From the NCBI GenBank assembly GCA_031761405.1, contig JASEVX010000001.1, positions 107,955,536-108,019,535 on the forward strand: DNA of 64,000 bases, given 5' to 3'. The notes beneath the pieces are model-generated. The model was not told the origin of the DNA. It saw only the letters and a program-made list of their open reading frames with translations, and did not search any database. This stretch comes from Serripes groenlandicus (lineage: Eukaryota > Mollusca > Bivalvia > Cardiida > Cardiidae). How positions within the stretch are numbered: position 1 is the first letter of the stretch; each line of letters starts with the position of its first letter. The translations under genes and the position numbers were made by a program. Shown in pieces: positions 1 to 64,000 of the stretch.

Positions 1-112
1 TGCAATAAAACAATACTATTTCTTTTTCTTTTGTCTCTCTTCTGTAAAATGATCTGCCCTTTTCCAGCCTCTCAAATCCCATAAACATTTCAAAATAAGG
101 ATTGTCTGGTTT

Positions 113-925
113 GAAAAGCATAACTGGTTCTGGGATTCCAGAATAAACTGTTTCAATGGATGAACTGATAACCAAGGATCTCAAAATAAACTGGTTCTAT
201 TGATTGACTGATAACCAGGGATCTCAAAATAAACTGGTTCAACCAAGGATCTCAAAATAAACTGGTTCTATTGATTGACTGATAACCAAGGATCTCAAAA
301 TAAACTGGTTCTATTGATTGACTGATAACCAGGGATCTCAAAATAAACTGATTCTATGGATCAACGAATAAACTGGTTCTACTGATCAACTGATAACCAG
401 GGATCTTGGAATTATGATAAACTGGTTCTCTTTATCAACTGATAACCAAGGATCTTTGAATTATGATAAACTGGTTCTCTTTATCAACTGATAACCAAGG
501 ATCTTTGAATTATGATAAACTGGTTCTGTTTATCAACTGATAACCAGGGATCTTTGAATTATGATAAACTGGTTCTGTTTATCAACTGATAACCAAGGAT
601 CTAGCAATAAACAGGTTCTATTGATTGACTGATAACTAAGGATCTGGCAATAAACTGGTTTTATTGATCGACTGATAACCATGGATCTGGCAATAAACTG
701 GTTTTATTGATTGACTGATAACTAAGGATCTGGCAATAAACTGATTTTATTGATCGACTGATAACCAAGGATCTCGCAATAAACTGGTTCTATTGATTGA
801 CTGATAACTAAGGATCTCGCAATAAACTGGTTCTATGGATCAACGAATAAACTGGTTCTAGTGGATCAACGAATAAACTGGTTTTTTGGATCGACTGATA
901 ACCAGGAATCTCAGAATAATTGATT
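113..925. repeat. Degenerate minisatellite, 43-49 bp unit, about 17 copies
   Basis: Each unit contains 'aaactggttct', a variable 8-10 bp stretch, 'actgataacca(a/g)ggatct' and 'aataa'. The left part uses a ~44 bp unit ending in 'ctcaaaataa'. The middle (about 400-600) uses a ~49 bp version with 'ttgaattatgat'. Some units are partly deleted (around 232-255 and 840-880). No open frame runs through it. Confidence 0.9.
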
Positions 926-1630
926 TTCTCTAACTTAAATACGCATTTTGCTTTTATAAAACACTTAACCTGTAACAGAAATGTAATTTAGATATTATAT
1001 TACTTGCTTCAATGAAAACTTTAAAAACACACAAACATCAAGAACATTGACCCCTTTTCAAAGACCTTTTTTTCTAATTCAGATTTTTTTTTAAATTAGT
1101 TATAGTTTTTATTTGTTTGGAACAAACAAATTTAGTTACTGCAATTCTGAAGCCGTTTGTCTTATGGAAAAGTCCATGAATTTCATACGCGTGAAAGTAG
1201 TACTCAATACTTGCTCTTACTTTTCAAATGTATCACGATATTTGAAATAATGATATATTTATATCGTCTTTGTTTTCTTATGTGGTTCTTATATTCAAAG
1301 AGAATTTGGAAATAAAATGAAACATTGTATTTTAAAACATGAACGTGGAGAGATTTATAAATCTCAATGAGTGAACTGCTACAGGGAGAACTATTTCCGA
1401 TTTAAGCTCCAGATACGGTATTTGAATTTTCAATCACGCATTGAAAATGTAGATAAAAACAGAATTGAAAATATTTTCTTTGTGCCTTGTCGGCCATATA
1501 AATATAGTATAAAGAATTAAAAAGCAAATATGTGCGTCATAAAATGCATTTAAAATGAGAGTAACACATTTGCAGAGAAATCGTGATCGTCGAATTCTAT
1601 TTATAAATACGACGGTATGGGGGGAGGGTC
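926..1630. other. AT-rich stretch without recognised feature
   Basis: AT-rich DNA with poly-T and poly-A runs. No long ORF and no copy of the repeat families seen elsewhere. Confidence 0.5.
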
Positions 1631-1634
1631 TAAA

Positions 1635-1745
1635 GTGCGGACGCGATCTGCGGACAAATACATTATAGAGGGAAAATGCGGACAAATGCAATATAGAGGG
1701 AAAATGCGGACGCTATAGAATATAGAGCAAATCTGCGGACGCTAT
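1635..1745. repeat. Short tandem repeat around 'atgcggac', about 30 bp period
   Basis: Four imperfect copies of 'gcggac(a/g)...atatagagggaaaat'. A lone related word, 'agagtaaaatgcggac', recurs near 2881. Noncoding. Confidence 0.6.
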
Positions 1746-3075
1746 GATTTGTTGTAAAAAATGTTTGATTAAAGATGGGCAAATGTGTATAATTTGTTAA
1801 CATATGATCATATCCGGGGTTTTCTTTTTAAATATATAATGTGTTTGATTGCTTTTATCAGTGATATAGATTAACCCAAAACTCGAGATCATGCTGAAAT
1901 GGAATCTCTTTGTAAAGTATTTTAACGACTTTCCTCTTTATATCATATCTATAGATATCAATAACGAGAATTGATGGATTGATTTTCCGACAAGTAAATG
2001 TCTTTTGACGCATCTGCAGCGGACGAAATTTGAAAACATTGTAAGAATAGAATAGGTTGCTAGTAACTAGCCATAGGTTTTGCTTCAATTATATCCTCTC
2101 CTTTACAATCGATTGAAGGGTCATGGGTTCTAGTTATTGTTTGGCCTCTTCATTTTCTACTTTGTAACTTTCAATAGTTTTTCCATGTGCCATACTACGA
2201 GGCAAATGATCCATGCAACATTCTATTCTGTAGGGTACTTGGAAGGGGCAGAACAATTTAAATAACAAATAAACAATAAGTATATATATATATATAACAC
2301 TGTTTCTAGTAATTATATATATATACAACAATAATACTAATCTATAACAAATAAGTTAAATGGTTTTTTCTTGCTGTGTAAACAGTAAAAAGCAACATAT
2401 ATTGAAAACATTGTGGGAAAAGGAGAATTTGCTTATTTAAACAATTTCTTAATTCCCATAACCTTTCTTTACCGTCGTATAAACCAAATTTGTATTTGAA
2501 GGCTGTTATAAGTAAAAAACTTAAATGTTGCCAATTTAATCACATATCTTATCATTATAATAGCCAAATAATTAACAAAAGTTACAATTAAAGTTCCGCA
2601 TCTGTTGTCAACATATCCACAGGTGCATTAACACAAGATTTGTGAAACCAACTGTGCATATATCACATTGTACCATGACGGTATCGACACATCCCGGCAA
2701 GTTACAAATACATAAATGTATATGATATGTTTATTGGGAAAAGGGGTTACATTTATAATTTGTTTGGAATGACACTCGTACACAATGGTAATTAATAGTG
2801 AATGGTCACGCATCCTTAATTAATTTGGCAAGCTTAAACACCCTTTAAAGGAAACAGCGGCCAGCTTAGGTATATACTGTAGAGTAAAATGCGGACAGCA
2901 AAGGTATTGGTTTTCTCTGGAGCATTTAATCCTTTTATAATGCAAATGAATTTAAAAGCCTCTGAAGTCTGAAGCATGTTTCTTTTAAAGTGCTCATATA
3001 AATATTAGTACTGCCTTTTTCCACAATATTTTCTACATGATTTCAATTACTCTTTCATTTGGATAGATGTTTCTT
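1746..3075. other. AT-rich stretch; AT dinucleotide run and one weak MITE-like fragment
   Basis: Contains TA-dinucleotide runs at about 2280-2330. A fragment at about 2400-2455 ('gaaaacattgtgggaaaaggagaa...') resembles the left hairpin arm of the TTAA-hairpin MITE family that dominates from 5.2 kb. Otherwise I see nothing. Confidence 0.4.
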
Positions 3076-3078
3076 TTT

Positions 3079-3660
3079 TTAGCTCACCTGAGCACGAAAT
3101 GCTGAAAGTTAGTTATTGTGATCTCCTTTTCTTCTACCAAACTGATTGGCAGATTTTCAAATTATTTTAAAGAAGTGTTCCTTGGCCGCCAGGGAGCGGG
3201 ACTTTTTTGCCTTATATGGCTATAGTGTAAACTCAAAAAAATCTTCTCCTCCAAAAGTGTCAAGCCGATTTTCAAATAATGTTGTAGAAATGTTCCTAGG
3301 GTGACCCTCTATCAGATTCCTTCCAGCCAAGTTGATTGGTCGAAAAACATGGCCGCCAGAGACGGGGCTTTTTTGCCTAATATGGCTATAGTAAAAACTT
3401 GAAAAATCTTCTCCTCCGAAAGTGTTTGGCCAATTTTCAATTCTTTTTGTAGAAATGTTCATTGGGAGACCATCTATCAGATTCCTCCAAGCCATGTTGA
3501 TTGGTCGGAAAACATGGCCACCAGGGGGCAGGGCTATGTGGCCTTATATGGCTATAGTGAAAACTTGAAAAATCTCTTGTTAAGCAGGAAGCTTTTGAAT
3601 AAGATTTTAGAAAACCCTTGGTCAATTGTGTTTTTTTTTGTAACAAAAATTGGTAAATAC
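3079..3660. repeat. Dispersed repeat with ~170 bp tandem core, about 3 copies
   Basis: Begins next to a small perfect hairpin, 'gctca-cc-tgagc', then carries about three units that each contain 'atggctatagt', 'aatcttctcctcc', 'gtagaaatgttc', 'tatcagattcc' and 'ttgattggtcg(g)aaaacatgg'. The class is common in bivalve DNA as I remember it. A related single-copy core is at 14270-14640. Short antisense open frames here are periodic by-products of the repeat. Confidence 0.7.
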
Positions 3661-3700
3661 TTAAATGAGTGAGTCGGGGCCATAATGGTTATCCATTTTT

Positions 3701-4871
3701 ATGCCCCCGGAATCACCGATTCGGTGGGCATCTAGTTTTTTGGCCTGTCTGCACGTCTGTCTGCACGTCTGTCCGCACGTCTGTCTGTCTGACTGTCTGT
3801 CTGCACGAAAAAAACTTTAACCTTGACCACTACTTTTGAACCATAACAGGTACGGCTACCATATTTCACATGTGTATTTCTTGTGACATGACCTTTCTGT
3901 CAGTACCAACATTTTTGACCTTGCGACCTTGACCTTTGACCTAGATGTTGCCATTCTCGAAAAAAACTTTAACCTTGGCCATTACTTTTGAACCATGACA
4001 GGTAAGGCTACCATGATTCACATGAGTATTCCTTGTGACATGACCTTTCTGTCAGTACCAACATTTTTGACCCTGCGACCTTGACCTTTGATCTTGTTGT
4101 TGCGATTCTCGAAAAAAACTTTAACCTTGGCCATTACTTTTGAACCATAACAGGAACGGCTACCATATTTCACATGTGTATTCCTTGTGACATGACCTTT
4201 CTGTCAGTACCAACATTTTTGACCTTGCGACCTTGACCTTTGACATAGATGTTGCCATTCTAAAAAAAAAACTTTAACCTTCACTACTACTTTTGAACCA
4301 TAACAGGTAAGGCTACCATATTTCACATGTGTATACCTTGTGACATGACCTTTCTGTCAGTACCAAATTTTTTCACCTTGACCTTTGATCTAGATGTTGC
4401 CATTCTCGATAAAAACTTTAACCTTGACCACTACTTTTGAACCATAACAGGTACGGCTACCATATTTCACATGTGTATACCTTGTGACATGACCTTTCTG
4501 TCAGTACCAACATTTTTTACCTTGCGACCTTGACCTTTGACCTAGATGTTGCCATTCTCGAAAAAATACTTTAACCTTGACCACTACTTTTGAACCATAA
4601 CAAGTACGGCTACCATATTTCACATGTGTATACCTTGTGGCATGACCTTTCTGTCAGTACCAAAATTGTTCAACTTGCGACCTTGACTTTTGACCTAGAT
4701 ATTGCCATTCTCGAAAAAAAAAATTAACCTTGACCACTTCTTTTGAACCATAACAGGTACGGCTACCATATTTCACATGTGTATTCCTTGTTACATGACC
4801 TTTCTGTCAGTACCAACATTTTTCACCTGGCGACCTTGACCTTTGACCTAGATGTTACTATTCGGGGGCAT
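3701..4871. mobile_element. Short-TIR element with ~150 bp tandem core (pearl/Helitron-like), about 7 copies
   Basis: The ends are inverted: 'atgcccccg(g)aat' at 3701 and 'attcgggggcat' ending at 4871. Just inside the left end is a 13-nt hairpin 'caccga-t-tcggtg', then a 'gtctgtctgcac' microsatellite. The body is about seven units of ~150 bp with 'ttttgaaccataacagg', 'tttcacatgtgtat', 'cttgtgacatgacctttctg' and 'accttgacctttgacct'. This layout (short inverted ends, tandem core, microsatellite, terminal hairpin) matches the bivalve pearl/Helitron-like non-autonomous elements. That class assignment is from memory. Confidence 0.75.
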
Positions 4872-5207
4872 CAGTGTTTCACAAACACATCTTGTTTTTA
4901 CATGTCTTTTGAAACTTGGAAATTAAATATAATATTCACATGTATGTCTCATGATTTATTTTTTATAGACAACTAAAATGGCATTTAATTTTAACGGATG
5001 CGTCATTTATTCTTTTACCCGAAGTTGTAATATTTATAAACAATGCAGTTTATAAATCACACATCTATGCAAATGCAAATGTTTGAACAGTTTTATGTAC
5101 CCAAACAAATTCAGTGCCTTCAGCGCTTTGATTAAGTTTCATTAACAGAATTGACTTTTCAATATGTAAGCTATCACAGTAATATTATGGATGAGATAAT
5201 AATACCT

Positions 5208-5440
5208 TTAACCCTTTCCCAGATATTATAGACGCGTTCTGACGCCTCTGCAGCAGACTACTTTTGAAAATCACTGAGGCAAAAGGAAAAATTGCTCATC
5301 ATGAGCAATTTCTCCTTTTGCCACAATTATTTCAACTCTTTTCAATGATTATACTTCCAATTATCGAGATTTCCAATACCTTTACCCAAATATTTTCAAG
5401 GTTGTCTGCTGCAGATTCGTTGTATGTGGGAAATGGTTAA
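5208..5440 (+). mobile_element. TTAA-hairpin MITE, first intact copy
   Basis: TTAA flanks both ends. Orientation is given as + when the hairpin lies nearer the left end. Hairpin tip is 'gctcat-c-atgagc'. The right half keeps 'gtctgctgcaga' and 'gtatgtgggaaatggttaa'. It shares its right TTAA with the next copy. Confidence 0.85.
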
Positions 5441-5586
5441 CTCTTTCAAGAATACAACAAATCAGCAGCAGACGACTTTGAATATATATAGGCAAAAATA
5501 ACAATCATCTTTTTAAATGAAAGTATCATTTAAGTCATCTGCTGCAATTTAGAAGTCAAATTTTGCTTCAAGGGGGAAAGGGATAA
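5437..5586 (-). mobile_element. TTAA-hairpin MITE, hairpin deleted
   Basis: Reverse-orientation copy that abuts the previous one through a shared TTAA. Both termini are recognisable ('ttaactctttc...' and '...gggggaaagggataa'). The internal hairpin is missing. Confidence 0.7.
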
Positions 5587-5788
5587 TACACTAACACTAA
5601 ACCATGTCAAGTGCAGCAAAACTACGGTCCTTAACCAATTGAAAATTCATAAGGCGTAACAAATTTGTGATGGTAAATTTATTTTGAATAACTGAAATGA
5701 TAATATCATCGAGTTGGAGGTTAGGGTGAACTGACTCCTATTTACAACTACAAGCCACTGAACATCTGACAAGTTTATGTCATGAAAT

Positions 5789-5933
5789 TTAATCCTTTCC
5801 CACATAAAACAAATCTGCAGCAGACTACTTTGAAAATGGTGAAGGTATAATTACTGAAAAAAGTTTGAAAAACATTGTGACAAAAGTTGTTTGCAGAGGT
5901 GTCAGAAAGTGTCTACAAGTGTGAAAGGGTTAA
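5789..5933 (-). mobile_element. TTAA-hairpin MITE, left hairpin arm only
   Basis: Starts TTAATCCTTTCCCACATA and ends GTGAAAGGGTTAA. Only the left hairpin arm ('aaacattgtgacaaaag') remains, joined directly to the 'gttgtttgcagaggtgtcag' tail. Confidence 0.75.
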
Positions 5934-6159
5934 CCCTTTCCCTCATATAGACGCTTTCTGACGCCTTTGCAGCAGACAGCTTTTTGAAAACATAGTGACA
6001 AAAGAAGAAATTGCACAAAACGTGCAATTTCTCCTTTTGCCACAATGTTTTCCACTTTAAGTTATAGGTTATCCATTCAATTATAGAGATTTTCCATTTT
6101 TTGACAAAATATGTTCAAAGTCGTCTGCTGCAGAATTGTCGTATGAGGGAAAGGGTTAA
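5930..6159 (+). mobile_element. TTAA-hairpin MITE, intact, CAC/GTG tip
   Basis: A clean 230 bp copy starting TTAACCCTTTCCCTCATA and ending TATGAGGGAAAGGGTTAA, with tip 'gcac-aaaac-gtgc'. It shares TTAA with the copy on its left and is a good subfamily reference. Confidence 0.9.
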
Positions 6160-6170
6160 TCCTTGACATA

Positions 6171-6288
6171 GTTTGCTCATGTTGAAGGTTTGGATATTTT
6201 GTATTTACATGTTGCTGTAGTAAAGGATAAAGCCACAGTGAATACCCACTGATACACAACCAGATCCAAACCTTCAACATGAGCAAAC
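6171..6288. repeat. Perfect 25-bp inverted repeat with 68-bp spacer
   Basis: The left arm 6171-6195 begins 'gtttgctcatgttgaagg' and the right arm 6264-6288 is its exact reverse complement. The sequence does not match the MITE consensus. It sits between an intact MITE and a degraded one. Confidence 0.9.
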
Positions 6289-6312
6289 ACTGTGCGAGTC
6301 TCATTACCACTA

Positions 6313-6444
6313 TTACCCAATTTGACACATCTGCAGCAGACTTCTTTTAAAAACAAAAACTGTCAATTGGGGAAATTGCTCAAAATAAGCCTAGATGTTT
6401 TCAAAGTCTTCCGCGGCAGAATTAATGTGTTGTATGTGGGTTAA
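6313..6444 (+). mobile_element. TTAA-hairpin MITE, degraded
   Basis: Recognisable by 'acacatctgcagcagac', 'aaattgctcaaaataagc', 'gatgttttcaaagtc' and 'tgtatgtgggttaa'. The right hairpin arm is gone. Confidence 0.55.
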
Positions 6445-6720
6445 TATATCTTTACAACGCAGGATTCAATTGCTGTCTATCATAACAACACGGCACAGTC
6501 ATTATAGATTCAAATGGGAAGCAATGACACAGTTTAAAATTGGGATTTTCTCACAAATTATGGCCGTAAATACATCAACTCTATACTATAAATCTTCATG
6601 AAATTGCACAGTGCTTTTTTCTGACCCAATACCTTATCATTTTATGGTGTGTTTCAGTTCTTTTAATAATTTACATATCAATATTATGATATATTATGAT
6701 ATAGAGACCAATGAAAAACT

Positions 6721-6775
6721 GTGATGATGAGCAATGTCTCCTTTTCTCACAATGTTTTCAAAGGTCATCTCTTAC
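6721..6775 (-). mobile_element. TTAA-hairpin MITE fragment
   Basis: Only the right hairpin arm ('gagcaatgtctccttttctcac') and the adjoining 'aatgttttcaaaggtcatct' remain. Confidence 0.5.
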
Positions 6776-6888
6776 AAAGGAATTTAAAGTATTAAGTGCT
6801 ATCAGGCACAGGGTTACAAACAATTAGAATAATACTAGTCTCCTGGCTTGGTCTATTGTCAGTTTGGTTCCATGGGAATCAAAATAAA

Positions 6889-7102
6889 TTAACCTTTTCC
6901 CCCATACAAAACAAACATAGAAGCAGACACAATTTAAGACATTTAAGTAAAATATGGAAAATGTCAATAAATGAAAATGGTATCTTTGAATGGCAAAAGA
7001 AGAAATTGCACTTCATGAGCGATGTCTTCTTTTGCCATACTGTTTTCAAAAGTTGATTGCTGCAAATGCGTGGGAATGTGTCTGCAAGTTGGGAAGGGTT
7101 AA
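6889..7102 (-). mobile_element. TTAA-hairpin MITE, diverged but complete
   Basis: TTAA at both ends (TTAACCTTTTCCCC ... GGGAAGGGTTAA). The hairpin arms have drifted ('ggcaaaagaagaaattgca' against 'gatgtcttcttttgcc') yet still pair. Confidence 0.8.
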
Positions 7103-7260
7103 AACATTGATACATGAAATTATTTGGTCTAATTCTAATGATAATAGCTTCATGAACCAGACCCAGCTAATGTCAGCATGTATTACAGGTAGGAATCAAA
7201 GCCCATCAAGATTTTAAAATAGGGGATAATGGTCAATTGTTAGCCCTGTGCACAATTTGT

Positions 7261-7506
7261 TTAACCCTTTCCCAATTATAGACACAATTTGACGCCTCTG
7301 ATGCAGACGACTTTCGAAAACGTTGTGGCAAAGGTGAAATTGCTCATGATGAGCAATTTTACCATTTGCCTTAATGTTTTCAACTCAATTTTAATAATTA
7401 AACTCTCATTTATGGATTTTTTTCACGTTTTTGTATATAGGTCTTCAAAGTCGTCTGCTCAGCATGCAGATTTGTTAGAAAGTGTCTGCATGTTGTAAAG
7501 GGTTAA
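7261..7506 (+). mobile_element. TTAA-hairpin MITE, complete
   Basis: Left end TTAACCCTTTCCCAATTA, right end TGTAAAGGGTTAA. Hairpin tip 'gctcat-g-atgagc'. The right terminal part carries a 'gtcagaaagtgtctgca'-like segment normally found in the opposite orientation, so it may be a recombinant of the two end types. Confidence 0.8.
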
Positions 7507-8134
7507 TTTGTTAAATCAGACAAGATCAAATAAGGCTGCCTGAATATTAGTGTGAAGAACAACAGTGTGGTAATGGTCCACTTAGATAATGAGTTGCAAG
7601 GTCACCCAGTTGCAAGTGAACATGTCAATAGACAAGAGGACAGCAGATGGTGTGTTAATGGTCAATGAAAGTCCTCCTCTTGACCATACAGATGTTGGTA
7701 ATTTTGAGTAATTATATTGTACTTCATCAATTGGTGCCATCACTTCACTAATTTAAGTATCTGGTAATTCTCCTGTCTAACCTTTTGATCAGATTATTAA
7801 ATGAGGTCTAGATAAGGAGGCATAAACCAGTCTTTGTGCCACATTATCACCTGTATAATTCAATTAATCACTTCTGCTGTGGGTACTCAAAAGGATCACC
7901 TCATTGAGACAATTATTTTGAGTACCAACAACATAGGTTTTTAGGGTGAAATAAGGATTTATGAATACAATGAAATGCTCCTTGTTTCAAGCTCAGTGTA
8001 ATCTTGATTGTACTTGACCTTCAGGTTCTCATCCTCCTTGAATCTGTGGGTTTGAGGCAAAACGGTTTAAACTACATATTGTTACAAGAGGCAGTGACAA
8101 TTCTTTCGCTTGAAGCCATCGGAAATGGATTGGT
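7507..8134. other. No gene seen; small 11-bp inverted repeat
   Basis: Non-repetitive to my eye except for a perfect inverted pair 'ggtactcaaaa' (7882-7892) and 'ttttgagtacc' (7916-7926) separated by 23 bp. Confidence 0.4.
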
Positions 8135-8364
8135 TTAACCCTTTCCATCATATAGGCGCTTTCTGACGCCTCTGCAGCAGACAGCTTTTTGAAAACATAG
8201 TGACAAAAGAAGAAATTGCACAAAACGTGCAATTTCTCCTTTTGCCACAATGTTTACCACTTTTTGTCATAGGTTATCCATTCAATTATGGAGATTTTCT
8301 ATGTTTTGACGAAATACGTTCAAAGTCCCCTGCTGCAGAATTGTCGTATGAGGGAAAAGGTTAA
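8135..8364 (+). mobile_element. TTAA-hairpin MITE, intact, CAC/GTG tip
   Basis: A 230 bp copy of the TCATATA...TATGAGG subfamily. One change lies in the right hairpin base ('aatgtttacc'). Confidence 0.9.
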
Positions 8365-8387
8365 ATGAATTTAACTGTTCACAGAAA

Positions 8388-8577
8388 TCCTTTCCCACAT
8401 ACAGCAAATCTGCAGCAAAAGACTTCTAAAACATCTGGTTGAAAATATGAGTTGAAAATATTGTCGCAAAAGGAGAAATTGCACATATTGAACAATTTCG
8501 TCCTTTGTCATAATGTTTTCAAAAAGTTGTCTGCTGCAGAGGCGTCAGAAAGAATCTGTATGGGGGAAAGGGTTTAT
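8388..8577 (-). mobile_element. TTAA-hairpin MITE, TTAA lost at both ends
   Basis: Body is 'cctttcccacatac...gggggaaagggttta'. Hairpin arms 'aggagaaattgcacat' and 'gaacaatttcgtcctt' are decayed. Confidence 0.75.
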
Positions 8578-8854
8578 TTGATATCCCAAGAAAATGGAAA
8601 TTTAATCTATGTTGTTTTTGAAGAAAAGTCTTGAATAATTGATATAACAATGGAGGAGTCTGACTCTGATAATAGGTCAGCTGTCAAACGCCTGAAGAAA
8701 ATAAATTCTGAAAAACTATGGGAAAGGGATGAAACATTGTTCACACTATTTGACTTAGTTTGATATAGACTTGTGATGCTACTGTTATATTCATTCAATT
8801 TATTCAAATTCTACAAACACTGTTTCTCAAATGAAATGTTGTAATGTTTGGTTA

Positions 8855-9130
8855 TTATGAGGACTTTCGGAGTCATCATGTGCCAAAAGGATTTGTTAGT
8901 TTGAACCCCAGCTTGGCCAACGTTTGACAAGTCACTTAGACAAGCGTCATTCGTCTTCCACCAATGGGCTAACAGTCTATGTGGAATAGCAGCCAGTTGC
9001 TCTGGGAAGTTTGTTGTGTGGAGTAATGGTGTAGGAAAGCCAGGAAACACATGTGTAGATGAACTGGCCGCCGTGATATGACTGAAAAGTTGTTGGTAAC
9101 GGCGTTAAACCCCAAACATTCAATCAATCA
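8855..9130 (+). mobile_element. tRNA-derived SINE
   Basis: The head carries a B-box-like 'gttagtttgaaccccag' near 8898. A middle segment 'gcgtcattcgtcttccaccaatggg' recurs inverted at about 22990. The tail 'ggccgccgtgatatgactgaaaa...ggcgttaaaccccaaac' followed by (aatc)n is the conserved 3' domain seen in mollusc SINEs. Plus orientation. Confidence 0.75.
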
Positions 9131-9343
9131 ATCCATTTATATCTCCTACCTGCATGAGTATAATGACCAGAAATACCCACACATGGAGAATAAGGCACAC
9201 AGATGTAATTAAACTTAATCAAATGAAATGAATTGTAAATAATTAATACCAATTATTCACCTTGCATGACATTATCTTAAATATTCAGCATTTCATGCTG
9301 AAGCATCAATTTGATTAACCCTTTTTTTTGACACAGTTATCCT

Positions 9344-9516
9344 TTAACCCTTTCCAACATCAGATATATTTTGACCCAGACGACTTTCGGAAACACTGTG
9401 ACAAATGGAGAAATTCTCCTTTAGCCACAATGTTTTCAATTCTTTTTAATAATGAAACCCTTATTTTTCACGTTTTTGTTTCTGCTGCAGATTTGTTGTA
9501 TTTTGGATAGGGTTAA
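9344..9516 (+). mobile_element. TTAA-hairpin MITE, shortened
   Basis: TTAA at both ends. The hairpin tip is deleted so the arms join as 'ggagaaattctccttt', itself a short palindrome. Confidence 0.75.
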
Positions 9517-9804
9517 CAAGAAGCTGCACAGACAGATTTTTGAAATATTGTAGGAAAAGAAGATTTTGAGAGAAATAAATCAGCAGACACAAATTGACAT
9601 ATCAGCAGCAGACACATTTTGAAACAAATTAATTGTGGCAAAAGGAGAAATCGCTCGTTTTAAAAGCAATTACTCCTCTCCCAACAATCTTTTCAACCCT
9701 ATTCAATGATCATAATTATTTAAATTTATTGAAATTATATATTTTACAGCCCAGATGTTTCCGAATTTGTCTACTGCTGATATGTTGTATGAGGGAAAGG
9801 GTAA
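9513..9804 (+). mobile_element. TTAA-hairpin MITE, composite
   Basis: A partial left segment (9513-9580) precedes a second copy with 'ggcaaaaggagaaatcgctcgttttaaaagcaattactcc' (in two arms) and the end 'gtatgagggaaagggtaaa'. It may represent two overlapping insertions. Confidence 0.6.
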
Positions 9805-9994
9805 AACAAGAGGTATTAGGTATTTTAATTAAGCATGTTTATAATCCCCATGGTGATGATTTGTTTTTGGTAGCTTTTTTTAGCCCCATGTGTGGTAAAT
9901 GAGCTTTAATTCATCACAGGTAATGATTGGTTTATTGCATTAATTTATTACACAGTCCATTTTCCCTTTTTTACTTCCTTATAACGAATGTATA

Positions 9995-10157
9995 CAATTG
10001 CAACAATTCTGCAGCAGAAGACTTTGAAAACATCTAGGCAATATGTGGAAAATCTCCATATATTAAATATTATTTAAATTATTACAATTATTAAATAGAG
10101 TTGAAAGCTCCTTATGAACAATTGCATCTTTAATCACAATGTCTTCAATTTTGTTAA
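9995..10157 (-). mobile_element. TTAA-hairpin MITE, right end missing
   Basis: Contains 'caattctgcagcagaagactttgaaaacatct' (in parts) and decayed hairpin arms. It stops at the TTAA that starts the next copy. Confidence 0.6.
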
Positions 10158-10391
10158 ACCCTTTCAATACAACAAATCTGCAGCAGACGACTACAAGAAC
10201 ATCTAGGCAAAACTATAAAACTATATATATATATATACTCTATAAATAAAAGTATAACGATTGAAAAGAGTTGAAACATTGTGACAAAAGAAAAATTGCT
10301 CGTTTTGAGCAATTTCTCCTTGTGTCACAATGTTTTCAAAAGCCTTCTGTTGCAGAGGCGTCAGAAAGAGTCTGTATGTGGGAAATGGTAA
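10154..10391 (-). mobile_element. TTAA-hairpin MITE with internal (TA)n
   Basis: Complete copy. Tip 'gctc-gtttt-gagc'. A (TA)9-like run at about 10223-10241 expands the left half. Confidence 0.8.
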
Positions 10392-10470
10392 AAGTCTTTG
10401 GTGTGACATGACGAAGGATCGAACCCAGGCTGGTCTCCCACTCTGACCAGGCGATTGATGATGATTATAT
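10390..10470 (-). repeat. SINE head fragment (B-box-like)
   Basis: On the minus strand it reads 'cctgggttcgatccttcgtc', a B-box-like word with a tRNA-like flank. Similar fragments lie at about 19100-19150 and 25650-25700. No tail is attached. Confidence 0.4.
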
Positions 10471-10986
10471 TCCAAAGTTAAATTACAGGAAACATAGCCT
10501 GTTCCCAAGCAATATAACTCTTATAATCCCACTTGCAGAAGGCAAAAATTTAAAAGCATTAGTTTACTATCGTGGCAAATGGAAAAAAGGCTCATTACAG
10601 CAACTCTATATATTATTTATACTTTTAACTTTCAGATATTTTACATTAGAAAAGGATAAGTCGCAGGATTGTTGTATTGGTATTTTCATTTGCAGTAGAA
10701 TTTGATATGAAATCATAAAACGGGAAAACACAACCACAGAAGAAAAGAGGTAAATTAATGGCATGAACAATATCCATGATTGGAATCAAAAACTGCATTG
10801 GAGGCATCATAAAGCTCCTTGATCGTTTGTACAAACTTTATGGGAGCATAGGATTCCAACTGGGCTCATATTACAGTATTCTTGAAAACGTGATTAAAAT
10901 TTCATGAGACTGGAAAATTATGTCTCCCTATAGACTAAGCTGGTAATCTACTAAAAAGCTGTGTCACCATAAAACAGGGACTTTTT

Positions 10987-11158
10987 TTAACCCTTTCCAA
11001 CATACAACAAGTCTGCAGCAGACAATTTTAAAATCATGCAAGCAAATATACATGTATACAACATCTCAATATGAGCAATTTCACCTTTGGCCACAATGTT
11101 TTCAAAAGTCATCTGCTGCTATTGCGTCAAAATGCGTCTGCAGGTGGGAATGGGTTAG
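10987..11158 (-). mobile_element. TTAA-hairpin MITE, right hairpin arm only
   Basis: Starts TTAACCCTTTCCAACATA and ends 'gcaggtgggaatgggttag'. The left hairpin arm is deleted. Confidence 0.75.
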
Positions 11159-11383
11159 CCCTTTCCCTCATTCAGACGCTTCCTAACGTCTCTGCAGCAG
11201 ACGGCTTTTTGAAAACATAGTGACAAAAGAAGAAATTGCTCAAAACAAGCAATTTCTTCTTTTGCAACAATGTTTTCCACTTTTAGTCATAGGTTATCCA
11301 TACAGTTAAAGAGATTTTTTTTTTTTTGACAAAATACGTTCAAAGTCGTCTGCTGCAGAATTGTCGTATGAGGGAAAGGGTAA
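11155..11383 (+). mobile_element. TTAA-hairpin MITE, intact body
   Basis: Left flank mutated to TTAG and right to GTAA. Tip 'gctc-aaaac-aagc', one base short of pairing. A 12-T run interrupts the right half. Confidence 0.85.
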
Positions 11384-11446
11384 AACACTTATCTATTCTT
11401 TTTAATAAGGTATATTCAAGTTGAAAGACTGTGAAGAAAACACTGG

Positions 11447-11634
11447 ATAACCCCTTCTTACATACATCAAATTTGCAGCCGACGACTTGGAAAAAACATG
11501 AAAAATCTCTATAAATGAAGGTGTTGTTATTTAATAAAGTTGAAAACATTAAGAGCATTTTCTCTATTTGCTACAATGATTTCAATAGTTACTGAAGAGG
11601 CGACAGAAAGCGTCAGTATGTTGGAAAAGATTAA
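11447..11634 (-). mobile_element. TTAA-hairpin MITE, decayed
   Basis: Ends 'ataaccccttcttacata' and 'gttggaaaagattaa'. The left hairpin arm is mostly lost. Confidence 0.65.
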
Positions 11635-11804
11635 AAGTATTCTTTTTTCTGTCTTGGTTCAAATTAAAACATGAAAAGAATCCGATAAGGGAGAATTCAT
11701 TTAACCTAGACATTGATTAATGCAGTGGTTTCATGTCATGATGATTATGGTATGAGATATTAATGTTTGTCAAAAAAAATGTATGTATAATTTACCACCA
11801 ATAA

Positions 11805-12032
11805 TTAACCCTTTCCCACATACAGACGCTTTCTGACGCCTCTCCAGCAGACGGCTTTTGAAACATTGTGATAAAAGAAGAAATTGCTCAAAACGAGCAA
11901 TTTCTCCTTTTGCTACACTGTTTCAATTTTTGTTCAGTTATTCAATCCTCATTAATAGATATTGTCCATATTTTTGCCTAGATGTTTAGAAAGACGGCTG
12001 CTGCGGATTTGTTGTTTGTGGGAAAGGGTTAA
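11805..12032 (+). mobile_element. TTAA-hairpin MITE, intact, CTC/GAG tip
   Basis: TTAA both ends. Tip 'gctc-aaaac-gagc'. The element uses the CACATA-type terminus, unlike most CAC/GTG copies. Confidence 0.9.
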
Positions 12033-12052
12033 CTATACACTTTCTGACATTT

Positions 12053-12223
12053 CTAAACCCTTGACCGCATGCAGCAGCAATTCCACACATCTGTAGCAAA
12101 CAGGTTTCAATATTATTCACTTATTAATTTATTATTTTTTCATTTAAAGAGGTTTTTAATCTTTTAGCCAAAATGTTTTCAAAGTTGTCTGCTGTAGATT
12201 TGTTGTATATGGGAAAGGTTTAA
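12053..12223 (+). mobile_element. TTAA-hairpin MITE, old, hairpin gone
   Basis: Terminal words 'taaacccttgaccgcatgca' and 'gtatatgggaaaggtttaa' and the right-half 'aatgttttcaaagttgtctg' survive. Confidence 0.55.
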
Positions 12224-12424
12224 TCGTTTCCCACATACACTAAATCTGCAACAGATGATTTTGCAGTCTTAATAAAGTATAAAACAACTATTGAATACAG
12301 TTGAAAACATTGTTGCAAAAGCAGGAATTACTAATTACGAGCAATGATTCTTTTCGCCACAATAGTTTCAACAGTTGTCTGCTGCAGAGGCATCAGAAAG
12401 TGCCTGTAAAAGTGAAAGGGTTAA
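12220..12424 (-). mobile_element. TTAA-hairpin MITE, diverged
   Basis: TTAA both ends. Hairpin arms 'ttgttgcaaaagcaggaatta' and 'gattcttttcgccacaatag' have several mispairs. Confidence 0.7.
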
Positions 12425-12691
12425 AGAACATCCATTGAATTGTCTCCAAATTGTGCCAGGAGACAGGACAAATATTTCAAATAATCCATACAGCCATCAA
12501 GACTACCAAAGTAAACAAATTGGTCAATTAGTCCATCAATGCAAAACAAAAGATGCACATCAGTTAGAAGTCAACCCAAATAGCCAGTGGCTTCTCCAGT
12601 CTGGTCATCTTGTCATCAGTATGAAAGAAACATTGTCAGGCAAAAATGATCCCAGGCTGCAGGATACTTTTGTCATATCTTTATGTCATTA

Positions 12692-12912
12692 TTAACCCCC
12701 TTTCCAACCTGCAGACGCATTTTGACACATTTGTAGCAGACAACCTTTGAAAGCATTGTAGCAAAAGAAGAAATTGCTCAGAATGATAAATTTCTCCATT
12801 TGCCACAATGTTTTAAACTCTTTTCAATAATTATCAAATCATTTATACATATTTTCAAATGAATGTCCTATATTCGTCAGCTGCAGATTTGTTGTATGTT
12901 GAAAAGGCCTAA
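12692..12912 (+). mobile_element. TTAA-hairpin MITE, diverged
   Basis: Left TTAACCCCCTTTCCAACC; right flank mutated to CTAA. Hairpin still recognisable ('gtagcaaaagaagaaattgc'). Confidence 0.7.
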
Positions 12913-13332
12913 GAAGCATCACATGCCAGGCAGCTTTATAGGACTACACCTCTAGAAGATTTGACAGAAGATAAAAATGTACAAACATTTCAAACCGAAT
13001 GATGTATATAATTTGTTTTCATTAATGAATCTTTTAGATGGAAACTATGCAATATTAACTAAGCCTCCATTCATTGCAAACTGCTATAACTGTAATTAAA
13101 GGTCTATTTTAGCTGGAGCAGCTAATTCAGCTGTCAAATCCAAAGGGACAACCTGATCGCCGGTCAATGTTCAAAGATGCGTTATACGTCATAGCTTAAA
13201 TAACAAATTTTACATTTCATTATCTAGACATCTAATTGATAACAATGACAAAACATTAAGAGACAGCCTTTTTATCCCTGTATCATAAAGAACAGCTATA
13301 ATTTCAATTATATCCTGTTTTTTTGTTTATAT
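12913..13332. other. No feature recognised
   Basis: AT-rich sequence with no ORF of note and no match to the repeats in this window. Confidence 0.4.
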
Positions 13333-13400
13333 AAATCTTTATACAATTCTGCAGTAGACAACTTTGAAAACAACTGGGCAAAAATGTGGAAAGTCCGGCA
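13333..13400 (-). mobile_element. TTAA-hairpin MITE left-end fragment
   Basis: 'caattctgcagtagacaac' then 'gcaaaaatgtggaaagt'; nothing beyond. Confidence 0.45.
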
Positions 13401-13727
13401 TGTACAAAAATATGGAATCAACAGACTGACTATATGTGTCTAAAATAACTTGTAAAAAAATATCGTATTTTTTTCTCCATCCAAAAATAAATACAATTTA
13501 TATGATACAATCAATGTCTAATTCTAAACCATTTTACTTCATTTATCAGTGCTAGCTGCCCATTGCTTCAATGTTTGTCATAAATCACTAACTGTTTATT
13601 TAATTCTTATCTCTCTGACACTTCCACCACGCAAATATCCCACCCAGTCAGACAGAAATAAGACTTCTTGGAGGCAAAGAATAATTCAGACAGCCAGGCT
13701 TATCAGCCAATTATTTATGAATGAGAA

Positions 13728-13899
13728 TAAACCCTTTCCCACATTCAACTAATCTGCAGCAGATGCCATTGAAAAACATAGTGGCAAATATAAGGAAAAT
13801 CTAGCGGCAATGATAAGGAAAATCTCTATAAATGAAAGTTTATATAAAGTTGATTGCTGCAGAAGCGTCAGAAAGCGGCTGTATGTGGGAAAGGGTTAA
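13728..13899 (-). mobile_element. TTAA-hairpin MITE, hairpin deleted, small duplication
   Basis: Good termini. 'aaggaaaatct' is duplicated at 13792-13830. The sequence jumps from 'tataaagttga' straight to 'ttgctgcagaagcg', so the hairpin is absent. Confidence 0.75.
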
Positions 13900-13924
13900 C
13901 CCCAGTATGCCTCCTATGATTTGC

Positions 13925-14015
13925 AATGAATGTATATTGTTTTATGGCGCATCGACAGCTAAGGTCATTTAGCGTGCATTTAAATTTTATTATTCATGTT
14001 CCCTATGATTTGCAA
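13925..14015 (-). mobile_element. SINE tail fragment
   Basis: 'atattgttttatggcgcatcgacagctaaggtcattt' (in parts) and 'ttattattcatg(t)tccct' match the tail of the fuller SINE at 17925-18133. Confidence 0.6.
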
Positions 14016-14261
14016 ATGAAATTAATAAAGAAATTTCGATTTCGATTTTTTTAAGTTAAAAATTGAAGTTATATTTTTATGCAGTCTTAAAAATCACGCC
14101 AACATTTAATAAACGTAACCAGACTGTGTGGATAAATATTGACCACCACAGATATTAACAATTGAATCATGTTTTATTCTCAAACTTGGTAATTTTCAAA
14201 ATAGGCATAAAATAAAACAACATCTGGAAAATTGAAGGTATAATTTTGATACAGGTAGAAA

Positions 14262-14640
14262 ACAAGAGGCCAAATAGGGTCACTTATAATCGCTCCACTG
14301 CCATAGCCATTTTAAGGCAAACCAGCCAAGCACCCTGTCGGCCATGTTTTTCAACCAATCATGATTGATTGAAGGAATCTTGTAGAGGTTCACCAAAGGA
14401 ACATTTCTACAAAATTATTTGAAAATCAGCCAGTTTTTTCTTTCAGTTGCTATGGAAACCATAATTTTATATGGATCCAAAAAAGTTGAAGGAATTTTAG
14501 AGAGGACACTTAGAGGGTGCGATCTGTGAAGTTTCCCAATTGGCCAAGAGGTTATAGAGGTGAAATCGCATAAAGCTCAAAGTTGAGGGACACACTGACC
14601 CCTAAGCACGGACACTTCGGTCAATTCACCATGACATAAG
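14262..14640. repeat. Dispersed repeat core, single copy
   Basis: Shares 'ccatgtttttcaaccaatc', 'ggaacatttctacaaaattatttgaaaatc' (in parts) and 'tggctatag'-type words, in the opposite sense, with the tandem core at 3079-3660. Confidence 0.55.
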
Positions 14641-14817
14641 CTGGACTGGCTTTCACCCAGTGAATCTAAAATGTGTGTGATAAGGAGAATTTGCCTATTT
14701 TGAGAAACATCTCAATTCCACATAATTATTTCCAAAGTCAACTTTTATAACCATTCAGGGGATTAAAACTTCATTTTTTATCTTAAATCAAAACCCATAT
14801 GTAACTAGGAAAGGTTT

Positions 14818-15047
14818 TTAACCCTTTCCCTCATATAGACGATTTCTGACGCCTCTGCAGCAGACGGCTTTTTGAAAACATAGTGACAAAAGAAGAAATT
14901 GCACAACACGTGCAATTTCTCCTTTTGCCACAATGTTTTCCACTTTTTGTCATAGGTTATCCATTCAATTATGGAGATTTTCTATGTTTTGACAAAATAC
15001 GTTCAAAGTCGGCTGCTGCAGAATTGTCGTATGAGGGAAAGGGTTAA
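14818..15047 (+). mobile_element. TTAA-hairpin MITE, intact, CAC/GTG tip
   Basis: 230 bp with perfect TTAA flanks and tip 'gcac-aacac-gtgc'. It shares its right TTAA with the following copy. Confidence 0.9.
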
Positions 15048-15227
15048 TCCTTTCCCAGATAGAGACTCTTTCCGAGGCATCTTCAAGACCATTTTTGAAA
15101 CCATTATGAGCAGTTTCTCTTTTTGTCACAATGGTTTTAAGTCTATTTAATGAATAAAGTTTTACCATATTTCTAACCTGATGTTTTTGAAGTTTGCTGC
15201 AGGTTTGTTGTAAGTGGAAAAGGTTAT
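15044..15227 (+). mobile_element. TTAA-hairpin MITE, decayed, left hairpin arm lost
   Basis: Starts TTAATCCTTTCCCAGATA and ends 'gtaagtggaaaaggttat'. Only 'gagcagtttctctttttgtcaca' (right arm, in parts) remains of the hairpin. Confidence 0.65.
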
Positions 15228-15362
15228 TACCAGAAGGTTCATGCCAGTATTTGCTTCATTTGTATTTGATGAATCTGGTACAATCCTTTATTCACAGGTT
15301 TTACATACTGCTTATATTACAAACAAACCTGTTACAAGCTTTACTCGTTATTGACCGTTTCT

Positions 15363-15545
15363 TTAACCATTTCCCTCACACTACAATTCTGCAGCAGAAG
15401 ACTTTGAACATATTTTGTCAAAAATTAGAAAATCACCATAATTGAATGGATAACGTTACTATGACTAAAAGTGGAAAACATATGTTTTCAAAAAGCTTTC
15501 TGCTGCAAAGGCGTCAGAAAGCGTCTATATGAGGGAAAGGGTTAA
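15363..15545 (-). mobile_element. TTAA-hairpin MITE, hairpin tip excised
   Basis: Both halves are well preserved, but the hairpin is reduced to 'aaaacat-atgtttt'. This is the basal 7 bp of each arm with the inner part removed, as expected from deletion across a cruciform. Confidence 0.85.
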
Positions 15546-15773
15546 ACCTTTACTGCTTATAGATAACGTTTTGACACATACGCTGCAGACGTCATTTGAA
15601 AACATTGTGGCAAAAGAAGAAATTGTCCATGATGAGCAATTTCCCCATTTGCTACAATGTTTTCAAATTTATTTAATAAATTAAACTGTCATTAATAGAG
15701 ATTTTTCACATTTTTGATAAGATGTTTTCAAAGTCGTCTGCTGCAGATTTGTAGCATGTTGGAATGAGTTTAA
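15542..15773 (+). mobile_element. TTAA-hairpin MITE, complete
   Basis: Shares TTAA with the previous copy. Arms 'gtggcaaaagaagaaattg' and 'caatttccccatttgctac'. Confidence 0.8.
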
Positions 15774-15884
15774 CAATATGCAGATGACCATATTTGGAAT
15801 GTTCCATTAAAAGACAATTTGGGAAGCCATTCAGTTGACCGTTAACCTTTTCGTCATCAAGTCAACTAGAATTATTCGAATAAT

Positions 15885-16083
15885 TACCTCAAAACTGCAG
15901 CTGACAACTTGGGAAATATCTAGGCAAAAATATGAAAAAAACCTTAAAATTTAATATATTTGAAAACCCTTCGGGAAAACAGGAATTTTTTTCATTATGA
16001 GCCATTTCTCCTTTTGCCATAATGTTTTCAAAAATTGTCTGCTGCAGATGCATTAAAGGTTCATCTGCAAGTGGGAAAGGACT
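15885..16083 (-). mobile_element. TTAA-hairpin MITE, old
   Basis: Right half ('ttttgccataatgttttc', 'gtctgctgcagatgca', 'gtgggaaagga') is clear. The left end is decayed. Confidence 0.6.
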
Positions 16084-16477
16084 ATAAGTTAATGGCAATT
16101 GTCTCCCTTTATTGCTTGATTTGGCTAATGTATATCGGACCTGTAAACACAGACTAGTGGCCAATCTCATCCCAGTCTGTGATAATCCTTAACCAGCTTA
16201 TCAGCCTGACTGGCTTTAATCTTCAAACTCCCGACAACTTCAATATGCCCTGAGAAGATAGGCGGACTTCAGTATTAATTAGACAAGACACACAGAAACA
16301 AGTTCTAATCTACTGGTATCTTTACAACCCAACCTATTCCAGTGACCCTCCAACACAAATTGTTGGAATAATGTGAAAGGTGTGTGACCATCTCTTGTTT
16401 TAACAGTAAATTAAGCCACATGTTTTCAGATGGTAAAAAAACCCTGAACCAACTGAAGTTTTAAGTTTTAATAATCT
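16084..16477. other. No feature recognised
   Basis: No ORF or repeat family recognised. Confidence 0.35.
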
Positions 16478-16654
16478 TTAACCGTTTCCCACATACATTA
16501 AATTTGCAGCAGATGACATCTACAAATATAGAAATTCCCTATATATATAATTTTTTTACTGTGACATAATGAGCAATTTCTCCTTTTGCCACAATATTTT
16601 CAAAAGATGTCTATTGCCGAGGCTTCATTAAACCTGAATGTGGGAAAGGGTTAA
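16478..16654 (-). mobile_element. TTAA-hairpin MITE, left hairpin arm lost
   Basis: TTAA both ends. 'gagcaatttctccttttgcc' right arm present, left arm replaced by 'aattttttta'. Confidence 0.75.
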
Positions 16655-16874
16655 GGCAAGAATAACCCATGTGTGTATAGATGGGGTTTGTATTTCAAAT
16701 GGTTTATATGAAGAAATTTGGTTCCAATTTGTTTCTCCCACAGCTGGTCAGTTAAAAACATAAACAAATTAATTAGAAACAGCATCCAACTCGTTAATGT
16801 ACCGTTAAAATCTGATGTTTACTGAAATACCTAATTTATTTACTCGATTATTGACTGAATGCTTGGACAACGAG

Positions 16875-17033
16875 TTAACCTTTGACCTCTTCAGCAGTAT
16901 ATATACAATATTTGATCATTTTCTCTCTTTCTGTCACAATGTTTTCAACTGTATTTAAATAATAAAACTTACAATTTATAAATTTTTCATATTTTGTCTG
17001 CTGCAGATACTTTGTATGTGGGAAAGGGTTTAA
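16875..17033 (+). mobile_element. TTAA-hairpin MITE, left part deleted
   Basis: Left TTAACCTTTGACCTC, right 'gtatgtgggaaagggtttaa'. Most of the hairpin is missing. Confidence 0.65.
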
Positions 17034-17224
17034 TCTGATGTAATAGTCCGCCATTCTACTAATGTGAAAATTCAAAAGTCTCTATTTTCCCACAATATTT
17101 TCTACCATTTTCTGCTGCAATTCAGCAACTGGCTACTTATAGACAGTGAACCCTAAAAACAGGTGAGAAACAAATGGTGCCAATTAATCACACTGCTTAT
17201 CATAGATGACCGACATGGCCCAAA

Positions 17225-17454
17225 TTTACCCCTTTCCCACATAAAACAAATCTACAGCATATGACTTTGCAAACATTTTGGCAAAAATGTGAAAGATCTC
17301 CACAAATGAGAGTTTAATTATTAAATAGAGTTGAAAACATTATGGCAAAAGGAGAAATTACTCGTTGAGAGCAATTTTTCCTATTGCCAAGACCTATTCA
17401 AAAGTTGGCTGCTGCTTAGGTGTCAGAAAGCGGCTGTCAGGTAGAAAGGGTTAA
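17225..17454 (-). mobile_element. TTAA-hairpin MITE, complete
   Basis: Left flank TTAC, right TTAA. Arms 'ggcaaaaggagaaattactc' and 'gagcaatttttcctattgcc'. Confidence 0.8.
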
Positions 17455-17460
17455 CTTGCA

Positions 17461-17673
17461 TTAACCCTTTCCCTCATATGGACGCTTTCTCACGCCTCTG
17501 CAGCAGACGGCTTTTTGAAAACATAGTGACAAAAGAAGAAATTGCTCAAAACGAGCAATTTCTCCTTTTGTCACAATGTTTTCTACTTTTCGTGAATGGA
17601 TAACCTATGTTTTGACAAAATATGTTTAAAGTCGTCTGCTGCGCAGAATTGTCGAATGAGAGAAAGGGTTGAA
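17461..17673 (+). mobile_element. TTAA-hairpin MITE with internal micro-inversion
   Basis: Hairpin with CTC/GAG tip is intact. To its right the usual 'ataggttatccattc' is present as its reverse complement 'gaatggataacctat', and ~18 bp that normally follow are missing. Confidence 0.85.
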
Positions 17674-17924
17674 TACAGATCATAGTCATTTTCTTGCAAT
17701 TGAGACAAAATGCTCTGAATGCTTTCTCTGTCTCCTGAACAGTGGGTAACCCATATAACAAGATGGCAAAAGAAACTATGGATATGTAACGGAATAAAAC
17801 CTTTTTTTCCCCCATTGGCTGCAATACTTCTTTATTTATTCCCAACCAAAAACATCTGTCTTTGACTAGCTAATGTTTGAAATAAGCAACTTGTGCCTGA
17901 ATGAATGAATGATTATGTATATTG

Positions 17925-18133
17925 TTTTATGGCGCATCGACAGCTAAGGTCATTTAGCGCGCAATTAAATTTAATTATTCATGATCCCTGGGTAAACAAA
18001 CCAGTACTAGGCTAGAAAATGTGCCTTGCCCAAGGGCACTCCACCATGACCGTAGTGCCGCGACTGGGGATCGAACCCGGGACACCCGGTTTCGAAATCC
18101 CCGACGCTAACCACTCAACCACAGCGGATTCCC
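17925..18133 (-). mobile_element. tRNA-derived SINE
   Basis: On the minus strand: 'ccgctgtggttgagtggtt' (A box region), 'ccgggttcgatccccagtcg' (B box), then 'ggagtgcccttgggcaaggc', 'ctagtactggtttgtttac', 'cagggatcatgaataa' and the tail 'gctaaatgaccttagctgtc'. It is SINE-like because a body and tail follow the tRNA-like head. Confidence 0.85.
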
Positions 18134-18224
18134 TAACTTGTGCCTGATAAAAGGTGTTCATTATTTTGTGAAAACATTTTTACTTGCACCCTCATCTGTC
18201 CCAGTCTCTTGCAGTTATTTGGGG

Positions 18225-18355
18225 TTAACAACATTTTTACACATATGCAGCATAATGACTTTTGAAAACATTGTGGCAAAAGGAGAAATGGTCCATATTG
18301 AGCACATTTGCAAAACAAGTTTTCAACTCTTTTCTATCATTTTATCTTCATTTAA
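18225..18355 (+). mobile_element. TTAA-hairpin MITE, right half missing
   Basis: Left end and hairpin left arm are clear ('gaaaacattgtggcaaaagg'). The sequence ends at the TTAA that begins the next copy. Confidence 0.65.
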
Positions 18356-18558
18356 ACCCTTTCCCACATATGAGAAATCTGCAGTAGACAACTTTAAAAC
18401 GTCTTTCCAAAACTATGGAAATTATTAAATAAAGTTGAAAACGTTATGGCAAAAGGTCAGAAATAGCTCATTGTGTGCAATTTCTCCTTTTGCCACAATG
18501 TGTCCAATAGTAGTCTGCTGCAGTTGCATCAAATGTGCCTGCAAGTGGAAAAGGATTA
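18352..18558 (-). mobile_element. TTAA-hairpin MITE, complete
   Basis: TTAAACCCTTTCCCACATA start. Arms 'atggcaaaaggtcagaaat' and 'caatttctccttttgccac'. Right flank decayed. Confidence 0.75.
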
Positions 18559-19030
18559 TTTAAAAGACTTTTCATTTGATTTCTGTCTGAATAGAATGTA
18601 TAGGTAGGAAGGGGTTAATATGATAGCAATTAGACGTCACCCCATTTGTCTGAAGGCTTGTGTTCATTACACTGACTTTTATACACAATTTGGTAAGTCA
18701 AGAAATCTAACTAACCCTGCAGTCCTCACATAGCTTCTCATTACATAATTGGTTACTATGGAAACTAAAAATGTCGATTTCTAAAAGTAGCATTTCAGGA
18801 ATATTTGCAATTTTGGCTTTCAACACACTTGTAATATGGGCTGTATTCTCAGAAAAGGAGTCTAACTGCCATTCATGCAAACATTGTTCAACATACTCAG
18901 TGTCTGACAAGGTTATCAATGTTAATCCCACTTGCAGACGCATTCTGATGAGCAATTTCTCCATTTAATTTAAACTTAATTATTTTACATTGATTGCGAA
19001 ACAAGCTATAAGCTAACATTAATCACTCTC
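18559..19030. other. No feature recognised
   Basis: Opposed short open frames overlap here (about 18707-18968) but neither has a recognisable motif. Confidence 0.3.
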
Positions 19031-19507
19031 GATGTCTGCTACCTGGAGACTTAACCAGTAGCGCCGTTTGTATGGAAAAATCCCAAAGTCACAAAGAACC
19101 TGATCATCATCAGACTCGAACCCGGGTCCTTTGGTATGAGAAGCTCTAATGATCAATTTCTCATTTTACCATAATGTTTTACCCCTTTTCTTGCATACCA
19201 GCCCATGTGTCTGACAGTTTGACTAAGTATGAGAGAAGGCCAATGCTATTATGTGCTGAAAATAAAGCAAATTGTGCCATTTTCTGAGAACCTCATGCAT
19301 CAAGGTTTACCCCTAGTCATTTCTCAAAGACATGTCAAGCTTTTCAGCCTAATTGTGTCACTTTCTTGGAGCCCAAAATACATCAAAATTATTTGTAAAT
19401 TGTTTTCTAGAAAATAGAAGGATATATTTTTAACTTCTGTCTTTTGCATACAACATATCTGCACAAATTGAGAAATTGTTAACTATAACATTTTGGAGAT
19501 CTCTATT

Positions 19508-19735
19508 TTAACCAAACTTTACCACTTATAAACGCCTTAAGAAACATCTGCACCAGACAACTTTTATTTTAAAACACTGTGCTCATGATGATCAATTTCT
19601 CCTTTTGCCACAAATGTTTTCAACTTCATTTAATAAATATACATTGTACTTCCATTTTTTAAGATGTCAATACTGTTGCCTTCATTTTGTTTTAAGTCGT
19701 CTACTGCAGATTTGTTGTATGTGGGAAAGGGTTAA
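19508..19735 (+). mobile_element. TTAA-hairpin MITE, old
   Basis: Left terminus diverged ('ttaaccaaactttaccac'); right terminus perfect ('gtatgtgggaaagggttaa'). Confidence 0.65.
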
Positions 19736-20268
19736 GATTATGGATTAATAATCTAATATAAAAACATCCTGGTCTGCAATAGAAAGTATTTGTAAATATT
19801 CAGATTATTTTCATAAACAACAGGAACGAGTCAAAACCTTATTTTCCCATCCTTGGGGGAGAAAAAATTCCACCAAATGAACCCATTTATCACGCAGGAC
19901 TTAAAATCCCTCTGACATTTTCAAGAACAAATTTACATAGAATTAACCCTTTGCTCTTGTACACATGTCGCAATGAGATACTTTGCATTCAGGTAAAGAG
20001 CAAGATTAGCATGCAAAACACTGCAATTGAACTTGAGTTGTACTTCAGATACATTAATTAATTTCAAACTGATAGTTCACACCATTTACTAGTTTGAATG
20101 CAATAACAGAGCAATATTTCAATGAAAATTTACAGAGCAGAATTTATTTAAAATGCATGTACATGAGGAAGATACAGGGTTGGATCAATTCACTAAAGTT
20201 TCTGAACACAACTAGACAGAAAGCAGTGCATGTTCTAAGAGGACACTGTACAATGTCTCCTGATTTAG
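19736..20268. other. No feature recognised
   Basis: No repeat or coding signal seen. Confidence 0.35.
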
Positions 20269-20481
20269 TTAACCCTTTCCCACATAAACAATGTAGGATG
20301 CATCAGCAGGACACTACTTTTGTAAATATCCCTCATGATGAGCAATTAATTCCTTCTTTTGCCGCATCGTTTTCAACTAAATTCAATAATCATACCATAC
20401 ATTATTGAGATCTTCAATATTATTGCTAAGATGTTTTAAAAGTCGTCGGCTGCAATTTTGTTGTATGTGAGAAAGGGTTAA
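20269..20481 (+). mobile_element. TTAA-hairpin MITE, left hairpin arm lost
   Basis: TTAA both ends; 'gatgagcaattaattccttcttttgcc' (in parts) is the remaining right arm. Confidence 0.75.
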
Positions 20482-20813
20482 ATTATCATTGAAATGTGTT
20501 AGTCATTCATGTGGCCCTCTTGTCTTGTTGAGGTAACAATTGGTTTTACAATATCACTCAAATGACAGAACTGCATGTTCCCCAGATTATGCTATTTTTT
20601 TGCAATCCACATGCTGATGCTAGTTGTTATATTTTTTGTTTCCCCTTGCACTCGGCTTTAAAGCCATGTCTTAATGTGATTGCAATGGAGAATATTTCTT
20701 AACCATGTGGTAAAACAGGAAATTGTTCACTTGGAAATTCTCACTGTGTTTTCTTATCTGTCTCTATATCAAACTTCTATCTGTCATAATATTACACTCT
20801 GCCCTAAACCCTT

Positions 20814-20875
20814 TCCCACATAAGACAAATCTGCAGCAGGCGTCTTTGAAAACATAGTGACAAGGCAAGATTATT
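20814..20875 (-). mobile_element. TTAA-hairpin MITE left-end fragment
   Basis: 'ctaaaccctttcccacataa' then 'caaatctgcagcagg', lost after ~60 bp. Confidence 0.55.
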
Positions 20876-20938
20876 CAAGACTATTATGGAAGAACATGTA
20901 ATAGACTCGTAGAAGTCTTTTATCCCTTTCCTTCAGCT

Positions 20939-21270
20939 TTAAGCCTTTTCCCACATAAAACTTTGAAATCATAGTGACAAACTAAACCTGAAAAATCTCC
21001 ATAAAAGATAGCATTATTGTTAAATAAAGTTGAAACAAGAAACCGCTAAAGACGGTAAGGCCGGTTTGTCGGCAATTTGACCTTGAAAATCGACAAACCA
21101 AGGTCAAGGTCAAAGTAACCATAGAAATCAGACGTACATCGCCAATCTATAGACCGGAATTGCTAATAATTGTTGCCAAAAGAGAAAATGAGCAATTTCA
21201 TCTTTGGCCACAATGTTTTCAAAAGTCGTCTGCTGCTTTTGCGTCAAAATGCGTCTGCAGATGAAAACTA
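20939..21270 (-). mobile_element. TTAA-hairpin MITE interrupted by ~130 bp
   Basis: Left half 20939-21034, right half about 21173-21270. Between them is a GC-richer insert with 'gacggtaaggccggtttgtc' and 'gacaaaccaaggtcaaggtc', a dispersed tandem-core type fragment. Confidence 0.65.
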
Positions 21271-21407
21271 TGGAGTTTTCAACAGTATTTCAATGATGTC
21301 ATGCAACAATACACATCCTTGACCCCTGAGTAATGAACATTAAGTGCTATAGCTTAAGGAAAGGTATCTGGCCAAGGGTGCCCACTCCAACATGACTATA
21401 AATCAAA

Positions 21408-21456
21408 GCTGTCTGCTGCAGATGGGTCAAAATGCATCTGCATGTGGGAACTGGTT
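21408..21456 (-). mobile_element. TTAA-hairpin MITE right-end fragment
   Basis: 'gctgtctgctgcagatgggt' and 'gcatctgcatgtgggaactg'. Confidence 0.5.
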
Positions 21457-21472
21457 GATATCAGGCTAAGGA

Positions 21473-22836
21473 CCCCTGCGAAGTGATCAGTTCCAGTTCA
21501 TGAATTATTCTTGAAAAATTCATGAATGGTTCACACCCACAATCATGAAAAATTCTTGAAATGCCTGGAAGTACAAATGAGACAAATCCTTGATCAATTC
21601 TTAAATATAGAGTCATGAAAAGTTCCTGAACAGTAGATCATAAACATTTCTTGAAAGGTTCATGATCAGTTGTCCATGATATATTCATGAACAGTTCAAG
21701 AACAACAATAAAGAGTCAGAACTTGAACTATTCATGAACCACTCATGAACCATTTTCCCTCTATATTTCAATGTCTCATTTATACTTCCAGGCATTTCAA
21801 GGACTTTTCATGAACACAAATTCTTAATTTAAAAAAAAGTTCATGAACTGAAAATAATGCCTTAAACTAGTCATGAACAGTTCTTGAACATCCTTTGAAA
21901 CCTCAATGAAATTATGCCTCAAATTATTCATGAACAGTTCTTGAACCTCCTTGAAATCCTCAAACAAAGTTACATATCATTTAAAAAAAATATTAATGTT
22001 AATTGTCTTGAAAAAGAACTTATAATTGAACAACAACAGTTACTGTAAATCACAACTTTTAAAAGATGTACTACACACTCACTGTATGAAGACATGGCCT
22101 CTTCCATACATGTGGCAATGTGATACTTTAATAAATCACCAATATAAAGATGTTGTTTATGACATGTATAGCACAATACAATTTGATAATTTATTAAACA
22201 ATGTAACATTTAAGACATTTACCAAATTTACCAATCAAGTTGTTCATAAGAAATCACAAAAATCTTCGCTGTGCCTTTGAACCACAACATATTTGTCCCA
22301 CCAAAAAACGTAAAGGAAGTAGTAAACATTACTTACTTCTTTTTGAAGAGTTCCTGTGTTTTATGCTAGAGTTAACTCCCTTGGTATATTTCAAATTCAA
22401 GTCCAGTTCTTAAACTGTTCTTAAAGCAGTATTGAAGTCAATTCATGCACCTTTTAAGAACTCAACAAATTCTTCAACTGTTCTTAAACCAGTTTTGAAG
22501 TCAATTCATGCACCTTTTAAGAACTTGAGAAATTCTTCAACTGTTCTTGAACCATTCATGATGTCAGTTTATGAACCTTTTAAGAACTTGAGAAATTCTT
22601 CAACTGTTCTTGAACCATTCATGATGTCAGTTTATGAACCTTTTAAGAACTTTAATATTTTCTTGAACCATTTGACATGTTCTTCAACTGTTCATGAACT
22701 GTCAAAGAAAGAACTTCAAGGACTGTTCATGTCCAAATGTTCATGAACACTACTCATGAACTGATGAAGAGTGGTTCATGAACAATCCTTAAAAGGTATG
22801 AAAAGTCATGATTCCATGAATTTCCTTTCGCAGGGG
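21473..22836. mobile_element. Short-TIR element packed with ttcatgaac/ttcttgaac words
   Basis: Left end 'cccctgcgaag' and right end 'ctttcgcagggg' are inverted copies. Flanks 'aagga' and 'aaggt' may be an imperfect 5-bp target duplication. The interior is dominated by 'ttcatgaac', 'gttcttgaac' and 'attcttgaa' in both orientations. A 63-bp tandem repeat (four copies, about 22433-22680) makes a periodic open frame that I do not take as a gene. Class unknown. Confidence 0.75.
22433..22680. repeat. 63-bp tandem repeat, four copies, inside the ttcatgaac element
   Basis: Each unit contains 'ccttttaagaact', 'aattcttcaactgttctt' and 'aagtcaattcatg' or its variant 'atgtcagtttatg'. Confidence 0.8.
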
Positions 22837-22984
22837 AAGGTTACCATAGCCTATAATTATCAGATTGACAAATGACTTGTACAATATTTATCTGATGTTT
22901 TTCTAATAGGTTCACCATTATTATCAACTCAAAAAGATTCACAATATTGCAACAGTCTTCTTTTCCACTTAGATTGTAGATTGT

Positions 22985-23270
22985 TAGGCCATTGGTGGAA
23001 GACGAATGACACCTTGGCATTGACTTTTGTCATACATCAGAAAGACTGTTGACAGAGCTGTGCTTTGAATTCACAACCCCTGGATTAACAGCCTGCATTG
23101 CTAGCGACATAGCATCCGCCGCTCTGTGAATGTATGAACGGTAATGGTTGAGACAATGTAACACTGGACAAGTATTTAAGTGTTTCTCCCAACAGAATGT
23201 CACTAAGAGAAACAACCCGGCTAACATGTCTACATCCATTGATTTATCGGAACAGCATCTGACCAACAAA
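22985..23270 (-). mobile_element. tRNA-derived SINE, partial
   Basis: On the minus strand a tRNA-like head ('ggcggatgctatgtcgctag', 'ggggttgtgaattcaaagc') is followed by 'ggtgtcattcgtcttccacc', shared with the SINE at 8855-9130. The 3' tail is not preserved. Confidence 0.55.
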
Positions 23271-23388
23271 CCAAAATGTAATTATCCTCAATTTCTAGTG
23301 CAATAGCCATAACCACACTTTACACCAAGCGTAGATGTGATGCAGCACACTATCCAGCCATTTCCGGATGCGTAATTTGTGTTTGCTT

Positions 23389-23556
23389 TTAACCCTTTTC
23401 CACATGCATCCTGTTTGCAGAAGATAACATTTAGGCAAAAATATGGAAACTTCCTATGAAAGTAAAAATATTGAATAAAGATAAAAATCCATGTTGCTAA
23501 TTATTAGACATCTACTGTAGATGCTTCAAAATGCAACAGCAAGTGGGAAAGGGTCA
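23389..23556 (-). mobile_element. TTAA-hairpin MITE, hairpin lost
   Basis: TTAACCCTTTTCCACATG start and 'gcaagtgggaaagggtcaa' end; middle rearranged. Confidence 0.6.
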
Positions 23557-23734
23557 AACATTTTGTGCCAACAGTTATATCGTAGTAAAACATATATCTA
23601 CTTGAACTTGTGCCTTTAAATTTCCTTAAAAGTGAAACAGGTTTTTTAGCTGATATAGTAACATCCAAGCTATAATGGTCATTTAATGTCATTTCATAAA
23701 ACTTATTGCATTTATAAGCTTATTTATTATGTCT

Positions 23735-23963
23735 TTAGTTCTTTCCCTCATATAAACGCTTTCGGACGCCTCTGCAGAAGACGGTTTTTTGAAACATAGT
23801 GACAAAAGAAGAAATTGCACAAAACGTGCAATTTCTCCTTTTGCCACAATGTTTTCCACTTTTAGTCATAGGTTATCCATTCAATTATGGAGATTTTCTA
23901 TGTTTTGACAAAATACGTTCAATGTCGTCTTATGAAGAAATGTCGTATGAGGGAAAGGGTTAA
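23735..23963 (+). mobile_element. TTAA-hairpin MITE, intact, CAC/GTG tip
   Basis: Left flank TTAG, right TTAA. Near-consensus hairpin. Confidence 0.9.
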
Positions 23964-24231
23964 AGTTCTTTCACTGATATTATAAAGCCAAACTTCATGT
24001 TCAAAATATGAACCATCTGAGCTCGAAAAAATTGTCATGAAAGAAAACAGAATGGATATCCATCATTACGAGTAATTTCAATTGTTGCTACAACATTCAC
24101 CATTAACTCAATGCATTCATATGTCCTGAAAGCCATCAAGATGAGTTAAAGTGCAAAACAATAGAAACCTATCAATATTATATGAAGCAAAGCTGTTGCA
24201 GCCTTATCCAGTAATAACACTTATGAGGTAT

Positions 24232-24453
24232 ATAACCCTTTCCCAAATACAGATGCTTTCTGAAACTGTCAACTTTTTGAAAACATTGAGGCAAAAGGGG
24301 CAGTTACTCATAATGAGCAACCTATTGCCATAATGCAGGGTTAAAACTTTATTCAATAAGTGTTCTTTCATTTATAGTGTTTCAACTTATTTGACTAGAT
24401 GCTTTCAATGTCATCTGCTGCAGATTGTGTGTATGGGGGAGAAAGGGTTTTAG
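24232..24453 (+). mobile_element. TTAA-hairpin MITE, diverged
   Basis: Left ATAACCCTTTCCC, right 'ggagaaagggtttta'. Hairpin arms decayed but 'actcat-a-atgagc' tip survives. Confidence 0.7.
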
Positions 24454-24649
24454 GGGTGTTGTACAAGCAAGATGGGTACTATCATGAGAGCAGTAAATGC
24501 CAAGACAAGATAACACATCAGTATAGTCTCATCATAGCTTTAACTCTCCATACTGCTGTATTATAAACCTAATTACAAATACAATACAATGTCCTTTTTG
24601 ACAAGCGTTTGGAAATGTTTCACAATTTTAATGAAACACAGAAGTACAA

Positions 24650-24732
24650 ATACTCCATATTTTCATTCATAGAGAATTTCCATATTTTTGCTAAGAAGTT
24701 ATCTGCTGCAAAGTTATACTTTGTTGGAAAAG
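24650..24732 (+). mobile_element. TTAA-hairpin MITE right-half fragment
   Basis: 'catagagaatttccatattt' to 'actttgttggaaaag'. Confidence 0.5.
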
Positions 24733-24915
24733 ACACATTTTGATACAACTGCAGTAGACAACTTTTGAAAACTTTGTGACAAAAGGTCAAACAATTTCTC
24801 CATTTGCCAATATGTTTTCAACTTTATTTCATATTCATACTTTCCTTTTCTGTTATTTTTGCATAGATATTTTCAGTTGTCTGCCACAAATTTGTTGCAT
24901 GTGGCAAATGGTTAA
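24733..24915 (+). mobile_element. TTAA-hairpin MITE, hairpin shortened
   Basis: 'ttgtgacaaaaggtcaaacaatttctcc' (in parts): the inner arms are lost. Right end 'catgtggcaaatggttaa'. Confidence 0.6.
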
Positions 24916-25059
24916 AGAGTATTTCATTTTCAGCCTAAGGAAAAAAGGGAGAAACAAGTAATCAGATAAATTTTGCATGGACTGACCAGATAATTGAAGT
25001 GGACATGACACACAGAAAAGACTGGGCATTGTGGGACATGGGTGCTGCTATTAGTAGAT

Positions 25060-25430
25060 GGTATTTTTATTGATATTGATTGCAAAATGATGTGTCATTC
25101 ACGACTGCTTTATTTATAAGCTCACTTTCTATTTTCATATATATGAGCCCTTCCACGAGAAAACCAACATTGTGGACTTTGCATAAAGTGACCTGGGTAA
25201 GCCTATAAGCATGCCGCGAAAGCAAACTGGGGAACCGCTGGACAAACACTTTTCGCCTCCTGTGAATTTTCTGTTTCAGGAATCATTACTCTATTATAAC
25301 CTCTATCATCCTGAAACGGAATGTGTTTGCCTGGATAAGCCTGCGCTGACTGTGCAGTCTGATCTGGGTCGATACATTACGAAGACCATAATGTTTGTTT
25401 TCTCGTGGAAACGCTCACATCATTTATGAC
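25060..25430. repeat. Dispersed repeat, GC-richer than surroundings
   Basis: Words such as 'gcgctgactgtgcagtctga' and 'tctgggtcgatacattacg' resemble a dispersed bivalve repeat I remember. A 72-codon open frame (25211-25429) has no recognisable domain. Confidence 0.4.
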
Positions 25431-25760
25431 TCCTGCATACATGTGCCAATATATTTTACCAAATGCAACATAGAGATAATAACAGGATAAAGCAAAGAGA
25501 GATCAGAGATTGCAAAAGAAGGAACAGTTTCACACTGCTTTCAATAGTTTATCAGTTATATCACATCATATTCTGAGTAAGTTACCAGTACCACTGGTCC
25601 ATTTATCCTGACACCAGCCAGTCAGTTGCCAAGAAGAGCAGCCATTACAACCAAGTCTTTGGTATGACGCGACAAAGGTTCGATCCTGCAACCTCCTGCA
25701 CCCAAGGGGCACGCTCGATCACAGCAATACAGAGGCAGTACAATCCCAAGGTCAATCCCT

Positions 25761-25990
25761 TTAACCCTTTCCCTCATACGACAATTCTGCAGCAGACGAC
25801 TTTAAACATATGTTGTCAAATAATGGAAAATCTCTATAATTGAATGGATAACCTATGACTAAAAGTGGAAAACATTGTGACAAAAGGAGAAATTGCATGT
25901 TTTGTGCAATTTCTTCTTTTGTTACTATGTTTTCAAAAAGCCGTCTGCTGCAGAGGCGTCAGAAAGCGTCTATATGAGGGAAAGGGTTAA
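25761..25990 (-). mobile_element. TTAA-hairpin MITE, intact
   Basis: 230 bp, TTAA both ends, tip 'gcat-gtttt-gtgc', where the T opposite G would be a wobble pair in RNA. Confidence 0.9.
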
Positions 25991-25996
25991 CTACAA

Positions 25997-26117
25997 AATT
26001 CTTATATTTCCTACATCAAAATATATTAATTGTACAGAATTCTTATATTTCCTACATCAAAATATATTAACTGGACAAAATTCTTATATTTCCTACATCA
26101 AAATATATTTCAACAAC
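25997..26117. repeat. 41-bp tandem repeat, three copies
   Basis: Unit starts 'aattcttatatttcctacat' and continues 'caaaatatatta'; exact 41-bp spacing. It abuts the preceding MITE. Confidence 0.9.
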
Positions 26118-26227
26118 TGCAATTGTGGAGTTGAGTTTATATGGAGTGATTGCAACCAAACTCAAAAGGCAATGTCTTCTTTTTGAAAGTTGGGCGTCTA
26201 CCTCTAGACAAGGGGAAAGACAAGAAA

Positions 26228-26394
26228 GCCCTTTACCCACCAGCAGACACCATCTTCCGCAGATCTATAATGAGCAATTTCTGCTATTGTCACAACTTTA
26301 TTCATGTATAGAGATTTTCCATATGTAACGTATTACCTAGATGTTTTAAATTAATTTATCTGGTGAAAACTGATAATATGTGGAAAAGGTTTAA
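26228..26394 (+). mobile_element. TTAA-hairpin MITE, old
   Basis: Left hairpin arm missing; 'gagcaatttctgctattgtc' and 'gtggaaaaggtttaa' remain. Confidence 0.5.
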
Positions 26395-26771
26395 ATGGAT
26401 TCATTGTAAGCAAAATCGAATGGCAATACCTTCATTTTGAATATTGTATGTCTATAAAGGATGAAGGCAAGTCCTAGAATGACTAGGAATAATCCTATCT
26501 ATCATTTTTGTCCCATATTTGACATTTTTGAGAATCTTATATAGTATAGGTTTAAAAGGTTATGAAAGAACTCTTTGTATTTCAACTTAGGAACACAGAA
26601 AATTGTCTATCAATTCAACCAGGGCTTGATGAAAACAGGAAAGAAGATCTGATAAAGTAATTTCAAAATTGAGACTGACTGTCGAATCAAACAACAAATT
26701 GGAAACAAAAGCAGTCATATCTATGTCTACAAAGGAACTGCCAGTAAGACCCTCAACAAGCCAGGGAGGTT

Positions 26772-26973
26772 TTAACTCTTACCGACAGACAGACCAGTTT
26801 GAAAACAGAGGGGGAAAAGGAGGAATTGCTTACAAAGATAAATTTCTACTTTTTCCACAATATTTTCACCTCTTATCAATAATTCTCCATTCATATGAGA
26901 TTTGTCCATATTTTTGCCTTGATGTTTTGAAAGTGTCTGTTCCGGATTTGCCTGGTAAGTGGGAAAGGGTTAA
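26772..26973 (+). mobile_element. TTAA-hairpin MITE, old
   Basis: TTAA both ends. Diverged hairpin ('gggggaaaaggaggaattgc'). Confidence 0.65.
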
Positions 26974-27272
26974 TAACAGGGACAATTTTCTAAAGAGGAA
27001 TTATTCAGTGGACTTGGAAGTTTTATGAGATGCTTTTTCTGATTAACTCGAGGAAAATATCTCCAGCCAATTTCTGATATAACTCTAGTAGTGATCAAGA
27101 TGTAAGTCAATGACAATAAACTGATGATGTTGCAGATTTTATACCTTTTTCTACAAACTAAAACATACAATATATGACATGCAGGATTCAAAACATTCCT
27201 AACAAAATTATTACAAGTTTGTTGCTCTATTGTTAATTTTTTTCTTTTTCCATGATGAAACAATGTTCTTAT

Positions 27273-27503
27273 CTAACCCTTTCCCACATACAACACATCA
27301 GCAGCAGGCGACTTTGTAAACATCTCCACAAAAAAATGGAAAATCTCTATAAATGAAAGTGTAAATTGCTGGAAAAAGTTGAAAACATTGTAGCAAAAGG
27401 AGAAATTGCTTATTTTGAGCAATTTCTCCTTTTGTCATTATGTTATCATAAGTTAGTCTGCTTCAGAGTCGTCAAAATGTGTATGTATGTGGGAAAGGGT
27501 TAA
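27273..27503 (-). mobile_element. TTAA-hairpin MITE, intact
   Basis: Left CTAA, right TTAA. Tip 'gctt-atttt-gagc'. Well-paired arms. Confidence 0.85.
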
Positions 27504-27563
27504 TAAAGGTAGATTACTACTGTAACTGTGTGGCGATATTTGTCTGTAATACAAGAAGCAAAA

Positions 27564-27772
27564 TCAGCCCTTTCCTCATATAGACGCTTTCTAACACTTC
27601 TGCAGCAGACGACTTTTGAAAACACTGTGATAAAACGAGCAATTTCTCCTTTTGCCAGTGTTTACAACTCTATTCAATTATTACACCAATATTTATAGAG
27701 ATTTTTCACATTTTTGCCAAGTTGTTTTCACATTCGTCTGCTGCAGATTTCCTGTATGTGGGAGAGGGTTAA
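27564..27772 (+). mobile_element. TTAA-hairpin MITE, left hairpin arm shortened
   Basis: 'cactgtgataaaacgagcaatttctcc' (in parts) shows an internal loss. Right end 'gtatgtgggagagggttaa'. Confidence 0.75.
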
Positions 27773-27924
27773 GACTATTATAATACTCTGGGCATAAAAT
27801 GTATATTATTACACTTATAAAAAGCTCATATTGTACCGCCTTGCATTGAAAGTGTATGGTTATTCATATTTAAAGATGCAGTAATATGCAAAAACATTCC
27901 TTGAAACTGTCTGAAGATACATCA

Positions 27925-28970
27925 TTAGTCGCCGGGCAGAAGCCCGCGACTTCTATTTTTAATAGCTTTTCGGAAATCACATGGGAGGGCGGCTTATTAT
28001 TAGAAAGAAACAAATCTAGATGATTTGAACATATTACAATTGTGGTTGTTTACGAACACTAATAAATGACACATCTAAAATGAAATAAATATTCCGATTT
28101 TTTAATGTTTGCAGTTTTTTTTATTTCACTCGCATTTAAGTTTTTTGTCTTATTTACGAAGACAAAAGTGGTCCCTTCAAGACGTGAACCAACACCCCCT
28201 AATGCAGACTCTTATGTGTCATCATTGAGGTCAATTTCGGATTCTCCTTTTAATAGCAATTTTAACTTACTAAATGTTGTTTTCATGTTCAAAGAGATGT
28301 CTTGATTTGTGTAGAATTCATTTAATAATGTTAATCCATGAATATCTAAAGTAGGAACTGTTTCTAAGCTAAATATAGACCCTATTCTGTTGTGTAGATT
28401 CGTGACCTTTAACATCGATTTTCGCGCATGCGCATTTCGATATGAAAAAGCGAGTGATATTATTTTATTTTAGACAAGTACAAGACGAATGTTTGACGCA
28501 AAGCGTCAAAGAGAAGCCGCAATATTTCGTTGTACATGTAGAAATAAGAAAAAAAGAACATTTTTAAATCCACAAACAATAGAACAATTTAAATTGTAGA
28601 CGGTAATGCTGATATATTTCTCCTTTTGAAGACTTTTGTTTTCTTCAAATTACCTCCCTTTAAAGCAATACCAGGATATTTACCTTGTGATTCGAATAAG
28701 ATTGACAAACATTGAAATTATATGAATGAATACTATTATTTAAATAAGTAACAACAGCAAACTTAAATTTAAGCCAAGATAAATGTGTACACATTTCGTT
28801 AATTTTTTATAGATACCCTAATGTATAGGTATGCATATAACATTTATAACCAAATGTTTTCATTTCAACGTTCCTAATGTTTGAATAGACTAAGGAAAGT
28901 CAAGAATACATAAATAAATCAATGCAGTCTTTTCCGGCGACATTGATGCCTTGCATCAACTTTCTCTTGT
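27925..28970. mobile_element. Helitron-like non-autonomous element, copy 1
   Basis: Left end 'ttagtcgccgggc' forms a strong hairpin with 'gcccgcgac' (one bulged base). The right end carries subterminal 'ccggcgac', the reverse of the left end, then the hairpin 'gatgc-ctt-gcatc' and 'aactttctcttgt'. Asymmetric subterminal inverted ends plus terminal hairpins, read in reverse to a CTAA|T end, fit Helitron/Helentron-type elements. Contains the NRF1-like word 'gcgcatgcgc' (28424-28433). Opposed ~66-codon open frames in the middle are conserved in copy 2 but have no recognisable domain. Confidence 0.75.
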
Positions 28971-29026
28971 TATTAGTATTAATGGTTATTTAATCCAATA
29001 GCCCGTATTACAGTAGACTTCTCATC

Positions 29027-29195
29027 CCTTTCCCACTTCAAGACAAACAGTGTAATAATTTGTAGAAGTCAACCTTGAAAACAATGTGGCAAAAACAGAA
29101 ATTGGCCAAAATAAGCATTTACTCCTTTTGCCACAATGTTTTCAATTCTTTTGACACTGTGTTTTCAATGCTAATTGCTGCAGAATTTTTGTTGG
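29027..29195 (+). mobile_element. TTAA-hairpin MITE, diverged, between the Helitron-like copies
   Basis: 'ccctttcccacttcaagac', 'gaaaacaatgtggcaaaaac', 'ctccttttgccacaatgttt' and 'aattgctgcagaattttt'. Confidence 0.65.
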
Positions 29196-29258
29196 TTATA
29201 ATAGTTATCAACTTCAACAGGCTGTATATTAATTAGTCAAGCTTTAATCACTTATTTA

Positions 29259-30286
29259 TTAGTCGCCGGGCAGAAGCCCGCGACTTCTATTTTTAATAGC
29301 TTTTCGGAAATCACATGGGAGGGCGGCTTATTATTAGAAAGAAACAAATCTAGATGATTTGAACATATTACAATTGTGGTTGTTTACGAACACAAATAAA
29401 TGACACATCTAAAATGAAATAAATATTCCGATTTTTTAATGTTTGCAGTTTTTTTTTATTTCACTCGCATTTAAGTTTTTTGTCTTATTTACGAAGACAA
29501 AAGTGGTCCCTTCAAGACGTGAACCAACACCCCCTAATGCAGACTCTTATGTGTCATCATTGAGGTCAATTTCGGATTCTCCTTTTAATAGCAATTTTAA
29601 CTTACTAAATGTTGTTTTCATGTTCAAAGAGATGTCTTGATTTGTGTAGAATTCATTTAATAATGTTAATCCATGAATATCTAAAGTAGGAACTGTTTCT
29701 AAGCTAAATATAGACCCTATTCTGTTGTGTAGTTTCGTGACCTTTAACATCGATTTTCGCGCATGCGCATTTCGATATGAAAAAGCGAGTGATATTATTT
29801 TATTTTAGACAAGTACAAGACGAAAGAGAAGCCGCAATATTTCGTTGTATATGTAGAAATAAGAAAAAAAGAACATTTTTAAATCCACAAACAATAGAAC
29901 AATTTAAACTGTAGACGGTAATGCTGATATATTTCTCCTTTTGAAGACTTTTGTTTTTTCTTCAAATTACCTCCCTTTAAAGCAATACCAGGATATTTAC
30001 CTTGTGATTCGAATAAGATTGACAAACATTGAAATTATATGAATGAATACTATTATTTAAATAAGTAACAACAGCAAAATTAAATTTAAGCCAGATAAAT
30101 GTGTACACATTTCGTTAATTTTTTATAGATACCCTAATGTATAGGTATGTATATAAAATTTATAAGCAAATGTTTTCATTAATACGTTCCTAATGATTGA
30201 ATAGACTAAGGAAAGTCAAGAATACATAAATAAATCAATGCAGTCTTTTCCGGCGACATTGATGCCTTGCATCAACTTTCTCTTGT
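29259..30286. mobile_element. Helitron-like non-autonomous element, copy 2
   Basis: Direct repeat of copy 1, nearly identical over its length. Differences include loss of a 20-nt segment that in copy 1 is a perfect 8-bp-stem hairpin ('tttgacgc-aaa-gcgtcaaa') and a few substitutions. It is followed directly by the right half of a TTAA-hairpin MITE. The NRF1-like word is at 29759-29768. Confidence 0.75.
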
Positions 30287-30380
30287 ACTTTCATTTATAG
30301 CTATTTTCCATTTTCCAAATATTTGCACCAATTTTTTCAAAGTCGTCTGCTGCAGATTTGCTGTATGTGGAAAAAGTTAA
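30287..30380 (+). mobile_element. TTAA-hairpin MITE right half
   Basis: 'caaagtcgtctgctgcagat' and 'gctgtatgtggaaaaagttaa'-type end (split). Its left half is not adjacent; the Helitron-like copy occupies that position. Confidence 0.65.
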
Positions 30381-30727
30381 TTGATATATCATGAGAAAAT
30401 GATGGTGAGTTTATTGAAAAAGTGACAGATTTCTTCTGTTTATATATATCACTTGGTCAGTGTGTCCAGGGTCCACTATGGATGTCATTTCTTGACCACA
30501 GTGATATTAGCCATTAAGAGTGTGATGGACATTAAATAGGCAAAAAGGTTAAATTTATTTGTAAAACATTTGGACTATATCCTAACACTGACAGCTTTAT
30601 TGCATGCCTGTGGTTTATACTTCTTCCCTTCCTTTAGCCATGGTCCTCCTGAATCCGGGGACTATAGATATATTGGTAAACATTCATTCAATCTCTCGTA
30701 ATGGTTTGTTTGTTTGTTTGTTTGAAT

Positions 30728-30854
30728 CGTGTTTTACCCCATTTTCAACAGTATTTCAGTTATATCACTCTGTTTCCATTTGGCACAATGTTTTCAAAAG
30801 TCATCTTCTGTGTAAAATGGGTAAAAATGAGTCTGAAAGTGGCAAAGGGTTATA
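30728..30854 (-). mobile_element. SINE tail fragment fused to MITE right-end fragment
   Basis: 'gttttaccccattttcaaca' and 'gtatttcagttatatcac' match the SINE tail seen at 41535. From 30783 'ggcacaatgttttcaaaagt' to 'gtggcaaagggtta' is MITE. Confidence 0.55.
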
Positions 30855-31149
30855 CCATAACAGGCCATTATTCAGCATGTGTTTGGATTGGAATATCTCT
30901 AAACAACACAAAAGAACGTGCAATAGGACATGTGCAATTCTGCAGACAAACTTTTAAATGACGAAGAAATGATTTAGATCACTGTACTTTGAAATCTGCT
31001 TAGTAATAATGTAATATACAAAGACATTTTTATGACAGTTGGGAAGAATATTTTCTGATAACACTGTTTATATGACATCTTGAACAGTAAATTTTCCTTT
31101 AACGAATTGCGTGTCTACAAAACACAACAAATAGCAGATATTGCATCCT

Positions 31150-31305
31150 TAATCAAAGGTTTCCATTTTGTAGACACAATATTGACGCATCTACAGCAGA
31201 TGACTTTTGAAAACATTGTCACAAAAAGGAGAAAATGCTCATGATGAGCCATTTGTCCTTTTAGCACAATGTATTTAACTAAATTTGATAATTATACAAA
31301 ATTTA
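31150..31305 (+). mobile_element. TTAA-hairpin MITE, right half missing
   Basis: 'ttgacgcatctacagcagat', 'gaaaacattgtcacaaaaag' and 'gctcat-g-atgagc' tip. Confidence 0.6.
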
Positions 31306-31377
31306 CAAATAACAGGAAAGTATATAGAGTATAATATGCGCACAATTAAATCATTAGGAAATCAGTCAATGAATTAG

Positions 31378-31593
31378 TGCACCCTTTCCCTCTTTCTGAT
31401 GCCTCTGCAGCAGACGGCTTTTGAAAACATGGCGACAAAAGTTGAAATTGCTCAAAACCAGCTTCTCCTTTTGTAACCATGTTTTCAACTCTATTCAATT
31501 ATTGTACTTTCATTTAAAGGGAGTTTCCAAATGTTCTTTGGTATGTTTTCAAAGTCCTTTGCTCCAGATTTGTTGTATGACGGAAAGGGTTAA
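31378..31593 (+). mobile_element. TTAA-hairpin MITE, partly deleted tip
   Basis: Left end 'caccctttccctctttctg' shortened. Right end 'gtatgacggaaagggttaa'. Confidence 0.75.
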
Positions 31594-31739
31594 CAAATTT
31601 GCAATCATATTTTGTCTTCAATAATTAACATTAAAATACGCATTATAATGCAGTACTTTCTGCACTGATGCATTCTTAGAATATCATCTGGAGATATAAA
31701 TTACAATTCATAATAAACAAGCAAATTCAGAGAATCATG

Positions 31740-32583
31740 GTCCCCCGCCAGGGTCAAGGTCACAAAAATTGGTATTGATGGAAAGGGGTTGTCACAAGGA
31801 ATACACATGTGAAATATGAAAGCAGTACCTATTGAGGTTCAGAAGTAAGGGCCATAACTCCGTGAAAAATCATCCAACCGGAACGCAAACACGATATGCG
31901 CATCTACACTTGGTGGTGATCCTTCCTATGAAGTTTCATAAAATTCCAAAAAGCGGTTGCAGAGAAATAGCCCGGAAATGAATTTAGTCATACATAGCCT
32001 GATGGTGGAGTAAAGGGCCATAACTCCGTGAAAAATAATCCAACCGGAACGCAAACACGATATGCGCATCTACACTTGGTGGTGATCCTTCCTATAAAGT
32101 TTCATCAAATTCCAAAAAGCGGTTGCAGAGAGATAGCCCGGAAATGAATTAAGTCATACATAGCCGGATGGTGGGGTAAAACCCCGTGAAAAATCATCCA
32201 ACCGGAACGCAAACACGATATGCGCATCTACACTTGGTGGTGATCCTTCCTATGAAGTTTCATAAAATTCCAAAAAGCGGTTGCAGAGAAATAGCCCGGA
32301 AATGAATTTAGTCATACATAGGGGTAAAGGGCCATAACTCGTCAGGGTCAAGGTCACAAGGTCAAAAAAATTGGTATTGATGGAAAGGGGTTGTCACAAG
32401 GAATACACATGTGAAATATGAAAGCAGTACCTATTACGGTTCAGAAGTTATGACCAAGGTTAAAGTTTTTGTGACAGCGTGACTGACGGACAGACTGACG
32501 GACTGACGGACTGACGGACTGACGGACTGACGGACTGACGAATGAGAAATAATAGTCCCCAGCTTTCGCTAAAAGCGGGGGAC
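31740..32583. mobile_element. Short-TIR element with ~170 bp tandem core and (gactgacg)n
   Basis: Perfect 9-bp inverted ends: 'gtcccccgc' at 31740 and 'gcgggggac' ending at 32583. About three core units with 'gggccataactccgtg', 'atccaaccggaacgcaaac', 'gatatgcgcatctacacttg' and 'aaaaagcggttgcagag'. Then a 'gactgacg' microsatellite (about 32478-32540) and a terminal hairpin 'cccc(a)gcttt-cgcta-aaagcgggg'. Same architecture as 3701-4871, in the opposite orientation. Confidence 0.8.
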
Positions 32584-33132
32584 AATAAGGTAGTCAGAAT
32601 TCTTCAAATTGATGGTTTTTTTTTAACAAATATAGAATGCCAAGAAACAGAAATTTATCAAATTTTAACAGCCGAAAACCAGTGCTTTAACTTTTCAAAC
32701 CTAAAACAGAGAGTATGTAATCACCAACAGTCACTTAGTAACATTAAGAAATATTTCGAAACCATCAACAAATTATATGACTCAAACAATCAAATACAAA
32801 AATGAATGAAATAGCTTAAAATTACAAGACTTTTATAATATGTATACAGTTTTACTCTAAAAATCTATGAAGAAATAGGACTAGAATCCAATATCTCTCG
32901 TCCAGGAAATCTTCTCATCGATGGTCCCGTAATACCGCATTTATTGGTTCGGCAAGGCAGACGACAATGTGGAGAACCTCATAAAGTCGCGGCACACAAA
33001 AATCTGACTTTATAATACACACCTCTCAATTTTTCAACATGATAATTATATACTAGAAGTTCCTTGAACTCTGAACTCCGTATAAGGACGAAATCTTTTG
33101 TGACACCAGTAGTTGTTTCGTAACAGCTAATG
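32584..33132. other. No feature recognised
   Basis: An 88-codon open frame starting in the microsatellite (32542) runs to 32805 but is low-complexity and lacks a recognisable motif. Confidence 0.35.
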
Positions 33133-33322
33133 TTAACTTTTTCACATATGCAGACGGGCATATCAGCAGATGACCTTTGAAAACATCATGACAAATGAAG
33201 AAATTCAGGGATTTAATTAACCTTTTGCCACAATATTTCAACTAATTAATACTTTTATTTATTAAGTTTTTCCATATGTTTGCCTTAATGTTTCCAGTTG
33301 TTTGCTGCAGACTACTTGTTAA
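33133..33322 (+). mobile_element. TTAA-hairpin MITE, old
   Basis: Left hairpin arm 'aaacatcatgacaaatgaag' and right-half words survive. Right TTAA is shared with the next copy. Confidence 0.6.
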
Positions 33323-33550
33323 CCCTTTCCCTCATATATAGACGCTTACTGACGCCTCTGCAGCAGACAGCTTTTTGAAAACATAGTGACAAAAGAAGAA
33401 ATTTCTCAAAACAAGCAATTTTTCCTTCTGACACAATGTTTTCCAATTTTAGTCATTGGTTATCTATTCAATTATAGAGATTTTCTATTTTTTTGATAAA
33501 ATATGTTCAAAGTCGTCTGCTGCAGAATTGTCGTATGAGGGAAAGGTTTG
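33319..33550 (+). mobile_element. TTAA-hairpin MITE, intact body
   Basis: TTAACCCTTTCCCTCATA start; right end 'gtatgagggaaaggtttga' has lost TTAA. Tip 'tctc-aaaac-aagc' with mispairs. Confidence 0.85.
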
Positions 33551-33619
33551 AAAGGACCTGTGCATTAATGCACTTACAGTGTCAACTGAGTTGAGTCTCC
33601 ACTGGTTGTAAATAGCTTT

Positions 33620-33722
33620 ATAGTCCTTTTTCTGACATTTTTGATGTCTCTGAAGCAGACGACTTTTTGAAAGAACTTGACAAATTACTCATGATTAGAG
33701 TACAATGTTTTCAATATCATTC
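33620..33722 (+). mobile_element. TTAA-hairpin MITE left fragment
   Basis: 'gatgtctctgaagcagacga' and 'gtacaatgttttcaatatc'. Confidence 0.5.
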
Positions 33723-34251
33723 AGAAAATAAAAAAGGTCTCAAAACCAAATCTCATATCAAGAAAATAGCTACTGGGATACTTTTCCTATGACAGGCCTC
33801 ATAAAATTTCCTCTTCTATAACATTAATAACGAAAACAGACATTTAGACATTTAATAAGAATAAAACATTATGTTTCTGATTCTCAGAGAATTTGGTTTT
33901 CCTCTAGCGGATGATCTATTGCCGATAGATAAACATGGTTATATAACGAAGTCGGATCAATTTGGATTCCATAATCATACACTTATGATTCCTGTACATT
34001 TCCAAATTGCTATGAATGTAAAGTACATAAAATTTACTTTGTAAAAACCTATGGCTGCATGAAGGATTCTCATGAAGGATTCTCACTCAGTCCATTCATG
34101 AAGGTTGACCAAACTTGTTTTGTTTTGTTTTCTGGTTGTTGATGTTTTTTTTTGTTTTTTTTGTTTTTTTTAAATTATTAATTTAAATGCCAAACTGTAG
34201 AGGCAAGTACTCACAAGAAAAGACTCAAATAGACTATTATATGTAGCAACT

Positions 34252-34541
34252 TGACAGTATAGTGTGACATATTCAGATCTACCGACAGTATAGTGTGACA
34301 TATTCAGATATACCGACAGTATATTATGACATATTTAGATATACTGACAGTATATTGTGACATATTCAGATATACCGACAATATAGTGTGACATATTCAG
34401 ATATATTGACAGTATAGTGTGACATATTCAGATATACTGACAGTATAGTGTGACATATTCAGATATACCGACAGTATAGTGTGACATATTCAGATATACT
34501 GACAGGAGTATAGTGTGATATATTCAGATCTACCAATTTTC
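34252..34541. repeat. 31-bp minisatellite, about nine copies
   Basis: Unit 'agtatagtgtgacatattca' followed by 'gatataccgac', with occasional variants (gatctaccga, attgtgacat). Noncoding. Confidence 0.9.
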
Positions 34542-34626
34542 TTTCTTTCTTGTAAAATAAACAGTAAGTCTAATTAATATATTGATACATTTCAGTTTTA
34601 TAGCTATGGATATAATACTAGGAATT

Positions 34627-34863
34627 ATAACCCTTTCCCTCATATGACAATTCTGCAGCAGACGACTTTGAACATATTTTATCAAAAAGTAGAAAATCTC
34701 TATAATTGAATCGATAACCTTAATAATGACTAAAAGTGGAAAACATTGTGGCAAAAGGAGAAATTGCTTGTTTTGAGCAATTTCTTCTTTTGTCACTATA
34801 TGTTTTCAAAAAACTGTCTGCTGCAGAGGTGTCAGAAAGCGTCTATATGAGGGAAAGGGTTAA
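34627..34863 (-). mobile_element. TTAA-hairpin MITE, intact
   Basis: Left ATAA, right TTAA. Tip 'gctt-gtttt-gagc'. Confidence 0.9.
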
Positions 34864-34895
34864 CAAGTATGTTGGTAGAATTGTCTTTTCCTTCT

Positions 34896-35114
34896 TTGAA
34901 CCACTTTCCCATCACAGACAGTAAATCTGCAGCAGATGACTTTGAAATCAATAAGGCAAAAACATGGATATAATCTGTATAAATCAAATAATAATTATTG
35001 AATAAACTTGAAAACATTGTGGCAAAGGGAGAAATTGCTCATGGTCTTTTTACCACAATGTTTTCAAAAGTCGTCTGCTGCAGAGCTAGGTGTCAGAAAG
35101 CAGGAAAAGGTTAA
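34896..35114 (-). mobile_element. TTAA-hairpin MITE, tip deleted
   Basis: Arms 'gtggcaaagggagaaattgc' and 'tttttaccacaatgttttc'; right end 'caggaaaaggttaa'. Confidence 0.75.
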
Positions 35115-35480
35115 GAAAAACACTAAGAAAATGAAATGGTGAACAACCACCACCTTAACCACATTTCCATAGAAACCATTTCTTTTGAGAATAGACTAAA
35201 AATTCAAAATGTCAACTTCATTTTACCACTTCTTCGAAATTTTGTCTAATTTTGTTTGTCTAAAAGTCACCTTGAGCAAATTCAAAGTCAGGAAAAGAAT
35301 AAAGATCCACCTAAATAAGTATACAATAGAATTTCAATGATTCATTGGGGAAATCAACATTGTCTTGCCCTAAAAATCTATCTCCTACAGAGGGCCATAA
35401 TATAACCACCTTTTCTAAAAAAAAAATAATGTTTTTTCATTACAATCCAAAACAACTTTTTTGAACTTTTAACAATAACA
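35115..35480. other. No feature recognised
   Basis: AT-rich; no ORF or repeat match. Confidence 0.35.
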
Positions 35481-35696
35481 CACTTTACCACATGCAGACA
35501 CAGTTGATGCATCTGAAGCAGATGAACTTTGAAAACATTGTGGCAAAAAAGAAAGAACTGCTACATTATGTTTGATTCAACTTGATTCGATTATTGAATA
35601 AACTAATATATTTCTAGACATTTTCACTTTGTTTAATTGACAAGGTTTTTTCAAAAGTTGCCAGTTGCAGAATTATTGTACATTGTTGGGAAAAGG
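35481..35696 (+). mobile_element. TTAA-hairpin MITE, right hairpin arm lost
   Basis: 'acactttaccacatgcagac', 'gaaaacattgtggcaaaaaa' and 'gcagaattattgtac'. Confidence 0.6.
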
Positions 35697-35713
35697 TAAA
35701 AGAGTTGATGACA

Positions 35714-36000
35714 TTAACCCTTTCCCTCATACGACAATTCTGCAGCAGATGACTTTGAACGTATTTTGTCAAAACATAGAAAATCTCCATAATTGAATGG
35801 ATAACCTATGACTAAAAGTGGAAAACATTGTGGCAAAAGGAGAAATTGCACGTTTTGTGCAATTTCTCCTTTTGTCACTATGTTTTCAAAAAGCCGTCTG
35901 CTGCAGAGTGGAAAACATTGTGGCAAACTGTTTTTTCAGAAGTTACGTCTGCTGCAGAGGCGGCAGAAAGCATCTGTATGTGCACAATGGAAAGGGATAA
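35714..36000 (-). mobile_element. TTAA-hairpin MITE with internal tandem duplication
   Basis: A normal body runs to 'gccgtctgctgcagag' (~35908). Then the segment 'gtggaaaacattgtggcaaa' starts again and reaches a second 'acgtctgctgcagaggcg'. The duplication restarts exactly at the hairpin base. Confidence 0.8.
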
Positions 36001-36232
36001 AATGTTGTAAGTTAATACATATCCATTACCCAGTTATTTCCACAGCAACTATTCTTAATTCTAATTTCCTGCCTATCAAATTTAATATTTGATCAGTATA
36101 GATCCTGAAAACAGAATTTAATGCCCGGGACTCTGGAAATGCTAAATGAAAGAATATTGTAAATGTTTAAAAGTTTCCCATGGCAGAGGTTTCTTGAAAA
36201 GGATGTGTAAAAAGCTTTTTCCCTAATATTAT

Positions 36233-36618
36233 TTAACCTTTACCACATACAACAAATTTTGAAAATATCTAGGCAAACAACTCTATAAATGGGAGTATAA
36301 TCATCAGTATGGAGTTGAAAATTGCTTATTAATGAACCCTTTCCCTCATACGACAATTCTGCAGCAGACGACTTTGAACGCATTTTGTCAAAACATAGAA
36401 AATCTCCATAATTGAATGGATAACCTATGACGAAAAGTGAAAAACATTGTGGCAAAAGGAGAAATTGCACGTTTTGTGAAATTTCTTCTTTTGTCATTAT
36501 GTTGTCCGAAAGCATTTATATGAGGGAAAGGGTTAAACAATTTCTCTTTTTGCCACAATGTTTTCAAAAGGCATCTGCTGCAGATGCCTCAGATAGCATA
36601 CGTATGAGGGAAAGTTTA
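36233..36618 (-). mobile_element. Older TTAA-hairpin MITE, host of a nested copy
   Basis: Left half 36233-36333 ('ttaacctttaccacatacaa' ... 'ggagttgaaaattgc') and right half 36533-36618 ('acaatttctctttttgccac' ... 'gtatgagggaaagtttaa') are separated by a complete younger copy. Confidence 0.8.
36334..36536 (-). mobile_element. Younger TTAA-hairpin MITE nested in an older one
   Basis: Left flank TGAA (a one-base change from TTAA), right TTAA. Tip 'gcac-gtttt-gtga'. The 'gtctgctgcagaggcg' block near the right end is deleted. Confidence 0.8.
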
Positions 36619-36684
36619 AAAAAAAAAAAACAGAAATTATTAATTTTTTACAGGATTTGTAAAAATAATCCTTAAAACTTTTGA

Positions 36685-37100
36685 TTAACCCTTTCTCACA
36701 TACAACAAATCTACAGCACTGTCGACTTGGAAAATATCTTGGCGAAAATTAATGCATAACTAGAACTATCACTGAAGATGATAAATATTACCCCCTAAAC
36801 AGCACCTTGACCTACACCATAACTTAATAAGTAAAAGGGCCATAACTCTGTAAAATAACATGCAATTGTAACCCCTTTAGGATATGCACATCTCCTCTTG
36901 GTATAGAAGCTAATCATGTAAAATGTTATTGAATTCCACTAAGTGGTTTGTAAGAAATAGGCCGGACAAAATATGGCTTCCGACAGACAGAAAAACCGAC
37001 ACAGTGACTCCTGAATTCGGTTGAAAGTGGTGTGGCAAAATATAAACAATGTTTTCAAATGAAGTATGCTGCAGATGCGTCTGCAAGTTGGAAAGGGTCA
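36685..37100 (-). mobile_element. TTAA-hairpin MITE split by a tandem-core repeat
   Basis: Left part 'ttaaccctttctcacataca' to 'gacttggaaaatatcttgg'; right part 'caatgttttcaaatgaag' to 'gcaagttggaaagggtca'. Confidence 0.65.
36786..37012. repeat. Single diverged core of the 31740-32583 element type
   Basis: 'gggccataactctgtaaaa', 'gatatgcacatctcctcttg', 'agtggtttgtaagaaatag' and 'gacagacag' line up in order with the core units at 31850-32330. Confidence 0.65.
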
Positions 37101-37328
37101 AAATGAGGGAAATGATTATAATAGGAGTTATGAGAAATATGAACCTTCATCAGCTTTGTTTGTTTGTTACCTTTCTATAAATCAATCTCTCATTGTTTCC
37201 ATTTCTATAAACAAAATATGCCACTCAACAACTCATATATCTCTTTTTATAAATAAAATGTCACACATTGCCACTTCATGAGGGGTTCATTTTTCACACA
37301 GCCAGTAAACTGAAATAAATAATGCATC

Positions 37329-37428
37329 TTAACCCTTTCCCTCATATGGGCGCTTCCTGACGCCTCTGAAGCATACAGCTTTTTAAAAACATAGTGACAA
37401 AAGAAGAAATTGCTCAAAACGAGCATAT
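37329..37428 (+). mobile_element. TTAA-hairpin MITE left half
   Basis: TTAACCCTTTCCCTCATA to 'gctcaaaacgagca'; cut at the hairpin tip. Confidence 0.7.
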
Positions 37429-37615
37429 GCAAGACTTAAACAATAGTTAGTATTGGTTTCCCTCCTTGGTGCTCTCAGGGTTGCAGGAAATAGCATAACA
37501 AATTATACATCACGGGGTTAGAACTGAAATACTGTACAAAGCCACATGAAACACCATCCATCCAAACAAATCAAAAAGGACAAATGTTTTTTTTGAATTT
37601 TCAGGCTTTAAAAGA

Positions 37616-37819
37616 AGGCAACTCTTGAAAACATTGTAGATAAAGGAGAAATTGACCCCGAGACAACCAATTTCTCCTTTTTCCACAATGTTTTAATACA
37701 CTTTGTAAAAAAAATCTGATTCCAATTGAAATTTTCCAAATCATGTAACGTAACACATTCTTTCCGAGATGTTTTCACAGCTGATGACTGTAAAATTATC
37801 AGAGTAGATAAACAGTTAA
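37616..37819 (+). mobile_element. TTAA-hairpin MITE, left end missing
   Basis: Hairpin 'gtagataaaggagaaattg' with 'ccaatttctcctttttccac'; right end diverged up to the shared TTAA. Confidence 0.6.
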
Positions 37820-38019
37820 CCATTCCCTCATATAGACGCTTTCTGAAGCTTCTGCAGCAGACAGCTTTTTAAAAACATAGTGAGCAATTTCTCCTTTTGC
37901 CACAATGTTTTCCACTTTTAGTCATAGGTTATCCATTCAATTAAAGAGATTTTCTATTTTTTGACAAAATATGTTCAAAGTCGTCTGCTGCAGAACTGTT
38001 GTATGAGGGAAAGGGTTAA
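37816..38019 (+). mobile_element. TTAA-hairpin MITE, left hairpin arm deleted
   Basis: Near-consensus ends. 'aaaacatagtg' jumps directly to 'agcaatttctcctttt', so only the right arm remains. Confidence 0.85.
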
Positions 38020-38321
38020 AGATGATTAATTGACTCACAGAGCATGCATATTTCTAATGAAAAGAGAAAATCAAGTGCCTATGAAGTAAAACTTTAATAA
38101 AAAAACATGCTCTTCCATAATCTAGCTCCATGTTTTTTTCTTAGACAGAAAATTGTTTGCTTTTCCATTAAACTCACAAAAGTAAATGTAAACTTATTTT
38201 CCAATCAATTAAGCAAACATTACAGGGGTCGAGGAGGTTTTTTATATGAGAGGTCAGACTTACATTTTAATAATAATCACTTAATTGGAACCTTATGAAT
38301 GAACATCTGCAGTGCTCACGC

Positions 38322-38551
38322 TTAACCCTTTCCCTCAAACGATAATTCTGCAGCAGACGACTTTGAACGTATTTTGTCAAAACATAGAAAATCTGCATAA
38401 TTGAATGGATAACCTATGACAAAAAGTGGAAAACATTGTGGCAAAAGGAGAAATTGCACGTTTTGTGCAATTTCTTCTTTTGTCGCTATGTTTTCAAAAA
38501 GCCGTCTGCTGCAGAGGCGTCAGAGAACGTCTATATGAGGGAAAGGGTTAA
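38322..38551 (-). mobile_element. TTAA-hairpin MITE, intact, CAC/GTG tip
   Basis: 230 bp, TTAA both ends. Arms differ at positions that read as G.U in minus-orientation RNA. Confidence 0.9.
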
Positions 38552-38557
38552 GTTCCT

Positions 38558-38795
38558 GAATCCTTTCTCACATGCACATGCATTTTCAGGCATCAGTAAG
38601 CTACAGGAGACATTTTTTGAAAGCACTGTAGCCAAAGGAGAAGTTTCTCATAATAAGCCTTTTCTCCTTTTACTACAACATTTTCAACTCTCTTCCTGAA
38701 ATTATTTTTCCTTTTTATTATAAATATATCCCAAAATTTGTCTAAGTGTTTCAATGTGTCTGCTGTAGATTCTTTTGTATGTGGGAAAGGGATAA
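38558..38795 (+). mobile_element. TTAA-hairpin MITE, diverged
   Basis: 'aatcctttctcacatgcac' to 'gtatgtgggaaagggataa'. Arms 'ccaaaggagaagtttctcat' and 'gccttttctccttttactac'. Confidence 0.7.
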
Positions 38796-38977
38796 GTGGT
38801 AAAGGAAATTTCATTCATTGACATAAAATAGGAAAGCTTCATGTCAAGGTTTAAAATATCATTTTAATTCAAGTTTAAAAGTCAAAAACATAATGAATCA
38901 AGGTTCTTGGGCTTAAAATGTATTTTTCATTATCCAGAACTTTTCCCCTTTTTCCAGTGATTTGTCAGAGCTAATAG

Positions 38978-39194
38978 AACCCATTACTTCATACTGATGA
39001 CATTTGATGCCTGTTGTTGCAGACGACTTTTGAAAACATTGCAATAAAATGTGAAATTGCTCAAACCAAGCAATTTCACCTTTTATTACGATATTTTCAA
39101 CTCTTTATCAATATAAATCTTTCCAGTTTTCTAGATTGGTGAAATTGTTCGTCTGATGATTGACCTATAAAAAGTCAGGTGAAGTAATGGGTTA
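38978..39194 (+). mobile_element. Second MITE subfamily (CCCATTACTTCA ends), copy 1
   Basis: Ends 'aacccattacttca' and 'tgaagtaatgggtt' are inverted. It shares the 'gcagacgacttttgaaaaca' (split) and hairpin region with the main family but has different termini and the tail 'gaaattgttcgtctgatgat'. Confidence 0.75.
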
Positions 39195-39337
39195 TTATCA
39201 AGTAAAACTCTTTCATACTTTTTTAATGCAAGGGATGGTAGTACATTTTAGCGAGTTTGAAAGATGAATTTATTTTTTTAAAACTTGTGAAAACAGTTCC
39301 CAATTAAATAATAGAACTCTTTATGCACTGATTTTGT

Positions 39338-39567
39338 TTAACCCTTTCCCTCATATGACAATTCTGCAGCAGACGACTTTAAACAATTTTTGTCAACAAA
39401 TAGAAAATCTCTATAAGTGAATGGATAACCTATGACTAAAAGTGGAAAACATTGTGGCAAAAGGAGAAATTGCACGTTTTGTGCAATTTCTTCTTTTGCC
39501 ACTATGTTTTTAAAAAGCCGTCTACTACAGAGGCTTCAGAAAGTGTCTATATGAGGGAAAGGGTTTG
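39338..39567 (-). mobile_element. TTAA-hairpin MITE, intact, CAC/GTG tip
   Basis: Left TTAA; right flank decayed ('gggtttgt'). Confidence 0.88.
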
Positions 39568-39924
39568 TTACAATCCTTATATGATACTCCAATCTTGAAA
39601 AAGGTTAAAGCGTAAAGAATGGGATAAAGACTTCTACGACTATGAGTTTATATGTTCTCCCATAATCGTCTTAAATAATCTTGCCTTGAGAATGGGTCGC
39701 CTTTTCTTCCACTTTTTCTATAGGGGAGGGGAAACAGTTTCGAACACTTAATTTTGAACGATCGAAACTCATGAACTGGAAATAAATTATCTTCAATCTA
39801 TATTTAACATGCCACACACCCCGAACAAAACAATCGGTGAAACATGGCTGCTCGACTCTTGCCCTCTTACACAAATAATATAAGACCTTCATTCCCACAG
39901 AAAATATGAAAATATTAGCTAAAT

Positions 39925-40140
39925 ATAACCCATTCAAGCATAAAACAAATCTGCAGTAGACGACTTTGAAAACCTGTAAGTAAAAATATAGAAGATCTAA
40001 TGAAAGTATAATTTTTAAATAGAGCTGCAAACCGTATGCCAAAAGTGTAGAAGTTATTCACTATGAAAAATCACTTCTTTTGCCACCCTGTTTTTTCAAT
40101 AACGTCTGCAGCAGGGGCGTCAAAATAGGAAATAGTATAA
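39925..40140 (-). mobile_element. TTAA-hairpin MITE, diverged
   Basis: 'ataacccattcaagcataaa' to 'aggaaatagtataa'. Arms 'tgccaaaagtgtagaagtta' and 'tcacttcttttgccaccc' show paired drift. Confidence 0.6.
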
Positions 40141-40311
40141 CTGAACCGAAAAAAAAAAGCAGCTTTTCTTCTCAGATAGGCATTATTCCTAATTCTATAT
40201 GCAATAATAAATCATCAGCCTTTTGTATACTGAATGAGTGCCTTTCATGACTTAATATTTCTGACAATATTTTACTTTTTATGTTTGTTGTCTTATTTGA
40301 TCAGCAAACAT

Positions 40312-40434
40312 CTAGAAAATATGGAAATATGGTAGCTGCAAGTAAAAGTTATGATTATTGAATACCGCTTTGGTCAGAATCATTTCTTGGAAGTCTGATG
40401 TGCTGCAAAATGCATCTGCAAGTAGCAGAGTTAA
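40312..40434 (-). mobile_element. TTAA-hairpin MITE remnant
   Basis: 'gaaaatatggaaatatgg' and 'gctgcaaaatgcatctgcaa' before the shared TTAA. Confidence 0.45.
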
Positions 40435-40663
40435 CCCTATCCCACAAACAGACACTTTCTGACGCCTCTGCAGCAGACAACTTTTGAAAACATTGTGGCA
40501 AAAGGAGAAATTGCTCAAAACGAGCAATTTCTCCTTTTGCCACAATGTTTTCAACTCTTTTCAATTAGCATTCTTTCCTATGTATATATTTTCCACATCT
40601 TTATCCAAATGTTTTCAAAGTTGTCTGCTGCAGATTTGTTGTATGTGTGCGGGAAAGAGTTAA
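40431..40663 (+). mobile_element. TTAA-hairpin MITE, reference copy with perfect 33-bp hairpin
   Basis: 233 bp including both TTAA. Order: terminus TTAACCCTATCCCACA, the 'gacgcctctgcagcagac' block, a perfect hairpin (40484-40516 paired with 40522-40554, loop aaaac), an AT-rich spacer, 'gtctgctgcaga' (inverted partner of the left block), and terminus GGGAAAGAGTTAA. TTAA target and CCC/GGG ends fit the piggyBac superfamily. No coding capacity. The family name used here is mine. Confidence 0.92.
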
Positions 40664-40889
40664 CCCTTTCCCTCATACGGCAATTCTGCAGCAGACGACT
40701 TTCAACGTATTTTGTCAAAACATAGAAAATCTCCATAATTGAATGGATGACCTATGACAACAAGTGGAAAACATTGTGGCAAAAGGAGAAATTGCACGTT
40801 CTGTGCAATTTCTTCTTTTGTCACTATGTTTTCAAAATGCCGTCTGCTGCAGAGGCGTCGGAAAGCGTCTATATGAGGGAAAGAGTTAA
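40660..40889 (-). mobile_element. TTAA-hairpin MITE, intact, CAC/GTG tip
   Basis: Shares TTAA with the reference copy, in the opposite orientation. Tip 'gcac-gttct-gtgc'. Confidence 0.9.
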
Positions 40890-41016
40890 CCGAAGTTTTC
40901 TATTAGGCAAGACTGTCTGGGTGTAAGGGGTAGACCCACAAGAGTTCCATTGTCAATCAGTCCTTCTATATCTAACCTTATTGCCATATTTGTACAGATC
41001 ATATCACCCACCATGT

Positions 41017-41250
41017 TCAACCCTTTCCCACATACAACAAATCTGCAGCAGAAGACTTTGAAAACATACCCCCAAAAAATTGAAAACTCCCTTCAAATAA
41101 AAGTACAATAATTGAATAGAGTTGAAAACATGGAGACAAAAGAGAAATTGCTTGTTTTGAGCAATTTCTTCTTTTGTCGCCATGTTTTCAAAAAGCTGAC
41201 TGCTGCAGTCTCAGGCGTCAGAAAGTGTCTATATGAGGGAAAGGGTTTAA
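41017..41250 (-). mobile_element. TTAA-hairpin MITE, intact
   Basis: Left TCAA, right TTAA. Tip 'gctt-gtttt-gagc'. Confidence 0.88.
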
Positions 41251-41375
41251 CTCTTTCCCACATAAAACAAATCAGCACAAGATGATTTTGAAATTTTGAA
41301 AACATAATAATTAGCAAAAACCTGTAAAATCTCTATTTATGAAATTAACAATCATTGAATAGAGTTGAAAATAGG
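41247..41375 (-). mobile_element. TTAA-hairpin MITE left half
   Basis: TTAACTCTTTCCCACATA to 'gaatagagttgaaaatagg', then a copy of the flank that also precedes the 41017 element. Confidence 0.7.
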
Positions 41376-41534
41376 GATATATCTAAATTTATTGCCATAT
41401 TTGTAGACATCATATCACACACCACGTTAACCCTCCATGCCATAATTAGCCATTAGGGGTCTCCTTTATCAATTAAAAACATTGACCTTTGTAATAGAAG
41501 TAATGCCACAAACCCCGAATAGTCGTGTCCTTCA

Positions 41535-41800
41535 TAACTTGTTTTGTTTGTTTTGTTAGGGGTTTTATGCTGTTTTCAACATTATTTCAATTATATCACG
41601 GCAACAGTTCACTTATTCATGCTCCCTGGGTAAACAAACCTGTGAGTACTAGGAAATGAGCCTTGCCAAGTTGAAGAACACTCTGCCATGACCACAGCAC
41701 AGAGACTGGGGATCGAACCTTGGTCGCCCGGTTTCAAATCCCTGACGCTAAACCACTCTGCCATGGCCGATTCCTCATCAACTTGTCCTCTAGAGCAACA
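41535..41800 (-). mobile_element. tRNA-derived SINE, near full length
   Basis: Minus strand: 'ggcagagtggtttagcgtca' (A box), 'aaggttcgatccccagtc' (B box), 'agtactcacaggtttgttta', 'cagggagcatgaataag', then the conserved tail 'gttgccgtgatataattgaa' and 'atgttgaaaacagcataaaa' with a (caaaa)n end. It links the tRNA-like head seen at 17.9 kb with the tail domain seen at 9.1 kb. Confidence 0.85.
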
Positions 41801-41972
41801 CAATAACTAACTAATGTAAAACATTAAACTGCTGGAGACTTTCTGCAGATGCAGCATCAGTCATCACAGAAGATAATTTGGGAGTTCAAACTTTTGTAAA
41901 ACTGCATGCTCTAATAGTTAGCATTACTATGTTGTATACCTGTGGGAAAGGGTTGTGCTGATTTAAGGGTTC

Positions 41973-42204
41973 TTAACCCTTTCCCTCATACAACAATTCT
42001 GCAGCAGACGACTTTAAATGTATAATTTTGTTAAAACATAGAAAATCTCCATAATTGGATGGCATAACCGTATAATGACTTAAAAAAGTGGAAAACATTG
42101 TGGCAAAAGGAGAAATTGCACGTTTAGTGCAATTTCTTCTTTTGTCACTATCTTTTCAAAAAGCCGTCTGCTGCAGAAAGCGTCTATATGAGGGAAAGGG
42201 TTAA
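41973..42204 (-). mobile_element. TTAA-hairpin MITE, intact
   Basis: TTAA both ends. Tip 'gcac-gttta-gtgc'. 'ggcgtcag' deleted near the right end. Confidence 0.88.
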
Positions 42205-42658
42205 TGGTGTGATAAATGACTGATAAACTTGATTCAAAAAGTTGACAGCTTTAAACATATCAATAAAGCCAATGTTTACCTAATAGTATGCTCTGTGGGT
42301 ATTTAAAACGGGTTTTGCTATAGAAATTGATTTTGACCAGCTTGTAAGTATATATTATTTATTACCCTCAAACAAAGAGATTAGGCAACCTTATAATGCC
42401 AAAGTGTGAATGTTTACTGTAGAAATAAAACCCTTTTTGCCTCCGATATTTAGAACGCAATTTATTCCCACCATACTAATTTATCTATGTGTCAGCCCAA
42501 TTTACTTTGTAATGCAATTCTATGCCCTTTCGATCTGAAAAAAGACTCTTTACAAGGAATGTATGTGCATGTGCTGAGTGCCAATTGGTGAATAAGTGAT
42601 GGTAAGGTAGACGGACAGACAGACAACTGAAAAGACTTCCCCCCTTGTGTCACCCTGC
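42205..42658. other. No feature recognised; (gaca)n patch at the right
   Basis: 'agacggacagacagacaac' near 42608-42627 resembles the microsatellite of the short-TIR elements, but no core is present. Confidence 0.35.
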
Positions 42659-42818
42659 TTAACCCTCATATTGATGCCACTGAAGCAGACAGCTTTTTGA
42701 AAACAGTGACAAAAGAAGAAATTTCTCCTTTTGCCACAATGTTTTATACCTTTAGTCATAGGTTATAAATCATATCCATTCAAAGTCATCTGCTGCAGAA
42801 TTGACGTATGCGGGAAAG
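42659..42818 (+). mobile_element. TTAA-hairpin MITE, internally deleted
   Basis: TTAACCCTCATATTGATG start. Arms meet as 'agaagaaatttctccttttg', a compact palindrome without the usual tip. Confidence 0.75.
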
Positions 42819-42920
42819 CGAGACAACACGAAAGAAAACCCATCTGAAGCAGAATACGGAAATTCTAGACATGGCTACTGAAGGTATCTTTGGTATGAAC
42901 ACTTACTCACATGCTAACAT

Positions 42921-43088
42921 TTAACCCTTTCCCCACATGTAGACGCTTTCTGAAGCCTCTGCAGCACAATGATGTTAATCCTATTCAATAAACAGACTAT
43001 CTATCATTTATTGAGATTTTCTATATATTTAAGACTGGATTATTTCAAAGTCGTCTGCTGCAGATTTGTTGTATGTGGGAATGGGTTA
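42921..43088 (+). mobile_element. TTAA-hairpin MITE, hairpin deleted
   Basis: Ends intact; 'ctctgcagcacaatgatgtt' shows the whole hairpin is missing. Confidence 0.75.
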
Positions 43089-43277
43089 AACACATATTAG
43101 CAGCAGACGACATTTGAAATCATTGGTGAAAAAAAAGAAACGCTCATAATGAGCACTTTCTCCCTTACATAGTCAAAATGTTTTCAACAATCAATCAATA
43201 ATTATATTTTCCATAATGTTGCCTAGATGTTTTCAAAGCCGTCTGCTGATGATTTGTTGTAGGAAAGAGGGGGGATA
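43085..43277 (+). mobile_element. TTAA-hairpin MITE, decayed left end
   Basis: 'agcagcagacgacatttgaa', tip 'gctcat-a-atgagc', right end with 'aaagaggggggataa'. Confidence 0.65.
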
Positions 43278-43280
43278 AAT

Positions 43281-43405
43281 AAGGAAAAAACATTGAAGAT
43301 AAAGAGAAATTTGCTCATGTTGAGCAATTTCTACTTTTCTCTCAATTTTTTAACTATGTTTATATTACAGATCTAGGTTAAAAGTTGATGCGGGAAAGAG
43401 AAAGC
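43281..43405 (+). mobile_element. TTAA-hairpin MITE remnant
   Basis: Hairpin 'agagaaatttgctcat-g-ttgagcaatttctact' (two arms) stands out; ends are lost. Confidence 0.5.
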
Positions 43406-43746
43406 TTCATCAGTACATGTCTAATTTAGCTTGCTTGAGTGCGAGTCGAGTTGGTAAACATTTATCAGGGATTTATTTAGATTTCAGATTAGCTTTAACT
43501 GAACAGGAATTTGATCTTTTTCAAATGAGTGCATAAATTATTGACATAATATGACATTATGGGTTCGATGAAGAGATAAAGACAGACCTATATGGGAAAT
43601 TCTAAAAGGCGCGAGTAATATTAAAACACAATCAGGGCAGAGTGATTTCAGTGTTACTAGTATTAGGGTTTTGTTTGATAGATTGACAAGTCACAGAGAT
43701 TACTTCAGAATGTTTTTACAGGTGCATAGAGACATGACCACATTTG

Positions 43747-44113
43747 TTAACCCTCCCTTTCCCACTTGCAGACGCATTCTGAAACACCTGCAGCAGAAAG
43801 TTTTTAAAAGCATTGTGGAAAATAGAGAAATTGCTTGTAATGAGTGGAGATCTACACTGTCCAAATGTCAACACATTCCGGCGACTTTACCAAATACAGA
43901 CACTCTCTGGCGACTCTACAGAATACAACTTTTGAACATTATTTGTGACAAATATGGAACATTCCTCATAATAATATAATTTCTCCTTTTGCCACAATGT
44001 TTTCAACTTTATTAAATAATTGTTCTTTCATTTATAAAGATTTACCATACTTTCGAATAAATTCTTTCAAAATCATCTGCTGCAGATTTTGTTGTATGTG
44101 TAAAAAGGGTTAA
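43747..44113 (+). mobile_element. TTAA-hairpin MITE enlarged by an internal insertion
   Basis: Good ends (TTAACCCTCCCTTTCCC and 'gtgtaaaaagggttaa'). About 130 bp replace the hairpin tip between 'gagaaattgcttgtaatgag' and 'aatttctccttttgcc', including two 'ggcgact' words. Confidence 0.7.
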
Positions 44114-44392
44114 AATACTGCTCAAATTCAGAATCCTGACAGACTCTTTACAAGCAATTGAGACGAGGAAAGAAATTGAATACAAACAGACAAGTTTGTC
44201 GGAAACAGATCTTGACGGCAATAAGTATATTGTTGCATGTTTTCTAAAGTTTACATTGCCAGGTCACTGGAGCCATGGAAACACATTTACTTCTAATACA
44301 AATCAAAGTAAATCTTTTAATGAAATGGGCCAGCCATTAAACAGTTCTAGTTTTTTGTGGACTTTTTTTTTCTGAAGAAGAAGAACTGTAAA

Positions 44393-44615
44393 TTAGCCCT
44401 TTCCCACATACAAAAAATCTGAAGCAGACGACTTTGAAAACATCTAAAATGTGACAAATCTCCATTAATGAGAGTTTATTTATTAAATGGAGTTGAAAAC
44501 ATTGTGCCAAATGATGAAATATATTTGCTCATGTTGAACAATTCCGTCTTTTGCCACAATTCAAAAGTTCAAAAATTTAAAAATATTGCTGCAGGTTGTT
44601 TTGTAAATGTGGCAT
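44393..44615 (-). mobile_element. TTAA-hairpin MITE, decayed right end
   Basis: TTAGCCCTTTCCCACATA start. Hairpin arms recognisable ('gaacaattccgtcttttgcc'). Confidence 0.65.
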
Positions 44616-44721
44616 CATCACAGGTTTTAAAACTTCAAGACGGGATTCCGATTAAATACAGGTGGACTGAACATTTCTTTACAATCATATGAATAGAATT
44701 ATATGAAGATTGTTTTGATGA

Positions 44722-44942
44722 TTAACCATTTACCTCATATAGACGCTTTCTGATGAGCGGCATTTTGAAAACATAGTGACAAAAGAAGAAATTGCACAAA
44801 ACGTGCAATTTCTCCTTTTGCCACAATGTTTTCCACTTTTTGTCACAGGTTATCCATTCAATTATGGAGATTTTCTACTTTTTGACAAAATGTGTTCAAA
44901 GTCGTCTGCCGCAGATTATTGTCATATGAGGGAAAGGGTTAA
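44722..44942 (+). mobile_element. TTAA-hairpin MITE, intact, CAC/GTG tip
   Basis: TTAA both ends. Short deletion in the left 'gcctctgcagcagac' block. Confidence 0.9.
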
Positions 44943-45140
44943 TTTAAAACAAAAGCAAAAATCAAACTACATGATTGTATAACTTTTAACATCAATGTAA
45001 AACAGAATGTTTTGAGATTATCTTGGTGTAAATAAGCAGGGTAAACATTGTGTTTATCAGTTTTGGTATACAAAATATTCGTATTTCTTCTTCAACACTT
45101 TCATAGCAGAAAAAATGTTATATTATTATCAGCTTGACAG

Positions 45141-45370
45141 CTAGGTCCCTTCCCACATACAACACAACCGTGGCAGAAAACAACAAATCTGCAGCCGATG
45201 ACTTTGAAAATGTCTACTCAAACATATGGAAAATCTCTTATCTTGTAGGTATTAAATAAATGAAAAATAGAAAGTGCTTGTTTTAAGCAATTTTTCATTT
45301 TGTTACAATGTTTCCAAAAATCGTCTGCTGCAGCTGCGTCAAAATGCATCTACAGGTGGGAAAGGGTTAA
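45141..45370 (-). mobile_element. TTAA-hairpin MITE with small left duplication
   Basis: 'acaacacaaccgtggcagaa' then 'aacaacaaatctgcagccga' look like two versions of the same left block. Right end intact. Confidence 0.75.
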
Positions 45371-45517
45371 TAAACTTGCTATATATACATATGTGACACA
45401 TAAATATTAACTTAAATGTCAGAAATGTGCTGTCTCTTGCCAAATAACGGGTCTTGTTGTAGATGAAGTATGTCGAGTCATTCCTACATCATTGTACTAC
45501 ACCAGGCTATTTCACTG

Positions 45518-45711
45518 TTAACACTTTTCCACATACAACAAATCTGCAACAGACGACTTAAAATTGATTTGGGATTTTTTTTTAAAATCTCAATAAATGA
45601 AAGTTTATTTATTGAATAGAGTTTTAAGCAATTTCTCCTTTTGTAACAATATTTTCAAAAGTAGTTTGCTGCAGAGACGTCAGAAAGCGTCTATATCAGG
45701 GGAAGTGTTAA
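45518..45711 (-). mobile_element. TTAA-hairpin MITE, left hairpin arm lost
   Basis: TTAACACTTTTCCACATA to 'caggggaagtgttaa'; 'agttttaagcaatttctcc' marks the missing arm. Confidence 0.75.
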
Positions 45712-46687
45712 TACTTTCCCTCATTGTTATATATACAGAAGATATAATTATGTATATATATATATAACATTTTTATTCAATTTATTTTTTAAATATTTGA
45801 AATTGCTCCTTGTTAAAATTATATTCAAAATAATACAAATCATCATTATATTCAAGCATTTAGAGTTGAAGATGATTTGTTATAAATCTGAACATAACTA
45901 TAAATCCTTTTCTCTGAAATAAAAATACTGATTTAAGAATAATTAATTGACTTATACTTAAATACGTTATCTCACATCATAAATATTTCAATTATTAATT
46001 CATGAAATATTTCTCTCTCTTTACCTCCATTAGTACTTTTTTTTTTTTTATCTACAGAAAGTTTAAATGATATTTTTTCTTTAATTTACAATAATGTGTT
46101 TTTAAGCCCAATTTTGATATGAACAGGTTTGAATAACAGATAAAAACCTTTCAAAAACTATCTTGTGTGTCCTGATGAGAACAAATTCAGTTATTGAGCA
46201 GTTTATCTTGTTAAGGAGCAAACTGGATACTCTTAAAGTAAATTTTCTTACATTTTGTCATCACATTTTTAACAGATGAATAACTATTATTGTGATTCTG
46301 TATAATAAATGTAGCCCCCTTTTCTGCTGTTGGCTTCAAATAAATTGCAATGTCTATGATTTAATTGAAAACTACAGAAGTTTATCAGTTTTCAGTATCC
46401 ATCATTATTAGCCACAGAAACGACATCAAGGATGTACTTGACTGGAGTCAGAAAATGTCAAAATGTTTGTTTGTACTCAAAATACAAAACAAACTGGATA
46501 ATACACAAACACTGATTGATCTTTTTTGGTTTGTTAACATGCAGACATCAATATAGACTTTATCTTTCTCTGTTTATGCTATAGTAATCATCACATTCTC
46601 TGGTATTATTATGTGCATTCATTTACAAAATAAACAAATCTGCTATATTATTTACTGATTCACTAACTTTATGTTTTATAATGTAAA
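45712..46687. other. AT-rich, repeat-poor stretch
   Basis: A (TA)n run at about 45745-45765 and poly-T at 46037-46048. No MITE copies and no convincing coding frame over almost 1 kb. Confidence 0.4.
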
Positions 46688-46921
46688 TTAACCCTTTCCC
46701 ACATACGACAATTCTGCAGCAGACGACATTGAACATATTTTGTCAAAACATACAAAATCTCTATAATTGAATGGATAACATTACTATGATTAAAAGTGGA
46801 AAACATTGTGGCAAAAGGAGAAATTGCTCGTTTTGAACAATTTCTTCTTTTTACACTATGTTTTCAAAAAGCCGTCTGCTGCAGAGGTGTCAGAAAGCGT
46901 TTATATGAGGGAAAGGGTTAT
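46688..46921 (-). mobile_element. TTAA-hairpin MITE, intact
   Basis: Left TTAA, right TTAT. Tip 'gctc-gtttt-gaac'. Confidence 0.88.
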
Positions 46922-46982
46922 ATTACTTTCGTAAATATTTTTCCAAAATTTATAATTTATGTTATATATACTTGTACGCTAT

Positions 46983-47010
46983 TTAGGGTTAGGGTTAGGG
47001 TTAGGGTTAA
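46983..47010. repeat. Interstitial telomeric repeat (TTAGGG)4
   Basis: Four uninterrupted TTAGGG units followed immediately by the TTAA of the next MITE. Confidence 0.95.
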
Positions 47011-47200
47011 CACTTTCCAACATTTGACAAATCAATACATCTATAGACAAAAATATGGGAAATCTCTATACATGAATGTATGATTATCAAATAAAGTTGA
47101 ACATTATGGCAAAAGAGGAAATTGCTTATCATGATCACTTTTGCCTTTTGTCATGTTTGCAAAAGATGTTGTCTGCTGCAGATATGTTGAACTTGAGGAA
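47007..47200 (-). mobile_element. TTAA-hairpin MITE, right end lost
   Basis: TTAACACTTTCCAACATT, arms 'tggcaaaagaggaaattgct' and 'cacttttgccttttgtca', then 'gtctgctgcagatatgttga'. Confidence 0.65.
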
Positions 47201-47354
47201 TTCAAAATATTACAATAAAATGTTGAATAATGCTTGTATATCTTTACTTGTACATTCTACCATTTAACATGATTTGTTCTATACGTAGCAGTTAAATTGA
47301 ATGACTTTTAAAAACAACATAGGAAAGCTATATATATTTCACTATTGAGCTATT

Positions 47355-47471
47355 TCGCATATCAAAAAAAGTCTGTAGCAGAAAAATTTGGAAGCCTTGT
47401 GGCAAAAGGATGAATTGCTCTTTGTGAAAAGTTGTCTGCTGCAGATGCGTCTGCATGTGGGAAAATGGTAA
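47355..47471 (-). mobile_element. TTAA-hairpin MITE, right hairpin arm lost
   Basis: 'gtggcaaaaggatgaattgc' runs into 'gtgaaaagttgtctgctgca'. Confidence 0.6.
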
Positions 47472-47648
47472 CCTTTTCCTACATACAAAAAGTCTCAATA
47501 AATGAGAGTATATTTATTAAATAGATTTGAAAACATTGCGGCAAAAGGCAACATTGCACTTTATGAGCAATTTTTTCTTTTGTCACAATGTTCTCACTGT
47601 TGTTTGCTGCAGATGCATCCAAAAGCATCTGTATGTGGGAAGGGCTAA
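47468..47648 (-). mobile_element. TTAA-hairpin MITE, left block deleted
   Basis: GTAA left, CTAA right. Arms 'gcggcaaaaggcaacattgc' and 'gagcaattttttcttttgtc'. Confidence 0.7.
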
Positions 47649-49735
47649 TCTGTTTCTGTGAATAACATCAAGGACACCAGTTACAAAATTAAATTTTAAG
47701 CCTTTTTAGTTTGTTTTACATCCAGCAAATCCACAGATAAATGGTTTAAGTTAGGTTATTATCCCTGAGATCATATCCAGCTAATTAAATAACTTTTATA
47801 TCCATGTATAATAATTTCAAAAATTAATGATCTATTTTGTCTTGATTAAAATTAAGAAAATTTATACTGCATATTTCAGTTTACAATTAGGACATAATGC
47901 TTATCCTGATCATTTTTTCATTCTTTTAAATAATATTATTTAGTTTTAAATATAAGATGAAAATACTGACAGTAATACAATATGGTAATTTACAGTATTT
48001 TTAATCTTTTAACTCATTTTCTGATATAGAAAATTGTGTGTGCCTTTGCAGACTATTGAAAACCTTGTGGGTAAAAGGAGAAATTGAATACTGAATATCC
48101 AAATAACATTTTCCTATCATTTTGAGATTTTACACTTTATTTGCCTCAGAATACATGATGACTGTAAATTGAAATGGAGTTTTATTCATTGAAATTTGAA
48201 TGCAACTGGTTACTACTACATCTTAACATTCATTTGAACTCTTTGTGACAGATATTTAATTTCATTTGTATAAATAAAGACATAAATGGTTTTAAAGCCT
48301 TTCCAAGAGCTTTTCTTTGCTCAAACTTTAAGAAAAACAAAATGCGTAAAGAAATGTTTAGATATGTTGATACAGCTTTTAACTGGGCAATCTCTCATTT
48401 AGGTAAATTCTTTCACATTCTGAAATCTGAGTAAGGGAAACTGTGAATGGTAAATTTAAAATAAACACAGTATGAAGGTATAAAATAGCAGGAGTTTTGC
48501 AAAATCACAACAATAAAGGTATGTAATACATACGGCAAATCGAGAATATCCAAGTATGACATTTCAACTTGAGCCAGCAAGCTAAATCCAACTGCGAAAT
48601 AATATATCTTCCACATTAGTCGAACATTTCTATGTAACACGCTAATCCACTAAAATAATTCATATGATATCTTAAAAACAATTGTTTAAATTTTCTTCTT
48701 GTTGCAGTAAAAAAAGTCACTGTATTGCTACTTTCTGTCACATGTTTTTTATTTTTATATGTATGTATATACACTGACTGACAAGGTCAGATAATTGTAT
48801 AATCTTTTTGACAGTTAAACAATCAAACTTCTGTTAAAACCCACTTGACAGTTATTAGTTCAAAGATCATTAACTTTTATTTCTATAAATGTCAAAAGAT
48901 CAACTCGTTGATAATAATATAGCCGATTATCTATATAAGTGATTGTCAGTTGTAAAAACTAAATATATCTATAACAAAAATTATTAATACTGAAAGAGTA
49001 ACAATACTTATAATGCTTAAGTTCTCTTTTAAAATATTCCTGATCACGTTTAAATTTAAACACTTTTATTCACCAATAAAAATTTAAATCTGATATGTAT
49101 GTAACAAAAATCCACGATTTAAAACAATTCACTCCATGATATGTCCAGTCAAAGTGACTGTAAGTACCAGCTGACCAAAGTGGCCATCCTTCACACAAGA
49201 CGGATTATTGTCACAGTGATAATCACTGATAGTTTTCCGAGAGTCAAGCAGATTCACCATCCTGACTGAAGAGTTCATTGATAGAGGGTAGTAAAATCAC
49301 CACCAGTGAGGTAGAACAGCGTTCAGCCAATACAACCGTCCAATATATATATATACTTGTGCCTGCTGTTGATAACAAGGCCATATAGACCTGACTGACT
49401 ATCCGCTCACTCACAACTCATAAACTCTGTCCATATCTATATTATGGCACATTTTGTTGAGCCATTTTATGAACAGTGTTGGATCTTTTTTTAAAACATT
49501 ATTGAAAAAGAGACAATTGCTTTACATATACCTTTACTGTTCAGATTACACTGTTAAGCTATCCCTCAGTTATAGATCTGAAATCTGCTCTACTATTCAT
49601 GGATTATTCATCTCAAGTTGAAAATAAAAACATTCTTGAATAAGAAGCTATTGTTAATTCATTGAAATAATAATTCTGCTTGCAGTGGATAACAATTGCT
49701 CATAGAAACTATAATATGCTCCTCTGTCAAGTCAC
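47649..49735. other. 2 kb AT-rich stretch, few repeats
   Basis: Only a weak MITE remnant (about 48005-48165: 'gcctttgcagactattgaaa', 'gggtaaaaggagaaattgaa'). No tRNA, no significant ORF, no SINE. Confidence 0.4.
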
Positions 49736-49739
49736 ACTT

Positions 49740-49850
49740 GACCCCAAGTCGTTCCCTGATAGAGACAACTTTTGACACTTCTGCAGCAGATAACAAATGG
49801 AAATATCATGGGAAAAGAGTCAAAACTGTCACATTGTACATCTGTCAAGA
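49740..49850 (+). mobile_element. TTAA-hairpin MITE remnant
   Basis: 'gttccctgatagagacaact' and 'cacttctgcagcagataac'. Confidence 0.45.
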
Positions 49851-49875
49851 GGCTGTAAATGTATGATTTGTTGTA

Positions 49876-50170
49876 TTGGGGTTTTATGCTATTTTCAACA
49901 TAATTTCAGTTATTTCACTTATTCATGATCCCTGGATAAACAAACCTGCAGTATACTAGGCTAGTACTTTTTCCAGTCAGATCACCTCATACTCTTCCCA
50001 GGTTTGATCTCCAGTTGCAGCAGTCATACAGTGGAGTGCCCTTTATGGGTAAAGCACATTTCCTAGCCTAGTACTGATTTGTTTACCCAGGGGTCATGAA
50101 TAAGACAACCATCACCGTTATACAACTGAAGCAATGATGAAAATGGTATAAAACCCCAATAAAACGTCAA
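49876..50170. mobile_element. Two truncated SINEs in inverted arrangement
   Basis: 49876-49975 is a minus-strand SINE tail ('ggggttttatgctattttca', 'tattcatgatccctgg'). 50020-50165 is a plus-strand SINE body and tail ('gtggagtgccctttatgggt', 'tgatttgtttacccaggggt', 'atgaaaatggtataaaaccc'). Together they form an imperfect ~290 bp inverted repeat. Confidence 0.75.
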
Positions 50171-50226
50171 GTTTCTTTTAGGTCTTACAAAATCTACATC
50201 AGTCACTTTGAAAGCAGACATTACAT

Positions 50227-50446
50227 TTAACCCTTTCCCTCATATAGACGCTTTCTGACAACTTTACAGCAGACAGCTTTTCGAAAACATTGCAACAAAA
50301 GAAGAAATTACTCAAACAAGCAATTTCTCTTTTTGTCATTATGTTTTCAACTCTATTCAATTATTGCTCTTTCATTTAAAGGGAATTTCCATGCTTTTGC
50401 CTAGACTTTCTGCTGCAGATTTGTTGTGTATGCGGGAAGGAGTTAA
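50227..50446 (+). mobile_element. TTAA-hairpin MITE, complete
   Basis: TTAA both ends. Tip 'actc-aaac-aagc'. Ends 'atgcgggaaggagttaa'. Confidence 0.85.
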
Positions 50447-50671
50447 CCCTATCCCTCATACGACAATTCTGCAGCAGACGACCTGAACATATTTTGTCAA
50501 AAAATGGAAAATCTCTATTATTGAATGGATAACCTATGACTTAAAGTGGAAATTATTGTGGCAAAAGGAGAAATTGCTTGTTTTGAGCAATTTCTTCCTT
50601 TGCCACTATGTTTTCAAAAAGCCGTCTGCTGCAGAGGCGTCAAAAAGCGTCTATATGAGGGAAAGGGTTAA
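50443..50671 (-). mobile_element. TTAA-hairpin MITE, intact, flanked by 15-bp repeats
   Basis: Tip 'gctt-gtttt-gagc'. 'atgcgggaaggagtt' occurs just left (end of the previous copy) and again just right at about 50671-50685. Confidence 0.88.
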
Positions 50672-50950
50672 TGCGGGAAGGAGTTCATATCATATAAGGT
50701 AAACGGTCACTTTCTTGAGATGTTGATGAAAAGGATCAAATTGAGGTGAGAGATAAATGCATAAACAAGCTAGGAGTGCTTGACTGCATGTGAAGACTTA
50801 TGTAATTAACTATATATTAAATGTTGTTTATCTCTCTTAACGACACATGCTATACAAATCATTCAGAAAACAAATTATTTATAAAAAATACTTAATCCTC
50901 CCTTCAGCGAAAGGTAAAGGGAGGGTTTGTCTTTCAACACATTTCTCTTG

Positions 50951-51074
50951 TTAACCCTATCCCACATACAACAAATCAGGAGCAGATCTTGGAAAGAATA
51001 TGGAAAATGAATGTCTTCAAAAGTCATCTGCTGCAGAGGCTTCAGAAAGTGTCTAAATGTTGAAAACGGTTATA
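50951..51074 (-). mobile_element. TTAA-hairpin MITE, hairpin deleted
   Basis: TTAACCCTATCCCACATA start; 'atggaaaatgaatgtcttca' bridges the deletion. Confidence 0.7.
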
Positions 51075-51502
51075 ATTCAAAACTCTTTCTTTTATCACAA
51101 TTTACTCAACTCAAAAACAAATTGTGATTGCAATTTATCTTAGTAGCATCATACAGTTCCTCAGTAAACTTCAAAGCAGATGACGCTTGACATTATCATA
51201 TAGGGCCGAAATTAATATTAACGTCTGTCCGCATCATATAAAACAGTCTTGATTTTGTAGTGAGTTTATTTCTGGATCATGCCTCGATACCATAAAACTC
51301 TGAAAAAGATCCATGTGCTCTCAAATTAACTCCATGCTCTTTACATAAGACTTCTTTCTTCTTATTTCAGGAAAGAATTTGCTTGTGACCAATCAGAAAG
51401 TACAGAGTAAAGATCAGAAGTTTTAGAGCAAGCACAGGGTCTTGTGCCTAGGTCTTGTCTTAACAACTACTAGATTGTCATTAACGCAAAACACATACAA
51501 TC
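51075..51502. other. No feature recognised
   Basis: No ORF of note and no repeat match. Confidence 0.35.
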
Positions 51503-51657
51503 ATAACCCTTTCCCTCATATAGACACTTTCTGATTGCCTCTGCATCAGACGGCTATTTGAAAACACGGCGACAAAAGAAGAAAATGTTCAAAACAAGCA
51601 ATTTCTCCTTTTGTCACCATGTTTTCAACTCTGTTCAATTATTGTACCTTCATTTAA
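51503..51657 (+). mobile_element. TTAA-hairpin MITE, right half missing
   Basis: ATAACCCTTTCCCTCATA to 'gtaccttcatttaa'. It ends at the TTAA of the next copy, which was perhaps inserted there. Confidence 0.75.
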
Positions 51658-51847
51658 CCCTTTCCCACATACAGCAAATCTGCAGCAGACGACTTTGAAA
51701 ATGTCTACTTAAAAACATGGAAAATCTCTAAAATTGTAGGTATAATTACTGAAAAACGTTTTGAGCAATTTCTCCTTTTTCACGATGTTTTCAAAAGTCG
51801 TTTGCTGCAGATACGTCAAAATGCATCTATAGGCGGGAAAGGGTTAA
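51654..51847 (-). mobile_element. TTAA-hairpin MITE, left arm lost
   Basis: TTAA both ends; 'cgttttgagcaatttctcct' is the start of the remaining arm. Confidence 0.8.
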
Positions 51848-52485
51848 AATTCTGAGGTAATTATCTATCTGATATGTTATTTTTGAGTTGTTTGCTAAGT
51901 CACAAACATCACAACATTCTAGGAAAGAAACAGCCACATCTGAAAATTTGACAGTAAACATTTGACACCCAGATGGAAACATTGTGAAAAAAGGAAAAAT
52001 AGCTAAGTTGAGCAATAATCCCAAGGTCGTCAAACTTCATCTGTCAAACTTAAATTTGGAATGGTTCCAATCTTATTAAGGCAGACAGACTTACATAAAC
52101 ACAACAAAAACCCTTCCTTATTATTGTAATGTGTCATCGCCAGGACCAAGAATATGATACCATGTTTAGTCAGATTTCAAAATTGTTGTGTTTTTTCATA
52201 AAACTGTCTGAGTGCCACATGCTTTGTTGCCTTATGATTAACACCCATTCCACTAACTATTGACCTCCGCATGCTGGGACCCAGAAATGAATCGAATTCG
52301 AGCTGTAAAATTTTGGGAATTGGACACCGAATGCCGACTACCACATACTGGTCAGTACAACACCTCAAACAATTGCCGGCATTGTGTCGCCTTGTCACCT
52401 AAAATATTCCTCGTGTTAAATATCTTGTCACCCTTTGCTTCATTACAAACAGATGGATTCACACATAATCACCATCTCATATCAT
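51848..52485. other. No feature recognised
   Basis: Two overlapping opposed open frames (52177-52526 region) without recognisable motifs. A weak hairpin-arm fragment ('gtgaaaaaaggaaaaatagc') is near 51985. Confidence 0.3.
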
Positions 52486-52715
52486 CCCTTTCCAGTATAC
52501 AGAAAATGAGCAGCAGACAAGTTTAAATATATTCAATAAAAGATATAGAAAATCTCTTTTAATCAAAAAACAATTAATGTTATTGAATAAAGTCGAAAAC
52601 ATTGTGGCAAAAGGAGAAATTGCTGACCATTGAACAATTTCTGCTTTTGCCTCAATGTTTTCGACTTTATTCAATAACATTAATTAGAAAGCGTCTATAT
52701 GTGGCAAAAAGGTAA
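52486..52715 (-). mobile_element. TTAA-hairpin MITE with hairpin extended to a 51-bp stem
   Basis: 52572-52622 pairs with 52635-52685, with only two mismatches and a 12-nt loop. The right-hand sequence normally found after the hairpin is replaced by a reverse complement of the left-hand sequence ('gactttattcaataacatta'). Confidence 0.88.
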
Positions 52716-52934
52716 ACCCTTTCCCTCATACGACAATTCTGCAGCAGACGACTTTGAACACATTTTGTCAAAAAATGCAAAATCTTTATAATTGAATTGA
52801 TAACCTATGACTAAAAGTTGAAAACATTGTGTCAAAGAAAGGAGAATTTGCTCGTTTTGAGCAATTTCTTCTTTTGTCACAATGTTTTCAAAAAGCTGTC
52901 TGCTACAGAGCGTCTATATGTGGGAAAAGGTTAA
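52712..52934 (-). mobile_element. TTAA-hairpin MITE, complete, CTC/GAG tip
   Basis: GTAA left, TTAA right. A 3-5 nt insertion ('caaagaaagg') lies in the left arm. Confidence 0.85.
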
Positions 52935-53196
52935 ATAGTTTCCATTGGTCAAATAAGTCTTCAGTATATTTGAATACATAAATGTTTTTACAATGAAGTC
53001 AAAACATTGAGCTAAAAAAAAGAGACATTTCTGACACCTTAGAACATTTCCTTTGAATCATTATACTCCCCAACTGTATTATAACATTGAATTTCTGTAT
53101 TAGTATATAAATAGTGACAAGCATCATTTTCTGATAAGTGTTTTCAATAAGTTGTCTGTAAAACTTCCTAGAGATAACATGAACGCTTGTAAGAGT

Positions 53197-53402
53197 TTCC
53201 TCCCTTTCCAAAAAGGGATAACCAAAAGCAAATCTTCAGCAGAATAAATTGATAAGATTAAGCCAAAAATATGGATAATATCTCCATAAATGAAAAGTTT
53301 AATAATCAAACAGAGTTTAAAATATTGTGGCACAAGGAGAAATGTTCAAAAAGTGGTCAGCTGCAGATGCATCAATCTGCACCAGCCCGGGGAAAGGGTT
53401 AA
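53197..53402 (-). mobile_element. TTAA-hairpin MITE, old
   Basis: 'ctccctttccaaaaagggat' start, right hairpin arm lost, right end 'cggggaaagggttaa'. Confidence 0.6.
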
Positions 53403-53625
53403 ACCTTTCTCTCATATAGACGCTTTCTGACGCCTCTGCAGCAGACGGCTTTTTGAAAACATAGTGACACAGGAAGAAATTGCTCAAAACAAGCAATTTC
53501 TCCTTTTGCCACAATGTTTTCAACTCTTTTCAGTAATTATACCTATTTTTATACAGCTTTTCCATGCTTTTCCAGGTACTTTCAAAGTCGTCTGCTGCAG
53601 ATTTGTTGCATGAGGGAAAGGGTTA
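53399..53625 (+). mobile_element. TTAA-hairpin MITE, intact
   Basis: Shares TTAA with the previous copy. Tip 'gctc-aaaac-aagc'. Confidence 0.88.
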
Positions 53626-53862
53626 ACTGAACTTGAGAAATTACAGTTATTATTTTTGGACAGCAGATAATGATGCCGGTTTTTAATGAGAAACCATTAT
53701 TGATGAACCTTTCATCGTAAATAAAAAGGGACTTGCGCTGAAGACATGTTCAGAAAAAATTCAATTGAGAAAACTATCATGTTACTTCATCTGTTTTTCT
53801 ATGAATGATCAATAAAAGGTAAATTAGCCATATCAGGGATTTTCCTCATCCCCTTCGGCTAT

Positions 53863-54071
53863 TGACCCTTTCCCACATTAAGACAAATCTGAAGCAGACG
53901 GCTTTGAAGTTATTTAAAATCTCTATGAATGAAAGTTTTGTTATTGAATAAAGTTGAAAACATTGTGGCAAATGAATGGAGAAGTTGCTCAATATGAGCA
54001 ATTTCTCCTTTTCTCACAAAGATTTCTAAAGTAATTTGCTGCGGATTCTTCAAAATGTGGGAAAGAGTTAA
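53863..54071 (-). mobile_element. TTAA-hairpin MITE, complete
   Basis: 'gaccctttcccacattaaga' to 'gtgggaaagagttaa'. Arms 'gtggcaaatgaatggagaag' and 'caatttctccttttctcac'. Confidence 0.75.
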
Positions 54072-54702
54072 GTACCAAAGGAAAACCTCTATTTTTTTGG
54101 ATTAATTCTACAAACCCTATACATGTACCAATGTGAACCAGCAGCACAAGAAAACAGCCCCTTTGTTATAGGCAACAAATGTGGATACTGATTAGAGCAT
54201 AAACAGTGCTAATCAGTGAGTGAGAGACTTAACAGTTTGCTAATCTAATGAAAACGTAAATTTAATGGAACCTACTTTACAAGTAATTATTAGCCTTATT
54301 ATACGTTTGGTTTTTGAGGCCGGGGTGTCATTGATTCAACTTGCAGCTTAAGAGTTTCAAAAATAGCATGTTGCTAAAAGAAAAAATCAAAGGAAGATTT
54401 TTCCAGTGTACAGGTTCATCATCCAAACTACTTCAATCAATTCTTCACACTTTTACTGTCACCTGCGACTTAATTAACATTTTCAAGTTGTTTTACTAGG
54501 CCCTCGCTGGCTATCAGTTTACCTTTTATCTACTATTTAAGGTGTCAAGATGGTTGTTCCAGAGAGCTCAATAATCGGCCATAGATCGCCAGAAAGGAGT
54601 AGGATAATATCAAACATCATTTACTTGATGCAGATGAAAATATTGTGGGTTAATTTTTTTATGTGGCCTATATATATAGTAGACAACTGAACTAATAGTA
54701 TA
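54072..54702. other. No feature recognised
   Basis: No ORF or repeat match apart from short AT-rich words. Confidence 0.35.
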
Positions 54703-54873
54703 AGAATAGTGACAAAAGAAGAAATTGCTCAAAACGAGCAAATTCTCCTTTTGCCACAATGTTTTCCACTTTTAGTCATGGGTTATCCATTCAATTATAG
54801 AGATCTTCTATTTTTTGACAAAATATGTTCAAAGTCGTCTGCTGCAGAATTGTCATATGAGGGAAAGGGTTAA
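54703..54873 (+). mobile_element. TTAA-hairpin MITE, left end missing
   Basis: Begins inside the left hairpin arm ('atagtgacaaaagaagaaat'). Right end intact. Confidence 0.8.
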
Positions 54874-55073
54874 TCCTTGCCCACATATAAAATATATGCA
54901 GTAGAGGACTTTCAAAAAACATAAAGCCAATATAATGGTAAATCTCTATATGAAATAGTTTATTAATTGAAATGAGTTTAAAACATTGTGGCAAAATGAG
55001 AATTTGCTCAATAAACATTTTCTCCTTTTGCCACAATGTTCTCCAAAGTCGTCTGTATGTGGGACAGGGTTAA
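54870..55073 (-). mobile_element. TTAA-hairpin MITE, right block deleted
   Basis: TTAATCCTTGCCCACATA start; 'aagtcgtctgtatgtgggac' shows loss of the 'gctgcagaggcgtcag' block. Confidence 0.75.
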
Positions 55074-55183
55074 CTATTCAAGCAGAAATAGTCCCTAAAG
55101 TAGAATGATTGTCTCATAAATACCTACATATGAGAGCATCGAGCTGTGTGGGCTGCTATTCTAGCTTTTGTCAAAAGCTGCAT

Positions 55184-55352
55184 TTACCCTTCCCCTCATA
55201 TAGACGCTTTCTGACGCCTCTGCAGCAGAAGGCTTTTTGAAAACATAGTGACAAATGAAGAAATTGCACAAAACGTGCAATTTCTCCTTTTGTCACAATG
55301 TTTTCCACTTTTTGTCATAGGTTATCCATTCAATTATGGAGATTTTCTATCT
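55184..55352 (+). mobile_element. TTAA-hairpin MITE, right end missing, CAC/GTG tip
   Basis: 'tttacccttcccctcatata' to 'ggagattttctatctttgac'. Confidence 0.8.
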
Positions 55353-55407
55353 TTGACCTGAGAAAGGAAGGTGGCTCTGATGAAATAATGTGAATACGTA
55401 GACCTTG

Positions 55408-55626
55408 TTAACACTTTCCCTCATACAACAATTCTGCAGCAGACGACTTTGAACGTATTTTGTCAAAACATAGAAAATCTCCATCATTGAGTGGATAACC
55501 TATAATTAAAAGTGGAAAACATTGTGGCAAAAGGAGAAATTGCAATTTCTTCTTTTGTCACTATGTTTTCAAAAAGCCGTCTGCTGCAGAGGCGTCAGAA
55601 AGCGTCTATATGAGGGAAAGGGTTAA
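55408..55626 (-). mobile_element. TTAA-hairpin MITE, tip removed exactly
   Basis: TTAA both ends. 'ggagaaattgcaatttcttc' lacks the usual 10-11 nt tip and loop, leaving a perfectly symmetrical junction. Confidence 0.88.
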
Positions 55627-55931
55627 GCTTGTTTCTACTTGTCAAAACATATAGGGTATATTTTAGAATGACAAAGGTTTCCCCCCTCGAAAATGATTGT
55701 TTTTGAGATTATAATGATTCCAAGTGTCATAGAAAAATAAACTCTGACAGGAAAAATAAACAAGATCAATTGAGATCAAACTGTATGACCTACCTCCTAT
55801 CACCATAATGATCTACCCTAAAGCAGCACCTAGACATAACAACCTGTTTCCAATTTAACACTTTTTTCTTGGAAACACTTTGACACATTAGCAGCAGAAT
55901 AGTGTTGTAGAAAGTTGCATCTAAAACTTTA

Positions 55932-56272
55932 TCAACCCTTTCCCACATATAGATGCATTTGCAGGGGAGGACTTATGAAAATATTGCAGCAAAAGGACAC
56001 TTTTAAACTCTATTCTAAAATTTAACCCAATACTTCACAAAGAAGACATTTGACACCTGCCATTGAACATAACTTTTGAAAATGTTTTCAACTGTATATC
56101 AATATAAAATTTTCTGTTTTCTATATTGTTGAAATTGTTCGTCTGATGTTTTGTAAAGCAGACGTCCTTTGAAAAGTCATGTGAAGTAATGGGTTAACTG
56201 TCATCTGTAGTTGTTTCTACATTGTTTGTAAAGTCGTCTGCTGTAGATTTGTTGTATGTGGGAAAGGGATAA
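55932..56272 (+). mobile_element. Old TTAA-hairpin MITE, host of a nested subfamily-2 element
   Basis: Left half 55932-56021 ('tcaaccctttcccacatata', 'aatattgcagcaaaaggac') and right half 56198-56272 ('aaagtcgtctgctgtagatt', 'gtatgtgggaaagggataa'). Confidence 0.75.
56022..56197 (+). mobile_element. Second MITE subfamily (CCCATTACTTCAC ends), copy 2, nested
   Basis: TTAA both ends. Termini CCCAATACTTCAC and GTGAAGTAATGGG. Shares 'ttgaaattgttcgtctgatg' with the copy at 38978. Hairpin arms mostly lost. Confidence 0.85.
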
Positions 56273-56413
56273 ATTATATGTAGATGGATAGTGAAGGCTC
56301 TGAGACTGCGCAGATGCACATGCTAGCCTGAGTCTTCATTGTTCACACCAACAACAAATTGTTTAACATGGCTCAAAAATAAATGACACATGTGTTTTAA
56401 TATTTCTGGGTTT

Positions 56414-56600
56414 CTAAACCCTTTTGAATTTTCAGACATCTTGAAGCATCGATCTGCAAGGGATGCAGTGTAGCAGACACATCAGATTCTGTAAGTTTTC
56501 TGACAGCTTTATGGAGTTTCTACCATGTATCCATTAAACTTTATTCAGTTATTATAGACTTCATATTTTGCATTGATGTTTTGAAAGGCGTCAGTAGTAT
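56414..56600 (+). mobile_element. TTAA-hairpin MITE, very old
   Basis: 'taaacccttttgaattttca' and 'gatgttttgaaaggcgtcag'; middle barely recognisable. It is the last copy before the palindrome. Confidence 0.4.
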
Positions 56601-56624
56601 GTATGGCTCTTAGGCCCCAAACAA

Positions 56625-56772
56625 AGATGACGTAATCGGCGGCCATTTTGTTGACCTAGTTACTATTTATAGTATCTCATTTGCATATAAGGATTGACAC
56701 GAGTGAGGACGCTATTGTGTTGACCTAGTTATTTATATACAATGACTGCGCATGCGTTGCGGCCATTTTGAA
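56625..56772. promoter_or_regulatory. Promoter-like motif cluster next to the palindrome
   Basis: CRE-like TGACGTAA (56628-56635), YY1-like CGGCGGCCATTTTG (56637-56650) and GCGGCCATTTTG (56759-56770), octamer ATTTGCAT (56679-56686) and NRF1-like TGCGCATGCG (56747-56756) within 145 bp. Motif names are from general knowledge; function is inferred only. Confidence 0.4.
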
Positions 56773-57206
56773 TGATAGGTCTATATTTAGAATGACATCA
56801 TGGGTCTATATTTAGAAAGCTTTAACAATGGAGCAAGTGTTTCAGTAGCACCCTTCGGGCGAGACCACCAACGATTTGTCTCTAGCCTTCTACCAATATA
56901 TTCTAGCGGGTATGTTGTTGGAACCCTCGAAAATAATGGCGGGGAAATTCGACCTAACCTTTGCTACATTGTTTCGGGAAACCTGACACGAGACATCCAT
57001 ACAACACGATATATCCCTTTAATATGTCGTATAGTCGAGCCGAAGCACGCAGTCAAACATGTATGGTAAAGCAATAAATGTAACGTCTTACCTCGAGAAC
57101 GTCCAGAGTTCAAATGACAGATGCGTAAGTCCTGACACCACGATCTATTTTTAGACACGTTATTTCACAATCAGAAACACACCAGGTGTCCGAACAATAG
57201 ACCATT

Positions 57207-57508
57207 GAAATGTTAATCTCCTTCAAAGGCGCCATACTGTCTGCGTCTATTTATTTAAGGCCGGAAACATGAACAATGCCCAATTGAAATGTCAAAGTTA
57301 ATCTCCTTTAAAGGCGCCATACTGTCTGCGTCTATTGATTTAAAGCCGGAAACATGAACAATGCCCCATTGACATGTCAATATCAATCTCCTTTAAAGGC
57401 GACACAGTGTCCAGCGTCTATTGATTTAAGGACGGAAACGTGTACAATAGCCCATTGACATGTTGAAAATTAATCCCCTTTAAAGGCGACATACTGTCTG
57501 CGTCTGAA
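57207..57508. repeat. ~86-bp tandem repeat, four copies, left arm
   Basis: Each unit has 'ctcctttaaaggcg(c/a)c(a)', 'ctgtctgcgtctattgattt', 'aggccggaaacatgaacaat' and 'gccc(a/c)attgaa'. Mirrored at 63480-63781. Confidence 0.9.
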
Positions 57509-58116
57509 CACCTGCAACGAACGCGTTAACACTTGTCTGAGAATAAACCTTTACACTGCTGTTCAAAAGATTACCCTACATGATGAAAGTTATTATCATG
57601 TTTTAATTTGCACTTGAAAAGTGTCACTGTAGTTAAACACGACTTTACCAATTTGATCATATTTCAAATATAGAGGGAAAAGGAGCCCATTAAAAGCGTC
57701 AAATCGGTTTTTGTTAATTTGTATCACTATTTACGCTTTAACTTTTTCTCTTTATGCTACCAAATGATAGAAGACCCAAAAAGCTTTCATTTAAACCAAA
57801 GTTTGTCGCTATAATTGTTTACCGTTTTCGAGTTATGTAATATGAGAGACTTTTAAACCCCCAAAATGAACTTGACCCGATCCTCAAGTTTGATATACCG
57901 TTGGAAAGATCTCGTTGCGCCCTTTTCATATATGAAAAAATTATGGTCCTACGAATATTAGTTCTCTAGTTATCGTCGTTTTAAATATGTGTTTGTTTCA
58001 AAGTGCGTCAAAAGTCTTCTCAATGCGTAAATGCCGATATCTCCTTTATTTCTTGTCCGAATGTAGTCGTGTTTGGACTCGTTGAAAAGGGTTTCGTAAA
58101 CTCTATCGATTGAGGA

Positions 58117-58175
58117 GGTCAAACCGGAAGTTTGGTCTGTCTGTAAACCGGAAGTGACGTCATTATATATTACAA
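58117..58175. promoter_or_regulatory. CRE plus two ETS-like motifs, left arm
   Basis: Contains TGACGTCA and two copies of the ETS-type word ACCGGAAGT/ACCGGAAGTT. It overlaps a 70-codon open frame that I consider noncoding. Mirror copy at 62813-62871. Confidence 0.4.
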
Positions 58176-58550
58176 TGGTCATATCTTCCTTAGTTCTGAA
58201 CCGATATTTACAATTTGTATATCATTCGAAAGCTCTCATCGAGATAGGAGTATATTCGAATTTGAAAGATATCCGATCAATGTTTTCATGACATTGTACT
58301 TTAAATAAGCAGCGCAAGGGGTAAATGAAAAACAAAGACATGAATACAATTTCTACAATTTTATTATATAATCAAGTATTGTAGTTCGCATAATCAAAAT
58401 AACTAACACTATTTATTGAACACAGCATTCACAAATCACGATTCATTAAGGGATAAAAATGATTATCAATTCGTCTCATACTCCATCCATGACGTCTATG
58501 AATAACTGTCAACCGTTCCGTTATGTTGTAAACGTGGTTAATTTAGGGCC

Positions 58551-58567
58551 CCCCCCCCCCCCCCCCC
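58551..58567. repeat. C homopolymer, 19 nt including 58549-58550, left arm
   Basis: Lies just beyond the stop of the small ORF. The right-arm partner has 18 G (62422-62439), the only point difference I could find between arms outside the minisatellite. Confidence 0.85.
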
Positions 58568-58587
58568 GGCACTTTCTTTCCGATAAT

Positions 58588-58848
58588 TTAGTCTTGTAGT
58601 CCCGGTGGTCCGTGTATTCGATACCCCTTTTTCGCATTGTCAATCATGGTATGTTGTCTTTTCCTGGATACATCTGATTTGGCTAGTTCAACAGCTTGAG
58701 CCACGGGTGTCACAAAGTTAATGGTGGGTTCTTTCATCGTCCCACCCATCTGAATTTTGTCCACGACGTATTGTCCTTTATGATTAGGTTTCAACTTCCC
58801 TTCGGCCATCCGTTGAAAATGTCGTGTCCACATTTCTACTCTATCCAT
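58588..58848 (-). CDS. Small basic 86-aa protein, left arm
   Basis: Starts at ATG with a purine at -3 and G at +4, 70 nt beyond the ATPase stop and on the same strand. Residues 1-20 (MDRVEMWTRHFQRMAEGKLK) are rich in basic and aromatic residues. Near the middle is a 'TPVAQAVELAKS' helix-like segment, then a basic run (SRKRQH) and a Gly/Pro tail. I recall similar short proteins (W..HF..MAEGK; TP.AQAVE.AKS) beside packaging ATPases in invertebrate virus-like elements, but cannot assign a role; a minor virion or DNA-binding protein is one possibility. Identical to the right-arm copy. Confidence 0.55.
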   Translation of the reverse strand: MDRVEMWTRHFQRMAEGKLKPNHKGQYVVDKIQMGGTMKEPTINFVTPVAQAVELAKSDVSRKRQHTMIDNAKKGYRIHGPPGLQD

Positions 58849-58918
58849 CGTTGACGTAAGTGAAGTACACAGCGAGTGATAGTTTTATCTTTGGCTATTA
58901 GCTGTAACTTTCCTCCCC

Positions 58919-60532
58919 TTATAGCATGTCTTCACCATCACTGTCGTCGCTACCACCATAGCTAACGTCGTCGTTCTCAGACTTCACTATACCTTCTATT
59001 AAATAACGGTGTTTCTTAATGGCCGACTGTATGGCCTGTTCTAGTATCATTCCCTCGGACACGAGTTCGTGTACATCTTCCATGACACGTTGGTGAATGA
59101 CTCCGTGTTCTAATTGGAATGTGTGGAGAAGCAGTTGGCTATACATACGTAAGACATGTGTTGTATCTTCCGCTACTATTTTTGAGTCTGCCTTTTTCTT
59201 GGCCTCGTCATTGGACATTCCATCTCGCTCATACTTTTCCACTTTTTTTCGCCAAGATTTTTCATTATTGTTCGAAGCTTTACGGTACATGACTCCAAAC
59301 ACTTTGTGTTCTTCGCTGTCTTTATCTTTTACATCTTCTTCGCTCTGGTCATAGGATATCCACCGTTTTAATGGAGGCGTTTCCGAGTGATCCTCCGTGG
59401 CAGAACGCTTATTACACCATCGTTTGACATGATTTTGTAAAGAATGAACGTCACCAAACACGATACCACAATCGTCGCAAACGGGCATGTCTAGACTGTT
59501 ATCAGACTCGAGGCTGGAATCACTCTTTATGTACTCCACAGGGGTGTCCCTTATAGTTTTCTTAACTGAATATCCTCGCTGATCATATGCTGGAGTATCA
59601 CTTATATACTTGTGTTCAGCTACTGATACATTCTGTTCAAAAATGTTTGGTCTAAGTCGCATGTATTCGGGTGTAGAGGCTTGAAGATCAATAACGAGAT
59701 GTCCATATGGCTTTTCTGTGGCGTTTCGATATACATTCATGAAACTGTGACTACTGGTAGGGTAAATCCGTCGTGCCAGTACAGAAATTTGATGTCTATC
59801 AACTGGGTTGTTAAACACAATTAAATATTTTGTATTAAGGCTGATATCTCGGCACGCTTTTCCTTGAGGAAAAACGTTCTGTGTCAGGAAAATGACCGTC
59901 AAGTTTCTATGATGAGATCCTTTAGTAAAAAGATTAGCCACTCTTTCATCCTTCTTCGCCTCTCCCATCAAATCATCTAATATGATGCAGTTCCGCACGT
60001 TTACGTCTAGATACATATCTTGTTCAAGACAGTCTGGAATCCCCCTCACAAATTCAACGTTAGACAATTCTGTCTTGATTTCGTCGTATAATGGTTGATT
60101 TTGACTATAACACCAGATGATCCTCTGAGGTGGTGGTTGGATTGTATCTTGGCACAATATCATCTTAGTCAATACCGATTTACCACTTCCACTCGGCCCA
60201 GACAAAACGAGTGTACACGGATGTTTAAACTTAAATACAGGCGCTCCGGGCGCTCCCAAATGCGCTTCGGGCGCTCCAAAATGCGCTCCGGGAGCTCCCA
60301 AATGCGCTCCGGGAGCTCCCAAATGCGCTCCGGGAGCTCCCAAATGCGCTCCGGGCGCTCCCAAATGCGCTCCGGGCGCTCCCAAATGCGCTCCGGGCGC
60401 TCCCAAATGCGCTCCGGGAGCTCCCAAATGCGCTCCGGGAGCTCCCAAATGCGCTCCGGGCGCTCCCAAATGCGCTCCGGGCGCTCCCAAATGCGCTCCG
60501 GGAGCTCCCAAATGCGCTCCGGGCGCTCCCTC
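58919..60532 (-). CDS. Viral-type DNA-packaging ATPase fused to zinc finger, left arm (no upstream ATG)
   Basis: Same protein as the right-arm gene from the FKFKHP segment to the stop: P-loop GPSGSGKS, Walker B CIILDD, sensor-like FLTQN, C2HC finger and acidic end. The N-terminal array is about 12 GAPGAHL units against about 6 on the right, with one GAPEAHL and one GAHF variant. The frame stays open upstream into the central spacer, but I see no in-frame ATG before the Walker A motif. Translation would need a non-ATG start, splicing or an upstream exon; otherwise this copy may be silent. An ATG in another frame (about 60531) leads into ERPERIW repeats instead. Confidence 0.7.
   Translation of the reverse strand, partial: EGAPGAHLGAPGAHLGAPGAHLGAPGAHLGAPGAHLGAPGAHLGAPGAHLGAPGAHLGAPGAHLGAPGAHLGAPGAHLGAPGAHFGAPEAHLGAPGAPVFKFKHPCTLVLSGPSGSGKSVLTKMILCQDTIQPPPQRIIWCYSQNQPLYDEIKTELSNVEFVRGIPDCLEQDMYLDVNVRNCIILDDLMGEAKKDERVANLFTKGSHHRNLTVIFLTQNVFPQGKACRDISLNTKYLIVFNNPVDRHQISVLARRIYPTSSHSFMNVYRNATEKPYGHLVIDLQASTPEYMRLRPNIFEQNVSVAEHKYISDTPAYDQRGYSVKKTIRDTPVEYIKSDSSLESDNSLDMPVCDDCGIVFGDVHSLQNHVKRWCNKRSATEDHSETPPLKRWISYDQSEEDVKDKDSEEHKVFGVMYRKASNNNEKSWRKKVEKYERDGMSNDEAKKKADSKIVAEDTTHVLRMYSQLLLHTFQLEHGVIHQRVMEDVHELVSEGMILEQAIQSAIKKHRYLIEGIVKSENDDVSYGGSDDSDGEDML
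60241..60532. repeat. 21-bp coding minisatellite, left arm, about 13 units
   Basis: Units alternate between a GGAGCGCCC and a GGAGCTCCC version followed by GGAGCGCATTTG. Read in frame with the ATPase they give GAPGAHL; other frames, also open, give ERPERIW or RSGRSQM-like repeats. High GC contrasts sharply with the surrounding AT-rich DNA. Confidence 0.92.
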
Positions 60533-60616
60533 ATATTGTTGTACTCCTGGTGATATATTCCAGTATCTTTGGTCTGTATGTGAAGATGGTTCTTCAAAGT
60601 GTTTGTTTCTCTCATT
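60533..60616. other. Non-symmetric centre of the palindrome
   Basis: About 84 bp between the two minisatellite arrays with no inverted partner in either arm. It contains the in-frame ATG for the right-hand gene (60586-60588, context aagATGg). It does not look like a sequencing adapter to me. Confidence 0.8.
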
Positions 60617-62070
60617 TGGGAGCGCCCGGAGCGCATGGAGCGCATTTGGGAGCGCCCGGAGCGCATTTGGGAGCGCCCGGAGCGCATTTGGGAGCGCCCG
60701 GAGCGCATTTGGGAGCTCCCGGAGCGCATTTTGGAGCGCCCGGAGCGCCTGTATTTAAGTTTAAACATCCGTGTACACTCGTTTTGTCTGGGCCGAGTGG
60801 AAGTGGTAAATCGGTATTGACTAAGATGATATTGTGCCAAGATACAATCCAACCACCACCTCAGAGGATCATCTGGTGTTATAGTCAAAATCAACCATTA
60901 TACGACGAAATCAAGACAGAATTGTCTAACGTTGAATTTGTGAGGGGGATTCCAGACTGTCTTGAACAAGATATGTATCTAGACGTAAACGTGCGGAACT
61001 GCATCATATTAGATGATTTGATGGGAGAGGCGAAGAAGGATGAAAGAGTGGCTAATCTTTTTACTAAAGGATCTCATCATAGAAACTTGACGGTCATTTT
61101 CCTGACACAGAACGTTTTTCCTCAAGGAAAAGCGTGCCGAGATATCAGCCTTAATACAAAATATTTAATTGTGTTTAACAACCCAGTTGATAGACATCAA
61201 ATTTCTGTACTGGCACGACGGATTTACCCTACCAGTAGTCACAGTTTCATGAATGTATATCGAAACGCCACAGAAAAGCCATATGGACATCTCGTTATTG
61301 ATCTTCAAGCCTCTACACCCGAATACATGCGACTTAGACCAAACATTTTTGAACAGAATGTATCAGTAGCTGAACACAAGTATATAAGTGATACTCCAGC
61401 ATATGATCAGCGAGGATATTCAGTTAAGAAAACTATAAGGGACACCCCTGTGGAGTACATAAAGAGTGATTCCAGCCTCGAGTCTGATAACAGTCTAGAC
61501 ATGCCCGTTTGCGACGATTGTGGTATCGTGTTTGGTGACGTTCATTCTTTACAAAATCATGTCAAACGATGGTGTAATAAGCGTTCTGCCACGGAGGATC
61601 ACTCGGAAACGCCTCCATTAAAACGGTGGATATCCTATGACCAGAGCGAAGAAGATGTAAAAGATAAAGACAGCGAAGAACACAAAGTGTTTGGAGTCAT
61701 GTACCGTAAAGCTTCGAACAATAATGAAAAATCTTGGCGAAAAAAAGTGGAAAAGTATGAGCGAGATGGAATGTCCAATGACGAGGCCAAGAAAAAGGCA
61801 GACTCAAAAATAGTAGCGGAAGATACAACACATGTCTTACGTATGTATAGCCAACTGCTTCTCCACACATTCCAATTAGAACACGGAGTCATTCACCAAC
61901 GTGTCATGGAAGATGTACACGAACTCGTGTCCGAGGGAATGATACTAGAACAGGCCATACAGTCGGCCATTAAGAAACACCGTTATTTAATAGAAGGTAT
62001 AGTGAAGTCTGAGAACGACGACGTTAGCTATGGTGGTAGCGACGACAGTGATGGTGAAGACATGCTATAA
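60586..62070 (+). CDS. Viral-type DNA-packaging ATPase with GAPGAHL N-terminus and C2HC zinc finger, right arm
   Basis: 494 aa from the ATG at 60586 (A at -3, G at +4). Residues about 11-55 are GAPGAHL repeats. The ATPase core follows: Walker A GPSGSGKS at about 69-76, an aromatic WCYSQNQPLYDEI segment at about 97-109, Walker B CIILDD at about 139-144 and sensor-like VIFLTQN at about 170-176. This order fits A32-like packaging ATPases of the HerA/FtsK group carried by Polintons, adintoviruses and related viruses. A C-x2-C-x12-H-x4-C finger (C309, C312, H325, C330) follows, then a charged helical region and an acidic end (DDSDGEDML). Expected role: ATP-driven DNA movement into a capsid. The finger and C-terminal part are not in the usual ATPase core and may be a fusion. 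The 86-aa ORF follows after 70 nt. Confidence 0.8.
   Translation: MVLQSVCFSHLGAPGAHGAHLGAPGAHLGAPGAHLGAPGAHLGAPGAHFGAPGAPVFKFKHPCTLVLSGPSGSGKSVLTKMILCQDTIQPPPQRIIWCYSQNQPLYDEIKTELSNVEFVRGIPDCLEQDMYLDVNVRNCIILDDLMGEAKKDERVANLFTKGSHHRNLTVIFLTQNVFPQGKACRDISLNTKYLIVFNNPVDRHQISVLARRIYPTSSHSFMNVYRNATEKPYGHLVIDLQASTPEYMRLRPNIFEQNVSVAEHKYISDTPAYDQRGYSVKKTIRDTPVEYIKSDSSLESDNSLDMPVCDDCGIVFGDVHSLQNHVKRWCNKRSATEDHSETPPLKRWISYDQSEEDVKDKDSEEHKVFGVMYRKASNNNEKSWRKKVEKYERDGMSNDEAKKKADSKIVAEDTTHVLRMYSQLLLHTFQLEHGVIHQRVMEDVHELVSEGMILEQAIQSAIKKHRYLIEGIVKSENDDVSYGGSDDSDGEDML
60617..60750. repeat. 21-bp coding minisatellite, right arm, about 6 units
   Basis: Same unit as the left array but half the length. One unit is cut to GAH by a 12-bp loss (about 60630-60640). 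The last unit is GAHF then GAPGAP, as in the left arm. Confidence 0.92.
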
Positions 62071-62140
62071 GGGGAGGAAAGTTACAGCTAATAGCCAAAG
62101 ATAAAACTATCACTCGCTGTGTACTTCACTTACGTCAACG

Positions 62141-62401
62141 ATGGATAGAGTAGAAATGTGGACACGACATTTTCAACGGATGGCCGAAGGGAAGTTGAAA
62201 CCTAATCATAAAGGACAATACGTCGTGGACAAAATTCAGATGGGTGGGACGATGAAAGAACCCACCATTAACTTTGTGACACCCGTGGCTCAAGCTGTTG
62301 AACTAGCCAAATCAGATGTATCCAGGAAAAGACAACATACCATGATTGACAATGCGAAAAAGGGGTATCGAATACACGGACCACCGGGACTACAAGACTA
62401 A
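62141..62401 (+). CDS. Small basic 86-aa protein, right arm
   Basis: Identical in sequence to the left-arm copy and in the same position relative to the ATPase. The intergenic 70 nt hold no obvious TATA box, so the pair may be co-transcribed or the small gene may have its own initiator. An AATAAA appears at about 62571 and ATAATAAAAT at about 62621, possible polyadenylation signals for the pair. Confidence 0.55.
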   Translation: MDRVEMWTRHFQRMAEGKLKPNHKGQYVVDKIQMGGTMKEPTINFVTPVAQAVELAKSDVSRKRQHTMIDNAKKGYRIHGPPGLQD

Positions 62402-62421
62402 ATTATCGGAAAGAAAGTGCC

Positions 62422-62439
62422 GGGGGGGGGGGGGGGGGG
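62422..62439. repeat. G homopolymer, 18 nt, right arm
   Basis: Mirror of the 19-nt C run in the left arm. A G-rich transcript or strand could form a quadruplex. Confidence 0.85.
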
Positions 62440-62812
62440 CCCTAAATTAACCACGTTTACAACATAACGGAACGGTTGACAGTTATTCATAGACGTCATG
62501 GATGGAGTATGAGACGAATTGATAATCATTTTTATCCCTTAATGAATCGTGATTTGTGAATGCTGTGTTCAATAAATAGTGTTAGTTATTTTGATTATGC
62601 GAACTACAATACTTGATTATATAATAAAATTGTAGAAATTGTATTCATGTCTTTGTTTTTCATTTACCCCTTGCGCTGCTTATTTAAAGTACAATGTCAT
62701 GAAAACATTGATCGGATATCTTTCAAATTCGAATATACTCCTATCTCGATGAGAGCTTTCGAATGATATACAAATTGTAAATATCGGTTCAGAACTAAGG
62801 AAGATATGACCA

Positions 62813-62871
62813 TTGTAATATATAATGACGTCACTTCCGGTTTACAGACAGACCAAACTTCCGGTTTGACC
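62813..62871. promoter_or_regulatory. CRE plus two ETS-like motifs, right arm
   Basis: TGACGTCACTTCCGG followed about 25 bp later by ACTTCCGG. Conserved in the left arm. Could drive transcription inward or outward; no start site can be placed from sequence. Confidence 0.4.
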
Positions 62872-63479
62872 TCCTCAATCGATAGAGTTTACGAAACCCT
62901 TTTCAACGAGTCCAAACACGACTACATTCGGACAAGAAATAAAGGAGATATCGGCATTTACGCATTGAGAAGACTTTTGACGCACTTTGAAACAAACACA
63001 TATTTAAAACGACGATAACTAGAGAACTAATATTCGTAGGACCATAATTTTTTCATATATGAAAAGGGCGCAACGAGATCTTTCCAACGGTATATCAAAC
63101 TTGAGGATCGGGTCAAGTTCATTTTGGGGGTTTAAAAGTCTCTCATATTACATAACTCGAAAACGGTAAACAATTATAGCGACAAACTTTGGTTTAAATG
63201 AAAGCTTTTTGGGTCTTCTATCATTTGGTAGCATAAAGAGAAAAAGTTAAAGCGTAAATAGTGATACAAATTAACAAAAACCGATTTGACGCTTTTAATG
63301 GGCTCCTTTTCCCTCTATATTTGAAATATGATCAAATTGGTAAAGTCGTGTTTAACTACAGTGACACTTTTCAAGTGCAAATTAAAACATGATAATAACT
63401 TTCATCATGTAGGGTAATCTTTTGAACAGCAGTGTAAAGGTTTATTCTCAGACAAGTGTTAACGCGTTCGTTGCAGGTG

Positions 63480-63781
63480 TTCAGACGCAGACAGTATGTC
63501 GCCTTTAAAGGGGATTAATTTTCAACATGTCAATGGGCTATTGTACACGTTTCCGTCCTTAAATCAATAGACGCTGGACACTGTGTCGCCTTTAAAGGAG
63601 ATTGATATTGACATGTCAATGGGGCATTGTTCATGTTTCCGGCTTTAAATCAATAGACGCAGACAGTATGGCGCCTTTAAAGGAGATTAACTTTGACATT
63701 TCAATTGGGCATTGTTCATGTTTCCGGCCTTAAATAAATAGACGCAGACAGTATGGCGCCTTTGAAGGAGATTAACATTTC
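63480..63781. repeat. ~86-bp tandem repeat, four copies, right arm
   Basis: Reverse complement of 57207-57508, with the same unit order and the same variants. Confidence 0.9.
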
Positions 63782-64000
63782 AATGGTCTATTGTTCGGAC
63801 ACCTGGTGTGTTTCTGATTGTGAAATAACGTGTCTAAAAATAGATCGTGGTGTCAGGACTTACGCATCTGTCATTTGAACTCTGGACGTTCTCGAGGTAA
63901 GACGTTACATTTATTGCTTTACCATACATGTTTGACTGCGTGCTTCGGCTCGACTATACGACATATTAAAGGGATATATCGTGTTGTATGGATGTCTCGT

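What the first reader, a model, noticed from the sequence alone, without database searches (positions are those of the whole stretch)
56988..64000. Head-to-head palindrome of a virus-type packaging ATPase locus
Two arms of at least 3.5 kb are almost identical reverse complements and each carries ATPase, small ORF, homopolymer, CRE/ETS patch and 86-bp repeats in the same order, transcribed outward. Polinton-type elements normally have short terminal inverted repeats and a single gene set; a genome or element folded head-to-head around a minisatellite is unusual. It could be a concatemer junction of a linear virus with a covalently closed end, a recent inverted duplication after integration, or an assembly fold-back. 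The lack of older repeats inside suggests it is young.
Basis: partly seen in the sequence, partly recalled or inferred. Interest (0 to 1): 0.88.

Follow-up and report, generated by a model that had tools for sequence, protein, structure and literature searches.

The report
Palindromic satellite of a Polinton virus-transposon
The near-perfect palindrome is not an assembly error but a young, many-copy mobile element that has the ends of a larger virus-like transposon at both tips and carries two head-to-head copies of a DNA-packaging motor gene, so it looks like a heritable parasite of that virus-like element.

Summary
The palindrome is real and not an assembly fold-back. It is one copy of a dispersed mobile-element family in this 1.76-Gb genome. 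The unit (w56593-64395; the window cuts off its last 395 bp) is flanked by a 6-bp target duplication, GGCGTC. Of 101 scored ATPase matches, 84 form 42 head-to-head pairs. Sixteen of 16 palindromes with readable ends have perfect 6-bp duplications.

The window copy's arms end in up to 1.5 kb that is ~96-97% identical to the PolB-side end of 15-17-kb Polintons, beyond the repeat that the Polintons' two ends share. The palindrome encodes neither polymerase nor integrase. It carries, twice, a packaging ATPase unlike the Polinton's own and a small protein whose first 59 residues equal the Polinton's in a sister copy but whose tail is replaced.

The two arms evolve together (30 private variants on both arms, 5 on one), whereas an asymmetric 87-105-bp centre is inherited, so the palindrome is passed on as such. 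I read it as a snap-back-born satellite that uses Polinton replication and integration, and possibly its capsids. The window copy has lost both ATPase starts. Capsid hijacking and hairpin replication are inferred, not shown.

The parts
56587..56592 (.). left copy of the 6-bp target-site duplication GGCGTC (right copy lies outside the window, at w64396-64401)
   Evidence: sequence
56593..58131 (.). outer part of left arm: AGTAGTAT terminus, TIR and PolB-side subterminal DNA; 96.4% identical to the PolB-side end of Polinton C847 over 1,540 bp (the Polinton's other end matches only 762 bp)
57209..57505 (.). ~85-bp tandem repeats (3.4 copies), left arm, inside the Polinton-derived end
58588..58848 (-). 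86-aa ORF, left arm; homologue of the Polinton gene just upstream of the capsid-like frame; window copy differs from it at 2 of the first 59 residues, tail replaced
58919..60240 (-). packaging ATPase, left arm (P-loop domain, C2H2 finger, helical C-terminal part); reads on in frame through the 21-bp array
60241..60530 (.). 21-bp array (13.8 copies), in-frame (GAPGAHL)n segment of the left ATPase
60531..60612 (.). unique spacer: remnant of the left ATPase N-terminal coding segment. Against 14 full-centre copies a central deletion has removed the first ~22 codons of the left and ~50 codons of the right ATPase, and the centre between them with its TATA boxes
   Evidence: centre strings, N-terminal sequence, TATA positions in L018; codon numbers counted by eye
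60613..60748 (.). 21-bp array (5.8 copies), in-frame segment of the right ATPase
60749..62070 (+). packaging ATPase, right arm (no native start in this copy)
62141..62401 (+). 86-aa ORF, right arm
62857..64000 (.). outer part of right arm, Polinton PolB-side end in inverse orientation; continues to w64395 beyond the window
63483..63775 (.). ~85-bp tandem repeats (3.4 copies), right arm

Best explanation
The locus is one inserted copy of a 7.8-9.8-kb, almost fully palindromic, non-autonomous satellite of a Polinton (Maverick). Shown: it is a mobile unit (6-bp target duplications around the whole palindrome, dispersed in many copies); both its ends are related to the PolB-side end of long Polintons in the same genome; no polymerase or integrase frame is seen in it; it carries two copies of a packaging ATPase of a lineage other than the Polinton's own, and of a small gene whose N-terminal part matches the Polinton gene next to the capsid-like frame; its two arms are homogenised while the loop is not. 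Inferred: a fold-back (snap-back) event during protein-primed strand-displacement replication of a Polinton PolB end made the first palindrome. A displaced strand of such an element is self-complementary and can fold into a closed-end hairpin, so the arms are corrected against each other and the unpaired loop is not. The Polinton's polymerase and integrase act on the shared ends in trans. The satellite's ATPase and small protein, with a TATAAGGGG leader like that of some Polinton genes, serve to get satellite DNA packaged in the Polinton's capsid, perhaps at its cost.
Against: No expression, extrachromosomal DNA, virion or mobilisation data. The origin of the ATPase is not found: with P0003 as query all 86 scored matches (of 3,312 candidates) were at 47-48% identity and looked like satellite copies, and the two other Polinton lineages read here have a different ATPase. 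The larger satellite subfamily (L014, L016, L018, L022, L028 compared) is less close to the long Polintons than the window copy: ~92-93% over the first ~505-575 bp and ~84-89% over the ~610-bp PolB-side block, with other DNA between, so its own closest helper may not have been seen. One long element, C1060, has no target duplication and only part of the integrase. Arm homogenisation could be chromosomal gene conversion after insertion. Selection on the small gene alone is not significant (p 0.19), and L027 has a stop in it on both arms. Purifying selection on the ATPase rests on 22 changes. The small gene's tail is unexplained and its structure model is poor.
Confidence: 0.75

Rival explanations
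1. Assembly fold-back or chimeric palindromic read.
For: Near-perfect inverted repeats are a known artefact class (general knowledge); three of 19 fetched palindromic loci (L013, L015, L020) contain 200 N, and in two of them the right end could not be read.
Against: Same palindrome at dozens of loci, perfect 6-bp duplications in 16 of 16 readable copies with different flanks, inherited asymmetric centres in both orientations.
Confidence: 0.02
2. Inert non-autonomous Polinton deletion derivative: the ATPase and small gene are passengers without function and the palindrome is only a neutral amplification product.
For: Copies are young, so open frames could persist by descent; derivatives without the full ATPase exist (L056, L057, L058); five of 19 fetched copies have lost part of the centre.
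Against: 98 of 101 scored ATPase matches have no internal stop and pN/pS is 0.31 (p 0.007); the ATPase comes from another lineage than the helper's, which a simple internal deletion would not give; the replaced small-gene tail recurs with a different matched head in other sources.
Confidence: 0.25
3. Arms are kept identical by chromosomal gene conversion between palindrome arms after insertion, as in large chromosomal palindromes, not by the replication cycle.
For: The same pattern of private variants on both arms is expected; L012 and L016 keep 3 and 2 one-arm differences.
Against: Hypervariable tips are equal at both ends in 15 of 16 palindromes and also in 3 of the 4 long Polintons, the fourth being truncated at one tip, where the ends lie 15-17 kb apart; most copies seem too young for repeated conversion in place (inference).
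Confidence: 0.25
4. Concatemer junction or integrated terminal fragment of a linear virus with covalently closed ends.
For: Head-to-head arms with a short loop resemble such junctions (general knowledge).
Against: The unit ends on both sides in Polinton termini and target duplications; the loop is internal coding and promoter-like DNA of the ATPase, not a genome end.
Confidence: 0.04

Closest known systems
Polinton/Maverick (polintoviruses)
   Same: 6-bp target duplication, AG...CT termini (terminal signature recalled), shared TIR and subterminal DNA, a packaging ATPase of the family common to DJR-capsid viruses; Polinton gene set as in PMC4028283 (outline and Findings section part 1 seen).
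   Different: 7.8-9.8 kb instead of 15-20 kb, palindromic, no PolB, integrase, protease or capsid frame seen, two copies of two genes.
Snap-back defective genomes of adeno-associated virus
   Same: Inverted duplication of one genome end, dependent genome; AAV snap-back subgenomes regulate the parent virus (PMC8235507, outline with abstract only).
   Different: Here inherited as such, integrated in many copies, open genes; protein-primed rather than rolling-hairpin helper (inference).
Symmetric left-end adenovirus defectives and the hairpin derivative of yeast linear plasmid pGKL (both recalled, no call)
   Same: Protein-primed systems that throw off palindromes of one end.
   Different: Those arise repeatedly and transiently; this is a germline family with a foreign ATPase.
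Phage satellites that bring their own packaging factors (PICI, P4; recalled)
   Same: Small dependent element with packaging and capsid-associated genes.
   Different: Hijacking is only inferred here; animal genome, palindromic.
Foldback/TU-type long-inverted-repeat elements (recalled)
   Same: Long inverted repeats, tandem repeats within.
   Different: Ends, target duplication and genes are Polinton-type.

Membership tests
Polinton/Maverick (autonomous) | 6-bp target-site duplication | tested here: met
   16 of 16 readable palindromes, 18 tried; 3 of 4 long Polintons
Polinton/Maverick (autonomous) | terminal inverted repeats of the Polinton | tested here: met
   window copy 96-98% over the shared repeat to ends of 4 of 4 long Polintons; other subfamily ~92-93% over ~505-575 bp
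Polinton/Maverick (autonomous) | FtsK/A32-type packaging ATPase | tested here: met
   Pox_A32 and Adeno_IVa2 hits, both below curated cut-offs; homologues carry those domains; STIV B204 best fold match
Polinton/Maverick (autonomous) | protein-primed PolB | tested here: not met
   no frame of that size in a full copy (L018) or the window copy
Polinton/Maverick (autonomous) | rve integrase | tested here: not met
   no such frame
Polinton/Maverick (autonomous) | capsid proteins and protease | tested here: not met
   no such frame; in C847 a weak Peptidase_C5 hit and a capsid-like frame by resemblance, no Pfam hit
Non-autonomous satellite of a Polinton | shares termini with a helper present in the same genome | tested here: met
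Non-autonomous satellite of a Polinton | mobilised in trans by the helper | not testable with these tools
   no activity data
Snap-back defective genome | palindrome of one parental end | tested here: met
   PolB-side end at both tips
Snap-back defective genome | arises anew each time rather than being inherited | tested here: not met
   shared asymmetric centres, shared arms
Packaging-hijacking satellite (PICI-like) | own packaging factor redirects helper capsids | not testable with these tools
   ATPase of another clade than the helper's; no functional data
MITE | short, non-coding | tested here: not met
   558-aa and 86-aa frames in both arms

The most novel reading that the evidence does not exclude
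A heritable, self-complementary satellite virus of an animal Polinton: the palindrome is its genome format. Each displaced strand folds into a ready-made ~4-5-kb hairpin duplex that is replicated and packaged, and the element brings its own packaging ATPase plus a capsid-docking protein that keeps the helper's head but swaps its basic tail, redirecting helper capsids to satellite DNA, as phage satellites do.
Probability: 0.35. Interest if true: 0.93.

Novelty: new variant of a known kind. Interest (0 to 1): 0.82.

Why it matters
Whether Polintons are viruses or only transposons is still debated (my understanding), and satellites that carry packaging genes make most sense if capsids form. A dispersed satellite whose only recognised genes are a packaging motor and a protein matched to the helper's capsid-side gene turns that into a testable question: is satellite DNA protected in particles? 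It would also be a case of a defective-interfering-type palindrome that became a stable germline lineage, with natural evidence of arm-to-arm copying. Palindromes of this kind may be misread as assembly errors in other long-read genomes.

Tried and rejected
Assembly fold-back, inverted duplication in place, and concatemer junction were rejected (see rivals). The ATPase was searched for relatives in IMG/VR viral contigs: 5 stretches matched a pattern, none encoded a relative. PHROGs gave only weak hits (best E 0.041) and the PDB sequence search gave no match. The 86-aa model is too poor to interpret (mean pLDDT 61.8). The source of the ATPase was looked for with P0003 and by reading upstream of the integrase in two other Polinton lineages (the ATPases there were judged helper-like by eye): not found. 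Whether the 17 single ATPase loci are palindromes: small-gene matches on both strands are visible for 7 of them (C955, C113:63.6M, C446:40.2M, C1125, C1185:43.0M, C1629:40.2M, C668, the last 8.6 kb apart); L004 is undecided; the rest were not read. A 1.6-kb element (L055) with non-matching flanks was left aside. A noncoding control for the selection test was dropped because only 9 of 21 copies gave an equal-length piece (32 variable of 566 sites). Paper searches for Polinton with palindrome, satellite and non-autonomous, mollusc and Maverick, TIR terms, nonautonomous listed nothing whose title or abstract start describes a palindromic Polinton satellite; the library holds only open-licence PMC papers. 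The listings for adenovirus and linear-plasmid palindromes held no fitting paper, so those parallels are recalled. Rows dropped: one search left out L015R and L020L, so 17 of 19 copies were compared arm to arm; could not read the right ends of L015 and L020, and L013 was not tried.
Full report
What is there. With the DNA beyond the window the palindrome runs from w56593 to w64395, 7.8 kb, and is bracketed by GGCGTC on both sides. The host is an unnamed animal genome of 1,758,966,737 bases in 1,739 contigs; I believe a mollusc, which is only an impression.

It is a dispersed family. Searching the own genome with the ATPase core gave 101 scored matches out of 1,576 first-look candidates, so counts are lower bounds. 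They contain 42 head-to-head pairs with 657-1,494 bp between the cores, 17 singles and no other arrangement within 6 kb. For 7 of the 17 singles, small-gene matches on both strands appear. 98 of 101 ATPase matches have no internal stop. I fetched 19 palindromic loci. In 18 the left end was located; in 16 of these the right end could be read, and all 16 have a perfect 6-bp duplication; their lengths, worked out from those coordinates, are 7.8-9.8 kb. The element therefore inserts as a palindrome.

Whose ends are these? A 191-bp probe from the terminal repeat found 40 scored of 974 candidate sites, among them opposed pairs 1.5 to 17 kb apart. I read four of the 15-17-kb pairs at their ends and one (C847) in pieces. 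C847 is a Polinton: PolB (PF03175, E 2.9e-45), its own ATPase, integrase (PF00665, E 5.4e-15), a capsid-like frame by resemblance only (no Pfam hit), a Peptidase_C5-like protease (E 0.0056, below cut-off), and ATTAAT on both sides. Its two ends share 762-772 bp. The window palindrome shares 1,540 bp (96.4%) with the PolB-side end and only 762 bp with the other end. The three other long elements agree: on the PolB side 1,522 bp (C1629), 1,282 bp plus a second block (C113) and two blocks reaching past the shared repeat (C1060); on the other side 734-762 bp. Target duplications match in three of the four; C1060 has none and only part of the integrase. So both tips of the window palindrome are PolB-side ends. 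The larger subfamily (five copies compared) is related to the same ends but less closely, ~92-93% over the first ~505-575 bp and ~84-89% over a ~610-bp PolB-side block. Three of four smaller derivatives (L056, L057, L058) also have two PolB-side ends and 6-bp duplications. About 60 helpers have an intact integrase: 62 matches at 90% identity or more over at least 344 of 347 residues, 60 without stop.

The window copy. Full centres have both ATPase starts (14 of 19 copies), with TATA boxes 49 bp upstream in L018, the copy measured. In the window copy a central deletion has removed the first ~22 codons of the left and ~50 of the right ATPase and the stretch between them (counted by eye). It is probably a broken copy, although its arms are intact.

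How the arms behave. Over a ~2.25-kb inner piece, 17 copies with both arms were compared (36 arms aligned; L015R and L020L dropped). 15 of 17 have no difference between their arms, the others 3 and 2. The nearest other copy differs by 0-7. Thirty variants private to a copy are on both arms, five on one (sign test p 2e-5). The tip sequence (nt 9-31), highly variable between copies, is the same at both ends in 15 of 16 palindromes, and also in three of the four long Polintons, the fourth being truncated at one tip, so end-to-end copying is not peculiar to palindromes. In contrast, the central 87-105 bp are asymmetric in 14 of 14 full-centre copies, and one identical asymmetric centre recurs in four. 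The palindrome is thus inherited, not remade each time, and whatever homogenises the arms spares the loop. This fits correction of a strand folded on itself; chromosomal conversion is not excluded.

Is the cargo used? Among 21 copies (40 arms) the ATPase core shows 10 synonymous and 12 non-synonymous changes on 253 and 992 sites, pN/pS 0.31, p 0.007; the small gene alone 4 and 7, pN/pS 0.47, p 0.19. The L027 small gene has a stop on both arms and L005 has an ATPase stop on one arm. TATAAGGGG stands upstream of the satellite's small gene and of its ATPase (one arm exact, the other TATAAAGGGG in L018), and upstream of the helper's small gene and its 108-aa gene; one more lies inside the helper's 157-aa frame; none in 56.6 kb of window background. 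These are small numbers.

Model. A Polinton PolB end folded back during strand-displacement replication; the product, with two good origins and ends, was replicated and integrated by the helper's enzymes. At some stage it acquired a foreign packaging ATPase and a tail-swapped copy of a capsid-side gene, which are retained by selection because they favour packaging of the satellite. Mobility, related ends, gene content, homogenised arms and the inherited centre are shown; origin, trans-mobilisation, hairpin form and packaging role are inferred.

Literature. Polinton gene content and capsid arguments: PMC4028283 (outline and Findings section part 1). AAV snap-back subgenomes as regulators: PMC8235507 (outline with abstract). 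Large-transposon review PMC6431247 and bivalve transposon survey PMC10294476: passages only. No listed title or abstract start describes a palindromic Polinton satellite. The adenovirus, pGKL and phage-satellite parallels and the Polinton AG...CT signature are recalled.

Noticed in passing
L030 1812-2321(-), 2932-3417(-), 2538-2834(-) (Polinton C847): The helper Polinton encodes a TATA-binding-protein-like protein (PF00352, E 3.5e-24), a PC4 coactivator (PF02229, E 4.6e-21) and a BIR/IAP domain (PF00653, E 1.9e-23): a transposon with transcription-factor-like genes and an apoptosis-inhibitor-like domain.
   Followed up: partly
tips of L009, L011, L012, L014-L028 and of four long Polintons: Nucleotides 9-31 of the termini are a mosaic of a few alternative blocks between copies, yet mostly equal at both ends of a copy; meaning unknown.
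   Followed up: partly
C847, C113, C158, C1303, C1629:1.0M, C2:64.7M (coordinates): The small gene lies about 0.7-1.0 kb downstream of the integrase match in these six Polinton loci: apparently a conserved Polinton gene, with no Pfam family for the C847 copy.
   Followed up: partly
L029 7042-8133: The helper's ATPase has a very long polyproline segment where the satellite's has (GAPGAHL)n: low-complexity linkers between finger and P-loop domain in both.
   Followed up: no
window 58549-58568 and 62422-62441: The C/G homopolymer is ~18-20 nt in the window copy but a short GC run at the same place in L018: it looks like a recent expansion present on both arms.
   Followed up: no
window 34253-34534, 3806-4863, 46983-47009: Other tandem arrays in the window (31-bp x 9, 153-bp x 7, TTAGGG x 4.5), not studied.
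   Followed up: no
L058 (C2:45602530-45607850): 5.1-kb asymmetric derivative: one arm carries the satellite's inner part, the other only the PolB-side end; either a deletion product or an intermediate.
   Followed up: partly
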